Part shown: in pieces, positions 1 to 57,031 of the stretch
How the letters are laid out: each line of letters opens with the position of its first letter
Position numbering within the stretch: the stretch's first letter is position 1
Assembly: GCA_021789935.1 (NCBI GenBank)
Contig: JAJYIR010000015.1
Span: forward strand, 1 to 57,031
Direction: 5' to 3'
Source of the DNA: Nitrospirota bacterium
Lineage (GTDB): Bacteria; Nitrospirota; Thermodesulfovibrionia; Thermodesulfovibrionales; JdFR-88
DNA length: 57,031 nt
Translations under genes and position numbers: made by a program
Notes under the pieces: generated by a model
What the model saw: the letters and a program-made list of their open reading frames with translations, nothing else
What the model was told of the DNA's origin: nothing
Databases searched by the model: none

Positions 1-821
1 GAGCCAAACCTTTCGAAAAGCGAGGATGCGATTACCGGCATGGGAACACCCGCCTCTATCGCCGCTTCCACAGTCCAGCGTCCTTCGCCCGAGTCTTCCA
101 CATAACCCTCTATAAGGGAGAGGTCCCTGTCTTTCTTAAAAGCGTCCTCCGCAAGCTCCAAAAGCCATGACCTTATGACGCTGCCCCGATTCCACAGGTG
201 GGCCAATTTTGAAAAATCCAGCCCCTCTCCATATTGCGATGCCTTTATGAGGGCAAACCCCTCACCATAGGCCTGCATCATCCCGTACTCTATCCCGTTG
301 TGCACCATTTTCACGAAGTGCCCGGATGAGACCTGCCCGCAGTGCATATACCCTTCGGGCGGAGCAAGGGTCTTGAAGACGGGCTCAAGCCGGCGGAATA
401 GTTTCCTGTCCCCGCCAATCATCAGGCAATAACCTTCCTTGAGCCCCCAGATGCCGCCGCTTACCCCCGCGTCCATATAGTTCAAGCCCATCGGCCTGAG
501 CTCCGTTTCACGCCGCTGGTCGTCTTTGTAATGGCTGTTCCCGCCGTCTATTATGGTGTCTCCTTTTTTAAGCAGCCCCTTCAGCCCGTTTATGGTTTCG
601 TCAACGGGTTTTCCCGCTGGCACCATAATCCAGACTGCCCTTGGAGGGGCAAGCAGGCTGGCAAGCTCTTCGAGTGAGGACGCGCCCTTCGCCCCGAAGG
701 CCGCTGTTTCCTTCACCTTTTCGGGGCTCCTGTCGTAAACCACGACCTTGTGCCGCCCCTTCATAAGCCGCCTGACCATGTTCTGGCCCATTTTCCCAAG
801 CCCTATCATTCCTATCTGCAT
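1..821 (-). CDS. gnd: 6-phosphogluconate dehydrogenase (decarboxylating), 3' end outside window
   Basis: Oxidises and decarboxylates 6-phosphogluconate to ribulose 5-phosphate with reduction of NAD(P)+; cytoplasmic. About 273 residues are visible from the ATG at 821, which is preceded by AGGGGAAGGTG. Seen: an N-terminal dinucleotide motif (GLGKMG, residues 8-13), GGNSHYKD, the substrate loop GVSGGIWG, and GHFVKMVHNGIEYG carrying the expected catalytic Lys and Asn. The spacing fits the short (about 300-residue) bacterial class rather than the 470-residue enzyme, so only a few tens of residues should be missing beyond base 1. It is the last visible gene of the rpiB-zwf-pgl-gnd operon, 63 bases after pgl. 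Identity is secure; the C-terminus cannot be judged. Confidence 0.95.
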   Translation of the reverse strand, partial: MQIGMIGLGKMGQNMVRRLMKGRHKVVVYDRSPEKVKETAAFGAKGASSLEELASLLAPPRAVWIMVPAGKPVDETINGLKGLLKKGDTIIDGGNSHYKDDQRRETELRPMGLNYMDAGVSGGIWGLKEGYCLMIGGDRKLFRRLEPVFKTLAPPEGYMHCGQVSSGHFVKMVHNGIEYGMMQAYGEGFALIKASQYGEGLDFSKLAHLWNRGSVIRSWLLELAEDAFKKDRDLSLIEGYVEDSGEGRWTVEAAIEAGVPMPVIASSLFERFG

Positions 822-884
822 GGTTTTTTCACCTTCCCCTGAAAACTTTTTCCGTTTTTATACAAACTTCCCGAGGTTTTTTCA

Positions 885-1634
885 TCACATCTTCCTGTAC
901 CGTCCTGCCGGCAGTCTGCCTGCGGCTGCGGAATCGGCCAGGAAAAGGAGCGCCCCGTTTTCCGGATTTATTGCGGAAGCGGGCAATGCCGGAGCGCCTT
1001 TTTCAACCAGGCGTTCCAGGACCTCTGCCTTCCGCTGCCCTGTAACAAGGAAAAAAACATTTTTAGCGCTGTTTAAGACCGGGTAGGTCAGCGTTACCCT
1101 GCCATGCCTTTGTCCATCCGGGACAGCCGCGGTGAAGCTCTCTTTTTCCCTTAACGCATCTGAACCGGGGAAAAGAGAGGCCGTATGGCCGTCTTCTCCC
1201 AGTCCCAGGAGCACGAGATCAAAGACCGGCATGCTCCCTTTTTGAGGCCTGAAGAAGGCAGAAAGTTCTGATGCGTATCTTTCGGCGCAAAGCTCCGGAG
1301 GGCCGTCCGTGGGGACGGAATGAATATTTTCCCGCGGGATAGGGGCTTTACTGAAAAGGGTCTCGTCCATCATCCTGAAGTTGCTGTCCATACTGTCCGG
1401 CGGCACCAGCCTCTCGTCCACCATGAATATGTGAGTACCGGGCCAAAGAGACGGCTCCCCGAACAGGGCAAGCTTCCGGTAAAAACCCGCAGGTGTCCCC
1501 CCACCTGACAGCGCGGCGGCAAATATGCCCTTCCGGCTTACCGCCTCGCGGGCTGTCTCCGTCCACCTTCCAACCAAGAAATCTTCCAGGGAGGAGACTT
1601 TATCAAAAACCAGTATATGGGCGGCCCTTGCCAT
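885..1634 (-). CDS. pgl: 6-phosphogluconolactonase
   Basis: Hydrolyses 6-phosphogluconolactone to 6-phosphogluconate, the step between zwf and gnd. The 249-residue protein is the usual size for the DevB/SOL type. Seen: ALSGGGTP near residue 42 (phosphate-binding loop), VDERLVPP followed by SNFRMM, and the family signature LLGLGEDGHTASLFPG. The start ATG at 1634 has AAGGTG upstream. It lies 34 bases after zwf and 63 before gnd on the same strand, so co-transcription is expected. No unusual features. Confidence 0.95.
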   Translation of the reverse strand: MARAAHILVFDKVSSLEDFLVGRWTETAREAVSRKGIFAAALSGGGTPAGFYRKLALFGEPSLWPGTHIFMVDERLVPPDSMDSNFRMMDETLFSKAPIPRENIHSVPTDGPPELCAERYASELSAFFRPQKGSMPVFDLVLLGLGEDGHTASLFPGSDALREKESFTAAVPDGQRHGRVTLTYPVLNSAKNVFFLVTGQRKAEVLERLVEKGAPALPASAINPENGALLFLADSAAAGRLPAGRYRKM

Positions 1635-1668
1635 TAAACTGCACCTTCATCCATACCGGAGGGGAAAA

Positions 1669-3216
1669 TCAGATAGTAAGCCAGCGCCGCTCCTCCGACT
1701 CCACAAGCGCCTGGGCCTCCAGCGGCCCCCAGGAGCCTGCGGCATAGTTCGGGAAATCCTTTGGTGGAATGCTTTCCCACCTTGAGATTATCGGGTCCAC
1801 GATCTCCCACATGGCCTCGACGGAGTCCTGTCTTACAAAAAGGGACAGGTCCCCTTTCGCGCAGTCCAGAAGCAGGCGTTCGTAAGGGTCCGGCACTTTA
1901 ACCTTGAACATGTCCCGGTAGTCAAAAACCATGTTCACCTGGTACAGTTCGTCCATTGAATACGGATACTTGACGCAGAATTTGAGGGATATCTTCTCAT
2001 CAGGCTGGATGGTGAAAACGAGGATATTGGGCTCAAGGGCATCGCTTGGTTTTCCAAACAGCCTGAGCGGCAACTGTTTGAACTGGATGCATATCTCCGT
2101 TACTCGCTTTGCCATGCGCTTGCCGGTGCGCACATAGAACGGCACACCCGCCCACCTCAGGTTGTCCACATGGAACCGTGCCGCTAAAAAGGTGGGCTGC
2201 AAAGAGACGGGCGCCACATTTTTTTCCTGTCTGTAACCCGGCGCCGTCTGGCCATTAATGCGTCCGGGGCCGTATTGCCCGCGTACGGTGAACCTGTCCA
2301 CGTGATAAGCGTCCATAATACGGATGGAATTAAAGACCTTGGTCTTCTCGTCCCTCACGTAATCGGCGCTGAAGCCTACCGGGGGCTCCATGGCTATAAG
2401 CCCGATTAGCTGGAGCATATGGTTCTGCACAATGTCTCTTACAACCCCGGTCTGTTCGTAGAAGGAGCCCCTGTGCTCTATTCCTATATCTTCAGCAACG
2501 GTGATCTGCACGTTGTCCACATAGTTTCTGTTCCATATCTGCTCGAATATGAAATTGGAGAACCTGAAAAAAAGTATGTTCTGCACCGGCTCCTTGCTCA
2601 GATAATGGTCAATACGGTATATCTGGCACTCGTCGAAGGCGTCAATGAGTATATGATTAAGTTCCTTTGCGCTCTGGCGGTCATGCCCGAAGGGTTTTTC
2701 GACAATGATCTTGGCGTTAAACGGCCCTTTGCAGAGATTGTACCTTTTGAGCTTCGAGACAATGCCGGGCACGGCGGAGGGCGGCACCGCCATGTAGAAT
2801 ATCACGTTTATGCCCCCCTGCGAGTCCGGCATCGATATCTCCTCTACCCGCTGGCAGAGCTCTTTGTATTTAAGGTCGTCTTCGAAACGGGCAGGCAGGC
2901 AATAAAGATGGGTGCTGAAATCCTGCAGCTTCTTCTCGTCCGGCGGGGTCTCGTCGAATTGCCTTATGCCTTCCTCTATCTGGGTGCGGTACTGCTTATC
3001 GCTCATCTCGGGCATCCCGAAAGAAAGGACAGAAAAACCGCTTGCAAGCTCTCCGGATTCGAAAAGGTGCAGGAGGCCGGGCATGAGCTTTCTCCTGCTC
3101 AGGTCGCCACTGCCGCCGAAAATGCACATTGTAAAAGGCTCTGTCCTGAGCTCCTTCAAATCCACAACGCATTTTTTAAGGAGGTCTCTTTCTATCTGAG
3201 GCCCGGTCGTGATCAT
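1669..3216 (-). CDS. zwf: Glucose-6-phosphate 1-dehydrogenase
   Basis: Oxidises glucose 6-phosphate to the lactone with NAD(P)+, the entry step of the oxidative pentose-phosphate route. The 515-residue length is typical. Seen: nucleotide loop GGSGDLSRRKL (residues 34-44), the EKPFGHD segment, and the substrate/catalytic motif RIDHYLSKEPVQN. The usual form is RIDHYLGKE, so here Gly is replaced by Ser; the catalytic His and Lys remain. The ATG at 3216 follows GGGGGAG at good spacing. It lies 23 bases downstream of rpiB and 34 upstream of pgl, in one operon driven from the promoter at 3739-3766. Confidence 0.96.
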   Translation of the reverse strand: MITTGPQIERDLLKKCVVDLKELRTEPFTMCIFGGSGDLSRRKLMPGLLHLFESGELASGFSVLSFGMPEMSDKQYRTQIEEGIRQFDETPPDEKKLQDFSTHLYCLPARFEDDLKYKELCQRVEEISMPDSQGGINVIFYMAVPPSAVPGIVSKLKRYNLCKGPFNAKIIVEKPFGHDRQSAKELNHILIDAFDECQIYRIDHYLSKEPVQNILFFRFSNFIFEQIWNRNYVDNVQITVAEDIGIEHRGSFYEQTGVVRDIVQNHMLQLIGLIAMEPPVGFSADYVRDEKTKVFNSIRIMDAYHVDRFTVRGQYGPGRINGQTAPGYRQEKNVAPVSLQPTFLAARFHVDNLRWAGVPFYVRTGKRMAKRVTEICIQFKQLPLRLFGKPSDALEPNILVFTIQPDEKISLKFCVKYPYSMDELYQVNMVFDYRDMFKVKVPDPYERLLLDCAKGDLSLFVRQDSVEAMWEIVDPIISRWESIPPKDFPNYAAGSWGPLEAQALVESEERRWLTI

Positions 3217-3239
3217 TAATTAAATCTCCCCCGTTTGAA

Positions 3240-3695
3240 TCATTTGAAAAATTCACGCTCCATTGACTTTACCTTGTTCAACCTGCGCAGATGCCGCTGC
3301 GCCCCGGAAAATCCGGCATTCAGGAAGACCCTTACCGCCTCCCTGGCCGCGCCCGCCCCGACAATGCGTTCCCCAAGGCAAAGCACGTTCATATCGTCGT
3401 CCTCGACACCCTGCCTGGCTGAAAAAACGTCATGGCAGACAGCGGCCCTGATGCCCTCAAACTTGTTTGCCGCAACCCCGGCGCCAACCCCGCTGCCGCA
3501 AATAAGAATGCCCCTTGAGGCCTGCCCCTGCTGTATCGCCCTGGCCACGGCGCCGGCGAAATCCGGGTAATCGTCACCCGGTTCAAGGCTGTAGGCGCCG
3601 CAGTCCATTACATCATGGCCCATACCCGTGATGAACTCCATCATTATTTTTTTAAGCGCAAAACCGCCGTGGTCGGCGCCTATCGCCAGCTTCAC
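3240..3695 (-). CDS. rpiB: Ribose-5-phosphate isomerase B
   Basis: Interconverts ribulose 5-phosphate and ribose 5-phosphate (LacAB/RpiB fold). I place the start at GTG 3695, giving 151 residues beginning VKLAIGADHGG, because AAGGGGGCG sits just upstream and 150 residues is the family size. An in-frame ATG at 3752 would add 19 residues, but it lies inside the promoter and upstream of its predicted transcription start. Seen: GADHGG, DYPDFA, ICGSGVGAGVAANK with the active-site Cys, and NVLCLGERIVG. It is the first gene of the pentose-phosphate operon. Its place with zwf, pgl and gnd supports a ribose-phosphate role rather than an allose role. Confidence 0.95.
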   Translation of the reverse strand: MKLAIGADHGGFALKKIMMEFITGMGHDVMDCGAYSLEPGDDYPDFAGAVARAIQQGQASRGILICGSGVGAGVAANKFEGIRAAVCHDVFSARQGVEDDDMNVLCLGERIVGAGAAREAVRVFLNAGFSGAQRHLRRLNKVKSMEREFFK

Positions 3696-3738
3696 AAATC
3701 GCCCCCTTTGGACATAGCAGAAAAATCCCTTCCCGCAC

Positions 3739-3766
3739 ATTGTATCATGCATACCTCCGGTGTCAA
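3739..3766 (-). promoter_or_regulatory. Sigma70-type promoter for rpiB-zwf-pgl-gnd
   Basis: Read on the minus strand, a consensus -35 box TTGACA (3761-3766) is followed after 16 bases by TACAAT (-10, 3739-3744), five of six to consensus. Transcription would begin near 3732 and leave about a 37-base leader before the GTG of rpiB, with the Shine-Dalgarno AAGGGGG in it. This also argues against the longer rpiB reading frame. The boxes are seen directly; activity is inferred. Confidence 0.75.
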
Positions 3767-3865
3767 GGTGAAAATGGGTTTTTTGTTTATTTTACGGGCA
3801 TTTTGGCTGACATGGGTGATGGCGATCGTCCCTGGCCCGGGGACCTGTAAAAAGACTTTCCCTTT

Positions 3866-4576
3866 TTATTTCTCGATGTCCGGCTTGAACCTGTACCCGA
3901 TGCCTGGCTCATTTATAAGGAACCGGGGCCTGGCCGGGTCGGCTTCCAGCTTGTGCCTGAGCTGGGTCATGTAGACCCTCAGGTATTGGGTCTGATGGGC
4001 ATAACTGGGCCCCCACACCTCTTTCAGCAAGTGGCTGTGAGTAAGCACTTTCCCGGCGTTTCCCGCAAGCAGAGAAAGCAGTTTGTATTCAATGGGCGTG
4101 AGATGGACTTCATCACCGCCAATGAACACCTGTCTTTTTGATAGGTCTATCTTCAGGTCTCCTGCTATAATGACCGATTCTCTCTGCCCCGACCTCTGAA
4201 TGGCCCTGTGCCTCATTGCCACTCGTATCCGGGCAAGCAGTTCGCCGGAGCCAAAGGGTTTTATCAGATAATCGTCCGCCCCCTCATCCAGCGCGCTGAC
4301 CTTGTCCATTTCCTTATCTCTCGCGGAAATGACTATGATAGGGATGTTGCTCCATTCCCTGAGCCTTTTCGTCACATCGAGACCGTCCATATCGGGCAGC
4401 CCCAAGTCAAGCAATATGACATCAGGGTTCCGTAGGGCGGCCTCTCTGAGCCCTTCCTCTCCCGTACCGGCCTCTGTCACATCATATCCCTGTCCCTGCA
4501 GGACCAGCCGGATAAAACGCCTCATCTGCGGCTCATCCTCAATAAGGAGGATGACCTCTTTATGTTCCGCCACCAT
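3866..4576 (-). CDS. kdpE: KdpE, OmpR-family response regulator of K+ uptake
   Basis: Cytoplasmic transcription factor that activates kdpFABC when phosphorylated by KdpD. The 236 residues comprise a receiver domain (about 7-120; acidic pocket IEDE, phospho-acceptor Asp57 in LLDLGLPDMDG, Lys in IKPFGSGEL) and a winged-helix DNA-binding domain (about 135-230; LTPIEYKLLSLL, then YLRVYMTQLRHKLE). Its ATG directly abuts the kdpD stop codon, so the pair is translationally coupled and last in the operon. Gene order and KdpD-KdpE pairing make the assignment firm. Confidence 0.95.
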   Translation of the reverse strand: MVAEHKEVILLIEDEPQMRRFIRLVLQGQGYDVTEAGTGEEGLREAALRNPDVILLDLGLPDMDGLDVTKRLREWSNIPIIVISARDKEMDKVSALDEGADDYLIKPFGSGELLARIRVAMRHRAIQRSGQRESVIIAGDLKIDLSKRQVFIGGDEVHLTPIEYKLLSLLAGNAGKVLTHSHLLKEVWGPSYAHQTQYLRVYMTQLRHKLEADPARPRFLINEPGIGYRFKPDIEK

Positions 4577-7264
4577 CTACCTTTCCTGTTCCGGCTCAGG
4601 CATCGGGGGTTGTTGCCCCACGGGCAGAGTAAACCTGAAAACAGCCCCGCCCCCCGGACGGTTTTCAGCCCAGATGTGCCCTCCATGGGCCCCGATAATG
4701 GCCTGGCAGATCGCAAGCCCCAGCCCAATGCCTCCTCCCGCGCCGTGAACGAATTTTTCAAATATCTTCTTTTCCTCCCCATCCGGTATGCCCGGACCAT
4801 GGTCGGCAATATCAAACAGCAGGAAGTCCCCGTCCATCCTTGCCCGCAGGTCAATGGGGGTGCCCTCCGGCGTGTACTTTATGGCGTTATCCAAAAGGTT
4901 CATCATGGTCTGCTCAATAAGAAGCGGGTCGAACGGGACAAGAGGCAGGCCGTCAGGAACGTTCACATTTACCTGGCGGCCCTTGAGCCGCTCTGACAGG
5001 CGGTTAAGCACCACTCCGACTATTTCCTCGATGGACTGCCATTCTTTTTTCAGACTTATGGCCTTGGCCTCCAGGCGGGTCATGTCAAGGACGTTCTTTA
5101 TTATCTGGTTAAGACGCTCCGCTTCCTCCTGTATGGTCCGGACAAGTTCCTGTCTGCCGTGCGTGGAGAGTGAGATGTCCTTTCCCAGCAGCGCGGTTGC
5201 CGCCCCGGTAATCGCGGCAAGCGGGGTGCGCAGGTCATGGGATACGGAACTCAAAAGGGTGCTCCTCAAGGCCTCGGCCTCAGCCCTCAGAAGCGCCTGC
5301 TGGGCCTCCTGGGCCAGCAGCGTCCTGTCTACGGCCATCGCTATCTGGTTTGCAAAGCTTTCAAGCACATGTATCTGGTCGTGATCAAACGGGCCTGTCT
5401 GGCTGGAAGGCATAACACCCAGCACACCCACCGTTCTGGAAGACGTGGTAAGCGGGATGTACAGCGCCTCCGCCCCTGAAAGCGTGTCGGTGCCCACCCC
5501 CGCCTCGCTACGGTGATCGAAGGCCCATTGGGCCACCCCCATCTCATTCTGGTCGAGGACAAAAGTCTCGGGCCCGGTAACCGGGGCAACCAGTTTGCCA
5601 TGCTCATCGGGCACCAGTATAACGACATGGCTGGAAAAAAGTTCGCTCAAGCGCTTTATGGCAACGATGCAGGTCCTGTCGATCCCGCGTTCATGCACCA
5701 GTTCCCTGCTCAGGCTGTAAAGCGCGGCTGTCCTTCGCTCCCTCGCCCTGGAGGAATCCGCCTGCCGGCGTATCCGCAAGGTCATCCTGCTTATAACCAG
5801 CGCAACCACGAACATGACAATGAACGTGAAAAAATATTTCACATCGCTCACCGCAAAGGTATATCTTGGAGGGACGAAAAAGAAATCGAATGCCGAGACG
5901 CTGAGGAAGGTCGCAAGGATGGATGGCCCCTTCCCGGCCCGGCTTGAGACCACGACAATGCCCAGCATATAAACCATGGCGATATCTATGGGGGTAAAAT
6001 AGGGGGACAGAAGAAAGGCGACGCCGGAAGTGACCGCTACCCCCGCAAGGCCCGTGGCCCAATCTTTCCAGTCCGGCGAAGGGCGGGCGGCGGGTTTCGC
6101 TATGTGTCGTGCCACCGGCTCTCCCGTGTCTCCGGTAATGACATAGATGTCAATCTCCCCGCTGCCCCGCACGATCTCATCAAGCATGGAGCCAAAGACC
6201 TTGTCTTTCCAGCGCGGATGGGTGGGCTTGCCGACAAGTATCTTTGTCACATTCATTGACCGCGCGTAATTTAATATCTCCTCGCTCGCCTTGTTCCCGG
6301 AAAGGGTCACAGTCTCGGCCCCAAGGCTTTCGGCCAGGCGCATATGTTCCGCAAGCTGCCTCAGATCGTTCTCTGAAGGTTTTACCTTATGCGGCGCTTC
6401 GACATAGGCCGCCATAAGTTGCCCTCTCAAGCCGGCAGCCATGAGCTTGGCGGCCCGTATCAGACGGATCGAACGCGGGTTTGGCCCCACGCAAACCAAA
6501 ATCCTCTCACCCGCCGGCCATACTTCCTTGACGCCCTTGCCAAGCCTGTAGCTGCGCATCTGCTCATCAACGCTCTCCGCCGTCCGGCGGAGCGCAAGTT
6601 CCCTGAGCGCAAGCAGGTTCCCCTTACGGAAGAAGTTTTCCCCGGCCTTCGCCGCCAGTTCCGTCAGATATACCTTTCCCTCCCTTAGCCGCCTTAAAAG
6701 GTCTTCCGGCGGAAGGTCAATGAGCTCTATATCGTCGGCCCGGGCCAGGAGGAAGTCCGGCACCGTTTCGCGCACGATAATACCGGTTATCTGGGCGACG
6801 ATGTCATTCAGGCTCTCAAGGTGCTGCACGTTAAGCGTGGTATATACGTTGATGCCGGCCCCGAGGAGCTCATAAATATCCTGCCAGCGTTTTTTGTGGC
6901 GGGAACCGGGAGCATTGGTGTGGGCAAGCTCGTCCACAAGGATTACGGATGGTTTGCGGGCAAGGGCCGCATCCAGATCGAATTCTTTTAATTTGGTGCC
7001 GCGATATTCGAGTTCGCGGCGGGGCAGGACATCAAGCCCTTCAAGGAGCGCCTCCGTCTCCTTCCGGCCATGGGTCTCTGCAATACCTATAACGACATCC
7101 ACTCCCTCCGCGCGTTTCTGTCTTGCGGCATCGAGCATGGCATAGGTCTTGCCGACACCGGGTGCGGAGCCGAAGAATATCTTTAATTGCCCCTCCCGGC
7201 TGCGCTCTTCTTCCCTGCGCACCCTCTCCAGCAGGTCCTCAGGACTGGGCCTTCGTTCCTCCAC
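4577..7264 (-). CDS. kdpD: KdpD, osmosensitive K+ channel sensor histidine kinase
   Basis: Inner-membrane kinase/phosphatase that controls KdpE in response to K+ limitation. 895 residues, full length. Domains in order: KdpD N-terminal domain with Walker A GSAPGVGKT (32-40) and DELAHTNAPGS; a USP-like domain (about 252-375); four closely spaced membrane helices (about 403-498); a GAF-type region (about 520-650); HisKA with His676 in SVSHDLRTPL; and a HATPase domain (DNAIKYTPEG, GPGIPDGEE, GIGLGLAICQAI). The start is GTG at 7264, with AAGGAG nine bases upstream. It lies 126 bases after kdpC, the widest gap inside this operon, so a separate promoter for kdpDE is possible. Confidence 0.96.
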   Translation of the reverse strand: MEERRPSPEDLLERVRREEERSREGQLKIFFGSAPGVGKTYAMLDAARQKRAEGVDVVIGIAETHGRKETEALLEGLDVLPRRELEYRGTKLKEFDLDAALARKPSVILVDELAHTNAPGSRHKKRWQDIYELLGAGINVYTTLNVQHLESLNDIVAQITGIIVRETVPDFLLARADDIELIDLPPEDLLRRLREGKVYLTELAAKAGENFFRKGNLLALRELALRRTAESVDEQMRSYRLGKGVKEVWPAGERILVCVGPNPRSIRLIRAAKLMAAGLRGQLMAAYVEAPHKVKPSENDLRQLAEHMRLAESLGAETVTLSGNKASEEILNYARSMNVTKILVGKPTHPRWKDKVFGSMLDEIVRGSGEIDIYVITGDTGEPVARHIAKPAARPSPDWKDWATGLAGVAVTSGVAFLLSPYFTPIDIAMVYMLGIVVVSSRAGKGPSILATFLSVSAFDFFFVPPRYTFAVSDVKYFFTFIVMFVVALVISRMTLRIRRQADSSRARERRTAALYSLSRELVHERGIDRTCIVAIKRLSELFSSHVVILVPDEHGKLVAPVTGPETFVLDQNEMGVAQWAFDHRSEAGVGTDTLSGAEALYIPLTTSSRTVGVLGVMPSSQTGPFDHDQIHVLESFANQIAMAVDRTLLAQEAQQALLRAEAEALRSTLLSSVSHDLRTPLAAITGAATALLGKDISLSTHGRQELVRTIQEEAERLNQIIKNVLDMTRLEAKAISLKKEWQSIEEIVGVVLNRLSERLKGRQVNVNVPDGLPLVPFDPLLIEQTMMNLLDNAIKYTPEGTPIDLRARMDGDFLLFDIADHGPGIPDGEEKKIFEKFVHGAGGGIGLGLAICQAIIGAHGGHIWAENRPGGGAVFRFTLPVGQQPPMPEPEQER

Positions 7265-7390
7265 CTAATATTTCTCCTTTATCTGACAGCATGTCCTTTG
7301 CAGAGATATTCATATATATTACTCTCCCCGATGACCAAAAAAGTGCATGCAAACGAAGGCCGCGCGTAATCGGAGACCATTAAAATCTTT

Positions 7391-7969
7391 TTATTTTTTC
7401 ATTTCATCCAGCGCCAGATTCAGCTTCAGCACGTTTACGGCGGGCTCTCCGAAAATACCCATGAACCTCCCCGCAGTGTTTGCGCTTATCAGGGCGAGGA
7501 CTTTCGCCTTGTCCAGGCCCCTTGCCCTGGCGACCCTGCCCGCCTGGTAGAGGGCGGCGGCCGGGGTTATGTACGGGTCCAGTCCGCTTCCGGAGGAAGT
7601 CACGAGGTCCACTGGTATGGGGTAATGGTTCCCGGGGCCGGCCGCCTGCAATGCATCAATGCGCGACCGCACCTCCCGCAACAAGGCCGGGTTGTTGGGC
7701 CCCAGGTTGGACCCGGATGACAAACCCCCATTATACGGGTAAGGGGCCGTCGCCGACAGCCTCCCCCAGAAATATCCGGGACCGCCAAACTGCTGGCCCA
7801 CTAGCGCGGAGCCCACGGGCTTGCCTTCTTTCATGATGATGCTGCCGTTTGCCCGCACCGGGAAAACGGCCTGTGAAATCCAGGTGATGGCGAGAGGGTA
7901 AATTATCCCGGTGAGGACACTGAGCACAACCAGCGACATTACGGCGTTTTTTATCATTTTTATAGACAT
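7391..7969 (-). CDS. kdpC: KdpC, K+-transporting ATPase subunit C
   Basis: Small single-span subunit that stabilises the KdpFABC complex and aids ATP binding. The 192 residues have an N-terminal membrane helix (about 10-33), then conserved segments [23 protein letters not shown] and the C-terminal [16 protein letters not shown]. The ATG at 7969 has GGAGG upstream. It is 18 bases downstream of kdpB. Complete, with family-typical length. Confidence 0.96.
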
Positions 7970-7987
7970 TTTTTATTTTCCTCCGTT

Positions 7988-10069
7988 TCAGGCAAGGTGC
8001 ATAGCCGTTACAAGCATGTCTATGAGCTTAATGCCTATAAACGGCACTATTAGCCCGCCCACACCGTATATAAGGGCGTTATTGCGCAGCACAATCTGCG
8101 CACCGAGAGGTTTGTACTTGACGCCGCGCAGCGCAAGCGGGATCAAAAAGATAATTATCAGCGCGTTGAAGATAACCGCGGACAAAACGGCGCTCTCCGG
8201 GGTGGCGAGGTGCATTATGTTGAGCGCGCCAAGGGCCGGGTAGATGGAGATGAACGCCGCCGGCAGGATGGCGAAATACTTTGCCACGTCGTTGGATATG
8301 CTGAAAGTGGTCAGCGTTCCCCTGGTCATAAGCAGCTGTTTGCCTATCTCAACGATCTCTATGAGCTTTGTGGGATTGGAGTCCAAATCCACCAGGTTCC
8401 CGGCCTCTTTGGCGGCCTGGGTGCCCGTGTTCATGGCAACCGCGACATCGGCCTGGGCCAGAGCGGGGGCATCATTGGTGCCGTCGCCCGTCATCGCCAC
8501 CAGCCTTCCCCCGGCCTGGTGCTCGCGTATGAGTTTGAGCTTGGTCTCGGGGGTTGCCTGGGCAAGGAAATCGTCCACCCCTGCCTCCGCCGCAACAGCC
8601 GCAGCGGTAAGCGGATTGTCCCCGGTGATCATGATGGTCTTTATGCCCATCTGCCTCATCTCGGCGAACCGCTCCTTTATGCCGCCTTTTACTATATCGT
8701 TCAGGCGGATAACGCCCAGCACCCTTTTGCCTTCAGCCACGACGAGCGGCGTGGCCCCCTGCCTTGCCACATCATCCACTATCCGGCGCACTTCCGCGGG
8801 GAATGTCCCTCCCTCTTTCTGGATATATGTTTCCACCGCATCGGCCGCCCCCTTGCGGATCTCCCTGCCGTCCATGTTCACTCCGCTCATTCTCGTTTGG
8901 GCGCTGAACTCCACGAAATGGGCGCCCAGGGCATGAATGTCACGTTCCCGAAGAGCATATTTTTCCTTGGCCAGGACAACGATGCTCCTGCCCTCCGGCG
9001 TTTCGTCGGCCAGGGATGAAAGCTGGGCGGCGTCAGCAAGGACGTGATCGTCCACTCCGGGGGCCGGGATGAACATGGTTGCCTGGCGGTCGCCGAGGGT
9101 TATCGTGCCCGTTTTGTCCAGAAGAAGCACGTCAACATCTCCAGCCGCTTCGACGGCCCGCCCGGACATGGCTATTACGTTTGCCTGGATCATGCGGTCC
9201 ATGCCGGCAATGCCTATGGCAGAAAGCAGTCCGCCGATCGTGGTGGGGATAAGGCAGACAAGAAGCGACACAAGCACCGTCATGGTAACCGGGCTGCCGT
9301 GCCCGGCGGCCTTCACGCTGAATATCGAAAAAGGCAACAGGGTCGCGGTCACCAGAAGAAAGACAATAGTGAGGCCGGCAAGCAGTATGTCCAGCGCGAT
9401 CTCGTTTGGCGTCTTCTGGCGCTTCGCGCCCTCCACCATGCTTATCATCCTGTCCAGGAAGGTCTCGCCGGGATTCGAGGTGACCCTTATGACAAGCCAG
9501 TCGGAAAGCACCATAGTCCCGCCCGTAACGGCGCTCCGGTCGCCCCCCGACTCCCTTATTACGGGCGCGCTTTCGCCCGTTATGGCGCTTTCATTCACCG
9601 AGGCGACACCCTCTATGACCTCTCCGTCCATCGGGATGAGGCCGCCAGCCTCCACCAGGACCACATCCCCTTTCTTGAGCTGCGAAGATGAGACCATCTC
9701 GGCTCCGGAATCTCTCTGCGGTTTGGCCAGGCGTTTGGCCATGACGTCCTGCCTTGTCTTTCTAAGCGCGTCGGCCTGGGCCTTCCCGCGCCCCTCCGCC
9801 ATGGATTCCGCGAAGTTGGCAAAGAGCACCGTTACCCATAACCAGATCGAAATCTGGAGTATGAAACCCGGGGAGGCCTCGCCCCTTCCGGTGATAACGG
9901 CATGGAAGAAAAGAGCTGTAGTTAGGACGCTCCCAACCTCCACAACGAACATCACGGGGTTTTTGATCTGGTGAACGGGATTCAGCTTCTTCACCGAATC
10001 CCACATGGCCCTGCGCATTATCCTTGGTTCAAAAAGGGACCTTTTGCTTTTTTCTTTTTTCTTGCTCAT
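7988..10069 (-). CDS. kdpB: KdpB, P-type ATPase catalytic subunit
   Basis: Catalytic P-type ATPase of the K+ pump. I use ATG 10069 (693 residues, starting MSKKKEK); an in-frame TTG at 10090 lacks a ribosome site. Seen (numbering from ATG): TGES actuator loop (164-167), phosphorylation motif DKTGTIT (from 318), the nucleotide-domain MITGDNP, hinge [12 protein letters not shown], and the KdpB-specific C-terminal block starting [18 protein letters not shown]. Seven membrane helices are expected. It lies between kdpA and kdpC in the standard order. Confidence 0.97.
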
Positions 10070-10115
10070 GATCTCCGGATCCTGTTTCAAAAATTTATCG
10101 AACTGTTAAAAATCA

Positions 10116-11912
10116 TCAGTGCGTCAACATTTCCGCTATGGGCCCAAGCGCAAGGCTTGGCATGAACGCAAGCGCTCCCACTATCACTATTACCCCTATC
10201 AGGAACACAACGAACAGGGGCGTATGTGTCGGCAGCGTCCCCAGCCCCGCGGGCACATGCTTCTTTTTGGCCAGCGAACCCGCGATGGCGAGCACCGGGA
10301 TAATCACCCAGAAACGCCCAAAAAACATGAGGATGCCGCCAATGGTATTGTAGAAAACCGTGTTCCCGTTAAGGCCTGCAAAGGCGCTGCCGTTGTTGTC
10401 CGCAAAGGACGAAAAGGCATAGAGCACCTCGGAAAACCCGTGCGGGCCGGGATTGGATATGCCGGCTGTGCCGGCCTTCGTCGAGACAGCGATGGCCGTG
10501 CCTATTTTGATCAGCGCATTTACAATAAGCACCACAAAGGCGGCCATTTTCATCTCGAATATCTCTATTTTCTTCCCAAGGTACTCAGGTGTCCGGCCCA
10601 CCATAAGTCCCGCTACAAATACGGTGATTATGGCAAATATGATCATCCCGTAAAGGCCGGAGCCCACGCCCCCGAATATGACCTCTCCAAATTGCATGAG
10701 CAGCATGGGCACCATGCCCCCGAGCGCGGTATAGGAATCGTGCATGGAGTTGACAGAACCGTTTGAAGCCGCTGTGGTCCAGGCGGCCCAGACCGCGGAG
10801 CCGGCTATGCCGTTGCGCACTTCCTTGCCTTCCATGTTGCCGCCCGGCTGAAGGGCGCTTGCCGCCTGGTCTATCCCCATGGAGGCAAAATGCGGATTGC
10901 CCGCCTGTTCGGCCGAAGCGCAAAGAAACGTAAGCGGCGCAAGCACAAGCATCATGGCGATAAGCAGGGCCCATCCCTGCCTTCTGTCGCCAACCATTTC
11001 CCCGAAGGTAAGACAGAGCGCGGCCGGAATAAGAAGTATCGCCAGGCACTCAAGGAAATTTGAAAAAGGCGTGGGGTTTTCCAGCGGATGGGCTGAATTG
11101 GCATTGAAAAATCCCCCGCCGTTCGTTCCCAGCTGTTTTATGGCGATCTGGGAGGCCGCCGGGCCAAGAGGTATCTGCTGCCCACCGGCACGCGCCTCCT
11201 CCGTAACAGGGTTGCCCTTTGAGTCCATAACGGGATTGCCATGGGCGTCAAGCTTGGGGGTTTCATAAGTTACCGCCTGGGTTAAAGCGACTGTCTTGTA
11301 TTTATCAAAGCTCTGCACAACCCCCTGGGACACCAGGAGAAACGAATAAAGCACGGACAGCGGCAGGAGGATATACAAAACGCCGCGGGTCATGTCCACC
11401 CAGAAATTGCCGATCGTGTTTACGGAATGTCTCTTGAACCCGCGAATAAGGGCAACGAGCACCGCCATCCCGGCCGCCGCCGACACGAAGTTTTGCACCG
11501 TCAGCCCGGCCATCTGAGTAAAATAACTGAGCGTCGATTCCCCTCCATAGTTCTGCCAGTTTGTATTGGTTGCAAAGCTTATGGCCGTATTGAAGGACAG
11601 GTCCGGCGCCACCGCGGGAAACTTCTGAGGATCAAGCGGAAGAGAGCCCTGGAAGCGCTGCAGCAGATAAACAGCAAACACTCCCGCCGCACTAAACAGA
11701 AGAACCGCTAACGCATATTGTTTCGAGCTCATCTCCTCTTCCGGCTGGATTCCGCAGAGCCGGTAGAAAAGGCGTTCTACCGGGCCCAGGGCACGGGCCA
11801 GGATGGAGGGCCGGCCTTCGTAAACCCCGGCCATGAACATCCCAAGCGGTTTTGCAAGCAAAACCAGGACGGCAAAATATGCCGCGATCTGCAACACATC
11901 GTTTCCGCTCAT
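10116..11912 (-). CDS. kdpA: KdpA, K+-binding channel-like subunit
   Basis: Membrane subunit that binds and translocates K+ (SKT superfamily). The start is taken at ATG 11912 (598 residues, MSGNDVLQI), which overlaps the kdpF stop codon in ATGA and follows CCGGAG; the longer frame from 11987 would run through kdpF. Selectivity-filter-like segments seen: TNTNWQNYGGES, GTNGGGFFNANSAHP and DNNGSAFAGL. Ten or so hydrophobic helices are present. A hydrophilic insert rich in Lys, Asn and Pro near residues 230-255 (HGNPVMDSKGNPVTEEA) is a small direct repeat in an external loop. Confidence 0.96.
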   Translation of the reverse strand: MSGNDVLQIAAYFAVLVLLAKPLGMFMAGVYEGRPSILARALGPVERLFYRLCGIQPEEEMSSKQYALAVLLFSAAGVFAVYLLQRFQGSLPLDPQKFPAVAPDLSFNTAISFATNTNWQNYGGESTLSYFTQMAGLTVQNFVSAAAGMAVLVALIRGFKRHSVNTIGNFWVDMTRGVLYILLPLSVLYSFLLVSQGVVQSFDKYKTVALTQAVTYETPKLDAHGNPVMDSKGNPVTEEARAGGQQIPLGPAASQIAIKQLGTNGGGFFNANSAHPLENPTPFSNFLECLAILLIPAALCLTFGEMVGDRRQGWALLIAMMLVLAPLTFLCASAEQAGNPHFASMGIDQAASALQPGGNMEGKEVRNGIAGSAVWAAWTTAASNGSVNSMHDSYTALGGMVPMLLMQFGEVIFGGVGSGLYGMIIFAIITVFVAGLMVGRTPEYLGKKIEIFEMKMAAFVVLIVNALIKIGTAIAVSTKAGTAGISNPGPHGFSEVLYAFSSFADNNGSAFAGLNGNTVFYNTIGGILMFFGRFWVIIPVLAIAGSLAKKKHVPAGLGTLPTHTPLFVVFLIGVIVIVGALAFMPSLALGPIAEMLTH

Positions 11913-12001
11913 GAAAATATCTCCGGCTTCAATAACGCTATCACCAGGTATGCCAAAAGGCATGCCGTCACAATACCGCCTATCCAATAAAAAATATGCA
12001 T
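11909..12001 (-). CDS. kdpF: KdpF, small K+-ATPase subunit
   Basis: A 30-residue reading frame starting at ATG 12001 and ending in TGA 11909-11911, overlapping kdpA by four bases. The product is one membrane helix (WIGGIVTACLLAYLVIALL) followed by KPEIF, which matches the classic KdpF pattern of a Gly-Gly helix and a KPE/RPE tail. GGGGAG lies eight bases before the ATG. KdpF lies at the KdpA-KdpB interface and stabilises the complex. It is easy to miss because of its size. Confidence 0.9.
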   Translation of the reverse strand: MHIFYWIGGIVTACLLAYLVIALLKPEIFS

Positions 12002-12011
12002 TTATACTCCC

Positions 12012-12092
12012 CTATATCCTTTCAAACAGTTCCGCTAGAAGCCATGAGGCGACGAACAGCCCCGCCGCCAGAAAAATAAATTCCAGGTCCAT
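12012..12092 (-). CDS. 26-residue single-span membrane peptide upstream of kdpF
   Basis: ATG 12092 to TAG 12012-12014, 26 residues. It begins MDLEFIFLAAGLFVASWLL and ends AELFERI: one membrane helix with acidic residues at the start and a charged amphipathic tail. The Shine-Dalgarno AAGGAGGAG at five-base spacing is the strongest in the operon, and its stop is directly followed by the kdpF ribosome site. I do not recognise it as a named family. Small ORFs of similar shape precede kdpF in other genomes as far as I recall, so it may be an overlooked accessory subunit. It could instead serve only to couple translation into kdpF. Confidence 0.6.
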   Translation of the reverse strand: MDLEFIFLAAGLFVASWLLAELFERI

Positions 12093-12250
12093 AAAAACTC
12101 CTCCTTTTTCATGAGGCAATGGCGTGATCTGACGGCAAAACACCGCCATATGGTTAAATCGTATCAGCAATCTATGTAAAATAAGTGCAAAAAAAGAGGG
12201 CGGAGGTGTAAAGATTTAATTAAGAAATGACTGGCTGGAAGGATTTTGTT
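12093..12250 (-). promoter_or_regulatory. Probable kdp control region
   Basis: This 158-base AT-rich gap lies between the hybrid kinase stop and the first kdp ORF. On the minus strand it holds two TTTACA hexamers (12175-12180 and 12207-12212), 26 bases apart and separated by T- and A-rich sequence. TTTACA is half of the E. coli KdpE operator, so KdpE binding is plausible. I could not pick a convincing -35/-10 pair. The boundaries are simply those of the gap. Confidence 0.35.
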
Positions 12251-14437
12251 TCAGAAGAGCACTTCCTTTACCTTCTTCAACAGTTCGGACGGAGTGACCG
12301 GTTTGACAATAAAGTTTATTCCCTGCTCCAGAAACCCTTCCGTGCTGATAACGTCCTCGGCGTAGCCGCTTAAAAAAATGGCCTTGATGGAGGGGGCCTT
12401 CATGCGAATCTCATCGTACGCCTCTTTGCCGTTTTTTCTGGGCATGATGCAGTCCGTGATCAAAAGCTGAATGCCGCCCGCGTTCGCGGTGAATTTCCGT
12501 ACGGCGTCCTCACCGTCAACCGCTTCTATAACGGTGTACCCATTTTCCCGGAGCACCGTGGAGTTAAGCCGCCTTATCTGCGGGTCGTCCTCCGCGACAA
12601 GGATCGTACCGGAGCCTTTTTGCAGCGGCGCGTATGCAATTTCCCCGTGTGCCTCCTCAACGGATATACCCCCTTCCAGCAGCGGCAGGTAAAGCTTGAA
12701 TGTCGAGCCCAGCCCGGGTTCGCTGTAGATATCTATATACCCTTTGTGCCGTTTTATCACACCGTAGACCATGGAAAGCCCCAGCCCGGTGCCCTTCCCC
12801 GGCCCCTTGGTCGTAAAGAACGGTTCGAATATTCTGCGTCTCGTTTTCTCATCCATACCCTGCCCGGTATCGGAAACATAGATAAAAGCGTATTTCCCAT
12901 TGCTGCCGAACCCATGTGCCTCCGTGAAGCTATCGTCTATAAACAGCTCGCCGGTATCTATCATGATATGGCCGCCACTGGGCATGGCGTCCCTGGCGTT
13001 GGTGACCAGGTTTATCACCATCTGCTCGATCTGCCCCTTGTCGGCAAAGATTGCAAGACACCCGCTGGAGCACCTCATCCGGATCCCGATGTCCTCCCTG
13101 ATAAGCCTCACCAGGAATTTGTCCAGTCCTTTCACGATCTCATTCAGGTCAACGGGTTTCGGGCTCATGACCTGTTTTCTGCTGAACGTAAGGAGGCTTT
13201 GGGTGAGGGTGGCAGCCCTCTCGGAAGCCCCCAGTATCTGTTCCAGGTTGTCTTTCAGGGGATCATCATCGGCAAGCTTCATCAGGGTCAGGTGCGCATA
13301 TCCCACGATTGCTGAGAGTATGTTGTTGAAATCGTGGGCGACCCCTCCGGCCAGTTGACCAATCGCCTCCATCTTCTGTGCCTGGCGCAGCTGCTCTTCG
13401 ATCCTCATTTGCTCTGTAATGTCGCTGCCTATGCTTGCGGTCCCCAGGACTTCCCCGTTATGGTCCTTCAAAACGGAATTGTTCCATACAATATGCCTTA
13501 CCCTGCCGTCACGCGTTATTATGGGGTTTTCATAATGCGCAGGCCCTCCGGCATCCATCATGGTTTTAAAGACGGCGCTGACCCTTTCCCTTGATTCATC
13601 GGGCAGGAACATGGAAAACCAGTTGTTGCCCAGCACCTCTTCCCTGCTCCATCCGGTGAGATTGAGCAGATAATCGTTGCAGAAGGTTATATCGCCGTTA
13701 TGGTCCAGCATGATAGCGGCAAGCCTGACGGTCTCCAGCAGTTCGCGGAATTTCTTTTCCGCATTCAGCTGTTTCCGGTAGGCGGAATGGAGCTTCAGGC
13801 GCATACCGTTGAAGGCGTCCACCAGGGTATCCAGTTCATCCCCGCGCCCTGTCTTTTCCAGCTTCAGGGGCAGGTCCACGCCCGCGTCAAAGGCGCGGAA
13901 ATATCCGGCGGCAGCGGCAAGATGCCGGGTAACCGCGAGCTCGAAAAGCCCGAAAATAATAAATGCCACCATGGCCACCATTGAGGACTGAAAGATAAAG
14001 ATAAGCGCGATATCGTGCAGAACGTCGTGGAGAACATTACGTGTATCCACCTGCAGGTAAAGACTGCCAAGCGCTATTTTTCTGCCGTTGTACATGCGCG
14101 TAAGCGGTATGTCCCGGACCAGGGTCCCGCCTTTTTCCTTTTCCCCAGCCTGGGCCATGACGCCGCGCAGGTCCATAATGGCCGCATATTTTATATAAGG
14201 GAAATGGATTATCCCTTCGGCCTGGAGCCGGAGGTCCTGGCTGTCCATATCCCAAAGGGATTCTTCCACCTGCTTTATGTTGATCCTGCGGATGGTTTTG
14301 GGGATGGTTGCCATCCGGTTGCGGTAATCCAGCCCGGCCTGGAACAGCGTAAAGATGCCCACCAGAAAAAAGCTGAAAAAAAGGACCCGCCTGCACACAT
14401 AATGCCCTATGCCTTTTTGAGGGTTCCCGTTGATCAT
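12251..14437 (-). CDS. Membrane hybrid sensor histidine kinase (HAMP-PAS-HisKA-HATPase-REC)
   Basis: 728 residues. A membrane helix at about 17-36, a periplasmic sensor of about 110 residues with no family I can name, and a second helix at about 145-168. Then a HAMP-like linker (to about 225), a PAS domain (about 228-345, ending ASIGSDITEQ), HisKA with His368 in GGVAHDFNNILSAI, HATPase (TNARDAMPSGG, IFEPFFTTK, GTGLGLSMVYG), and a C-terminal receiver with phospho-acceptor Asp in LLITDCIMPRKNG. It lies seven bases after the solute-binding protein gene, so the two are probably one signalling unit: the binding protein would capture a ligand and touch the sensor loop. No cognate output regulator is adjacent; kdp follows downstream but already has its own kinase. 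Confidence 0.88.
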   Translation of the reverse strand: MINGNPQKGIGHYVCRRVLFFSFFLVGIFTLFQAGLDYRNRMATIPKTIRRINIKQVEESLWDMDSQDLRLQAEGIIHFPYIKYAAIMDLRGVMAQAGEKEKGGTLVRDIPLTRMYNGRKIALGSLYLQVDTRNVLHDVLHDIALIFIFQSSMVAMVAFIIFGLFELAVTRHLAAAAGYFRAFDAGVDLPLKLEKTGRGDELDTLVDAFNGMRLKLHSAYRKQLNAEKKFRELLETVRLAAIMLDHNGDITFCNDYLLNLTGWSREEVLGNNWFSMFLPDESRERVSAVFKTMMDAGGPAHYENPIITRDGRVRHIVWNNSVLKDHNGEVLGTASIGSDITEQMRIEEQLRQAQKMEAIGQLAGGVAHDFNNILSAIVGYAHLTLMKLADDDPLKDNLEQILGASERAATLTQSLLTFSRKQVMSPKPVDLNEIVKGLDKFLVRLIREDIGIRMRCSSGCLAIFADKGQIEQMVINLVTNARDAMPSGGHIMIDTGELFIDDSFTEAHGFGSNGKYAFIYVSDTGQGMDEKTRRRIFEPFFTTKGPGKGTGLGLSMVYGVIKRHKGYIDIYSEPGLGSTFKLYLPLLEGGISVEEAHGEIAYAPLQKGSGTILVAEDDPQIRRLNSTVLRENGYTVIEAVDGEDAVRKFTANAGGIQLLITDCIMPRKNGKEAYDEIRMKAPSIKAIFLSGYAEDVISTEGFLEQGINFIVKPVTPSELLKKVKEVLF

Positions 14438-14444
14438 TTTCTTG

Positions 14445-15194
14445 TCACCTTGCGGCCGAATCCATTATACGGCTGAAGGTGCCGTCTTTTTTCATCTGCC
14501 GGAGGGCCACCTCCAGACGCGGCACCAGAGCGGCATAGCGGCGGTTCAAATACATATACATCCGGCATTTCTCCAGCACGGGGCCAACCTGCCGGATGCC
14601 GTCCAGCCTGAATTTTTTTATAAATCCATCGGCTTGAAGTTTGTCGTAAATTATCACATCGACACGCCCGTCCAGTGCCATGCCGAAGAGGGCGTTTTGG
14701 TCATTCACCTCCGTAAGTGAACGCACCTCGGGCATTTTTGCCTCCAGCGCCACGGCCCCCCTGGGGATACCCACGTTATAACGCTTCAGACTCTCCCACC
14801 CGCTTACCTTTATGGCGGAGGACTTCGCAAAAGCGGCGAACTCGAACTCGCAGAGCTTCTCCGGGACCATCACCAGGTTGTGATATTCTTTTTCGATGCC
14901 GGCCACACGGACGAAGTCTCCGTCATCGATACCCGAGTTGGCATTAATGAGGGCCCTTTCCGATGGCAGCCAGACTATTTTCACATTTTCCCCTATTCGC
15001 CTGAAAGCTTCTTTGACCACAAGGTCAAGGGAACCGGTCCCGCGAGGGGTGGAATAAGGATAGATATCGAAGGTGTTGAGGACAAAAACCCGGGCGTAAG
15101 CCTTCCCGGAGCATAGTACGAGCAGCGCTATCAGGCAGGCGCACGACAGCCGTGCCCTCATTCTTTGCGGGTCAATTTTCGCCAAAAAAATCAA
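14445..15194 (-). CDS. Exported solute-binding protein, SBP_bac_3-like, probable sensor partner
   Basis: 249 residues. The first codon is either TTG 15194 (AAGGAG ten bases upstream) or ATG 15161; both give a signal peptide (LSCACLIALLVLCSG, cleavage near AYA). The mature part has the two-lobed amino-acid-binding-protein pattern: ending the first lobe KIVWLPSERALINAN, then GIPRGAVALEAKM, IIYDKLQADGFIKKF and a C-terminal FSRIMDSAA. Shorter than most transporter SBPs but typical of the SBP_bac_3 sensors found beside kinases and GGDEF proteins. No ABC permease or ATPase is near, and the next gene is the hybrid kinase. Ligand unknown. Confidence 0.75.
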   Translation of the reverse strand: MIFLAKIDPQRMRARLSCACLIALLVLCSGKAYARVFVLNTFDIYPYSTPRGTGSLDLVVKEAFRRIGENVKIVWLPSERALINANSGIDDGDFVRVAGIEKEYHNLVMVPEKLCEFEFAAFAKSSAIKVSGWESLKRYNVGIPRGAVALEAKMPEVRSLTEVNDQNALFGMALDGRVDVIIYDKLQADGFIKKFRLDGIRQVGPVLEKCRMYMYLNRRYAALVPRLEVALRQMKKDGTFSRIMDSAAR

Positions 15195-15254
15195 AAAAAA
15201 CCGGCTCCTTCATAAACGTCCATTTTGAGGCCGGGCCTGGCTTCTCATACGGTT

Positions 15255-15330
15255 AATCCCACAGGCTGCACCGTTATCGAATAATACTAAATCCGCAGGA
15301 CGAAAGTCCATAAGACTTAAGTCAGGGATT
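15255..15330. other. Strongly folded intergenic element (candidate structured RNA)
   Basis: Written on the plus strand, the 76 bases are closed by AATCCC (15255-15260) pairing with GGGATT (15325-15330). Inside, CTGC (15266-15269) pairs GCAG (15295-15298) around a GTTAT/ATAAT hairpin (15273-15285). Next to it is GGAC-GAAA-GTCC (15298-15309), a perfect GNRA tetraloop hairpin; base 15298 can join only one of these two stems. Then comes the palindrome GACTTAAGTC (15314-15323). AAGTC-CATAA-GACTT (15304-15318) is a competing pairing. On the minus strand it would be the leader of the solute-binding protein gene, ending about 60 bases before its start. The GAAA loop fits the plus strand, where no gene follows. 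It could also be a DNA-level operator. Not assigned to any family. Confidence 0.4.
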
Positions 15331-15368
15331 TTACTGCATCAGCTGAGCCGGGGCGGAAGGGATTTTTT

Positions 15369-18300
15369 TTAGCGGTAACGGCCTTTCGAGGTGTGCAGGC
15401 ATGTGCCGGAAAATATGAGCCCGGTGGCCCCATCGATGCTTATGGGCGCTCCCTCGGAAATAGTGGAAGCCCCTATGCGGGCATAGGGCCGGCCTTCGCG
15501 TGATGCCTCGAAACTCAAATCCTTGCAGCCTACGATTGCGGTCAGACCGAATTTTTGGGCAAGCACGGAGGCATGGGACGTGGCCCCGCCGGCGGACGTT
15601 ATTATCCCGCCTATGTCTGTCATAAGGGAGACGTCGTTCGTGCTGGCCGAATGGCGCAGGATAATTACCGGAAGTCCCGTTTCGCGGCCCAGCTCTCTTA
15701 TCGCTTCCGGGGAGAAGGAAAAAGAGGCCACCCCGCTCAAAGCGCCCCCGTGCACCCCGATGCCCCTGCCGATCACCCTGGGTTCCATCCTGCATATCTC
15801 TTCAAATCGCGGGATGAACCCGGAGTCAAAGAACTCCATGCGTCTGGCCTGAAGCACGTAGATCTTTCTCTCTCCGTCAGTTTTGCAATACGTGATCTCC
15901 ACTTCCTGGGGAAGACCGCCCAGGGCATCTTCAATCCGCCGCGACAGGTCCTCAAACATCCTGAAAAGCTCCGGGTCGCTCTCTTCGAGGCTTAAAAAAT
16001 TCTCCCCGCCGTCCCCGCTCCAGAACATCTCTTTCTGTTTTCTTGAGATCGGCCTGTTCGTGCGGGCCCCGTAAACAAGGTCGTCGCCGGTGGCCGTCTC
16101 CCTTGTCTCCCCGTACACCTCCCTTTCCATTGTGGCGGGGTCCCTCGTAAAAAAAACGGACGCGCCGGAGCCCGGCTGGTTGCCGTATACCATCTGCATG
16201 AGGGTGACCGATGTTCCCCACCGGCGGGACATGCCCGTAAACCTGGCAAACTGCGCGGACCTCTCGCCATGCCACGAGGCATACACCGCTTTTACGGAAT
16301 TTTTCAGCTGTTCATAAACATCATCGGGGATAGAAAGGCCCATGCCGGAGAGCGCCTCAAGATATGCCCCGGCAATGCCGCTTACCTGCTCTTCGCCCAG
16401 CCGCTCCAGTGAGGAGGAGCCGCTATTTTCCAGAAAAACCTTTTTTATGTCCTCAAATATCCCTGGGGCCAGCCCCAGGACATCCCTGCCATAGTGTTCG
16501 ATAAACCTCCTGTATGAATCCCAGGCAAGCCATGGGTTGCCGGTTTCCTGAATGAATCCCTTCAAGGTCACGGGATTCATTCCGCAGTAAAGGATGGATG
16601 TAAGGATGCCGGGCATGGATATATAAGAGCCGCTTCTTACCGAAAGAAAAAGCGGTTTCCCCGGCCCGCCGAAAACCTTCCCTGTTTTCTCCTCTATCTT
16701 ACTGACTGCCTTTTTAAGGGCTTTCATGAAATCCTCACTGTCCGTATAGCTCATATAATCTTCCGTATGCCTGGAAGAAAATACAACCCCCGGCGGCACG
16801 GCAAAACCCCTGTTCTCAAGATATGCCAGGTTTTTGGCCTTGCCCCCGATAAGCGGAGAAAGCCTCATCGCGCCCTCATCGCCCAGCCCGCCGATCTCAA
16901 AAAAATCCGCCGTCTCCCAAGGTATATGGAGATTGAAGGCGGCGTCTCCCACGCTCTCCAGATGGGCAGAAAGCCTGCCTGCCACCGCGTCTATGAGTCT
17001 GTCCGTCTCGGTGAAACCCGGAAGGCCCGCCATCATGTCCCGGATTATAATATCTGACGCCTTGTCCACGAAATCCAGGTCTTTCGGGTCCAGGTTTGAG
17101 AGGTAATCAGGCAGTTCATCTGAAGGAAAGGCCTTAAGGACGCGGCCCAGCGGGACAAGGAACTTTTTGCCGAAGGATTCCACGGCCCACTTCAACTCCT
17201 TCTGCCAGATACGGAGCATATCCAGGGCCTGGCTGATAAAAAGCCTGTTTGTCCTGAAAATCCCTGAGAGCTCCTCCACCTGGAAATCCTCAATGCCGTG
17301 AAGACCCAGAATGTTGTTTATCTGCCCGAGCGCGTTTGTCCACCGGCCGGGATATTCCCATGCCTTTACCGCCTCCCCGGATGGCCCAGCGGCAGGTCCG
17401 CCCCGCTCACGGGATTTTTCCTCTCTGGAGATGTCCGTGACTATCCCCTCCATCAATATCCTCGCCCTTTCCCCCACCCTTAAAAAATCCGCCAGGGCGT
17501 CAAATTTCTCCTCTCGATATGTGCCGAGCACCGAAGGGATGCCAAAAGCTATGTGCCTTTTGAAATACAGGTTCTCTACCGGCTCTGTAATTACGGGGGA
17601 AAGAAACGTTTTTTTAAGGGTCCCCATCTTTTCCAGGCATTCCCCTACCGCGGAATACAAATCCTGCACTTCAGGGGAAAGGCCGGAGGAAGGGCCGCTG
17701 TAAGGAAGGGAATATTTTTTCACGATCTCCTGGTATATCCTGCATAGCAGGAAAACCTTCGAGCGTATCTCCCGGGGGGCTTTTATCTTTTCGATCTCCT
17801 TGTTCAGCAGTTCCCCGGGTATCTCCATGAGTTTGGTGAACAGAATTTTTCCGCTTTTCCCGTTTCCCTCATCAAACAACACACCCAACGCCTCGAAAAA
17901 AGGTTTTATGACCCTGTGGCAGCCTTCCATCAGCCCTTTGTTAAGGTTCCGGAAGACGTCGGATGGCACGAGCGCCTCAAGCAGGCCCGGCTCGTTTTCC
18001 ACCCATGCCTTTATGATCCCCTCCGTAAGGCGTATATTGTAGTTGCTGGCGTTGACGTGGACCTGTTTCCTTAAAAAATAGAGCACGGGGTCATTTCCCC
18101 AGGAGTCCACCTGGGTTGTATAGTCCCTTATCCGGCTTGCCGCACCGATCTCGCTGAAATACACGGGAAGCATCCTTAAAAGCAGATAGTTCGGGAGAAA
18201 ATCCCCGCGCATCGCCTGCGAATTGAGATACCCGGAGACGCGCCGCTGGAAAAGCCTGTCATCAGGAATGAAAATGCCGCTCACATGCAGGTTGCATATG

Positions 18301-19901
18301 AGGTGCGCCTTTACATCCTCCAGGCCGTCTTCCGAAACGGAAAGGACATCCAGAAACCGCGAAAGGACATCCAGGTGCAGAGGATTTGCGGTCTCGGCCC
18401 ACGTGTCGGTGGAATAGCCGCGAATCCCCGGCGGCGGCACCAGTATCCCCTGTATAAGCTCGCGGTAAAGTGAGACAAGCCCTTTATCTTCAGAGCCCAG
18501 GATGAGGGCGGCAATGTCCTTGTTGAGGATTATTTCATTTTTCAGGCCCCTGCCCTCGAACCTGCCTCCCGGTTCCGCGGCCTTTGCGAGAAGACCCGCG
18601 CAGAGATCGGTCCGGCCGGTCTTTATGAGCCTTTGCATTAACTCTGCCGTGCCCGTCATGAGGTCTTTGCCCGCGCCTGAGACCTCCGCCGCCGGAAAAA
18701 AGAAACTCAAAAGCTCAAGCAGCGCCTGCGTGAATGCCGGGGCGCTTTCCGCGAAAAGATGCCCCCTTGCGATATCAAAAAAACTCCTTATCGTCTCCCG
18801 TCCGTCAAGGAAGGATTCAATATCCGCTTTTGCAGCTCCAATTTTAAGCAGGCATTCCTTCATCCGGCCTTTCCCGGCAAGGACGCGGACTTCTTCTATC
18901 AGGGCAAGAAGCCTGTCGCGCCCACTCTGCCCCCATTTTTCAATTCCCTGAAAGGAAAAAGCGCCCTCCGGCACAAAAAACTTCCTGATGCCGTCCAAAG
19001 TGCCCTCTGAAAAAATTGGGACACCCTCCACACTGCGGCGCAGAGAGGCCAGGAGGGCTGAAAAATGGGGCCTTATGTCCGCCTCCGGAACTCTTTCATT
19101 TACCATGGAAAACACCTTTATGGCCTGCCCCGTCCTGCGGGAGAGGTCAGCGCGAGCCCCCCCTAGGGCATCCAGCCACAGTTGCACTGGATTGCGCAGC
19201 CTTTCCGCCGAGAGCTCCTTTGAAAGCGGAAGCCCTATCAGGTCCAGACAGTTTTCCACCGGTTTTTCCGCCATCCCGTCATGTCCGTTTTTTTCAAGCG
19301 CGAGGAAAGTGAATTTTGCCAGTATCCCGAAGACCAGGTAAAAAACCTCCCGCTCTCCCCAGAAGAGGTCCGTCGCGAACCCGTGGAGCTCGTCCGAAAA
19401 TTTTCTCCAGTCCTTTTTTGCGGAAAGGATTTTGTAGATCACATCTTCGGCCTTGCTCAAAAGTCCCGGCTTACCCTTGAGCGAGAGGGTGAGCAGCTTG
19501 AGATCCACACCTTTCACCTCATCCGAAAGCTCTACCGCCGGGGTATAAAAAACTCCGGACTTTTCCCTTTTGATCAGGAAGGTGCCGATATGCCTGCCGT
19601 TTTGAAGGACATCGATCTGCAGGTCTTTGGCCTCCATTACAGGTCCGCTGCCGGCCAGCATCTCAAAGGCCCCGTTTTCTGTTATGGGGCAACGGGCAAG
19701 CTCCACCCCTTCCTGTATCAGGGAGGCCTGGTAACTGCCCTCCGGCATGGACAGGATGGCGCCTTTAAGGATGGCGGATCCGTCCTGCCGGCAGATGCAG
19801 AAATCCTTTACCACCAGGGAGGTGATTACGCCCTTATATGCCGTGGCAAGGGTGCCCACAAGATAATCCAGACTGCAAATCATGTATGACTGTCCGGCCA
19901 T
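15369..19901 (-). CDS. PPDK-like ATP-grasp/phosphohistidine protein with large unknown N-terminal region
   Basis: 1510 residues. From about 1010 the sequence follows pyruvate phosphate dikinase: GGKAKNLAYL and VPPGVVFS, SVRSGSYISMPGILTS (about 1087-1102), the SGASVFFTRDPAT block, and a tail EVEITY...YVLQARRME. A swivelling phosphohistidine domain follows, with GGATSHASVLAQKFG (probable phospho-His1443) and IDGATGLIFSG. The protein ends about 68 residues after that His, so the PEP/pyruvate-binding TIM barrel is missing. Residues 1-1000 are mostly helical with no domain I recognise, with a possibly beta-rich start. It could phosphorylate itself from ATP, but the acceptor is unknown; glucan water dikinase and rifampin phosphotransferase are distant analogies only. 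Single gene, with a candidate promoter at 19945-19973. Confidence 0.8.
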   Translation of the reverse strand: MAGQSYMICSLDYLVGTLATAYKGVITSLVVKDFCICRQDGSAILKGAILSMPEGSYQASLIQEGVELARCPITENGAFEMLAGSGPVMEAKDLQIDVLQNGRHIGTFLIKREKSGVFYTPAVELSDEVKGVDLKLLTLSLKGKPGLLSKAEDVIYKILSAKKDWRKFSDELHGFATDLFWGEREVFYLVFGILAKFTFLALEKNGHDGMAEKPVENCLDLIGLPLSKELSAERLRNPVQLWLDALGGARADLSRRTGQAIKVFSMVNERVPEADIRPHFSALLASLRRSVEGVPIFSEGTLDGIRKFFVPEGAFSFQGIEKWGQSGRDRLLALIEEVRVLAGKGRMKECLLKIGAAKADIESFLDGRETIRSFFDIARGHLFAESAPAFTQALLELLSFFFPAAEVSGAGKDLMTGTAELMQRLIKTGRTDLCAGLLAKAAEPGGRFEGRGLKNEIILNKDIAALILGSEDKGLVSLYRELIQGILVPPPGIRGYSTDTWAETANPLHLDVLSRFLDVLSVSEDGLEDVKAHLICNLHVSGIFIPDDRLFQRRVSGYLNSQAMRGDFLPNYLLLRMLPVYFSEIGAASRIRDYTTQVDSWGNDPVLYFLRKQVHVNASNYNIRLTEGIIKAWVENEPGLLEALVPSDVFRNLNKGLMEGCHRVIKPFFEALGVLFDEGNGKSGKILFTKLMEIPGELLNKEIEKIKAPREIRSKVFLLCRIYQEIVKKYSLPYSGPSSGLSPEVQDLYSAVGECLEKMGTLKKTFLSPVITEPVENLYFKRHIAFGIPSVLGTYREEKFDALADFLRVGERARILMEGIVTDISREEKSRERGGPAAGPSGEAVKAWEYPGRWTNALGQINNILGLHGIEDFQVEELSGIFRTNRLFISQALDMLRIWQKELKWAVESFGKKFLVPLGRVLKAFPSDELPDYLSNLDPKDLDFVDKASDIIIRDMMAGLPGFTETDRLIDAVAGRLSAHLESVGDAAFNLHIPWETADFFEIGGLGDEGAMRLSPLIGGKAKNLAYLENRGFAVPPGVVFSSRHTEDYMSYTDSEDFMKALKKAVSKIEEKTGKVFGGPGKPLFLSVRSGSYISMPGILTSILYCGMNPVTLKGFIQETGNPWLAWDSYRRFIEHYGRDVLGLAPGIFEDIKKVFLENSGSSSLERLGEEQVSGIAGAYLEALSGMGLSIPDDVYEQLKNSVKAVYASWHGERSAQFARFTGMSRRWGTSVTLMQMVYGNQPGSGASVFFTRDPATMEREVYGETRETATGDDLVYGARTNRPISRKQKEMFWSGDGGENFLSLEESDPELFRMFEDLSRRIEDALGGLPQEVEITYCKTDGERKIYVLQARRMEFFDSGFIPRFEEICRMEPRVIGRGIGVHGGALSGVASFSFSPEAIRELGRETGLPVIILRHSASTNDVSLMTDIGGIITSAGGATSHASVLAQKFGLTAIVGCKDLSFEASREGRPYARIGASTISEGAPISIDGATGLIFSGTCLHTSKGRYR

Positions 19902-19944
19902 TTTAATTTTTTACCCCGTTTAGGAAGAAGTTGCAACTTTTTTT

Positions 19945-19973
19945 ATTATAAGATGTTCAGGGGCAATTGTGAC
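19945..19973 (-). promoter_or_regulatory. Candidate promoter for the PPDK-like gene
   Basis: On the minus strand a consensus -10 TATAAT (19945-19950) lies 17 bases from GTCACA (19968-19973, four of six matches to TTGACA). The predicted leader is about 40 bases. The -10 is convincing; the -35 is only fair. Confidence 0.5.
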
Positions 19974-20080
19974 TCCCGTCATATTTCAAATCCAATCCAT
20001 TTTCTGGTTCAGTCTTTTTAGAGAAGCGGCCCTTTTTAAAATCCGGCTTATAGATTTAATGGACAACCCTGTTTTTTATC

Positions 20081-20109
20081 TTGACTAAAGAGGAAGCGGA
20101 GTTTAAAAA
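20081..20109 (+). promoter_or_regulatory. Candidate promoter for the diguanylate cyclase gene
   Basis: TTGACT (20081-20086), 17-base spacer, TAAAAA (20104-20109). It would give a leader of about 90 bases. A second TTGACA at 20131-20136 has no good -10 partner. The 305-base divergent gap 19902-20206 holds nothing else I can name. Confidence 0.4.
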
Positions 20110-20206
20110 TACCGGCAGGAATTGCTTTCTTTGACAACAAACCGCAGGGAATTTTTCTTGGCATCCGAACGGCAACATCGCTTAAACTTTTCCGGAGGAA
20201 CTTATC

Positions 20207-21094
20207 ATGGAAAAAAAGAACGGCCTGGCAATGATTCTTAGCGGCCTTAGAAGAGACCTCCGCTCTTTTATAACCCTCTCATTAAAGGAGAACGAGACAT
20301 CCTGGCAACAGTGGATATCCCGCGTAAAAAGGGATGTCCACGTAAGGTGCTGGGAAATGAAAGGCTGCACCAGGACGGACTGCCCGTCTTACAAGAACAC
20401 CTGCGGACGGTGCTGGCTGATAGCCGGCACCATGTGCGGCGGAAAGCCGCTCGGGGGGTTCGCCTCCAAGTACAAAAGCTGCACGGAATGCGAGGTGTAC
20501 CAGGCGGCTGTCCTCTCCGACCCCATAAATGAGGTGTACGAACACCTGATAACTCTCGTATTCAGCCTGAGGGACAAGCAGCTGGAACTTAAATCTCTGG
20601 CCCTGCACGATGAGCTGACAGGTCTTTTTAACAGGGCCTATTTTGAACTGGTAATCAAACAGGAGGTAAAGAAGGCCAATAGATACGGCGGCGGGTTCAC
20701 GGTCTTTATGATCGACATAGACAATTTTAAATATATCAATGACACTTACGGCCACCTGCATGGGGACGGAATATTGAGGGAATTTGCCCTGATATTAAAA
20801 AATTCGATAAGGGAATCCGACATACTGATCAGATACGGCGGCGATGAATTCATGATAATCAGCCATGGGACCTCCACCCTGGATAACAGCGCCATTGCCA
20901 GCCGCATCAGCCACAGCATATCCCAGTGGAACGGAGAGTACGGGAGCGAGAACTACAGCCTGTCTTTCAGCCACGGCTGCGCGGTCTTCGATAAGAGCAA
21001 GGACTTAAAGGAAGTGCTTGAGGAGGCCGACGCCAGGATGTACAAGAACAAGGAACAAAACAGGCAAAACAGGAAACAAAACTCTTCCTGTTGA
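20207..21094 (+). CDS. Diguanylate cyclase with N-terminal two-CW cysteine domain
   Basis: 295 residues; ATG 20207 follows CGGAGGAA. Residues about 44-100 hold eight cysteines (48, 54, 59, 66, 69, 77, 92, 95) with two Cys-Trp pairs, the two-CW type of domain known from Geobacter-like proteins, probably binding metal or sensing redox state. The cyclase domain (about 135-290) has the active-site motif GGDEF intact at 211-215 and an inhibitory I-site RESD at 202-205, five residues before it. So it should make cyclic di-GMP from GTP and be product-inhibited. No membrane helix or signal peptide is visible, so it is cytoplasmic. It is monocistronic, convergent with nuoN. Confidence 0.92.
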   Translation: MEKKNGLAMILSGLRRDLRSFITLSLKENETSWQQWISRVKRDVHVRCWEMKGCTRTDCPSYKNTCGRCWLIAGTMCGGKPLGGFASKYKSCTECEVYQAAVLSDPINEVYEHLITLVFSLRDKQLELKSLALHDELTGLFNRAYFELVIKQEVKKANRYGGGFTVFMIDIDNFKYINDTYGHLHGDGILREFALILKNSIRESDILIRYGGDEFMIISHGTSTLDNSAIASRISHSISQWNGEYGSENYSLSFSHGCAVFDKSKDLKEVLEEADARMYKNKEQNRQNRKQNSSC

Positions 21095-21097
21095 TGC

Positions 21098-21114
21098 AGG
21101 GGCTGCGGCCCTTT
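21098..21114 (+). terminator. Weak hairpin between convergent diguanylate cyclase and nuoN
   Basis: AGGGGC-TGCG-GCCCTT gives a stem of six pairs (one G-U) followed by only a short T run. It lies in the 30-base gap between two converging stop codons, the place a terminator is expected, but the T tract is poor. Confidence 0.35.
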
Positions 21115-21124
21115 GATCACCCCC

Positions 21125-22609
21125 CTACATCAGGCTATGTATCATCTTCTGTATTATGTAAAGAAGGGCCGGCGGGTAGACGCCAAACCATACAAGGGCC
21201 AGGGTAAGCCCCGCCAGTGCAAGCCCGCCCCCAAAGGGCACCGCTGCCTCCGGAGCGCCCGCTGCCAGGGCCGTTTCTCCGCCGCCCCCGCCTGCGACAG
21301 CTTCCGCTTCCCTGCCTGAATACATTATTACGATGACCCGCACATAATAATAAAGCCCTATCGCGCTGTTTACGGCAAGCGCTATCAGCAGCGTCCAGAG
21401 GGAAGAGCCGGCGCCCGCGGCCATGACATAGAATTTTCCGATAAAGCCGGCTGTAAGCGGTATGCCGGCCAGGGAAAACAGCATCGCGGAAAAGACAGCG
21501 GCAATAACGGGACGGCCCGCCGCAAGCCCCCTGTAGTCCTCGATGTCTTCCATCTCCCCGCCACCCTTTCCGGCAAGCACGGTGACCACCCCGAATGCGC
21601 CTATCATTGTGATGAAATAGGAGACCAGGTAGTAGGCGGACGCCGTCACCCTGAGCGCGCCGGCCGCAAGAAAGGCCACGAGCAGGTAGCCAAGATGGGC
21701 TATGGATGAGTATGCGAGAATGCGCTTTACGTTATTTTGCAGGAGGGCAAGCAGGTTGCCTATAAACATGGAGCCTATGGATATGACGGCAACGGCCAGC
21801 ACAAGAGACCGGCTCTGGTGTATGTCCACCATGGCGAAATAGCGCAGGAAAAGCGCGAACACCGCCCCTTTGGAAACGGTGGCCACGAAGGCTGAAACCG
21901 GGGCCGGAGCGCCCTCGTAAACATCCGGCGTCCACATATGGAAGGGGGCAACCGCAAGCTTGAACCCCACTCCCGCGGCAATCAGCGCAAGCGCGCCAAG
22001 AAAAACCGGGTCCCCCATGTACGCCCCAAGGGCCATACCCGCGATGCCGGAAAACTCCATTGTCCCCAGCTGGGCATAGACCAGCGCCATCCCGAACAGA
22101 AGAAACGCCGATGATACCGCGGCCAGCACAAGGTATTTCACCCCGGCCTCGACCGCTTTTTCACTGCCCGTATAGGAAACAAGGGCGTAGAGCGATACGC
22201 TCAGGGTCTCAAGGCCCAGAAAAAAAGAGGCGAAATGCGCGCTTGCCGCAAGGACGGCTGCCCCGGTGGCCGCAAGCAGCAGGAGGATGTAAAACTCCTC
22301 GCGTTCCGCGAGCAGTTTTTTCTCCAGGTAACCGTGTGCCAGCATTGCCACCGCAAATGTGCCGGCAAATATCAGCCCCATGAAAAAAAGCGCATAGCCG
22401 TCGATCACCAGAAGACCTGTCACTTTTCTTGGGGCGTAAGGAGCAGCAACAATGATGGAGGCGAAGGAAACCGCCAGCCCCGCAAGGGTGACGAAGGCGG
22501 CAAGCCCGTGGTTCCTGTAAAAGGCTATCACCAGCATGACAGCCACCGAAGAGGCAGCGGCAAGAATAAGCGGCAGGGCCGCAAACAGATCAGCGGGGCC
22601 CATTTGCAT
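21125..22609 (-). CDS. nuoN: NADH-quinone oxidoreductase subunit N
   Basis: Proton-pumping antiporter-like membrane subunit of complex I, last gene of the nuo operon. 494 residues with about 14 hydrophobic helices. Family segments seen: the FHMWTPDVYEGAPAPVSAF helix region with the conserved acidic and Pro residues, and RILAYSSIAHLGYLL. The start overlaps the end of nuoM by 20 bases. A Gly/Ala-rich, Glu-containing cytoplasmic loop near residues 445-465 (EAVAGGGGGE) looks unstructured. Confidence 0.96.
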   Translation of the reverse strand: MQMGPADLFAALPLILAAASSVAVMLVIAFYRNHGLAAFVTLAGLAVSFASIIVAAPYAPRKVTGLLVIDGYALFFMGLIFAGTFAVAMLAHGYLEKKLLAEREEFYILLLLAATGAAVLAASAHFASFFLGLETLSVSLYALVSYTGSEKAVEAGVKYLVLAAVSSAFLLFGMALVYAQLGTMEFSGIAGMALGAYMGDPVFLGALALIAAGVGFKLAVAPFHMWTPDVYEGAPAPVSAFVATVSKGAVFALFLRYFAMVDIHQSRSLVLAVAVISIGSMFIGNLLALLQNNVKRILAYSSIAHLGYLLVAFLAAGALRVTASAYYLVSYFITMIGAFGVVTVLAGKGGGEMEDIEDYRGLAAGRPVIAAVFSAMLFSLAGIPLTAGFIGKFYVMAAGAGSSLWTLLIALAVNSAIGLYYYVRVIVIMYSGREAEAVAGGGGGETALAAGAPEAAVPFGGGLALAGLTLALVWFGVYPPALLYIIQKMIHSLM

Positions 22610-24164
22610 TCCCCGTTCCGATTTCTGCCTGTATCTGCCTTAAAACCGCGGCCCTGACCTTCTGGAGGTTTTCAAGCGCGGGCCTTGCCGCGTTTATGAC
22701 AGGCTGCGGATAAAGGCCAAGCCATACGATAAGCACTATCATTGCCGCCGCGATCCCCTTTTCCCTCAAGTTCAGGTCCGGCAGCGTCCATTTTTCCCGC
22801 GGCTCCCCATGGAAGACCTGCTGGACCATCCAAAGCGCGTAGACGGTGGAGACTACAAGCCCCAGTGAGGCGATTGCGGCCAGCACAGGACTGGCCCTGA
22901 ACGCCCCCATAAGGACAAGAAATTCACCTATGAAATTCCCCAGCCCCGGAAGACCAAGCGAAGCAAGCGCGAAGAGCATTCCCACCCCGCCCATGACCGG
23001 CACATTTTCCCAAAAACGTCCCATCCTGCGCATATCGCGGGTATGTATCCGCTCCTGTATGGCCCCCGCAAGGACAAAGAGCATGCCCGTGCTTATGCCG
23101 TGGCAGAGCATCTGCATAACCGTTCCCTGAAGCGCAATGCCGTTCCAGGCATAAATGCCCAAAAGAACAAAACCCATGTGGCTTATGCTCGTATCGGCAA
23201 CAAGCCTTTTCAAGTCCGTCTGCCCGAAGGCGAGAAAGGCGCCGTAAAGGATGCTTACGACGCCAAGCGCCATGGCGAAGGGCGCAAAGCTCATCGATGC
23301 TCCGGGGAAAAGAGGGACCGCAAAACGCAGGAGCCCGTAAGCCCCGGTCTTAAGGAGAAGACCAGCAAGGATAACGCTTCCGGCCGTTGGCGCCTCAGTA
23401 TGCGCGTCCGGCAGCCAGCTATGGACAGGCACGGCAGGGAGTTTCACGGCAAACGCAACAAAAAAACCAAGCATCAGCCAGAAGGCCGCGGCCGGGGTCA
23501 GCGTGGTGCCGAGGAGGTTCAGGTAATCGAAAGTATAAATCCCCGTCTGCCCTCCGTGTATAAAGAAAAGTCCAAGGATGGACAGCAGCATGAAAAGACC
23601 GCTCAACTGGGTGAAGATGAAAAATTTTACCGAGGCATATAACCTTTTTTCGTGCCCCCAGATGGCTATCAGGAAATACATGGGCACAAGCATCATTTCC
23701 CAGAAGAAATAGAAAAGGAAAAGGTCCAGTGCCAGGAAGACCCCCATTATGCCGGACAGCGTCCAAAGCAGATTGAAGTAAAAAAAGCCGGGCCGGTCTT
23801 TTATCTCGCTCCAGGAGGCGGCGGCCGCAACGATGCCAAGCACCACGGTGAGGGAAACCAGCAGAAGGCTCAGGCCGTCCATCGCAAGGTGAATCGATAT
23901 GCCAGCCTGCGGTATCCACGGGGCCGAAAACTCCTGAAACCATTTGCCGTAAGGCAGTGATATCCCGGGAAGGGAAAACTCTCCGGTCCCAAGCCCGCTA
24001 TAGTAGGTTATCCAGAGGCGCACGACCAGCATGAGATCAATGGCAAGAGCGGTCAGCGATATCCACCTTGAAGCAAGCCTTCCCAAAAAACCCCGCCCCT
24101 TCGAAAGCGTCCAGGCAAGAACGCCGCCGGCGAAAGGCGTTATTATGAGCCATACGAGTATCAC
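22590..24164 (-). CDS. nuoM: NADH-quinone oxidoreductase subunit M
   Basis: Second antiporter-like proton-channel subunit of complex I. 524 residues. Seen: FFWEMMLVPMYFLIAIWG (conserved Glu in helix 5), HSWLPDAHTEAPTAGSVILAG, and LVADTSISHMGFV. The ATG overlaps the nuoL stop codon (ATGA at 24161-24164), and the gene overlaps nuoN at its other end, so the three are translationally coupled. Confidence 0.97.
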   Translation of the reverse strand: MILVWLIITPFAGGVLAWTLSKGRGFLGRLASRWISLTALAIDLMLVVRLWITYYSGLGTGEFSLPGISLPYGKWFQEFSAPWIPQAGISIHLAMDGLSLLLVSLTVVLGIVAAAASWSEIKDRPGFFYFNLLWTLSGIMGVFLALDLFLFYFFWEMMLVPMYFLIAIWGHEKRLYASVKFFIFTQLSGLFMLLSILGLFFIHGGQTGIYTFDYLNLLGTTLTPAAAFWLMLGFFVAFAVKLPAVPVHSWLPDAHTEAPTAGSVILAGLLLKTGAYGLLRFAVPLFPGASMSFAPFAMALGVVSILYGAFLAFGQTDLKRLVADTSISHMGFVLLGIYAWNGIALQGTVMQMLCHGISTGMLFVLAGAIQERIHTRDMRRMGRFWENVPVMGGVGMLFALASLGLPGLGNFIGEFLVLMGAFRASPVLAAIASLGLVVSTVYALWMVQQVFHGEPREKWTLPDLNLREKGIAAAMIVLIVWLGLYPQPVINAARPALENLQKVRAAVLRQIQAEIGTGNANGPR

Positions 24165-26074
24165 CTTGAAAGCACCGCTATGCTTATGGTGATCGCGGCC
24201 CCCAGTGCGATGGCAGCGGCATACAGCCTTACCTTTCCCGTCTGGGAAAGACTCAAACCGTAATGGAAAAACCTGTTCACCCCGGCCATGAACGAATAAA
24301 CCAGGTCAATAACATCATTTCTGTTTGCGCTTGCCGCCCGTTTGTATGGGGACACAAACAGTTTCCCATACAGCCAGTCGAACCCCCAGCCGGAAAATAA
24401 AAACCTCCGGATAGCCTTCCCTGCCCGGCTTTCAGACATTTCCCTCGAATACTCCGGGGCGGCAAGCCAGAAAAAGTAGGCCAGGTAAATGCCGGCAAGT
24501 GCAATGATGGAGGCAACCGTCTCAAGCAGCAGCTCCGTTTCTCTCTGCCCTCCGATTTGAACGGAAGGGGGCAGGACGGAGGATAGAAAACCGGGCAGGG
24601 ACAAAGACAAGGACCCTATTCGCAAAAAATGCGGCAAGCCGATAAAACCGCCCACGATCGCTAAAAAGGCAAGCACGGCAAGCGGGACGGATTCGCGAAG
24701 ATCCGGCTTTTTCGTCATGGCAATTTTGGCTTCGCCAAAAAAAGTCAGAAACACCATCCTGAATGTATATATTGAAGTCAAAAAGGCCCCGATCAATCCG
24801 GCCGCCCAGAGCCAGAACCCGGCCTGCCTTGACTGCCACACATCAAACAGGATCATGCCCTTGCTGTAAAAGCCCGCTGTCACAAGTGGGAGGGCCGACA
24901 ACGAACAGGCCCCGGCCAGGAACGTCCAGAAGACAAAAGGCGACTGCTTCCTGACCCCCCCCATCCTGAACATGTCGTGCTCCCCGCCATGCCCGGATAT
25001 GACCACTCCGGCCCCGAGGAACAAAAGCGCCTTGAAAAAGGCATGCGTCACAAGATGGAAGATGGCCGCAGACCAAGCCCCTACTCCAAGGGCCAGGAAC
25101 ATGTACCCTATCTGGCTGATAGTGGAATATGCCAGCACCCTCTTTATATCTCGCTGAACAATGGCGCTGGTTGAGGAGATGAGCAGCGTTGCCGCCCCGA
25201 TTATGGCCACCGCAAGCTCCACCGCCGGGGCCATGCTGAAAAGCACATGGGTCCTGGCTATGAGGTATACGCCGGCCGTTACCATCGTGGCGGCGTGTAT
25301 CAGGGCGCTGACAGGCGTGGGGCCCGCCATGGCGTCCGGAAGCCAAGTCTGAAGCGGCAGCTGCGCGGACTTGCCAACGGCCCCTCCCAGCAGAAGCGCG
25401 GCCGCCAGAGTTGGAAGCGCACCGCCTGTCTGCCATCTGAGAGCCGCCGTGCTCATAACCGTCTGTATATCAAGGGAGCCAATATTCATAAACAGCAGGA
25501 AAAGACCGATCGCAAGGGCCGTGTCGCCCACCCGCGTCACCACAAACGCCTTTATCGCGGCCGAACCGTTTGCCGGTTCCCTGTACCAGAAGCCTATCAG
25601 CAGATAACTGCAGAGGCCGACGCCTTCCCATCCCAGGTACAGAAGAAGCAGATTGCCCGAAAGCACAAGGACCAGCATCGAGCCCACAAAGAGATTCATG
25701 TAGGCAAAAAACCGGCTGTACCCCTCGCTCTCCTCCATGAACTGCGCCGAATAAAGATGTATGAAAAAACCCACCACGGTCACTACAAGCGTCATTACCA
25801 GTGAAAGCGCGTCTAGATACAAAAGTATGCCGGGTTTGAAAGCGCCGATTTTTATCCACGTCCAGAGGGTCTGCGTGTAAACCCGCAAAGACGGATTTTT
25901 TTGCGCGACTAATATAAAATCCGCTGCCACCAGTATTGAGACAAGGGCCGAAAGCCCCACCGAGCCGACGCCGATTACCGCCGCCGCGGGCCTGCGCATG
26001 CGTCCGCCAAAAAGCGACAGCATCAGAAAACCGGCGAAAGGCAGCGCGGGTATGAGCCACAAAAGCTTAAGCAT
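24161..26074 (-). CDS. nuoL: NADH-quinone oxidoreductase subunit L
   Basis: Largest antiporter-like subunit of complex I, with the long lateral helix at its C-terminus. 637 residues. Seen: FLGWEGVGLCSYLLIG-type segment (WEGVGLCSYLLIGFW), LPLQTWLPDAMAGPTPVSAL, and RVLAYSTISQIGYM. The stretch from about 500 onward carries the extra helices typical of NuoL. It starts nine bases after nuoK. Confidence 0.97.
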   Translation of the reverse strand: MLKLLWLIPALPFAGFLMLSLFGGRMRRPAAAVIGVGSVGLSALVSILVAADFILVAQKNPSLRVYTQTLWTWIKIGAFKPGILLYLDALSLVMTLVVTVVGFFIHLYSAQFMEESEGYSRFFAYMNLFVGSMLVLVLSGNLLLLYLGWEGVGLCSYLLIGFWYREPANGSAAIKAFVVTRVGDTALAIGLFLLFMNIGSLDIQTVMSTAALRWQTGGALPTLAAALLLGGAVGKSAQLPLQTWLPDAMAGPTPVSALIHAATMVTAGVYLIARTHVLFSMAPAVELAVAIIGAATLLISSTSAIVQRDIKRVLAYSTISQIGYMFLALGVGAWSAAIFHLVTHAFFKALLFLGAGVVISGHGGEHDMFRMGGVRKQSPFVFWTFLAGACSLSALPLVTAGFYSKGMILFDVWQSRQAGFWLWAAGLIGAFLTSIYTFRMVFLTFFGEAKIAMTKKPDLRESVPLAVLAFLAIVGGFIGLPHFLRIGSLSLSLPGFLSSVLPPSVQIGGQRETELLLETVASIIALAGIYLAYFFWLAAPEYSREMSESRAGKAIRRFLFSGWGFDWLYGKLFVSPYKRAASANRNDVIDLVYSFMAGVNRFFHYGLSLSQTGKVRLYAAAIALGAAITISIAVLSR

Positions 26075-26083
26075 TTTTCAAAC

Positions 26084-26425
26084 CTATCCCCTCATCCTGT
26101 TTGCGGCGTCAGTATCCAGTGTCCCGAACCTCCGGTGAAAAAGCAGCACAAGCGCAAGCCCAACGGACACCTCCGCCGCGGCCATGGCAAGAATGAATAT
26201 GAACATCACCTGCCCGTCTGGCTGGCCCCATCTGCTTCCCGCAACTATAAAGGCAAGCCCGGCGGCGTTTAGCATTATCTCCACAGACATAAGTATGAAT
26301 ATCAGGTTCCTGCGCACCAGGACGCCTGTAAGCCCGATTATGAAAAGCAACCATGCCAGGATCAGCCCATGGGCTATCGGGACCTGGCCAACCATTTCTT
26401 TTACCTGTCCCGCTAGCGGGGCCAT
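26084..26425 (-). CDS. nuoK: NADH-quinone oxidoreductase subunit K
   Basis: Small three-helix membrane subunit of complex I. 113 residues from ATG 26425, chosen because GAGGAGG lies nine bases upstream inside nuoJ; an internal ATG at residue 12 would give the more usual 100-residue length. The helices carry the conserved membrane glutamates ([25 protein letters not shown]). Overlaps the 3' end of nuoJ by 13 bases. Confidence 0.95.
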
Positions 26426-26952
26426 GCCGTCTTGTCCTCCTCTTTGCGTTCTTCCCTCTTTGCGGGCTTGCCAAGATGATACGCCCCGATGAGCCCCGCG
26501 AGAAGAAGCAGCGAAGCCAGTTCCACCCCAACCAGATAGGGCCCGAACAGCGCGATACCCGTCTGCTTCGGCCCGACAGGGCTTAGATTGCCAAAGGAAC
26601 TACGAGGGGGGGCCGAAACCAGCATATAAACCAGGTCCGCCAGGAGCGCTGCCCCGAGTGCCGAAGGGCCAATCCACATCCGCCCGGTTTGCCAATGCCT
26701 CTCCTCTTCCGCAGATTGCGCTCCAAGATTCAGCATCATGATCACGAAAACAAAAAGGACCATGATGGCCCCTGCGTATATGATGATCTCAAGCGCCGCC
26801 ACAAAGGGCGCCCCTATCGAAAAAAAGATGACGGATACGGACAGGAGCGAAAGTATGAGATATAAAAGGGCGTGCACCACGTTTTTCTGCACGATAACCA
26901 GCATGGTAGAGACAACCGCCACTGCCGCCGATATGTAAAATACGTTCACCAT
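26413..26952 (-). CDS. nuoJ: NADH-quinone oxidoreductase subunit J
   Basis: Membrane subunit of complex I with five predicted helices. 179 residues. The conserved helix 3 with the pi-bulge region is recognisable as [20 protein letters not shown]. The C-terminal tail is unusually charged ([13 protein letters not shown]) and its coding sequence supplies the ribosome site for nuoK. Confidence 0.95.
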
Positions 26953-27000
26953 TTCAAACCTTTTTCCCGCCTGCCTGCAACTTGCCTCTTCCTGACCGCA

Positions 27001-27516
27001 TCATGGCATCAGCCCCTTTACATCCACGGGGGGAAGCTCGTTTTCGCCTTCACCCTTCCGCTTGCCTTTTATGGAAAGGCCCGCAACCTTGTAGAAGTTG
27101 TACCCCGGGCACTTGCCCGTCCCGCTGATAAGAAGGTCCTCTTTCTCATATACAAGATTTTGCCGGTTATATTCGCTCATCTCGAAATCTGTCGTAAGCT
27201 GTATCGCATATGTGGGGCACGCCTCCTCGCAGTACCCGCAGAATATGCACCGGGAGAAGTTTATCCGGAAAAACTCCGGGTACCGCCTTCCGTATTCGTC
27301 TTCCGCGGCCTGCAGGGAGATGCAGTCAACGGGGCAGGCGGCGGCGCACAGATAGCATGCCACGCAGCGCTCGCCTCCGTCGGGGTCCCTGGAAAGTATT
27401 ATCCGCCCCCGCCACCTGGGCGGTATGTGGGGCCTTTCTTCAGGGTATAGCACCGTGACCTTGCGCCTGAACAAGTGCATAAAGACAGTCCACAGCGCCT
27501 TAAGTATGCTTATCAT
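27001..27516 (-). CDS. nuoI: NADH-quinone oxidoreductase subunit I (2x[4Fe-4S])
   Basis: Peripheral-arm subunit that relays electrons through clusters N6a and N6b. 171 residues with two ferredoxin motifs: [12 protein letters not shown] and [12 protein letters not shown], about 40 residues apart, as in the family. It lies between nuoH (57 bases) and nuoJ (48 bases). The C-terminal 40 residues are charged and less conserved. Confidence 0.96.
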
Positions 27517-27573
27517 CCCACATTCCCGTCATCGTTGGGCCTGTCTTCATCGTGGCCGTTGTCATTGGTCCTG

Positions 27574-28527
27574 TCAGCGGGCGGCAAGGATTATCCCACC
27601 TGTAACGACTATGTTTAAAAGCGCAAGAGGAAGCATGAGCTTCCACCCAATCCTTATGAGCTGGTCATACCTTGGACGCGGCAGCGCCGCCCTTAAAAGA
27701 ATGAAAAAACCTACGAATAAAAATGTCTTTATAAAGAACCAGACCACGGGGGGAAGCAGCGGGCCAAGCCAGCCCCCGAAAAAAAAAGTGGTTATGAGCG
27801 CTGATATAAGCGTTATGCCAAGGTACTCTCCCACGAAAAAAAGCCCGAACTTCATCCCCGAATACTCCGAATGGAAACCGGCGACAAGCTCGCTTTCGGC
27901 CTCGGGCAGGTCGAAGGGCAGCCGGTGGGTCTCTGCCACCCCGGCTATGAGGAACACGACAAAGCCAAGAAACTGGGGCACTATGAACCAAAGCCCCCTT
28001 TGCGCCTCCACTATTTCATGGAGATTGAATGAGCCGGCCAGCATCACCACGCCCATAAGCGAGAGTCCCATGAAGACCTCGTAGCTTATCATCTGAGCCG
28101 AGGCCCTGAGCGCTCCGATAAGGGAATACTTGTTCCCGGAGGACCACCCCGCAAGGGCCACGCTATAGACGCCAAGCGATGACATGGCAAGGAAATAAAG
28201 CACCCCGATGTTAAGGTTTGCTATCGCTATGCCCGGGGTAAACGGCACCACCGCAAATGACAAAAGGACCGTAATGACTATAATGGCCGGGGCCAGAATA
28301 AATACGGGCTTGTCGGCAAAAGGCGGCACCCAGTCCTCCTTGGCCAGTATCTTTATAACGTCCGCAAGGGGCTGAAGGACCCCCATGGGGCCTACGCGGT
28401 TCGGTCCGTACCTGTCCTGCCAAAAACCCAGGAGCCTTCTTTCCACCCATATCAGCCCCGCGGCAATGCTCATCATCACCCCGAGCACGCCAAAGACTAT
28501 GAGCAGGTGTTTCAGCGTCTGATTCAT
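27574..28527 (-). CDS. nuoH: NADH-quinone oxidoreductase subunit H
   Basis: Membrane subunit that forms the quinone-binding chamber next to NuoB and NuoD. 317 residues, about eight helices. Seen: [19 protein letters not shown] (the family signature), FAGWSSGN-like segment ([18 protein letters not shown]), and the acidic loop [18 protein letters not shown]-type region. The ATG overlaps the stop of nuoG by four bases (ATGA). Confidence 0.97.
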
Positions 28528-31349
28528 TCCACCGCCTGTCCGCCCGCGCCGGCCCCGGGTACCGATATTCGGCCCCAGGCTGGCAGCACTACCCCGTGCA
28601 GCCCCGGAAGTCCGAAAGGAAACCCCGCCGCGCCGCGCGGCATAAGCGGGTCCAGCTCCACCGGCAGGCGGAATGACACAACCCCGAAATCGATCCGCAC
28701 TTCCTCTCCTTGGGAGAGGGCCTTTGATTTCGCGTCCTCCGTGTTCAGCGCAATGTACGGGGAAGGGACGCGTTCCCCTATGCCTGGCGACAGGGCGCTT
28801 AATTTCTCCGACCCAAAAACATGATAGAGCGGGACCACGAAAAATTCATTACCCCTTGGGGCAAAAGGCCCCGGTATGTCCGTAAAGTAGGAAGCCTGTT
28901 TTACCTTCGAGGGCTCGATCAGCCGCCGTCCGGGGTCTCCGCCCCTTAAAGGGCCTCCAACCTCGCTCTGGAATTTATTGACGCTCTGGACGGAGTTCCA
29001 GCCCGGCGCCCAGAAGCGGGAGATCAGCGGCGAGGGGGGCTGTCCGTCATACCCCTCCATGGAAAATGACAAAGGAGAGTCTGCATCTTCGGCGGGTTTA
29101 GGCTCATGGACATCCATGGCGGCCCGGATGGCGGTGCGGCCGCTGTAACGCTTGGGCTGACGCGGCACCTTCATCCCGTCTATCCGGAAATCCGAAGCAG
29201 GCGCCGCTTCAACTATCCCCCTCATCGCCGGGAATTCACGTTCCATGGCCGACAAAACTTCATCCGGGGAAAACAACGCCTCCGAGCCTGGCATGCCCAG
29301 ATCCACCATAAGGTCCCGCAGCCATCTCCAGCTCTCCTCAGCGCGCCCGGCGGAAAAAACCTTGTAAAACCTCTGTGCGCGCCCCTCAGAGCTCACCAGC
29401 GTCCCGCTGCCCTCGGCAAAGGGGGCCGAGGGCAGAACAACTGCCGCCCCCGCGACGGACACCATATGGTTTTTTGGCAGACCGTTTACCGTATGAGTGG
29501 GTAAAAAATCCAGCACGATCACCTGCCTTGCGCGAAGCAACGCCTCGGCCCCTGGCAGGTCAAGCCGGTCGAAGACGTCGTTTTCCAGTATTATTACGGT
29601 GTCGGCCCTTTTTTCTTCTACGGCCCTCACCGCGTCATTAATGCCTGTGCCTCCAAGCAGAGCAAGGCCCACGCTGTTACATTCCTGCGCCACAAGGGAC
29701 AGGGCGGCATTCCTGTTGCCCTCCCAGAGCGCCCATGCGATGTTAGCCGCCGCCTGCAAAAGCGCGAGGCTTCCCATACCAGTCCCGGAAACCACAAGCG
29801 GGCGTTTTGCCTCTTTAAGCCCTTTGGCCACGCGGTCCGCGAAGGAGAGCGCCTCCGCCGAAAAAGGCCCCTCGGCCCGGGGAGCGTTCGGGCTCAGGGC
29901 CTGTGCCACCCTGAAACCAATCCTCGCGATATCATCCGGGGCCGCATGGAAAACCCCGGCCGCGATGTCATCAAGCCGCCCGCCGGTCACCGAGGCCATA
30001 AAGAGCGGTCCTCTTTCTTCCTGCATGGCATCCCGTACGGCATAATCGTTCCAATGTGGTATCTTCAGTTCCCGGAGGACTCTATCCATAGGCTTTTGCC
30101 GAACGGCCTGCCTTAGTGCAAGCCCAAGCATCGGAGCGGTATTGGGAACGTCCTGGCCAAGAACTAGCACCGCATCCGACATGGCCGCCTCCCTGAGGGA
30201 AGGCGTGCGGACGGGGCCGCCCGAAAGAATGGATATCATCTCCCGCATCAGGCCCGATTCGGCCTCTGAAAAACCCGAACAAAAATTCCCGGGGCCGGCG
30301 AGCTTCCGGAGCAGGTAGTTCGCCTCAAGGGACGCACGCGGCGAGCCTATCCCTATTATGCCTTTTGCGCCTCCGATCACCGTCTTCAGGTAAGGCAGCA
30401 CCTCTCCTTCCGCCAATATCTTTTTGTTTTTGCCGTCAGGTCCCTCCACCGCCAGAGAAGAAACATCACCTGAGGCCAGATACGGCTCGCGAATGCGCCC
30501 GGGGCTGTTTGCGAACTCAAAACCGTACCGGCCCCTGTCGCAGATGAAATACCCGTTTACTTCCCCGTTGTAACGGTTCCTTATGCGCCTTAAATTCCCG
30601 TAACGCTCCCCAGGTATTATGTTGCACCCCATGGAGCAGTGCACGCAGATGGAGGGGGCGGTCTGCAGGTCCCATTTTCTCGTGTAGCATTTTTTAAAAA
30701 CCCTGTCCGTGAAAACGCCGGTGGGGCAGACCTCCACGAGATTGCCGCTGAACTCGCTTTCGAGCACGCCATCCTCATGCCGCCCGAAATAAACATTATC
30801 ATGCGCGCCAAAAACACCAAAATCCCTGCCCCCGGCGTAGTGGTTATAGAAGCGCACGCACCTGTAACACTGGATGCACCGGTTCATCTCATGGTTTATG
30901 AACGGGCCCAGGTACTGGTTTTTGTGAGTGCGTTTTTTAAAACGGGTCCTCCGGTAAGTGTGCCCCGTCATGACCGTCATGTCCTGAAGATGGCACTCTC
31001 CGCCCTCGTCACATACCGGGCAGTCATGCGGATGGTTGAGCATAAGCCATTCGATAACGCCTGCCCTGAACTTCACGGCCTCGGGGTCTTTTATGGATAT
31101 CCTCATGCCTTCGGCGGCCTGGGTCATGCAGGACATCACGATCTTGCCCTTTTTGTCATTTTCGTCCTTGAACTGCTTTACCGCACACTGCCGGCAGGCC
31201 CCCACGGAATGCATGGCCGGATGCCAGCAGAAATATGGCAGATCCATGCCAAGGGAAAGGCAGGCTTCAAGCATATTCTGCTCCGCTTTCACCTGGCAGG
31301 GCTTCCCCTCTATATATACGGTGACTGTTTTTCCTTCGAGTTTATCCAT
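28524..31349 (-). CDS. nuoG: NADH-quinone oxidoreductase subunit G
   Basis: Large iron-sulfur subunit of the peripheral arm. 941 residues. A [2Fe-2S] ferredoxin-like domain (Cys41, 52, 55, 74), the His-Cys cluster ligands ([14 protein letters not shown], about 106-119), a [4Fe-4S] set CIQCYRCVR (158-165), and the extra N7-type cluster set (CVHCSMGCN, then FICDRGRYG) of long NuoG forms. The rest is a molybdopterin-oxidoreductase-like fold with no sign of a working Mo centre. E. coli NuoG is about 908 residues, so the length is ordinary. Confidence 0.95.
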
Positions 31350-31363
31350 GGTCCTGGATTTTC

Positions 31364-32674
31364 CTAACCTTCGCCCCAGGGGCAGCGCTTTTCCCTGACA
31401 TGGCGTTCGAAATCTTCCCTGAAATACCGGACGCCGGAGAGAAGGGGCTCCGCCGCGCCAGGCGCAAGCGCGCAGAAGGTATGCCCCGGCGCAAGGAGCC
31501 GCGCCTGCTCCAGAAGCAGATCTATGTCTTCCATTTCGCCCTGTCCATCTTCAATGGCGTTTAACGTATGCACTATCCACGGAAGCCCCTCCCGGCAGGG
31601 TGTGCACCACCCGCAGGACTCCCTCGCAAAAAAAGACTGAAGGCTTATCTGCATGCCGACAGGGCAGGTCCTGTCATCCATAATAATCATGGTCCCCGTG
31701 CCCATGCGGCTTCCCGCTTTCTGAAGGGAGTCGAAGTCCATGGGCAGGTCAAGGTGCTCCTCAACCAGGAACTCCGTCGAGGCCCCGCCCGGCATGAGCC
31801 CGCGGAACCTGTATCCGTCACGCATCCCGCCCGCATGGCCCTCAAGTATCTCTCTTATCGTAGTGCCCAACGGCAGCTCCCAGGCACCCGGCCTTTTCAC
31901 CCGTCCGCTTGCCCCGTATATCTTTGTCCCTCCGTCCTGGCCCAGGGAAAGGCTTTTAAACCATGCCGCCCCGTTCCTGATGATATGGGGCACGTTGCAG
32001 AGGGTCTCCACGTTATTTACCACGGTTGGTTTCCCCATGAAACCGCTCACCTGCGGATATGGGGGTTTTGTCCGCGGCATGGCCCGCTTGCCCTCAAGGG
32101 AATTGAGAAGACCGGTCTCCTCGCCGCACATGTACCGCCCAGCGCTCATATGGATATGCATCTCCAGGCTAAAAAAGTCCGAGCCAAGGACGTTTTGCCC
32201 CAGATAATTTTTTTGGCGCGCCTGGGCAAGCGCCATCTCCAGTGCCCGGGCAGATCTCACGTATTCGCCGCGTAGAAATATGTAGGCGTGCTCCGCTCCG
32301 ATAGCGTAAGCGGCCAGCGCCATCCCCTCTATAAGCATGTGCGGGCTGTTTTCCATGAGGATCCTGTCCTTGAATGTGCCGGGCTCCATCTCATCCGCAT
32401 TGGCCACAACGTACCTTGGACGTGGCGCATCTTCCCCTGTTGGGACAAAACTCCATTTCTGGCCGGTCGGGAACCCCGCTCCGCCGCGTCCACGCAGATT
32501 GGAAGCCTTCACCTCTTCCTGCACATCCTTTGGGGCCATGGACTTTAACGCCTTCCGCAGGGCCTCATAGCCGCCGGCTTTTTCGTATTCCACAAGGTCC
32601 AGGGGCTCTCCGTCCGCCCTGAAACTCCCTGTAAGAGGTCTTTTTCTTTGATTTTGCTTGTTTTTGCCTTCCAA
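31364..32674 (-). CDS. nuoF: NADH-quinone oxidoreductase subunit F (NADH/FMN)
   Basis: Binds NADH and FMN and carries cluster N3; entry point for electrons. 436 residues. Seen: RGRGGAGFPTGQKWSF (nucleotide/FMN glycine loop), and CGWCTPCREG with a later TFCALAPGA supplying the fourth Cys. A basic, Gln/Asn-rich N-terminal extension of about 17 residues (KNKQNQRKRPL) precedes the conserved part. It lies 15 bases after nuoE and 14 before nuoG. Confidence 0.96.
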   Translation of the reverse strand: MEGKNKQNQRKRPLTGSFRADGEPLDLVEYEKAGGYEALRKALKSMAPKDVQEEVKASNLRGRGGAGFPTGQKWSFVPTGEDAPRPRYVVANADEMEPGTFKDRILMENSPHMLIEGMALAAYAIGAEHAYIFLRGEYVRSARALEMALAQARQKNYLGQNVLGSDFFSLEMHIHMSAGRYMCGEETGLLNSLEGKRAMPRTKPPYPQVSGFMGKPTVVNNVETLCNVPHIIRNGAAWFKSLSLGQDGGTKIYGASGRVKRPGAWELPLGTTIREILEGHAGGMRDGYRFRGLMPGGASTEFLVEEHLDLPMDFDSLQKAGSRMGTGTMIIMDDRTCPVGMQISLQSFFARESCGWCTPCREGLPWIVHTLNAIEDGQGEMEDIDLLLEQARLLAPGHTFCALAPGAAEPLLSGVRYFREDFERHVREKRCPWGEG

Positions 32675-32689
32675 TGCTACCCTTCCGTG

Positions 32690-33157
32690 CTACTTGTATC
32701 TATCCAGTATTTCGTCCACTTTTCCGGGGGGCTCCAGCCCTCCGTGCACGTCCTCGTCTATCATTATGGCCGGGGCTTTTTCGCAGACCCCAAGGCAGGC
32801 GGCAGGCAGCAGGGTGAACCTCCCGTCACCCGTCGTCTGGCCCGGCCCTATTTGAAGGCGTTCGGAAATATGCCTGAGCAACTCCCGGTAGCCCACAGTG
32901 TAGCAGCTTACGCTGTCGCATATTGAAATGACATGCCTGCCAACCGGCCTTCTGTATATGGAGGAATAGAACGTGGCCACATCGTCAAGCTCATCCGGCG
33001 TCATTTCAAGATAAAGGGCCATATCCTTCAGGCACTCGTCAGATATCCATCCCCTGTGCCTCTGCACCGCCTTGAGCGCTCCGATGCACCCGGTCTTCCT
33101 GTTTTCACAATGGGCCAGTTCTTTTTCTACCTCCGCCATTTCCTGTTCGTTCAACAT
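32690..33157 (-). CDS. nuoE: NADH-quinone oxidoreductase subunit E ([2Fe-2S])
   Basis: Carries cluster N1a next to NuoF. 155 residues. The thioredoxin-like [2Fe-2S] ligands are seen as CDSVSC (Cx4C) and CLGVC (Cx3C). The N-terminal helical bundle (GWISDECLKDMA) and DVATFYSSIYRRPVG are family-typical. It lies 30 bases after nuoCD. Confidence 0.96.
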   Translation of the reverse strand: MLNEQEMAEVEKELAHCENRKTGCIGALKAVQRHRGWISDECLKDMALYLEMTPDELDDVATFYSSIYRRPVGRHVISICDSVSCYTVGYRELLRHISERLQIGPGQTTGDGRFTLLPAACLGVCEKAPAIMIDEDVHGGLEPPGKVDEILDRYK

Positions 33158-33187
33158 CTGTTTTCTGCCTTTCCGGTCCCCCGCCTT

Positions 33188-34936
33188 TTATCTGTCCACA
33201 TCCGCGAGAATGAAATCTATGCTTCCGAGTATCGCTATAAGGTCCGGGATGTTGAGCCCCTTCGCAAGCAATGGCAGCGTTTGCATGTGCGGGAAGGAAG
33301 GCGTCCGGATGCGGGTGCGGTAGGACATCGTGCTTCCGTCGCTTACCAGGTAATAGCTGTTGTTGCCTTTTGCCCCCTCCACTCCAACGGCCGCCTCGCC
33401 AGCCGGTATGACCGGCCCCCAGGACACGCCAAGAAAATGGTCTATGAGGGTCTCGATATCCAGCATCGTGCGCTCCTTCAGAGGCGGGACTGCAAGCGGG
33501 CTTCTGGATTTATAATTTCCAGCGGGCATGTTTTTAAGGCATTGCTCCACTATTGCCATGCTCTGGCGTATCTCCTCCACGCGCACAACGGCCCGTCCGT
33601 AACAGTCCCCAACGCTTGCGGTGGGTATCTCGAAATCGAACCATTCATACCCTCCGTAGGGCCGCTTTTTCCTCCAATCCCACTCAAAATCACAGGCCCT
33701 CAGGTTAGGACCGGTCACCCCCCACTCTATGGCCTCGGAAAGCGTGTATGCCCCGACCCCCTTGGTGCGGGCCTTAAAAAGGCTGTTTTTCATGATTATG
33801 CTGTCATACTCGGCAAGCCTCGAAGGCATCCAGTCAAGAAAGCCGCGCACAAGGCCGTCCCAGCCCCTGGGCAGGTCCTGGGCCACGCCGCCTATACGGA
33901 ACCAGCTCGGATGCATGCGCCCCCCGCAGATGGCCTCTATTATCTCAAACATCCTCTCCCGGTCATAGAAGGTATAGAAAACCGGCGACAGTGCCCCCAG
34001 GTCCTGCGCGAAGGTGCCGTACCAGACCAGGTGGCTTTCTATCCGGAACAGCTCTGACAGCATGACCCTTATCACCTTAACCTTGTCCGGCACCTCGATG
34101 CCCGCCAGCTTCTCGACCGCCATAACGTACGGCAGATTATTAAGGACACCCGCCAGGTAGTCTATTCTGTCGGTGTACGGGATAAACTTGTGCCATGTCT
34201 GGCGTTCACCCATCTTCTCGGCCCCCCTGTGATGGAAACCGATGTCAACGACGGAATCGACTATCTCCTCTCCGTCCAGCGCGAGTATTATGCGAAGCAG
34301 ACCGTGCGTGCCCGGATGATGCGGCCCAAGGTTCAGGAACATGTAATCCGTATCTTCGCCGCCGGGCTTCAGGCCCCAGTCCTCCGGGTGGAACTTCATG
34401 GCCTCCTGCTCTTCCATGCTCTTTTCCTCAGGCAGGCGGAAAGGCCCCATCTCTGTCGCCCTGGCAGGGTGGTCCTTCCTGAGCGGGTACCCCTTCCACG
34501 TGGGGGGCATCAGTATGCGCCTTAAATGGGGGTGCCCGTCAAAACGTACGCCGAACATATCCCAGACCTCCCGCTCGTACCAGTTGGCCGAGGGCCAGAT
34601 ACCGGTAATACTTCTTATGGATTCCCCTTCCTTAAGGGCGGTTTTCACGCGCACGTCCTCATTGCTGTCGTAGGAAAGAAGATGATAGACCACAGTAAAA
34701 TCACTCGGAGGCTGTCCTTCTCTTTGCCTGCGCACCCGCTCGTCGATGGCAGTAAGGTCGTAGAGCATCCGGAAACGCCTCGGGCTCTTGTTCTTCAGGA
34801 ATCGCAGGACCTCGTGGGCCGTGCTGTTTTTCACCCATACGGTGGGCACGCCGTCTTTTGTCTCCTGCGGAATAACGGCCTCCGCGCCGAATTCCCCCTT
34901 AAGTTCGTCTATTACTGAACCATTGCCCTCATTCAT
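33188..34936 (-). CDS. nuoC: NADH-quinone oxidoreductase fused subunit C/D
   Basis: 582 residues joining NuoC (about 1-160; [21 protein letters not shown] type signature) and NuoD (about 190-582; [12 protein letters not shown], and a C-terminal [13 protein letters not shown]-like ending). The NuoD part forms the quinone site with NuoB. The fused form is what E. coli and relatives have, while many bacteria keep the two apart. No stop or frameshift lies at the junction, so the fusion is real. It lies 52 bases downstream of nuoB. Confidence 0.96.
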
Positions 34937-34988
34937 TTCAGATGAAAGACCCCTGTTTTTTCCTTTTTTATTCTTTCTTGCCAGTTGT

Positions 34989-35666
34989 TTAAATGTGGTC
35001 TGGGGTAGGCAGTTCGGCCGCCTGCCTTCTTTTGTCCCGCTTAAGGTCGCGCATTGAGGGCAGAGGGGGTTTTATTACCCCCTGCGGGCCGGCCACCCAG
35101 CTAAGAGGGCGCTTTTCCTTGCCGGCCATGTCCCGCAAAAGCAAAAGCCCCTCCATGAACGCTTCGGGACGCGGCGGGCAGCCCGGGACGTACACATCGA
35201 CAGGGAGGAATTTGTCCACCCCCTGCACGACGCTGTATATGTCGTACATGCCTCCGGAATTGGCGCAGGAGCCCATCGATATAACCCAGCGCGGCACCAT
35301 CATCTGCTCGTAAAGACGCTTTACCACCGGCGCTATCTTTATAAATACGGTGCCTGCCACTACCATCAGGTCAGCTTCCCTCGGGGTGCCCCGGACGACC
35401 TCGGCGCCAAAGCGGGCAATGTCGTACTTGCTGGTGAGGCTGGTTGCCATCTCCACGAAACAACATGAAAGTCCGAAGTTGAACGGCCAGATGGAATTTT
35501 TCCGGCCCCAGGCAAGCAGGCCCTCCAGGGTTGTGAGGGCCACGGTTCTGCTTACGGCTTCTTCGTCCGTGCCGTCACCGGCCTTAAGCGCCGGGTGGCT
35601 TGGCCTGGTCAGCGACCATTTTATGCCCTCCGGGCATCGGATGTCCGGATCTCTTTTATTTGTCAC
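34989..35666 (-). CDS. nuoB: NADH-quinone oxidoreductase subunit B (cluster N2)
   Basis: Carries the terminal cluster N2 that reduces quinone. 225 residues. Ligands seen: tandem Cys in [12 protein letters not shown], Cys in [13 protein letters not shown], and Cys in [11 protein letters not shown]. The sequence ([27 protein letters not shown]) follows the E. coli type rather than the LACCAIEMM type of most other bacteria, consistent with the fused NuoCD. The C-terminal 40 residues are charged and variable. Confidence 0.96.
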
Positions 35667-35709
35667 TTTCTCTCGCTTGAACGCTCGCTATCCATTTCAT
35701 TATCTTTCT

Positions 35710-36102
35710 TCATCTTTCCTTTGCAGTTTTACCGGAGGCCCAGTCCAGCGCGCCAACACGCCATAAATAGGCAAGGGCAGCGGCAAGCACCGCTATAAAG
35801 ATAAGTGCCTCCACATAGCCCGCCCATCCCGCTTCCCTTACGGAAACGGCCCATGAAAATATGAACAGGCTTTCCAGGTCGAATATTACAAAGAACATGG
35901 CCACCAGGTAGAATTTTACATCAAAGCGAATGCGGGCTGTGCCGGTGGCCACTATGCCGGATTCATAGGGTTGCCCGGTCTCACGCTCACGGTGGCGCTG
36001 CCCCAGGACATATGAAAGCCCCATCATCCCCCCCGCAGTAGCTACCGCCAGGAAGAAATACACGGCCAGGGGCCAAAGGCTATAGCCGGTCCGCGCGCTC
36101 AT
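35710..36102 (-). CDS. nuoA: NADH-quinone oxidoreductase subunit A
   Basis: First gene of the nuo operon. 130 residues with three membrane helices; conserved loop GQPYESGIVATGTARIRFDV and the DLESLFIFSWAVS helix are present. The 151-base upstream gap is shared with the divergent glycosyltransferase gene. It contains TATAAC on the minus strand about 35 bases before the start, without a good -35. Confidence 0.95.
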   Translation of the reverse strand: MSARTGYSLWPLAVYFFLAVATAGGMMGLSYVLGQRHRERETGQPYESGIVATGTARIRFDVKFYLVAMFFVIFDLESLFIFSWAVSVREAGWAGYVEALIFIAVLAAALAYLWRVGALDWASGKTAKER

Positions 36103-36253
36103 CAGTCCTTTCCAGGCCTCCTTGCCTTTTATTCGTTATAGAAAAATTAGCATCAAAAAGAAAAAAGCACAAGGCGGTTTTCATGCCTGGGGCAATTGTG
36201 TTAATCTTTGAATCGGCTTTCGCCGGTTCGGCGAGGGACGGAAACGGTTTTTT

Positions 36254-38005
36254 ATGGGCAATAATTTATACAAAGGGCCTCAGGCGCCGTTGAGCACGGG
36301 GGGAGGGAAAAACACTCCGGCCTTGCCCGCTCTCTTTATTGGCGTCATCGTTTTCACCTGCCTCGTCCCGTTTGCAAACAAGGCATTCAACGTGGATGAT
36401 CCGGTTTATATATGGATTGCCCGCCATATCCAGTCCAACCCCCTGGATTTCTTCGGATTCAACCTCAACTGGCGGGGGGTCCTGGAGCCGGTCTCCCGAT
36501 TTAATGAAAATCCTCCATTATGCTCTTATTACGCCGCCCTGGCAGCCAAATTCTCCGGATGGTCGGAAGCCGGCTTGCACATGGCCTTTTTTTTATTTGC
36601 AGTTGCCGCAGCCATAGGGACTTACTACCTGGCCGGGGAGCTTTGCTCGCGGCCTTTGACTGCCACCCTGGCCGGAGTTCTGACCCCCGTTTTCATCATA
36701 TCGGCAACGACCGTCATGTGCGATATGATGATGACCGCTTTTTGGGTCTGGGCGGTGTTTCTCTGGATGCGCGGCATAAGGGAGAGATCGGTTTTCAACA
36801 TCGTCCTTGCCTCTGTACTCATTGCCGCCAGCAGTCTCAGCAAATATGCCGGGATGAGCCTTATACCTCTTCTTCTGTGTTATTCGCTTGTAAAAAGGCA
36901 GGGCGGATGGGCATGGTTTCTGCTCATCCCCGTGGCGATACTTGCGGGATACGAGCGCCTGACCTATGTCCTGTACGGCAGGGGCCTTCTTCTGAACGCG
37001 GCTTCCTATGCTGTTTCGTACGGCGGGAAAGGTTTTTTGAACCTTATAACGGGGCTGGTCTTTACCGGCGGCTGCCTGATCTCCGCATTTTTCTATTCTT
37101 TTACCATTTGGCGCAAAAGGACTCTCGTCGCGGGCGCCCTTATAATGGCGGTTATTTTAACCCTTGTCCAGGCGCAGACCTTTTTGGCGCCGTTTCCGGC
37201 TGCGCTGGACAGGTTCCAGAGCGACACCGCTTTCCACTGGCTTTTCATTGTGCAGTTATATGTGTTTGCCATGAGCGGGGCCAGCGTCCTGGCGGCCGCC
37301 TTCGCAGACCTCTGGAAATCCAGGGATGCAGATTCCCTGCTTCTTTTCCTGTGGGTTGCAGGGGCTTTTGTTTTCCTGTGCCTTCTTAACTGGACGATCA
37401 ACGCACGCACCGTCCTGCTGATATTCCCGCCGCTGGGTATACTCATCATGAGAGCGCTAGATCGCTCCCATACCTCAGGCAAACCTGCCGGGAGATTACT
37501 GCCGGCCGGGCGTTTCCTGGTTGCCGCTCCCCTGATACCATCCCTTATCATTGCGTTTGCCGCGGCCCGGGCGGATTATAAATGGGCGGGTTCCCAGCGC
37601 GCGGCAGCCGTTTCGATAAGCAGCGGTTACCAGGGACACGGAAATTTATGGTTTATGGGGCACTGGGGGTTCCAGTATTATATGGAAAAACTTGGAGGCA
37701 AGCCGGTGGATTTCACAAGCACGGTGGTCCGCCCCGGGGACATGATCGTAATCCCCGCAAACAATTGCTATGTCCTGCCGCCGTTTCTTTTCGCCGGATA
37801 CTCCACTATAAGCGAAATGCGGGTCCCCTCTTCCGGCTGGCTTGCGACGATGGACCCGCTTGCGGGGGCCGGGTTTTACGGCGACAAGGTGTCTGGCCCT
37901 CTTCCGTTCATAATGGCCCCGGTCCCCGAGGAGAAATATTTCATCCTGACAGCCGTACGCCAGTTTGCGCTGAGACGGCCTTCGGAAGGGGAATTGACGC
38001 CTTAG
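36254..38005 (+). CDS. Membrane glycosyltransferase, PMT/ArnT-like (GT39 type)
   Basis: 583 residues with about ten to twelve hydrophobic helices. After the first helix comes the family-style acidic loop (NVDDPVYIWIARHI, about 42-55) that holds the catalytic Asp in this superfamily, then FNENPPLCSYYAALA and SLSKYAGMSLIPLLL. The C-terminal third is a soluble-looking domain. These enzymes move sugars from polyprenyl-phosphate carriers to protein or lipid at the periplasmic face; the acceptor here is not predictable. The ribosome site is weak (GAGGGA at long spacing). It stands alone between divergent nuoA and the convergent slyD-like gene. Confidence 0.75.
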   Translation: MGNNLYKGPQAPLSTGGGKNTPALPALFIGVIVFTCLVPFANKAFNVDDPVYIWIARHIQSNPLDFFGFNLNWRGVLEPVSRFNENPPLCSYYAALAAKFSGWSEAGLHMAFFLFAVAAAIGTYYLAGELCSRPLTATLAGVLTPVFIISATTVMCDMMMTAFWVWAVFLWMRGIRERSVFNIVLASVLIAASSLSKYAGMSLIPLLLCYSLVKRQGGWAWFLLIPVAILAGYERLTYVLYGRGLLLNAASYAVSYGGKGFLNLITGLVFTGGCLISAFFYSFTIWRKRTLVAGALIMAVILTLVQAQTFLAPFPAALDRFQSDTAFHWLFIVQLYVFAMSGASVLAAAFADLWKSRDADSLLLFLWVAGAFVFLCLLNWTINARTVLLIFPPLGILIMRALDRSHTSGKPAGRLLPAGRFLVAAPLIPSLIIAFAAARADYKWAGSQRAAAVSISSGYQGHGNLWFMGHWGFQYYMEKLGGKPVDFTSTVVRPGDMIVIPANNCYVLPPFLFAGYSTISEMRVPSSGWLATMDPLAGAGFYGDKVSGPLPFIMAPVPEEKYFILTAVRQFALRRPSEGELTP

Positions 38006-38021
38006 GCGCCTGCAGGGTTTT

Positions 38022-38453
38022 TCAGGAAAAAACTTCAACCACCTCTATCTCGAAGATAAGGTCTTTCCCGGCCAGGGGATGGTTGGCATCAAGCACAATG
38101 GAATCTTCCTCAACCTGGGATATCCGAACATCGAGGACCCCTCCGTCGGGCTGCCTCATTTGAAGCATCGCGCCTGTTTCAGGCTCTATGGAAGCGGGGA
38201 AATGCTCTTTTTTCACCTTGAAGACAAGCTCTTCCCTGCGGAGGCCGTATCCATTTTCAGGCTGGATGGAGACCGTCTTTGCCTCTCCTGCGGTCATGCC
38301 GGACACCGCCTCCTCAAAACCACGGATAAGGTTCCCTTTCCCGATCGTGAACTGAAGCGGCTCCCTGCCTTTTGAGGAATCAAAGACGGTCCCGTCATTG
38401 AATTTCCCTGTATAATGCACTTTTACGGTATCGCCGTTTTGGGCCTTTTTCAT
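38022..38453 (-). CDS. FKBP-type peptidyl-prolyl cis-trans isomerase, SlyD-like
   Basis: 143 residues from ATG 38453, preceded by AAGGAG; a longer frame from 38537 would add 28 non-conserved residues. The FKBP core (VKVHYTGKFNDGTVFDSS, and the DANHPLAGKDLIFEIEVVEV ending) surrounds an insert-in-flap chaperone domain (about 70-125), which is the SlyD layout. The metal-binding His/Cys-rich tail of E. coli SlyD is absent. Cytoplasmic folding helper. It converges on the glycosyltransferase gene 16 bases away and is divergent from usp. Confidence 0.9.
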   Translation of the reverse strand: MKKAQNGDTVKVHYTGKFNDGTVFDSSKGREPLQFTIGKGNLIRGFEEAVSGMTAGEAKTVSIQPENGYGLRREELVFKVKKEHFPASIEPETGAMLQMRQPDGGVLDVRISQVEEDSIVLDANHPLAGKDLIFEIEVVEVFS

Positions 38454-38577
38454 CGGACAAAAACTCCTTTGCAAAGATTTCTTAGTGTTTCCGGGACATC
38501 TTTTATAGTCTAACCAAAAACGGCATGGATATTTCAAGGCGAAAAAATCGAAAAATCAAAAAATCAAAAGGCTGGAC

Positions 38578-38607
38578 TTGGAAGTCAAAACGGATTATTT
38601 TTATAGT
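38578..38607 (+). promoter_or_regulatory. Candidate promoter for the universal stress protein gene
   Basis: TTGGAA (38578-38583), 18-base spacer, TATAGT (38602-38607, five of six to consensus), about 40 bases before the ATG. Just upstream (38540-38570) is an A-rich stretch with three ATC triplets spaced about eight bases, which could act as an UP element for either divergent gene. Confidence 0.4.
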
Positions 38608-38647
38608 AACTAAAAATGCGTTCGAAACTTCATCAAGGGAGGCTACG

Positions 38648-39100
38648 ATGGAAGAGATCAAGCGGATGCTGTTGATAAGCCGGATGGAAAGAGACTCTCC
38701 GAAAGTATTTCATTACGGGGTGGCCATGGCCCGCAAGCTGGGGGCCGAGCTCTATGTAATGCACTCGGTCCACAACCCGTTTGGCCTGGAAGGGTGGAAC
38801 ATACCCGTCCCGAACCTCGCGGATGAGTACAAAAAACTCCTTGAGGACACTCACAAAAAGCTGGCCTCGATGATAGCCGGAGAAAAACAGCAAGGGATAA
38901 AAATAACCGAGATCGTCGCAACCGGAGAGCCCACTGGCGAGATACTCAAGGCCGTAAAAGAACACCGGATAGACATTTTGATAATGGCGGCCCATTCCGA
39001 AGGTAAACTCGAACACATGCTTTTCGGCCGGAACCAGGATGAAGTCATCCGCAGACTCCCCTGCTCTGTCCTGCTTGTAAAAAGCGATTCCGGCACCTGA
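38648..39100 (+). CDS. Universal stress protein (UspA family)
   Basis: 150 residues from ATG 38648, which follows AAGGGAGG; an upstream in-frame ATG at 38525 would run through the promoter region. Single Usp domain: an N-terminal strand RMLLISRMERDS, EIVATGEPTGEILKAVKEH, and the ATP-loop-like block MAAHSEGKLEHMLFGRNQDEVIRRLPCSVLLV. The usual GxxGxxxxxxxxG(S/T) motif is altered (SEGKLEHMLFGRNQDEV), so nucleotide binding is uncertain. Function in stress is inferred from the family only. Confidence 0.88.
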   Translation: MEEIKRMLLISRMERDSPKVFHYGVAMARKLGAELYVMHSVHNPFGLEGWNIPVPNLADEYKKLLEDTHKKLASMIAGEKQQGIKITEIVATGEPTGEILKAVKEHRIDILIMAAHSEGKLEHMLFGRNQDEVIRRLPCSVLLVKSDSGT

Positions 39101-39128
39101 AAAACAACTTTTAGAGAACAGGCCCCGG

Positions 39129-39169
39129 CCGGTTTTTTAATAAATGCACCCCGTCAAATGAAAAACCGG
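39129..39169. repeat. Inverted repeat between convergent usp and peptidase genes
   Basis: CCGGTTTTT (39129-39137) and AAAAACCGG (39161-39169) form a nine-pair stem with a 23-base loop, ending exactly at the stop codon of the M1-ChaN gene. Each strand has a T run in one arm only, so it is not a textbook terminator, although its position suggests a role in ending one or both transcripts. Confidence 0.35.
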
Positions 39170-42100
39170 TCAAAGGGTCACTTTTACCGTTATCGTCTCG
39201 CTCCCGAACAAAAACCTCTTCCTTATCACCTTTACGGTGACGGTCTGCCCCGGCAGCTTGTCAAAAAGGGCGATTCTCGCGTCGGCCACCGATTCCACTT
39301 TATAGTCATCTATGGAAACGATCCTGTCGCCCTTGGCCAACCCGGCCTCGTGGGCCGGGCTGCCCGGCGTGAAGCCGGCTATCTCCGCCGTCTTGCCCTT
39401 CTTTTCAAGAAGGACGCCCAGCTTGCCCGAGGCCGGTGGGGCCTGGGGCTCCGGGAACAGGACGTAATCGGCGATGTCCGGGTCGAAGGAGTAAGTGCCG
39501 TTTATCAGCGTGACGTATTTCTTCCCCGAGCGCCTGGCAAACCTGTCCGGGATGCCATAGCCGTTCATTATGTGCCCCGCTCCGGCGAGCACGACCATCT
39601 GGTAGCCGGGCTTCCCCTTCAGAAAATCCGCCACCGAGCGCGCCATGGACTCATCCCACAGGATCTGCGCCTGGTAAAAATTGTCAAAATTAATGCCCTG
39701 AGGATGAACCGCATAGATCTCCCTCAGTTCCTTCCTGTATTTGGCGTTGGACATGTCCATGGTGGCGGGTATTTCCTTGAGCTCTTCCGGGGAAAGCGCG
39801 TCCAGCCCGCCCTTGGCCACCTTGTCCGTGATCTCTTTCTGTATATTGAGGGCAACCACCGGGATGTCTTTTGCCCTTGCGTACTCCAGTATCTGCCTGT
39901 AGTAGTTATAATCGAAGCCCCATCGCGTGAAGTACTGCGTTTTCTTCAAAAATTCCCTTTCGTCTATCTTCTTTGCGATGAAATCGTCTATGGCCTTCTG
40001 ATATGGTATCTGGAACATCTCCATGCCTATGGCGAACTTTTTCCCCATCCCGTGAAGGGCCATTATAACGTCCAGCTCAACCTCATGGTCCTCATAGTTG
40101 GCATGACGCTCTCCCACAAAGATGACGGGCTCGGAGCTGGCGGTCTTAATGACATTGTCCAGCCGGAGCGTACTGGAGGTCTGTATCGCCGGGACGGGGC
40201 TTGATAATTTGAATATCATCCCGTCCTTGCCTGCGGCCGTTTTCTTCTCAACGTTCCTTCCGTCTTCGAACATCAAGGTCTGGTACTGGCCGTAATGGGA
40301 AATTTTGTAGGCATCCTGGTCCACCTCCGATTTTGAATCCGCCTGGGCCATGGCAACAACATTTTCAGGGTTAAGAGGGTTTTCCCTCACGGTGAATACA
40401 AGGCCCTTCGCCGGGCTTTCCATCCGGCCAAAAAGCCTCTTCACAACCGGGCTGTCAAAACCAAGGACCAGGAAAGAAGAGTCTTCCATCCCGCTTTCTT
40501 TCAGGTCCTTTTCCTCCTTGACGGTAAAGCCCTCCCCGGCGAAGGCATCGATAAGCGAGGAGTATTTATCCTTGTCCTGCGCACTGTACACCAGAATGCG
40601 CTTCTGACTGCCAAGAAGCCTTGCTATGGATGGGGCAAACTCATCGGGCATGAGACGGCGCATGACATCGTAGTTTCCATCTATGACAAGGCTTGAGGGC
40701 CTTCCCTCCCCCGTTTTTTTATCTGAGAGCACCCTGAACGTATGGAGGGGCTTGTTCACCTGGAGGTCTTCGGTCTTCTCTTTTGTGCCCATTACGGCCG
40801 TCACCGGCAGTGTCAGCCTGTAAGGCAAGCCCTCCTGTGCGAGTTCGAAGGAGACCTGGGGCACGCCGTTTAAGACTGGCGCCTCCTGGTTTCCTACCAT
40901 AAAGGCAGGGACTCCTTTGCGGTCCAGCCACTGGCTGAAAAACCAGCCCAGATTCTTTCCGTACTGGTGCTCAAATACCGCCTCTATATCTCCCCAGGTG
41001 GCCCTTTTCCATTTGTACTGCGCTATCATGGCCTTCAGGGATTTGTAAAAGACCTCTCTGCCCACGATACCCTTGAGCATGTGAAAGAGCATCATGCCCT
41101 TGCCATAGCCTATGGCCTCGGAAGCCGGACTGGTCCTCTCATAGAACTTCCTGAGAGGAAAATCATTCTTGGGGTTTACGTAGCTTTGGTAGCCGGCCAG
41201 CATCCTCTTTCTGTATTCGAGGCCCTTGCCCCGCATCTTGGCGAAGCGGTAGTCCGTCATCCAACTGTTCAGCGCCTCAAGCCAGTTGCCCTTGCTGAAG
41301 TCGGCATAGACATAATTGCCCCACCATTGATGCCCTATCTCGTGCCCGAGGGACGTTTTGACAATGAACGGCAGGCGGAGCACCTCCCCCCCAATCAGGG
41401 TGAAGGTAGGCATGGACAGACCCGTCTGAAGCAGGTTTTCGACCACGGAAAACCTCCTGTACGGGTAAGGGGCCAGGAGCTTGTCAAACATCACCAGGTA
41501 CTTCTTCGTATAAGCGATATACTTCTTTGCCAGGCCCTGGTCCTTTGGGAAAAAATAGGTGTAGATATCCACCTTGCCCACCGAATCTTTTGTCACGACA
41601 TAAGGGCCGGCCACAAAGTCCACTCCCCCAAGCGGATGCGGAAAGCTGAACTTGTATTGTTTGCCGCCGGGCGTATTTACAGAGGCAATGTCATCGGCCT
41701 CGGATATCGCGGAAAAATCCGGCGGCACAACGGCGCTGAGGTCATAGAAGGCCAGGCCGTCAACCGAAGGGTACCAGTTTCCGGTAAGCGATATGCCCTT
41801 TTCGCTGATAACGCTGCCGGACACCACTGCGGGAGTTTTTTCCGGGTCCGATTCATACCGGCCGCCTGAGACCATTTCATATCTTATCTCCAGAAGGCCC
41901 TTATCCTTGATCTCTATCCAGCCATTTGACGGTTTTTCATCCAGGGGATTCCCGTTTAAGGACATGGAAAGGACCTTGAGGCCCCCAATCGAGACCCTGG
42001 CCGGACCGGCCAGGTCTATCTTAGCGTATCCGTTCAGGAGGTTTTTCTTCAGGTCAAAGGAAACCGCAAGACTGTACTTTGGATATGTCTTTTCCTCTGT

Positions 42101-42196
42101 CCCCTGGGCCATTGCCTTTTGCCCTGCAAACCCGGCCATTCCGAAAAATGAAACCATAACCATGATGAAAATAGCGGCTGAAGATCTTCTGCCCAT
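39170..42196 (-). CDS. Exported M1-family peptidase fused to ChaN-like and PDZ domains
   Basis: 1008 residues with a signal peptide (hydrophobic 8-24, cleavage near AMA-Q). M1 metallopeptidase region about 40-430: zinc motif HEIGHQWW (285-292) with third ligand Glu308 in NWLEALNSW, and a following GYGKGMMLFHML helix. The GAMEN-type exopeptidase motif is not obvious. A linker domain (about 530-660) leads to a ChaN/TraB-like domain (about 685-905) with GERH (695-698) and AGAGHIMNGYGIP (871-883), as in ChaN haem-associated lipoproteins. A PDZ domain (about 925-1000; GSPAHEAGLAKGDRIVSID) ends it. No lipobox. Probably periplasmic; substrate unknown. GGAG lies upstream of the ATG. Confidence 0.88.
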   Translation of the reverse strand: MGRRSSAAIFIMVMVSFFGMAGFAGQKAMAQGTEEKTYPKYSLAVSFDLKKNLLNGYAKIDLAGPARVSIGGLKVLSMSLNGNPLDEKPSNGWIEIKDKGLLEIRYEMVSGGRYESDPEKTPAVVSGSVISEKGISLTGNWYPSVDGLAFYDLSAVVPPDFSAISEADDIASVNTPGGKQYKFSFPHPLGGVDFVAGPYVVTKDSVGKVDIYTYFFPKDQGLAKKYIAYTKKYLVMFDKLLAPYPYRRFSVVENLLQTGLSMPTFTLIGGEVLRLPFIVKTSLGHEIGHQWWGNYVYADFSKGNWLEALNSWMTDYRFAKMRGKGLEYRKRMLAGYQSYVNPKNDFPLRKFYERTSPASEAIGYGKGMMLFHMLKGIVGREVFYKSLKAMIAQYKWKRATWGDIEAVFEHQYGKNLGWFFSQWLDRKGVPAFMVGNQEAPVLNGVPQVSFELAQEGLPYRLTLPVTAVMGTKEKTEDLQVNKPLHTFRVLSDKKTGEGRPSSLVIDGNYDVMRRLMPDEFAPSIARLLGSQKRILVYSAQDKDKYSSLIDAFAGEGFTVKEEKDLKESGMEDSSFLVLGFDSPVVKRLFGRMESPAKGLVFTVRENPLNPENVVAMAQADSKSEVDQDAYKISHYGQYQTLMFEDGRNVEKKTAAGKDGMIFKLSSPVPAIQTSSTLRLDNVIKTASSEPVIFVGERHANYEDHEVELDVIMALHGMGKKFAIGMEMFQIPYQKAIDDFIAKKIDEREFLKKTQYFTRWGFDYNYYRQILEYARAKDIPVVALNIQKEITDKVAKGGLDALSPEELKEIPATMDMSNAKYRKELREIYAVHPQGINFDNFYQAQILWDESMARSVADFLKGKPGYQMVVLAGAGHIMNGYGIPDRFARRSGKKYVTLINGTYSFDPDIADYVLFPEPQAPPASGKLGVLLEKKGKTAEIAGFTPGSPAHEAGLAKGDRIVSIDDYKVESVADARIALFDKLPGQTVTVKVIRKRFLFGSETITVKVTL

Positions 42197-42239
42197 GGGA
42201 AATTCAGCTCCTTCAAATTGTAATTTTATAGATTATATC

Positions 42240-42333
42240 TCTTTTTAATTTTACAGGGTGCTGAAAAACTGTTTCCAAGCCCCTTGGCCGTCATCCCCGA
42301 AACGGCGCCCCCGGAAACTCAAGGGGGTTTTTT
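42240..42333 (+). other. Hairpin cluster with an orphan rho-independent terminator
   Basis: On the plus strand CCAAG-CCC-CTTGG (42275-42287) is followed by CCCCC-ggaaactcaa-GGGGG (42308-42327) and TTTTTT (42328-42333), a proper terminator shape. No plus-strand gene precedes it: both flanking genes are on the minus strand. It may end a small plus-strand RNA, or be a remnant of a dispersed repeat, since GTCATCCCCGAA in the middle looks like common GTCATTCCCG-type intergenic repeats. A further hairpin AGGTTTT-ATA-AAAACCT lies at 42353-42369. Confidence 0.4.
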
Positions 42334-42399
42334 GGGCAGGAAGGCGGGGGCCAGGTTTTATAAAAACCTTTAATGGCAGCGGCCGGAAAAACTAAAAGT

Positions 42400-43737
42400 C
42401 TATTTGTGAAGTATGAAGTAGAAATTGTTTCCATACTGAGTGGCCTCATAGCCGGACACTCCGCCGTGCAGCTCTATGATATTTTTTATAAAAGCGAGGC
42501 CGTGCCCGGTGCCAGGCCTGCTTTTGACGTTTGCCCCACGGTAACCGTCTTCATATATCTTGTCTCTGTCCTCCGGTTTTATATGGGGGCCGGTGCTGAA
42601 AACATTGTACTTTATGCCGTCCATCCCGGGCCCGAAATAGTCTCTTATGATCTGCCTGCCATAGGAAATGTATTTCTTTTTCTGGCCGGAGTTGTCCGTC
42701 ACCTCTTCGGTGTACTTGACAGCATTTGAAAAAAAGTTCGCATATACCTGGGCCATGAGCCCAACATCCGCAACAGTTATAATGTCCCCTTCCGGAATGC
42801 CGCTGAAGCGGTCGTCCACGGTTATCCCCATGTCCCTGAACTGGGAAGCGTATCTTTCAAGCTGGGGCTGAACCACGTCCTCTTTCATCCGGCATGGCTT
42901 TGTGCGGAGGGTAAGCCTCCCCTTGTCGAAATGGCTCCTTCTGAGCAGGGTCTCAAGGAAAAGGCTCATGTTCGTATAATGCTTCTCCATGTTCCCGAGT
43001 TCAGCCGTGAGGTAGTGGTTTATTTCGGACATTTCCTGGAGCATGGCGGCAAGGTCCTCATCTTTTCCCTTTCCCGAGTGTTCGACCAGCATCTTCTCGA
43101 TGTCCAGGTTTTTTGAGATCAGCCCCTTCAGGTTTCTCAAATATAGTTTGTAAACCATATTGGGGACTATGATGTTGTGCTCTATGTCGCTTACCAGCGA
43201 GCGGATGAATTTCAGGTGCTCGATATTTTTCTCAACTATGAAACGGTTATGAATGTTAAAACCGATGCGGTTCGCGAATTTCTCAAAAAAAAGCTCTTTG
43301 TGAGCGTCCATCCCGGAGGCGGGATAGATTTCAAGAAGACCAAGCACGTTGTCCCTTGCCTGGAACGGAAGCTGATCCAAAAGTATCTTTTTCCCCTTGA
43401 TACCCAGCACAAGGCTGCCGCTGTAATAGGCATGCCCATCCTGGGGCGGGGCAAAGGGAGGGCGCATGCCGGGTTTTTCCACCATGGTTGAGGCGGCCAT
43501 CGGGAAATCCCCGACAGACGGGTCTATTACATAAAGCCTGGCATCAAGACCGAAAAAGCTCTTCGGGATCGCGACGCAGAGGTTGTAAAAATCCTCAAAA
43601 TAATCAAATTCCTGGGCAAGATCGAAAAAAGTCTTGAAGGCGGTGCTTTCCGTATAGGTGAAGTTATAGGTCTCGTAATCGGCTTTTTTAGCCTCAATCC
43701 TCTCAAGGATATGCTCTAACGAGGTCATTTGTAACAT
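42400..43737 (-). CDS. Cytoplasmic sensor histidine kinase with divergent phospho-acceptor box
   Basis: 445 residues with no signal peptide or membrane helix. The N-terminal half (about 30-190) has a GAF-like alternation but no motif I can name. A helical pair follows, with EHNIIVPNM near residue 197, probably the divergent H-box (His before Asn and a downstream Pro). The C-terminal ATPase domain has NFFSNAVKYTEE (N box), a weak G1 region, and GTGHGLAFIKNIIELHGG (G2). No response regulator is adjacent, so the partner is unknown. ATG 43737 is preceded by an AT-rich, weak ribosome site. Confidence 0.78.
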   Translation of the reverse strand: MLQMTSLEHILERIEAKKADYETYNFTYTESTAFKTFFDLAQEFDYFEDFYNLCVAIPKSFFGLDARLYVIDPSVGDFPMAASTMVEKPGMRPPFAPPQDGHAYYSGSLVLGIKGKKILLDQLPFQARDNVLGLLEIYPASGMDAHKELFFEKFANRIGFNIHNRFIVEKNIEHLKFIRSLVSDIEHNIIVPNMVYKLYLRNLKGLISKNLDIEKMLVEHSGKGKDEDLAAMLQEMSEINHYLTAELGNMEKHYTNMSLFLETLLRRSHFDKGRLTLRTKPCRMKEDVVQPQLERYASQFRDMGITVDDRFSGIPEGDIITVADVGLMAQVYANFFSNAVKYTEEVTDNSGQKKKYISYGRQIIRDYFGPGMDGIKYNVFSTGPHIKPEDRDKIYEDGYRGANVKSRPGTGHGLAFIKNIIELHGGVSGYEATQYGNNFYFILHK

Positions 43738-43818
43738 AATATACTATCCTTATTAAAAAAATATTACCAGAATATTAAGGGCATTAGCAGTTTTTTATTC
43801 ATAAATGCGCCGCCCCCC

Positions 43819-45027
43819 TCATCTTCCCGTTCGCCGTTTTCCGGCCGGCCCGGCTGCCCGGATTCTGCGCAGTTCCCCGGTCCCGGTTACCAGGTATACG
43901 TCCCCCCTCCACCCAACCTTCCTGCCGGCAAAACTGAAAAGCCATATGGCAAAAGACAGCAGGTCCTTCACGGGCAGAAGAAAAAGCCACAGTGACCAGC
44001 CTGCCCGGCCGATGAATCTCCTGTTTACGGCAATCCCGCCCAGGACCCTCAAAAAAAACGCAAGGGCAAGGGCCGAAAAGGCCAGCGCTCCCGGCCAGAA
44101 AAAAGAAAGGAACAAACAGTAAGCAAAAAAATGGGTTATCCCGTACCCAACATAGCCCTTTGGTCTTGAAACCCTGTATGTCCTTGCCCATCTCAGCTGA
44201 TGGCGAATGTAGTCCCAAAACCGCATGGGGCCTTCCATATCTTCCATAACGTAGCGTGAAAGGACCACTTTATATCCCTTTGCCGACAGCCTGTGTCCCA
44301 CCTGGTAATCATCGGCCAGGTAGTCCGCTATGGCCCTGAACCCGCCCGTCTCCTGGAACCGTTCTCTTGAAAAAAGCATGGAGGCGCCAAGACCAAAATT
44401 GATGCCGCGCTCAACCACCCTTGCAACAAACACGGACGGGATAAAATCCAGGGCTATGCTGAGGGACTCGAAAGCGGCGCCCGCGGAAACAGGTTTCGAT
44501 ATCCTGTAGAGGGATGTTACGAGGCCTGTGTTTTCATTTTCAATGTATTCGGAGACGATGGTTTTAAGATAGCCGCCATCCACCTTCATGTCACTGTCGC
44601 TTATCGCCAATAAATCATGCCTTGCGCTTTGTGAAAGCCGGTAAAGATTGGAGACCTTCCCGTTTGCCCCCAAATCCTCATATCCGGCCACCACGCGCAC
44701 CTTCTCCGGGAACATACGCTCTATTTCCCGGGCAATGCCGTACGCACCGTCCTCCTCGCTCCTTAATCCAAGCAGGACTTCGTAGCCCGGATAATCCTGG
44801 CGGCAGAAACTGGCCAGGTTTTCCTTAAGACCGTAGTCAGCGCCCCGGAGGGGTTTTAAAATGGAGACGGGTGGGAGGCCCTGCCCAAGGGATGAGGGGG
44901 ATGATAACGCGGGCTTGTGATTTGTCCCGGCCCGGATAACGCAAAAAAGAGAAAAAAGGGTGTAAAACCCGCCGCCCGCGGCAAGAACAAAAAGCACGCT
45001 ATGAAATGCCATCTGAACCATGTGCAT
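43819..45027 (-). CDS. hpnI: Hopanoid-associated glycosyltransferase HpnI (GT2, ceramide glucosyltransferase-like)
   Basis: 402 residues. An N-terminal membrane helix, a GT2 catalytic domain (VSILKPLRGADYGLKENLASF; metal-binding ISDSDMKVD; a (Q/R)xxRW-type motif HQLRWART), and two to three C-terminal helices. The layout is that of ceramide glucosyltransferases and of HpnI, which adds an N-acetylglucosamine to bacteriohopanetetrol. Its place beside hpnG and hpnH supports this. It is divergent from hpnG across a 163-base gap and lies away from the main hpn operon, which runs on the same strand. The Arg/Gly-rich C-terminus is ordinary. Confidence 0.85.
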   Translation of the reverse strand: MHMVQMAFHSVLFVLAAGGGFYTLFSLFCVIRAGTNHKPALSSPSSLGQGLPPVSILKPLRGADYGLKENLASFCRQDYPGYEVLLGLRSEEDGAYGIAREIERMFPEKVRVVAGYEDLGANGKVSNLYRLSQSARHDLLAISDSDMKVDGGYLKTIVSEYIENENTGLVTSLYRISKPVSAGAAFESLSIALDFIPSVFVARVVERGINFGLGASMLFSRERFQETGGFRAIADYLADDYQVGHRLSAKGYKVVLSRYVMEDMEGPMRFWDYIRHQLRWARTYRVSRPKGYVGYGITHFFAYCLFLSFFWPGALAFSALALAFFLRVLGGIAVNRRFIGRAGWSLWLFLLPVKDLLSFAIWLFSFAGRKVGWRGDVYLVTGTGELRRIRAAGPAGKRRTGR

Positions 45028-45190
45028 GTTCTACATTACTTTATTTAGGGTCCGGCCGGTAGCAAAAAATAACGGGAAGAATTGCGATAGGAAAAGTAAA
45101 AAAAGCGGCAAACGGGAAGGGGGCAGGGATAACAGCGAACGCCGCTATCACTTGCCGGCTGCTATTATATGTTATGAAAGGCATCCAACT

Positions 45191-45946
45191 TTGAAAGTTC
45201 TTATCCTGGCCGCGCTGAAGCAGGAGATCAAATATTTATTGAAGGACCTTTCCGCCCGCAAAAGCGGGAAAGGGACCTGGATGGCCAGGCATGGGAAAAC
45301 GGAAGCCGCCATCGTTCTGACCGGCATGGGGGTGGAAAACGCGGCAGTCCGCGCCAAAAGCGCCCTCATGGCGCACAAGCCCTCGCTCGTCATATCGGCG
45401 GGCTTTGCCGGGGCGCTTTACGAGGGGGCGGAATACGGGGAGCTCGTCTGCCCGGCAAAGGCATTTCTTCATCCCGGGGCACCTTTCCACTCAGGCCCAG
45501 GCGGCTCCGCGCCAGCCGCGCTTGAGCTGGCCGGGCCGCGCTATGAGGACTTTTTTGGCACAGTATCAAAAAAAGCGGGAGCAAGACGCGGCTCAATCGT
45601 CACCCTTTCAGTTTGGGTTGAAAAACCCGCGGTAAGAAGTTTTCTGCCCGCAGGCCTTTCATTTCCGCTTTGCGATATGGAGACATTCAAAATAGCCGAG
45701 ACCGTCATGAAGACAGATGCGGAATTTTTTGCCTTGCGCTCGATAACGGACAAGTCCGATGAGGAGATAGGCATTTCACCCATGGAGATGGCCGGAGCCG
45801 GCGGGCAGATAAGCACCAGCCTGGCGGTGTGGCGTTTTGTTTCCAATCCGGGCCTCATACCCCGGGCCTTAAGGTTTTGGCGCAGCTCGGATAAGGCGGC
45901 CCGTGCGCTGTCTTCAGCCCTTAAAGGATTTATTCTGTCCTTGTGA
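45191..45946 (+). CDS. hpnG: Hopanoid-associated phosphorylase HpnG
   Basis: Nucleoside-phosphorylase-fold enzyme expected to remove adenine from adenosylhopane, giving ribosylhopane. I start it at TTG 45191 (251 residues, LKVLILAALKQEI), since the strand-loop start of the fold begins there and GAAAGG lies upstream; a frame open from 45020 adds 57 basic, non-conserved residues. A six-codon frame (ATG 45174) ends in TGA overlapping this TTG, which may couple translation. Seen: VISAGFAGALYEGAEYGE, and CDMETFKIAETVMK. Its last 33 bases overlap, tail to tail, the CruF-like gene. Confidence 0.85.
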   Translation: MKVLILAALKQEIKYLLKDLSARKSGKGTWMARHGKTEAAIVLTGMGVENAAVRAKSALMAHKPSLVISAGFAGALYEGAEYGELVCPAKAFLHPGAPFHSGPGGSAPAALELAGPRYEDFFGTVSKKAGARRGSIVTLSVWVEKPAVRSFLPAGLSFPLCDMETFKIAETVMKTDAEFFALRSITDKSDEEIGISPMEMAGAGGQISTSLAVWRFVSNPGLIPRALRFWRSSDKAARALSSALKGFILSL

Positions 45947-46879
45947 AAGAGTTTTTTGAGCTTCCCCCCCCTGTCTTCTGAAAGAACCGGGGAAATCCCT
46001 GAGGTGCCGGTTTATGGCGGCTTCATCCGCGCTTTTTATCTGGAGCCTTGTTACAAGTAAAAAAACCGAGGCAAGCGGGACCATAATGAACGCGTCTGCC
46101 AGGCCTATATTGTTTTCCCCTATGTAAAATGTGACCGCCGTATTGAACAGTACCACGGAAACATACAGGGCCGGCCCTACCGCAAATCTCCAGGAGAGCC
46201 CCCGCCCGTAACGATCACGGCCGAAAACAGGAAAAGACCGCTCAAGCAGAAGGTCGATACCCTGAAAGGCCCAAACCATAAGGTAGCCAACTACCGCCCA
46301 TCCGATGAAGTTGGACAGGGGAACGCCAAAGTAGGCCCCCACGCTCCTGTAGCCGTATATTTGTCCCAGAAACCACCTGCCGCCGCGCAGCGCCACCGGG
46401 TCTATTATAATGTCCAGGCAGACAAAAAGAAGCGCGGCAAGAACTCTTGTTGAAACCAGTGCCCTCGTTTCCCATGTGTCCAGCAAAAAAGCGCCGTCCC
46501 AAAAAGGGAGTTTTTTGAAGGGTGCGCGGAGGGCCTCCCTGCCGGGCAAACGGGGCGAGACCGCAAAGAGGGCCGTCGAATAGCTGGCATAAGCCAGAAA
46601 GACGTAGCTTGCCGAATCCATGAGGGGCACACCTTTTACCCATAGCTCCCTGCCGGTTGTGTTTTGTATATAGAAATAAGCGCCGTAGGGAAAGCCGTTA
46701 TGGATGGAGGAAACCTCGGAACCCCACGCTATCAGATAACCCGCCACCGAAAAAAGCAGGGCCCTTTTATACCCGAACTGCATCGAGCAGCCAAAAAGAT
46801 AAGCCATAAAAAAAAGGAAAACGTAAGGCCTTAAAGCGATGGTGCCCAGCAGCAGGTGAATGAAATGGCCCACGGACAA
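45914..46879 (-). CDS. CruF-like / DUF422 carotenoid-biosynthesis-type membrane protein
   Basis: 321 residues, about eight membrane helices. The family blocks are seen: SEVSSIHNGFPYGAYFY (about 54-70), DIIIDPVALRGGRWFL, and FGVPLSNFIGWAVVGYL. Members include the bisanhydrobacterioruberin hydratase CruF, which hydrates C50 or 1',2' double bonds of carotenoids. Here it follows hpnH by 14 bases at the end of the hopanoid operon, and no carotenoid genes are in the window, so its substrate may be a polyprenyl or hopanoid side chain. That is inference from position. Confidence 0.78.
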   Translation of the reverse strand: MSVGHFIHLLLGTIALRPYVFLFFMAYLFGCSMQFGYKRALLFSVAGYLIAWGSEVSSIHNGFPYGAYFYIQNTTGRELWVKGVPLMDSASYVFLAYASYSTALFAVSPRLPGREALRAPFKKLPFWDGAFLLDTWETRALVSTRVLAALLFVCLDIIIDPVALRGGRWFLGQIYGYRSVGAYFGVPLSNFIGWAVVGYLMVWAFQGIDLLLERSFPVFGRDRYGRGLSWRFAVGPALYVSVVLFNTAVTFYIGENNIGLADAFIMVPLASVFLLVTRLQIKSADEAAINRHLRDFPGSFRRQGGEAQKTLSQGQNKSFKG

Positions 46880-46893
46880 TCAAAAACGCGCGC

Positions 46894-47922
46894 TCAGCGT
46901 TTTTTGGAGCTGAAATTCCAGAAGGCGAGCCTGATCCCTGCAAGCGGATTGGTAAAGGCCATCCTCATGACCGTGGTCTCATACCCCCCGTGCACCATGC
47001 AATTTGCGCAGCGCGGGTCTTTTCCATCCTCATAGAGGCTCCAGTCGGTCTTCTCCATCATGCGCGCATAGGTGTCAAAATAGCCGTCCGTAACCAGGTA
47101 GCATGGCGACTTCCACCCAAGAGGGTTATAAGTGGGGTTGCCCCAGGGGGTGCAGCGCATCTGTCTTTTGCCGCACAGGAAATCCATGTAAATAGGGGTA
47201 TTTATAAGAGGGTATTTCTTCAGGACACCGGACATGCCGGAGAATTTTTCGTTTATCTCCTTGCGGTTGAAAAATATGTTGTCCTCAACGCTCTGATAGG
47301 CAAAGGCCGGAGAAATAAGCATCCCGTCCACACGGGCGGATTGCAGAAGATCGAAAAGGCCCTCAATCTCCTCCGGGCTGGACGCCTTGTATACCGTGGT
47401 GTTCGTGCTCACCCTGAAACCTTTTTCTTTTGCCCTCCGTATGGACTCCACGACCTTTTTGAAAGAGCCCGGCAGGCCTGTTATCTTGTCATGTGTGGTG
47501 TCCATGCCGTCCAGATGAAAATTGAGGGTGAGGGCCGGATGGGGATTAAAGCTCTCTACGAACTCCTGTGCGAGCAATCCGTTTGTGCAGAGGTAAATAT
47601 ATTTGCCCTCGTTAAGCAGTCCATTTACGAGCGGCTTCAAATCCTTGTAGAGCATGGGCTCGCCGCCGGTTATCGCGACCACCGGAGCCCCGCATTCCCT
47701 TGCGGCCTCAAGACAGGCGGACACCGGCAGGTCGCCTTCAGCCGCCGTTCTTATCCTGTCGCATCCCATGCAGGCCAGGTTGCAGCGGTGGGTCGGCTCC
47801 AGCATCAGCACAAGAGGGAATCTCTTTTTCCCGGTCAGGGTGTTCTTTATGAAATGCCATGTCAGGGTCTTGTAAAGCCCGGGCTGAAAGCGTGTTTCTG
47901 TTTCTGTTTTTTTATTTTCCAC
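46894..47922 (-). CDS. hpnH: Radical SAM protein HpnH, adenosylhopane synthase
   Basis: Joins an adenosyl radical from S-adenosylmethionine to diploptene, starting the hopanoid side chain. 342 residues. Radical-SAM cysteines in THRCNLACMGCDRI (Cys47, 51, 54), SAM-binding GGEPMLY, and a C-terminal NCMVHGGYETT-type block with extra Cys typical of HpnH. The start is GTG 47922, four bases after the DUF116 stop. The N-terminus has a Lys/Thr/Glu run (KKTETET) from a TTTCTG-type repeat in the DNA. Confidence 0.93.
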   Translation of the reverse strand: MENKKTETETRFQPGLYKTLTWHFIKNTLTGKKRFPLVLMLEPTHRCNLACMGCDRIRTAAEGDLPVSACLEAARECGAPVVAITGGEPMLYKDLKPLVNGLLNEGKYIYLCTNGLLAQEFVESFNPHPALTLNFHLDGMDTTHDKITGLPGSFKKVVESIRRAKEKGFRVSTNTTVYKASSPEEIEGLFDLLQSARVDGMLISPAFAYQSVEDNIFFNRKEINEKFSGMSGVLKKYPLINTPIYMDFLCGKRQMRCTPWGNPTYNPLGWKSPCYLVTDGYFDTYARMMEKTDWSLYEDGKDPRCANCMVHGGYETTVMRMAFTNPLAGIRLAFWNFSSKKR

Positions 47923-47926
47923 TATT

Positions 47927-48721
47927 TTATTGGCCGCTGTTTTTTGAAATCTTTCTCAGCTCCTCCTTGATAAAGATCACCGCTTCGCTGAACTCTTCCA
48001 TCTGCACGCCTGTGTTCTTGCAAGGCCCTTCCGGCCGCACGTTCGGTATGGCCAGCACAGGCACTTTCTCCGCCACGTCCTTCATTCCGCTCATGAGGTC
48101 CCTCTCGCAGGCAACGGCAAGAATGAAGGTCGGCCTGTATTCCTCTATCGCCCTTCTTGCCTCCTCCCCGCCCACCGCGGTGACCACCTTGAACAGGCCC
48201 TCGCCGGCGATGGAAAGTATCTCCTTCCTCACTTCGGCCTTCAGGCAGCGAGGCAGCAGTATGAGCGGCCTTTCCGGGCTGAACTTCCCCGCATAAGACC
48301 TTATCAGGCTGTTATGGGCCTTGATGAATGAATTGCCGACCCTGTCCCTGCTTATGCCGAACTTGGAACCAAGCCAGACCGTTTTGGGCAAAAGGAAAAG
48401 CACGTACTTCTCAATCCATTTACTGGGGAAAAGCGGCTTCCCCCATTTGGCAAGAGCAAAACACCAGGCGCTGCCGGCCAGGGCCATGGCAATGGCGGCC
48501 GCTATAAGCACGTTCTCCACGAAACCGGGGGCGGACGGGCTGAACTGTGCCAGCCTGGGCTGTATCATGTAAAGACCCACAAAAGACAAGACCGCAAACA
48601 GTATGACCATAACTACGGCCAATACTATGAAGGTCCGCGGGGCCTCGTCAACTTTCAGGTCCCTCTGGTCCAGACCACCATCCCACCCGGCCCATTCGTC
48701 TCCGAGTTTTCTGTCTTTCAT
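47927..48721 (-). CDS. DUF116 membrane protein in the hopanoid operon
   Basis: 264 residues from ATG 48721, whose ATGA overlaps the hpnA stop; an earlier ATG at 48778 would overlap hpnA by 61 bases. Two N-terminal membrane helices (about 30-52 and 66-92), then a cytoplasmic DUF116 domain with three conserved-looking cysteines: LLPRCLK, ACERDL and GPCKNT, plus GNSFIKAHNSL. The cysteines could hold a metal or iron-sulfur centre. It lies between hpnA and hpnH in one operon, so a role in hopanoid side-chain assembly, for example electron supply to HpnH, is possible but untested here. Confidence 0.8.
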   Translation of the reverse strand: MKDRKLGDEWAGWDGGLDQRDLKVDEAPRTFIVLAVVMVILFAVLSFVGLYMIQPRLAQFSPSAPGFVENVLIAAAIAMALAGSAWCFALAKWGKPLFPSKWIEKYVLFLLPKTVWLGSKFGISRDRVGNSFIKAHNSLIRSYAGKFSPERPLILLPRCLKAEVRKEILSIAGEGLFKVVTAVGGEEARRAIEEYRPTFILAVACERDLMSGMKDVAEKVPVLAIPNVRPEGPCKNTGVQMEEFSEAVIFIKEELRKISKNSGQ

Positions 48722-49746
48722 ATGCAAATTGCTGCTCCTGTCTTTCTTGTGTTTACGTATCCGTTTCCGGAAAACCACTCTACCGCCTGGCGCACCGCGT
48801 CTCTTATCGGCGTCCTTGGCATCTTGAGCTCATTTTGCGCCTTGGTGGAATCATAATACATATACTTCCCGGCCATCTTCACTCCGGTCAGGGGTATGGC
48901 GGGAGGTCTTTTCCCTCCGTATAAAAACCTTGAAAACCCTTCGCTTATGTATGCCGCGGCCAGCACGGGAATATAGGGCAGTTTTACGGAAGGGGCCTTT
49001 ACCCCGGAAACCATGGAAAGCTCAAGATAAAAATCCTTAAGCGCCATATTGTGCCCGCCGAGGATGTATTTCCCGCCAACCCTCCCATAACGCGCGGCCA
49101 GCAGATGGCCCTCCGCCACGTCCTCCACGTTCACGAAATTAAGCCCCGTATCCAGATAAGCCGGCACCTTCCCGTTAAGGAAGCTCACTATCATCGCCCC
49201 TGTCGGGGTCGGTTTTTTATCCATGGCGCCTATCGGGGTGGACGGGTTTACGATTACAACCGGCAGCCCCTTTTGCGCGAATTTCTCCACCTCCCGCTCA
49301 GCCAGGAACTTGGATCTCTTATAATGGCCGGTCATGTCCTTCAGGCTTACGGGGGTGTCCTCATTTGAGGGCTGCCCGTTTTTTTTGGAGGGGGCAAGCG
49401 CACCAACGGTGCTGGTATAAACTATCCTGCCCGCCCCGGCCTGCCTGGCGGCCCTCATCACGTTGACCGTGCCGGCAACATTTGTCTCATACATGCCGGC
49501 CGGGTCCGGCACCCACAGCCTGTAGTCAGCCGCAAGGTGATAGACCTCCTCGCAGCCGCTTGCGGCCCTTGAAACGGAGCCAAAATCCCTTACATCGCCT
49601 TTTACCATCTCTACCCCGAGCCTGGAGAGCTCAGGGGCGGCTTTTTCGTCCCGTACAAGGGCGCGGACATCGCAGCCCCTGCCTGCGAGTTTTACTGCAA
49701 CATGGAAACCTACAAAGCCCGTGGCCCCCGTAACTAAGGCTTTCAT
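48718..49746 (-). CDS. hpnA: Hopanoid-associated sugar epimerase-like SDR protein HpnA
   Basis: 342 residues of the extended short-chain dehydrogenase family. NAD(P) motif GATGFVGFH (7-15), DVRDFGS, and the catalytic YKRSK with upstream STVGAL. HpnA proteins are hopanoid-cluster markers whose exact reaction is not settled. It lies 77 bases after shc and overlaps the DUF116 gene by four bases, so it is second in the shc-hpnA-DUF116-hpnH-cruF-like operon. Confidence 0.88.
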   Translation of the reverse strand: MKALVTGATGFVGFHVAVKLAGRGCDVRALVRDEKAAPELSRLGVEMVKGDVRDFGSVSRAASGCEEVYHLAADYRLWVPDPAGMYETNVAGTVNVMRAARQAGAGRIVYTSTVGALAPSKKNGQPSNEDTPVSLKDMTGHYKRSKFLAEREVEKFAQKGLPVVIVNPSTPIGAMDKKPTPTGAMIVSFLNGKVPAYLDTGLNFVNVEDVAEGHLLAARYGRVGGKYILGGHNMALKDFYLELSMVSGVKAPSVKLPYIPVLAAAYISEGFSRFLYGGKRPPAIPLTGVKMAGKYMYYDSTKAQNELKMPRTPIRDAVRQAVEWFSGNGYVNTRKTGAAICI

Positions 49747-49823
49747 CTTAAAAATCTGCTGAAACTTTCATTAAATAAAAATTACCATCGCTTTCGTACG
49801 AGGGGAAAAAGAAAAAACCCCGA

Positions 49824-51818
49824 TTATGCCTTTTTTACCCTGGCTTTCCTCGCCCCAAAAAACCTGCCAAGGGCCATGAGAGGGAAGCAGTTCCTGTAAT
49901 TATGATAACGTATCATGAAGTATTTGGGAAAACCTGTCCCTGTGAACTCATCCTCGTCCCAGGTGCCGTCCACGTTCTGTTTTTCAATCAGATAGCGCAC
50001 GCCTCTTTCAGCCTCCGCGGACCAGGCCTCGCCTGCCGCCACCAGGGCCAGTATGGCCCAGCCCGTTTGGGAGGGTGTGCTTGCTCCATGCCCCTTCAAC
50101 CTGCAATCGCCGTAGGAATCGCAGCACTCCCCCCATCCGCCATCCAGGTTCTGGAAATTCTTGAGCCACCTGACGGCCCTGCGGACATATGGCTTTGAAA
50201 GGTCTTCGCCGATGGAAGCAAGGCCCATTATGACAGACCATGTCCCGTAAATATAATTGACACCCCACCTGCCCCAGAATGAGCCGTCCTCCTCCTGGGT
50301 CTTCCTGATGAAATCTATGGCGCGCTCCACCCTCGGGTCCGAAATGCTGAAGCCGGTCATCATGCCGAGCATCTCCAGTACCCGTCCCGTAACGTCAGCG
50401 GTGGAAGGGTCTGTCATCGCCTCCAGGTCCCCGAAGGGTATCTGGTTCAGGACCTCCAGGTTGTTGTCGACATCGAAGGCCCCCCAGCCCCCGTCGCTGC
50501 CCTGCATGCCGAGCACCCAGTTTATTCCCTTTTCTATTTTCTTTTTTGCATGTTCCTTGTCCGCGTAATTGCTGAGAAACATAAGGACCACTGCCGAATC
50601 GTCCACATCGGGATACCAGCTGTTTTCAAATTCAAACGCCCAGCCGCCAGGCTCAAGCTCTGGCCTTTTTATGCTCCAGTCGCCTTTCTTGTCTATCTGC
50701 TTTGATTCCAGCCAGTGGCAGCCCTTTACCATCGCCGGGTGTTCCCTGGGGACTCCCGAGGTGACAAGCGCCAACGATGTAAGGGCCGTGTCCCACACCG
50801 GGGAGATGCAGGACTGAAGCACCAGCCCGTCATCCTGCTCTATGGCAAACTTGCCCAATGCCTCAAGCCCTTTCCGCATGGGCGGGCTTTCCACCCCGTG
50901 CCCCAGGGCGGAAAGCGCCAGGATAGAGTTCACCATGGCAGGCTGGATGCCGCCCCAGTCGCCCGTCTCCTCCTGGTGTTCGAGCACCCATTTTTCAGCG
51001 GCCCGGAGACCCCGCGACTTCAGCGGCCTCAGCGGAAACCGCTCCAGGCCTTTCATGGTCCTGTCAACCATGCAAAAGAATTTTTTTATAGCCGTATGAA
51101 GCAGCCTGTCCCTTCCCGGGCTGTAGCTCCTGCCTTCCCTGAGGAAAAGCTCATCTATGCGGGCGCTCTCCGGAGGTTCCACCACGGGCCTCATCTCAAG
51201 AATTATTGAAAGCGGCACGAATGTGGAGCGTGCCCAGCTTGAAAAGCTGTATACGCCGAAGGGGAACCTTGGGGGCAAAAGCATTATCTCCACGGGCAGC
51301 GAAGGCAGGTCCCGCCAGTTAACCTGCCCGAACAGCGCCAAAAATATCCTTGTGAAGACCCTTGCAGCCCCAACCCCTCCATGCGCCAGGATGAATTCCC
51401 TTGCCCTTCTAAGAGGCGGCGCATCGGCGCCCAGCCCGGCAAGCTTCAAGGCGAAATAGGATTCTATGGTGCAGTTGAGGTCCCCCGGCCCGCCCCACTG
51501 TATGGGCCATGTGCCGTCCGCCCTCTGCTTGTCCATCAGGTAGGAAGCAATCAGTTTGTCCCTGCGGCGGTCCTCCAGCCCAAGGAAATGCAGGAGCATG
51601 AGATACTCGGCCGTAATGGTGGCATTCGATTCCAGCTCATACCACCAGTACCCTTCTTCATGCTGGTCCGAAAAGAAAAAAGCCTGCGACTTTTTTATTG
51701 CACTTTCCACTTCCAGGGCCAGGTCCGGCGCCTTCGGAAATGGTTTCAGCTCACCCTTTAAGCCTGAGTGCACTATTACAGAGTTGTCTTTAAGAGTGCG
51801 GCTTTTTTTTATTTTCAT
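49824..51818 (-). CDS. shc: Squalene-hopene cyclase
   Basis: Cyclises squalene to hopene/hopanol; monotopic membrane enzyme. 664 residues. Repeated QW motifs are seen (QRADGTWPIQW, QEETGDWGG, GSDGGWGAFD, QEEDGSFWGRW, NLDGGWGE, NVDGTWDE). The catalytic motif is DVDDSAV at 404-410; most family members have DxDDTA, so Thr is Ser here, a mild change. The aromatic WWYELESNATITAEY near the N-terminus is typical. A good promoter lies at 51853-51881. First gene of the hopanoid operon. Confidence 0.96.
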   Translation of the reverse strand: MKIKKSRTLKDNSVIVHSGLKGELKPFPKAPDLALEVESAIKKSQAFFFSDQHEEGYWWYELESNATITAEYLMLLHFLGLEDRRRDKLIASYLMDKQRADGTWPIQWGGPGDLNCTIESYFALKLAGLGADAPPLRRAREFILAHGGVGAARVFTRIFLALFGQVNWRDLPSLPVEIMLLPPRFPFGVYSFSSWARSTFVPLSIILEMRPVVEPPESARIDELFLREGRSYSPGRDRLLHTAIKKFFCMVDRTMKGLERFPLRPLKSRGLRAAEKWVLEHQEETGDWGGIQPAMVNSILALSALGHGVESPPMRKGLEALGKFAIEQDDGLVLQSCISPVWDTALTSLALVTSGVPREHPAMVKGCHWLESKQIDKKGDWSIKRPELEPGGWAFEFENSWYPDVDDSAVVLMFLSNYADKEHAKKKIEKGINWVLGMQGSDGGWGAFDVDNNLEVLNQIPFGDLEAMTDPSTADVTGRVLEMLGMMTGFSISDPRVERAIDFIRKTQEEDGSFWGRWGVNYIYGTWSVIMGLASIGEDLSKPYVRRAVRWLKNFQNLDGGWGECCDSYGDCRLKGHGASTPSQTGWAILALVAAGEAWSAEAERGVRYLIEKQNVDGTWDEDEFTGTGFPKYFMIRYHNYRNCFPLMALGRFFGARKARVKKA

Positions 51819-51852
51819 TTTTTAAGAAAGTGTTGTTTTCCGGCTTAGCCAT

Positions 51853-51881
51853 AACATATCAGAGGCCCCATTGAAAGTCAA
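51853..51881 (-). promoter_or_regulatory. Sigma70-type promoter for the shc operon
   Basis: Minus strand: TTGACT (51876-51881, five of six), 17-base spacer, TATGTT (51853-51858, four of six). It lies in the 90-base gap before shc and gives a short leader of about 30 bases. Boxes seen; activity inferred. Confidence 0.6.
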
Positions 51882-51908
51882 TTATATTTAGAATTCGGGG
51901 GCTTTCAA

Positions 51909-52598
51909 TCAGGCCTGACGTTTTTTGGCCCTTACTTCGCTGAACCTTCTCGCTGCCGTGCGGACCGCATCCGGTATGTCCTTGTTCCTGGCAATAAGGT
52001 TCAGGTCCTTCGATTTTATCCACGGCAGAAAACCCACCGTGACCCCGGGAGGGGTCTTGGAGTTGGACACCAGGTTGTATATGACCGAATAGTTTTTCAC
52101 CCATTCCTTGTTCTTTGCGATTTCGCGCAGCGCCTCTTCCGGCAGGGAGCGCGTGCGCGCAGCCATCTCCACCTCGGAGACCGTAATCCTCGGATTGGCG
52201 ATGACCCCCAGGACCACCTGCTTGTTTGAGTCTTTAATCAGCAGGGAACGGGCCTCCCTGCCTGCCTTCACCGATATGCGGATCTTTTCTCCGGCCGTGA
52301 GAGCCCGGATTTTTTGGGCCAGGTTCTCCCGCTTCGCCTCTTCCGTCTGCTCAGATTTTCCTCCGGGCAGACACGGGGCCTTTCCCCCTGGCAGGCCCAG
52401 GACCCTTGCGGCCTCCTCCCTTACCCTGGGTGGGGCGGCGGGATGGCCGCAGAGGAGCCTTAATATCCCCGGGTTGCCGGTATTCAGCCTTAAGGCCTCC
52501 TCGAACATCCCCTCATCCTGGGCTTCGTCAAGGAGTATCTCCATGGCATCGGCCGAAAGCCTGTCAAACTCAGATGCGGAATTTTCCTGTTCAGCCAT
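51909..52598 (-). CDS. Conserved hypothetical helical-repeat protein
   Basis: 229 residues, soluble, strongly helical. I do not recognise a named domain. A short acidic N-terminal part (about 1-60) with EEALRLNTGNPGILRLLCGHP is followed by a variable linker (about 65-95). The C-terminal half holds several HEAT- or leucine-variant-like units: KQVVLGVIANPRITVSEVEM, RSLPEEALREIAKNKEWV, NSKTPPGVTVGFLPWI and KSKDLNLIARNKDIPDAVR. The pattern of N-P-x-I/T and N-K-x repeats resembles proteins annotated as hypothetical in Deltaproteobacteria. It lies 22 bases after tlyA and is likely co-transcribed with it. Confidence 0.7.
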   Translation of the reverse strand: MAEQENSASEFDRLSADAMEILLDEAQDEGMFEEALRLNTGNPGILRLLCGHPAAPPRVREEAARVLGLPGGKAPCLPGGKSEQTEEAKRENLAQKIRALTAGEKIRISVKAGREARSLLIKDSNKQVVLGVIANPRITVSEVEMAARTRSLPEEALREIAKNKEWVKNYSVIYNLVSNSKTPPGVTVGFLPWIKSKDLNLIARNKDIPDAVRTAARRFSEVRAKKRQA

Positions 52599-52620
52599 AT
52601 AGTTTTTTTAATTTAAAAAA

Positions 52621-53361
52621 TCAAAACCCCTTTCTCATGTATACAAAATATTCTATATTGCCTTTTTTCTGGCCGCGGACGGTGCACTCATACTGCCCAA
52701 GGGTTGAAAGTACCAAAGCGCCGGCCGCCGCTATCACGGACTGCACGGCCGTTTTCCTTTTGGCCTCATCCCTAACCACGCCGCCTTTCTCCACCTCGCC
52801 CCTGCCGACCTCAAACTGGGGTTTTACAAGCGCAAGTATCTCTCCGTCTTTTTTTAGAAACTCAATTACTTTCGGAAGAACCAGCCTGAGCGAAATAAAA
52901 GATACGTCTATCGTTGCAAGGTCTATCTCCTCCGGGATGGCGCTCCTTTCCAGGTGCCTTATATTGGTCTTTTCAAGCAGCACTACCCTGGGGTCTTCCC
53001 TAAGCTTGTAATACAGTTGTCCATAGCCCACATCCACCGCATAGACCCTTCTTGCACCCATGCGCAGCATGAAGTCCGTAAATCCGCCGGTAGAGGCCCC
53101 GACATCCATAACAGTTTTCCCTTCGAAGCTTACGTCCAGGTTTTTGGCCGCTCCCTCCAGCTTCAGCGCCCCCCTGCTTGCATACTGAAGGCCCCCGTGG
53201 ACCTCGATAGACGCGGACTCGTCCACCGGTTCTCCGGCTTTTGTGGCAGGTGCCCCGTTCACATAGATGGCCCCGCTAAGAACAAGGGCGGCCGCCCTCT
53301 GCCTGGTCTCCGCAAGCCCACGTTCCAGAACAAGCATGTCCAGCCTTTTTTTCTTTTTCAA
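52621..53361 (-). CDS. tlyA: TlyA-family S4/FtsJ-like RNA methyltransferase
   Basis: 246 residues. An N-terminal S4 RNA-binding domain (about 6-65; LDMLVLERGLAETRQRAAAL) and a Rossmann methyltransferase (SAM loop VMDVGASTGGFTDFML, about 82-97; VDVGYGQL; ALVKPQFEVGRGEV). The family methylates ribosomal RNA (2'-O in TlyA) and was once called haemolysin. The start is TTG 53361 (reading KKKKRLD); ATG eight codons in is an alternative that would clip the S4 domain. No good ribosome site is visible. The same start codon region follows a long gap. Confidence 0.9.
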   Translation of the reverse strand: MKKKKRLDMLVLERGLAETRQRAAALVLSGAIYVNGAPATKAGEPVDESASIEVHGGLQYASRGALKLEGAAKNLDVSFEGKTVMDVGASTGGFTDFMLRMGARRVYAVDVGYGQLYYKLREDPRVVLLEKTNIRHLERSAIPEEIDLATIDVSFISLRLVLPKVIEFLKKDGEILALVKPQFEVGRGEVEKGGVVRDEAKRKTAVQSVIAAAGALVLSTLGQYECTVRGQKKGNIEYFVYMRKGF

Positions 53362-53797
53362 GGTCTGTTATTTTCCCATAAACAGGGGTGAAGGGTAAAG
53401 CCGGGAGAAGCGATAAGGATTTGTACTCCACCCAGGTGGCTGCCCAGCCGTTTTTTTGTTTTTTTGCGCTTTCCCGTTCAAGCCGGTAATCCCAACTCCC
53501 CGATTTCAAATGATTTTTTCAGTCAGGCTGTTCAAGCGTTCACTACTCCTTTCCGGCTTCAGTTTTTAAGAAGCTAGCCGGCCTCATAATAGGCCGCGAA
53601 TCATGACATTGTCCATATAAACAGTTCATATGAAACATGTAAGGGAAAATAATCCCATGGCATAAACAACCGCCCACTTTTTCTTTTCCCGGGTAAGGTG
53701 TACGTCTCCACTGCAGCGGTGCGGACCGGCTTATCGTAGCAAAGTTCGTCCAGCTATACGTAACAAAACCGCCTTCCCATTCATGTTAATATGAATC
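53362..53797. other. 436-base intergenic region without a clear gene
   Basis: It divides tlyA (minus) from the DUF2007-like gene (plus). It contains a hairpin GGCCT-cataat-AGGCC (53580-53595) and a small GGCT-gccc-AGCC hairpin followed by T7 (about 53439-53457), which has terminator shape on the plus strand but no plus-strand gene before it. A minus-strand open frame from 53509 overlaps the tlyA start and has no recognisable product. No tRNA or repeat was found. Confidence 0.5.
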
Positions 53798-54073
53798 ATG
53801 CCAAGACATCTGCCGGAAGAAATGGGAAGCGAGAAACTCACTCCCCTCTGCCTGGCCGCAAACCTTAAAGATTCCAGGCTGATAGAATCTGTTTTTGACA
53901 GCGCGGGTATTGACTACACTTTCGAGATCACGCCCCTTTCGGGCAAAAGCATATTAGGTATAATATTCGGCTCCATGAAGAAAGGGGTCATGTTCCTGGT
54001 TCCGGAGGGAGTGCATGAAAAGTGTTTAACGCTCCTTGAAGACGCCGGCCTCTCGAATCTTATTATAAAATAG
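53798..54073 (+). CDS. Small DUF2007-like protein
   Basis: 91 residues. The core (LCLAANLKDSRLIESVFDSAGIDYTF, then GVMFLVPEGVHEKCLTLL) matches the ferredoxin-like DUF2007 pattern of signal-transduction-like small proteins: two strands around helices that recall a PII fold. No membrane helix. The short Met-Pro-Arg-His-Leu start is ATG 53798 with a poor ribosome site; an inner ATG (residue 9) is possible. It converges on the zinc-ribbon gene with a nine-base gap. Confidence 0.65.
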   Translation: MPRHLPEEMGSEKLTPLCLAANLKDSRLIESVFDSAGIDYTFEITPLSGKSILGIIFGSMKKGVMFLVPEGVHEKCLTLLEDAGLSNLIIK

Positions 54074-54082
54074 GGCCTGTCA

Positions 54083-54286
54083 TTAAACGGGGCCAGGGCC
54101 TTTTTGCCCCATTCCTTTGAACATGGACTTAAGGTTTTGGCGCGTTTCGTCAATCCCATCCTGGTTTACCTCAATCGGGGTCTGGCAAAGCCGGCACACT
54201 GCCTGCTTGCCCGCCAGGATGTCCTTTAACTTGAACTTGCTCTGCTTTTTGCACTTCGGACACTGAAGCCAGCATTCTAAATCCAA
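54083..54286 (-). CDS. Small zinc-ribbon protein
   Basis: 67 residues from TTG 54286, with GGGAG eight bases upstream. Two CxxC knuckles, CPKC (9-12) and CRLC (31-34), form a zinc ribbon; the second half is helical and basic, ending in a Gly/Lys tail. Such proteins are often called regulatory zinc-ribbon or FmdB-like, but the sequence is too short to say. Lies 91 bases downstream of dxs. Confidence 0.6.
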   Translation of the reverse strand: MDLECWLQCPKCKKQSKFKLKDILAGKQAVCRLCQTPIEVNQDGIDETRQNLKSMFKGMGQKGPGPV

Positions 54287-54377
54287 AACACTATCTCCCT
54301 TCCGTTTTATTTATTCACCCCGGCAAAGGGGCCCCCGGCTATTTTTTGTTTTCCTGTTTTTTATTTTTCAGGCTGCC

Positions 54378-56285
54378 CTATGCGGTGCGGACTCTGTTGA
54401 GGGCGGAGGATTCCAACAGTTCCTTTGCCGCGCGGAAGATACCCTGCCTGTCAAGGCCGAACATGGCCCTGAGTTCCGCCTGGCTCCCATGCTCCACAAA
54501 CACATCCGGAAATCCCATGGACAAAAATGATATGCCTCCAAGCCCCAGGCGCATAAGGGATTCGGCCACAGCAGACCCGAAACCGCCGAGGACGGCGTTG
54601 TCCTCCACCGTAATTACCCTCCCCGTTGCCGCGGCGCGTCTCAGGGAATCCTCGTCCAGAGGTTTTACGAACCTCATGTTGTAGACTGCTACGTTCATTC
54701 CCTCCTGCTCAAGCATTTTCGCGGCTTCCATGCTCTCCAGCGCCATATTGCCTATGGCAAGGATGGCCGCTTCACCGCCATCCTTCAAAAGCTGGGCGTT
54801 TCCCGCCTGAATGGTATTTTTGTTTTTGTTTTTGTTTTCCGCTGCCGAAACGTCCAATCCCGAGTCCAGGGCCTTCCCTCTTGGATACCTGATGGCGACC
54901 GGCCCATTGGAGGCGAGGGCGAATTTCAACATCGCCTCAAGCTCCGGAGCGTCCTTGGGGGCCATGAGAGTGAGGTTCGGAATGTGCCTCAGAAAAGAGA
55001 GGTCAAACATCCCATGGTGGGTAGGACCGTCCTCCCCAACAACTCCGGCCCTGTCTATGGCAAAGATCACCGGGAGCTTCTGGAGGCACACATCATGAAT
55101 TATCTCATCGTATCCTCTCTGGAGGAAAGTAGAGTATATGGCCACCACCGGCTTGAAGCCCGCTTTTGCAAGCCCCGCCGCGAACACCACCGCATGAGGC
55201 TCGGCAATGCCCACATCGTATATCCTGTCAGGAAATTCCTTTTCAAATACGTTAAGCCCCGTCCCTTCTTTCATGGCCGCGGTAATGGCTATTATCCGGG
55301 GGTCGGTCTTTGCGCAGGCCGACAGGGCCTTCCCGAAATACTCGCTGTAGGAGATGGAGCCTGAAAGCGTCTTGCCGCTTTCCACGTCAAACGGCCCTAT
55401 GCCATGAAATGCGCAGGGGTTTTGCTCAGAAGGTTCGTATCCCTTGCCCTTTCTTGTTACAACGTGTATCAGCACGGGCCCCTTCAGGGGGGCGGCGCCG
55501 CGCAGTGTGGCCAGGACGGCATCGATGTCATGCCCGTCTATCGGCCCTATGTAGTTGAAGCCCAGCTCCTCAAAAAGCATGCCAGGCAGGACTATCCCCT
55601 TGAATGCCTCTTCTATCTTCTGGGCCGCCTTGCTCATCTGGGGCCCGAATTTGGGTATGCCTTTTAAAAGCTCCCTCGTCGAGTTCCTGAATTTTATATA
55701 AAGATCTCCAGTAAGTATCCTGTTTAAGTAGGCGGCCAGGGCCCCCACGTTTTTCGATATGGACATCTCATTGTCGTTAAGGATCACGATGAGGTCTTTT
55801 TTCAGGTGGCCGGCCTGATTCAGCCCCTCGAAGGCAAGCCCGGAGGTAAGGGAACCGTCCCCGATAATGGCTATGACCTTGTGTTTGGCGCCAAGTTTTT
55901 CCCTTGCCTCGGCAAGGCCCACAGCGGCTGAAATGGACGTGGAGCTATGTCCGGCTATGAATGCGTCGAAAGGGCTCTCCTCCGGTTTCGGGAAACCTGA
56001 GGTCCCGCCCTTTTTCCTTAGTTTTAAAAAACCTTTTTGCCTTCCGGTCAGAATCTTGTGGGTGTAACTCTGGTGCCCCACGTCCCAGACGAACTTATCC
56101 TCCGGGCAGTTGAAAACGTAGTGAAGGGCCACAGTAAGCTCCACCACGCCCAGGTTGGAAGCCAGGTGGCCGCCATTTCTGGAAACATGGCTTATTATGA
56201 ACTCTCTTATCTCGGCACAAAGGGGCGCAAGCTCCTTCTCTTCAAGGCCCTTTAAATCCTCGGGCCCTTCGATGAACTCAAGCAT
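54378..56285 (-). CDS. dxs: 1-deoxy-D-xylulose-5-phosphate synthase
   Basis: Thiamine-diphosphate enzyme that condenses pyruvate and glyceraldehyde 3-phosphate; first step of the MEP isoprenoid pathway. 635 residues. Seen: ThDP/Mg motif GDGSLTSGLAFEGLNQAG with NDNEMSISKN (about 142-180), SYTHKIL-type N-terminal His region, and DRAGVVGEDGPTHHGMFDLSF (about 412). The linker before the C-terminal transketolase domain has an Asn-Lys run (NKNKNKN, about 484-490) encoded by a hexamer repeat. It lies 25 bases after ispA, so both belong to one operon feeding polyprenyl and hopanoid synthesis. Confidence 0.96.
   Translation of the reverse strand: MLEFIEGPEDLKGLEEKELAPLCAEIREFIISHVSRNGGHLASNLGVVELTVALHYVFNCPEDKFVWDVGHQSYTHKILTGRQKGFLKLRKKGGTSGFPKPEESPFDAFIAGHSSTSISAAVGLAEAREKLGAKHKVIAIIGDGSLTSGLAFEGLNQAGHLKKDLIVILNDNEMSISKNVGALAAYLNRILTGDLYIKFRNSTRELLKGIPKFGPQMSKAAQKIEEAFKGIVLPGMLFEELGFNYIGPIDGHDIDAVLATLRGAAPLKGPVLIHVVTRKGKGYEPSEQNPCAFHGIGPFDVESGKTLSGSISYSEYFGKALSACAKTDPRIIAITAAMKEGTGLNVFEKEFPDRIYDVGIAEPHAVVFAAGLAKAGFKPVVAIYSTFLQRGYDEIIHDVCLQKLPVIFAIDRAGVVGEDGPTHHGMFDLSFLRHIPNLTLMAPKDAPELEAMLKFALASNGPVAIRYPRGKALDSGLDVSAAENKNKNKNTIQAGNAQLLKDGGEAAILAIGNMALESMEAAKMLEQEGMNVAVYNMRFVKPLDEDSLRRAAATGRVITVEDNAVLGGFGSAVAESLMRLGLGGISFLSMGFPDVFVEHGSQAELRAMFGLDRQGIFRAAKELLESSALNRVRTA
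54817..54838. repeat. Hexanucleotide repeat inside dxs
   Basis: TTTTTG three times plus TTTT (54817-54838) on the plus strand. On the coding strand it gives alternating Asn-Lys codons in an inter-domain linker, so copy-number change in hexamer steps would keep the frame. Confidence 0.8.
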
Positions 56286-56310
56286 TTTTTACCGGCTGCC
56301 CCCCTGGTTC

Positions 56311-57031
56311 TTAACTTTTCCTTTCAATTATATACCTGGCGACCGCCCGCAGAGGCTCAGCCCCGGGCCCGAAGACGCCTTCTAGCGCGGCAAGGGCCTT
56401 CTCCACCAGGCGCCCGGCCTCCAGTTCAGCCGCTTCAATACCGTATACACAAGGATAGGTAAGCTTGTTTTTGCGCTCATCCGAGCCGGCCGTTTTCCCC
56501 ATTAAAGCGGTTTCGCCTTTTACGTCAAGGATGTCGTCAGCCACCTGGAAGGCAAGCCCCACCGCTTCGCCATACCCGGTAAGGGCCTCAAGCCCGGCGG
56601 CGTCCGAGCCAGCCAGCAGCCCTCCCATTCTTGCAGAGGCGGTAATGAGCTGGGCGGTTTTGTGCATATGGATAAACTCTAGCATCTCCCGCCCGCCGGC
56701 GCTATCCCTTGCCGTCTCGCCCTGGCCGGATGGCCCGCCCTGAGGGACCTGACCGGACAGTATATCCTGCGCCTGTCCTGCCACCATTCCATAAAGACCG
56801 GCCCTTTGGGCCACATCCCTGATTACCCGCAGAAGCACATCCGCTGTGAATCCCCCCTCCGGGACGGACAGCATATTAAAGGCCTCCGTCAGGAGGCCGT
56901 CGCCTGCCAGTATGGCCATGGCCTCGCCGTATACCTTGTGGTTTGTGGGCTTGCCCCTTCTCAGGTCGTCATCGTCCATGGCGGGCAGGTCGTCATGTAT
57001 CAGCGAATAAGTGTGTATCAGCTCAAGGGCA
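56311..57031 (-). CDS. ispA: Polyprenyl (farnesyl/geranyl) diphosphate synthase, 5' end outside window
   Basis: Head-to-tail prenyltransferase making farnesyl (or geranyl) diphosphate, the precursor for squalene and other isoprenoids. About 240 residues are visible to the stop at 56311. Seen: first aspartate-rich motif DDLPAMDDDDLRRGKP close to the right edge, GLYGMVAGQAQDI, and the second aspartate-rich motif FQVADDILDV. The frame stays open to base 57031, so about 50-60 N-terminal residues are missing. A Gly/Pro-rich insert (GQVPQGGPSGQGE) lies between helices. It heads toward dxs in the same operon. Confidence 0.93.
   Translation of the reverse strand, partial: ALELIHTYSLIHDDLPAMDDDDLRRGKPTNHKVYGEAMAILAGDGLLTEAFNMLSVPEGGFTADVLLRVIRDVAQRAGLYGMVAGQAQDILSGQVPQGGPSGQGETARDSAGGREMLEFIHMHKTAQLITASARMGGLLAGSDAAGLEALTGYGEAVGLAFQVADDILDVKGETALMGKTAGSDERKNKLTYPCVYGIEAAELEAGRLVEKALAALEGVFGPGAEPLRAVARYIIERKS

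Follow-up and report, generated by a model that had tools for sequence, protein, structure and literature searches.

We analyzed a 57,031-nucleotide stretch of Nitrospirota DNA (the window) and found that one of its genes encodes a homolog of pyruvate phosphate dikinase (PPDK, EC 2.7.9.1; model TIGR01828; 1KBL from Clostridium symbiosum) that keeps the ATP-grasp and phospho-His swivel domains, with their catalytic residues, but ends 67 residues past the phospho-His (His1443), lacks the PEP/pyruvate barrel, and has ~1000 extra N-terminal residues. We think it fairly likely that this protein is a PPDK-derived small-molecule dikinase (ATP to AMP) whose acceptor domain has been replaced and whose acceptor is not pyruvate. 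Judging from gene context, its probable acceptor is either a sugar phosphate or a phospho-acid. The family, in which we distinguish subfamily A (the window type) and subfamily B, is thus probably a kinase that acts in central carbon metabolism and has not been described before. Our literature searches, which reached subscription journals poorly, returned no description of a PPDK-like protein in connection with either GAPDH or Thermodesulfovibrio.

Table 1. Positions in the window of the dikinase homolog, its domains and the pentose-phosphate cluster
Feature	Residues	Position	Strand	Remarks
Whole gene, barrel-less PPDK-type dikinase homolog, subfamily A		15369..19901	minus	1510 aa, ATG start
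Beta-sandwich domain	6-112	19566..19886	minus	Kept in subfamily A, missing in B
Helical region	134-469	18495..19502	minus	Conservation weak
Helical core	470-996	16914..18494	minus	Common to A and B; 26 invariant columns; proposed acceptor domain
PPDK-type ATP-grasp domain	1008-1354	15840..16880	minus	
Phospho-His swivel domain	1375-1500	15402..15779	minus	
GGATSHAS motif	1438-1445	15567..15590	minus	Phospho-His H1443 = PPDK H455
gnd (truncated by window edge), pgl, zwf, rpiB		3..3752	minus	Pentose-phosphate cluster, context only

Conservation of the ATP-grasp and phospho-His domains

Pfam searches of the 1510-residue protein matched PPDK_N at residues 1017-1354 (8e-18) and the His domain PEP-utilizers at residues 1411-1494 (2e-15), and no other family; the motifs SVRSGSYISMPG and GGATSHAS were both found. 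Solved PPDK sequences aligned with residues 1008-1500 (PPDK residues 9-509 of 874), in agreement with the first-pass annotation, which had described the C-terminal ~500 residues as PPDK-like and both the ATP and phospho-His domains as kept. The NCBIfam PPDK model (TIGR01828) was the best-scoring curated model, though members of this family lack the PPDK acceptor site, and its score of 286.7 bits lay below the curated cut-off of 843.45. The predicted structure of residues 470-1510 (pLDDT 87.9, pTM 0.86) matched PPDK (1kbl) with a Z of 43.4 and an rmsd of 2.1 A over 482 residues, the match being confined to residues 997-1510, and this structural alignment gave 32% identity with PPDK residues 1-519.

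The PPDK residues K22, R92, E323, Q335 and H455 correspond to K1021, R1089, E1335, Q1351 and H1443, and these positions did not vary among the 18 A and 39 B sequences compared, apart from a single gap at H455 in subfamily B. R1353 (PPDK R337) was nearly invariant, being Lys in three A members, and the position of PPDK D321 is occupied by E1333, with Glu in every A sequence and in the majority of B sequences. Some subfamily A members read GGVASH instead of GGxTSH, and the T453 position was Ala in five of them; solved PPDK mutants exist for K22, R337 and T453. Two features by which PPDK is recognized, an ATP-grasp domain with ATP-site residues and a swivel domain with the phospho-His in GGxTSH (H1443), were therefore both present. 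Because the catalytic residues are conserved and the fold is PPDK-like, the first half-reaction, from ATP to phospho-His, should work. The swivel domain of the 470-1510 model sits on the ATP domain, and docking on the helical core was not seen in that conformation; the swivel domain of 1KBL is on the ATP side, in state I (PMC5371819).

The longer branches of subfamily A in the tree described below, together with the alanine at the T453 position, might be taken to indicate an inactive or purely regulatory relic. However, all 18 of the A sequences checked retained the His and the principal residues of the ATP site, and a relic seems to us very improbable.

Absence of the PEP/pyruvate barrel

No Pfam match to the C-terminal PEP/pyruvate TIM barrel, which both PPDK and PEP synthase (EC 2.7.9.2) should have, was found in the window protein. 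The annotation had reported this absence and the early stop, and both observations stood, although it had counted 68 residues after the phospho-His where there are 67. It had also raised the possibility of a frameshift that concealed the barrel, which we were able to rule out: the gene ends in a TAA stop, followed by ~175 bases without a family match and then by a substrate-binding-protein-like gene, with no hidden barrel frame, and the same C-terminal end is conserved among the complete homologs checked, in which every chain ends 55-75 residues beyond the GGxTSH motif. The barrel-less architecture with this end was found in about 100 proteins.

An intact ATP and His half could also belong to a split PPDK whose barrel is separately encoded, and two-component dikinases do exist: HpeHI and PpsAB consist of two polypeptides and use aromatic acceptors (PMC12167813). 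The likeness of the window protein to these enzymes lies in the ATP-grasp and swivel mechanism and in a non-pyruvate acceptor (proposed here for the window protein), whereas it is a single chain encoded near sugar-phosphate genes. When its own genome was searched with full PPDK, moreover, only an ordinary 919-aa PPDK at another locus and the window gene matched, so that no isolated barrel was found and a complete PPDK is already present; a split enzyme would also leave the core shared by subfamilies A and B unexplained. We regard this explanation as extremely improbable. With the ATP and His domains intact and the barrel absent, it follows that the acceptor should be a different one, in line with the earlier suggestion that the phosphate could be passed elsewhere.

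Two subfamilies with the same architecture

The relatives with this architecture form two subfamilies. Of 395 genomes from the phylum Nitrospirota, 66 contained relatives of residues 1-1000. Subfamily A comprised 24 distinct relatives, in this sample from Nitrospirota only, that were alike over their full length (36-71% identity among the copies compared, about 1400-1516 aa). Subfamily B, of which about 85 members from many phyla were fetched (about 1250-1530 aa), shared ~25% identity overall with the window protein, the likeness lying mainly from residue 470 onward. When genome contigs were scanned with the shared core, at least 557 loci matched, in Nitrospirota, Desulfobacterota, Acidobacteriota, Bacteroidota, Clostridia and others, and we fetched 80 of them; a search of a plasmid collection gave no match. 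In a FastTree phylogeny of the C-terminal module only, in which deep branches within B were poorly supported, A, B and true PPDK formed separate clades (supports 1.000, 0.997 and 1.000), and A and B came out as sister clades with PPDK as the outgroup. The subfamily A gene of one genome (G351, L051:9717-14122) was read as two ORFs of 802 and 640 aa, probably owing to a frameshift or assembly error.

A helical core as candidate acceptor domain

The first-pass annotation had found no known domain in the N-terminal thousand residues, and our searches agreed. No Pfam family was found in residues 1-1000 of the window protein (ten subfamily A members gave chance-level matches), PDB sequence profile searches gave chance-level matches only, and structure searches, which covered the core only as part of the models of residues 1-1000 and 470-1510, returned generic solenoids as the best matches to residues 1-1000, with no confident match. 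A described N-terminal family, a match to which the annotation had said would refute it, was thus found by none of these three approaches. The predicted structure of residues 1-1000 consists of a beta-sandwich (6-112), for which there were generic fold matches only (beta-glucuronidase-like sandwiches, Z ~7) and no Pfam match, followed by an all-helical region.

The part of this region common to A and B is the helical core (about 485-985), in which 26 columns were invariant across 65 sequences. Many of these are basic, and they include H509, R592, R611, K612, H615, K729, K781, R782, H783 and R954. To our knowledge, every dikinase of this kind has an acceptor domain, and since the barrel is gone, the core appears from sequence comparison to be the best candidate for its replacement. 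Its invariant basic residues would suit an anionic substrate.

We considered whether the window protein might instead be a dikinase of glucan or another polysaccharide, in which the N-terminal beta-sandwich would serve to bind carbohydrate. The plant glucan and phosphoglucan, water dikinases (GWD and PWD) combine a large N-terminal region with ATP/His dikinase chemistry. GWD has an N-terminal starch-binding module (CBM45/CBM20); the sandwich of the window protein has no Pfam match and weak structural matches. Residues 6-112 resemble sugar-hydrolase sandwich domains, and an alpha-glucan phosphorylase gene adjoins two distinct B loci. However, a Z of ~7 is background, the beta-sandwich is missing from subfamily B, and the phosphorylase gene was seen at those two loci only and on the opposite strand. 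The domain order is also reversed, in that the His domain precedes the ATP domain in GWD and PWD and follows it here. A polysaccharide dikinase is, in our judgment, quite unlikely.

Rifampin phosphotransferase (RPH) offers a precedent for a non-barrel acceptor domain, which it combines with an ATP-grasp domain and a C-terminal His swivel (PMC4844700). The window protein resembles RPH in having the ATP-grasp domain and swivel His at its C-terminus, but the order of domains is ATP-acceptor-His in RPH and would be acceptor-ATP-His here, and the ATP/His module is closer to PPDK (Z 43) than to RPH (Z 26). An acceptor domain like the RIF-binding one was absent between the ATP-grasp and swivel domains, where ~20 residues separate 1354 from 1375. 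With neither a barrel nor a domain at this place, the predicted architecture belongs to neither PPDK nor RPH.

Association of subfamily B with a long GAPDH

According to the annotation, gene order gave no obvious partner, a statement that comparison with the relatives did not support: in these, a second GAPDH goes with subfamily B, and loci of subfamily A lie beside pentose-phosphate genes. A long GAPDH (GAPDH2) was directly downstream of the subfamily B gene in 57/70 loci, sharing its strand in 46 and mostly lying less than 100 bp away, and an ordinary-length second GAPDH was upstream of it in 12 loci, these neighbor counts including a few loci duplicated between collections. Among the 395 genomes, B was found in 44 and GAPDH2 in 45, all 44 being shared and one genome having the GAPDH only, so that presence and absence were concordant in 394. 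Because the two genes were on different contigs in three genomes (G140, G152 and G241), the link exceeds mere position. The long GAPDH is mostly 405-495 aa in length, retains the catalytic Cys, His and Arg, and has Gly-Arg in place of the usual Asp at the NAD site, which suggests NADP. It was seen at L055:12295-13512 and about 58 other loci, and the one example scanned scored below all NCBIfam cut-offs. At three Acidobacteriota loci (L094:7161-8744, L102:7123-8796 and L140:1765-3438), an aldehyde dehydrogenase gene was joined upstream of the B gene; its product also scored below all cut-offs, with a weak likeness to GAPN and lactaldehyde dehydrogenase.

This association could mean that a partner protein such as GAPDH receives the phosphate, in a PTS-like relay or a regulatory phosphorylation of His, Asp or Ser, with the helical N-terminus acting as a protein-docking solenoid. 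The N-terminus is mostly helical with generic protein-binding solenoids as its best structural matches, Enzyme I of the PTS has a related swivel domain, and the GAPDH that accompanies B is one particular protein. However, the solenoid matches do not rise above background, and the polar and charged core residues lie in compact motifs (RKQxH, KRHIAxGIPS) that look more like an active site. In addition, the partner GAPDH retains its catalytic Cys, His and Arg and so resembles an enzyme of the same pathway, and subfamily A has no fixed neighbor. We consider phosphorylation of a partner protein unlikely and continue to favor a small-molecule acceptor.

A simple replacement of phosphoglycerate kinase (PGK) by B was ruled out, PGK being present in 59/60 genomes tested. 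Beside a phosphofructokinase-like gene, L153:7231-8562 (G000:C14) encodes a second PGK-like protein of divergent sequence (~443 aa; score against PF00162, 258 bits), and in this sample such proteins were commoner in subfamily A genomes (15/21) than in others (11/39). In two genomes (G261 and G257, 91 and 93% complete), the only PGK found was of the divergent type.

Gene context of subfamily A

GAPDH was a direct neighbor of subfamily A in 0/25 loci, and among the 395 genomes none of those with A only had GAPDH2. Pentose-phosphate genes were instead found, with rpiA 36 bp downstream of the subfamily A gene and followed by gnd in L080, zwf/tkt in L041, tkt-tal-zwf-pgl-gnd in L043/L081, and tkt in L051. 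They lay within 10 kb of 4/24 A loci, vs 0/85 B loci (p = 0.002), in a post hoc comparison that is based on 4 loci and in which flank lengths vary between loci. In the window, gnd-pgl-zwf-rpiB are 11.6-15 kb downstream of the gene on the same strand.

Between the gene and this cluster, the window contains kdpE/kdpD and kdpC-B-A potassium transport genes (3866-11987), and kdpA and kdpB homologs likewise follow the subfamily A gene in the closest relatives. Just upstream of the gene is a divergent diguanylate cyclase with a two-CW domain (20207-21094). A HAD-type phosphatase gene overlaps or abuts the subfamily A gene in two loci (L043:11533-12345 and L045:7719-8543).

Proposed function

In the mechanism that we propose, the ATP-grasp domain would cleave ATP and phosphorylate His1443 of the C-terminal swivel domain, with AMP as the product (with Pi or PPi), and the swivel would deliver the phosphate to the N-terminal helical core rather than to a pyruvate barrel. 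The core would bind an anionic metabolite of the glyceraldehyde-3-phosphate/pentose-phosphate region, as suggested by its conserved Lys, Arg and His residues and by the gene context; the identity of the acceptor and the direction of the reaction are ones that we infer.

We put forward tentatively, and with low confidence, that B (at least) may be a dikinase of 3-phosphoglycerate or a similar phospho-acid, because 1,3-bisphosphoglycerate is the phosphoryl compound that it would share with GAPDH. Such an enzyme would make or use 1,3-bisphosphoglycerate via the phospho-His, with AMP and PPi or Pi, and together with its dedicated GAPDH would form a second, energy-shifted route. Since PGK is also present, this route would be parallel to it, just as PPDK runs parallel to pyruvate kinase. 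Subfamily A would represent a variant acting on the same or a neighboring pentose-phosphate metabolite. Because A has no link to GAPDH, the step from B to A is indirect, and a triose- or pentose-phosphate or phospho-acid acceptor for the window protein itself is more tentative still.

Only GAPOR and GAPN are named as variations at the GAPDH/PGK step in a review (PMC8100219). The co-occurrence of B and GAPDH2 opens the question of the acceptor to direct test, and should a sugar phosphate or 3-phosphoglycerate prove to be that acceptor, the family would be an unrecognized enzyme central to the metabolism of many anaerobes.
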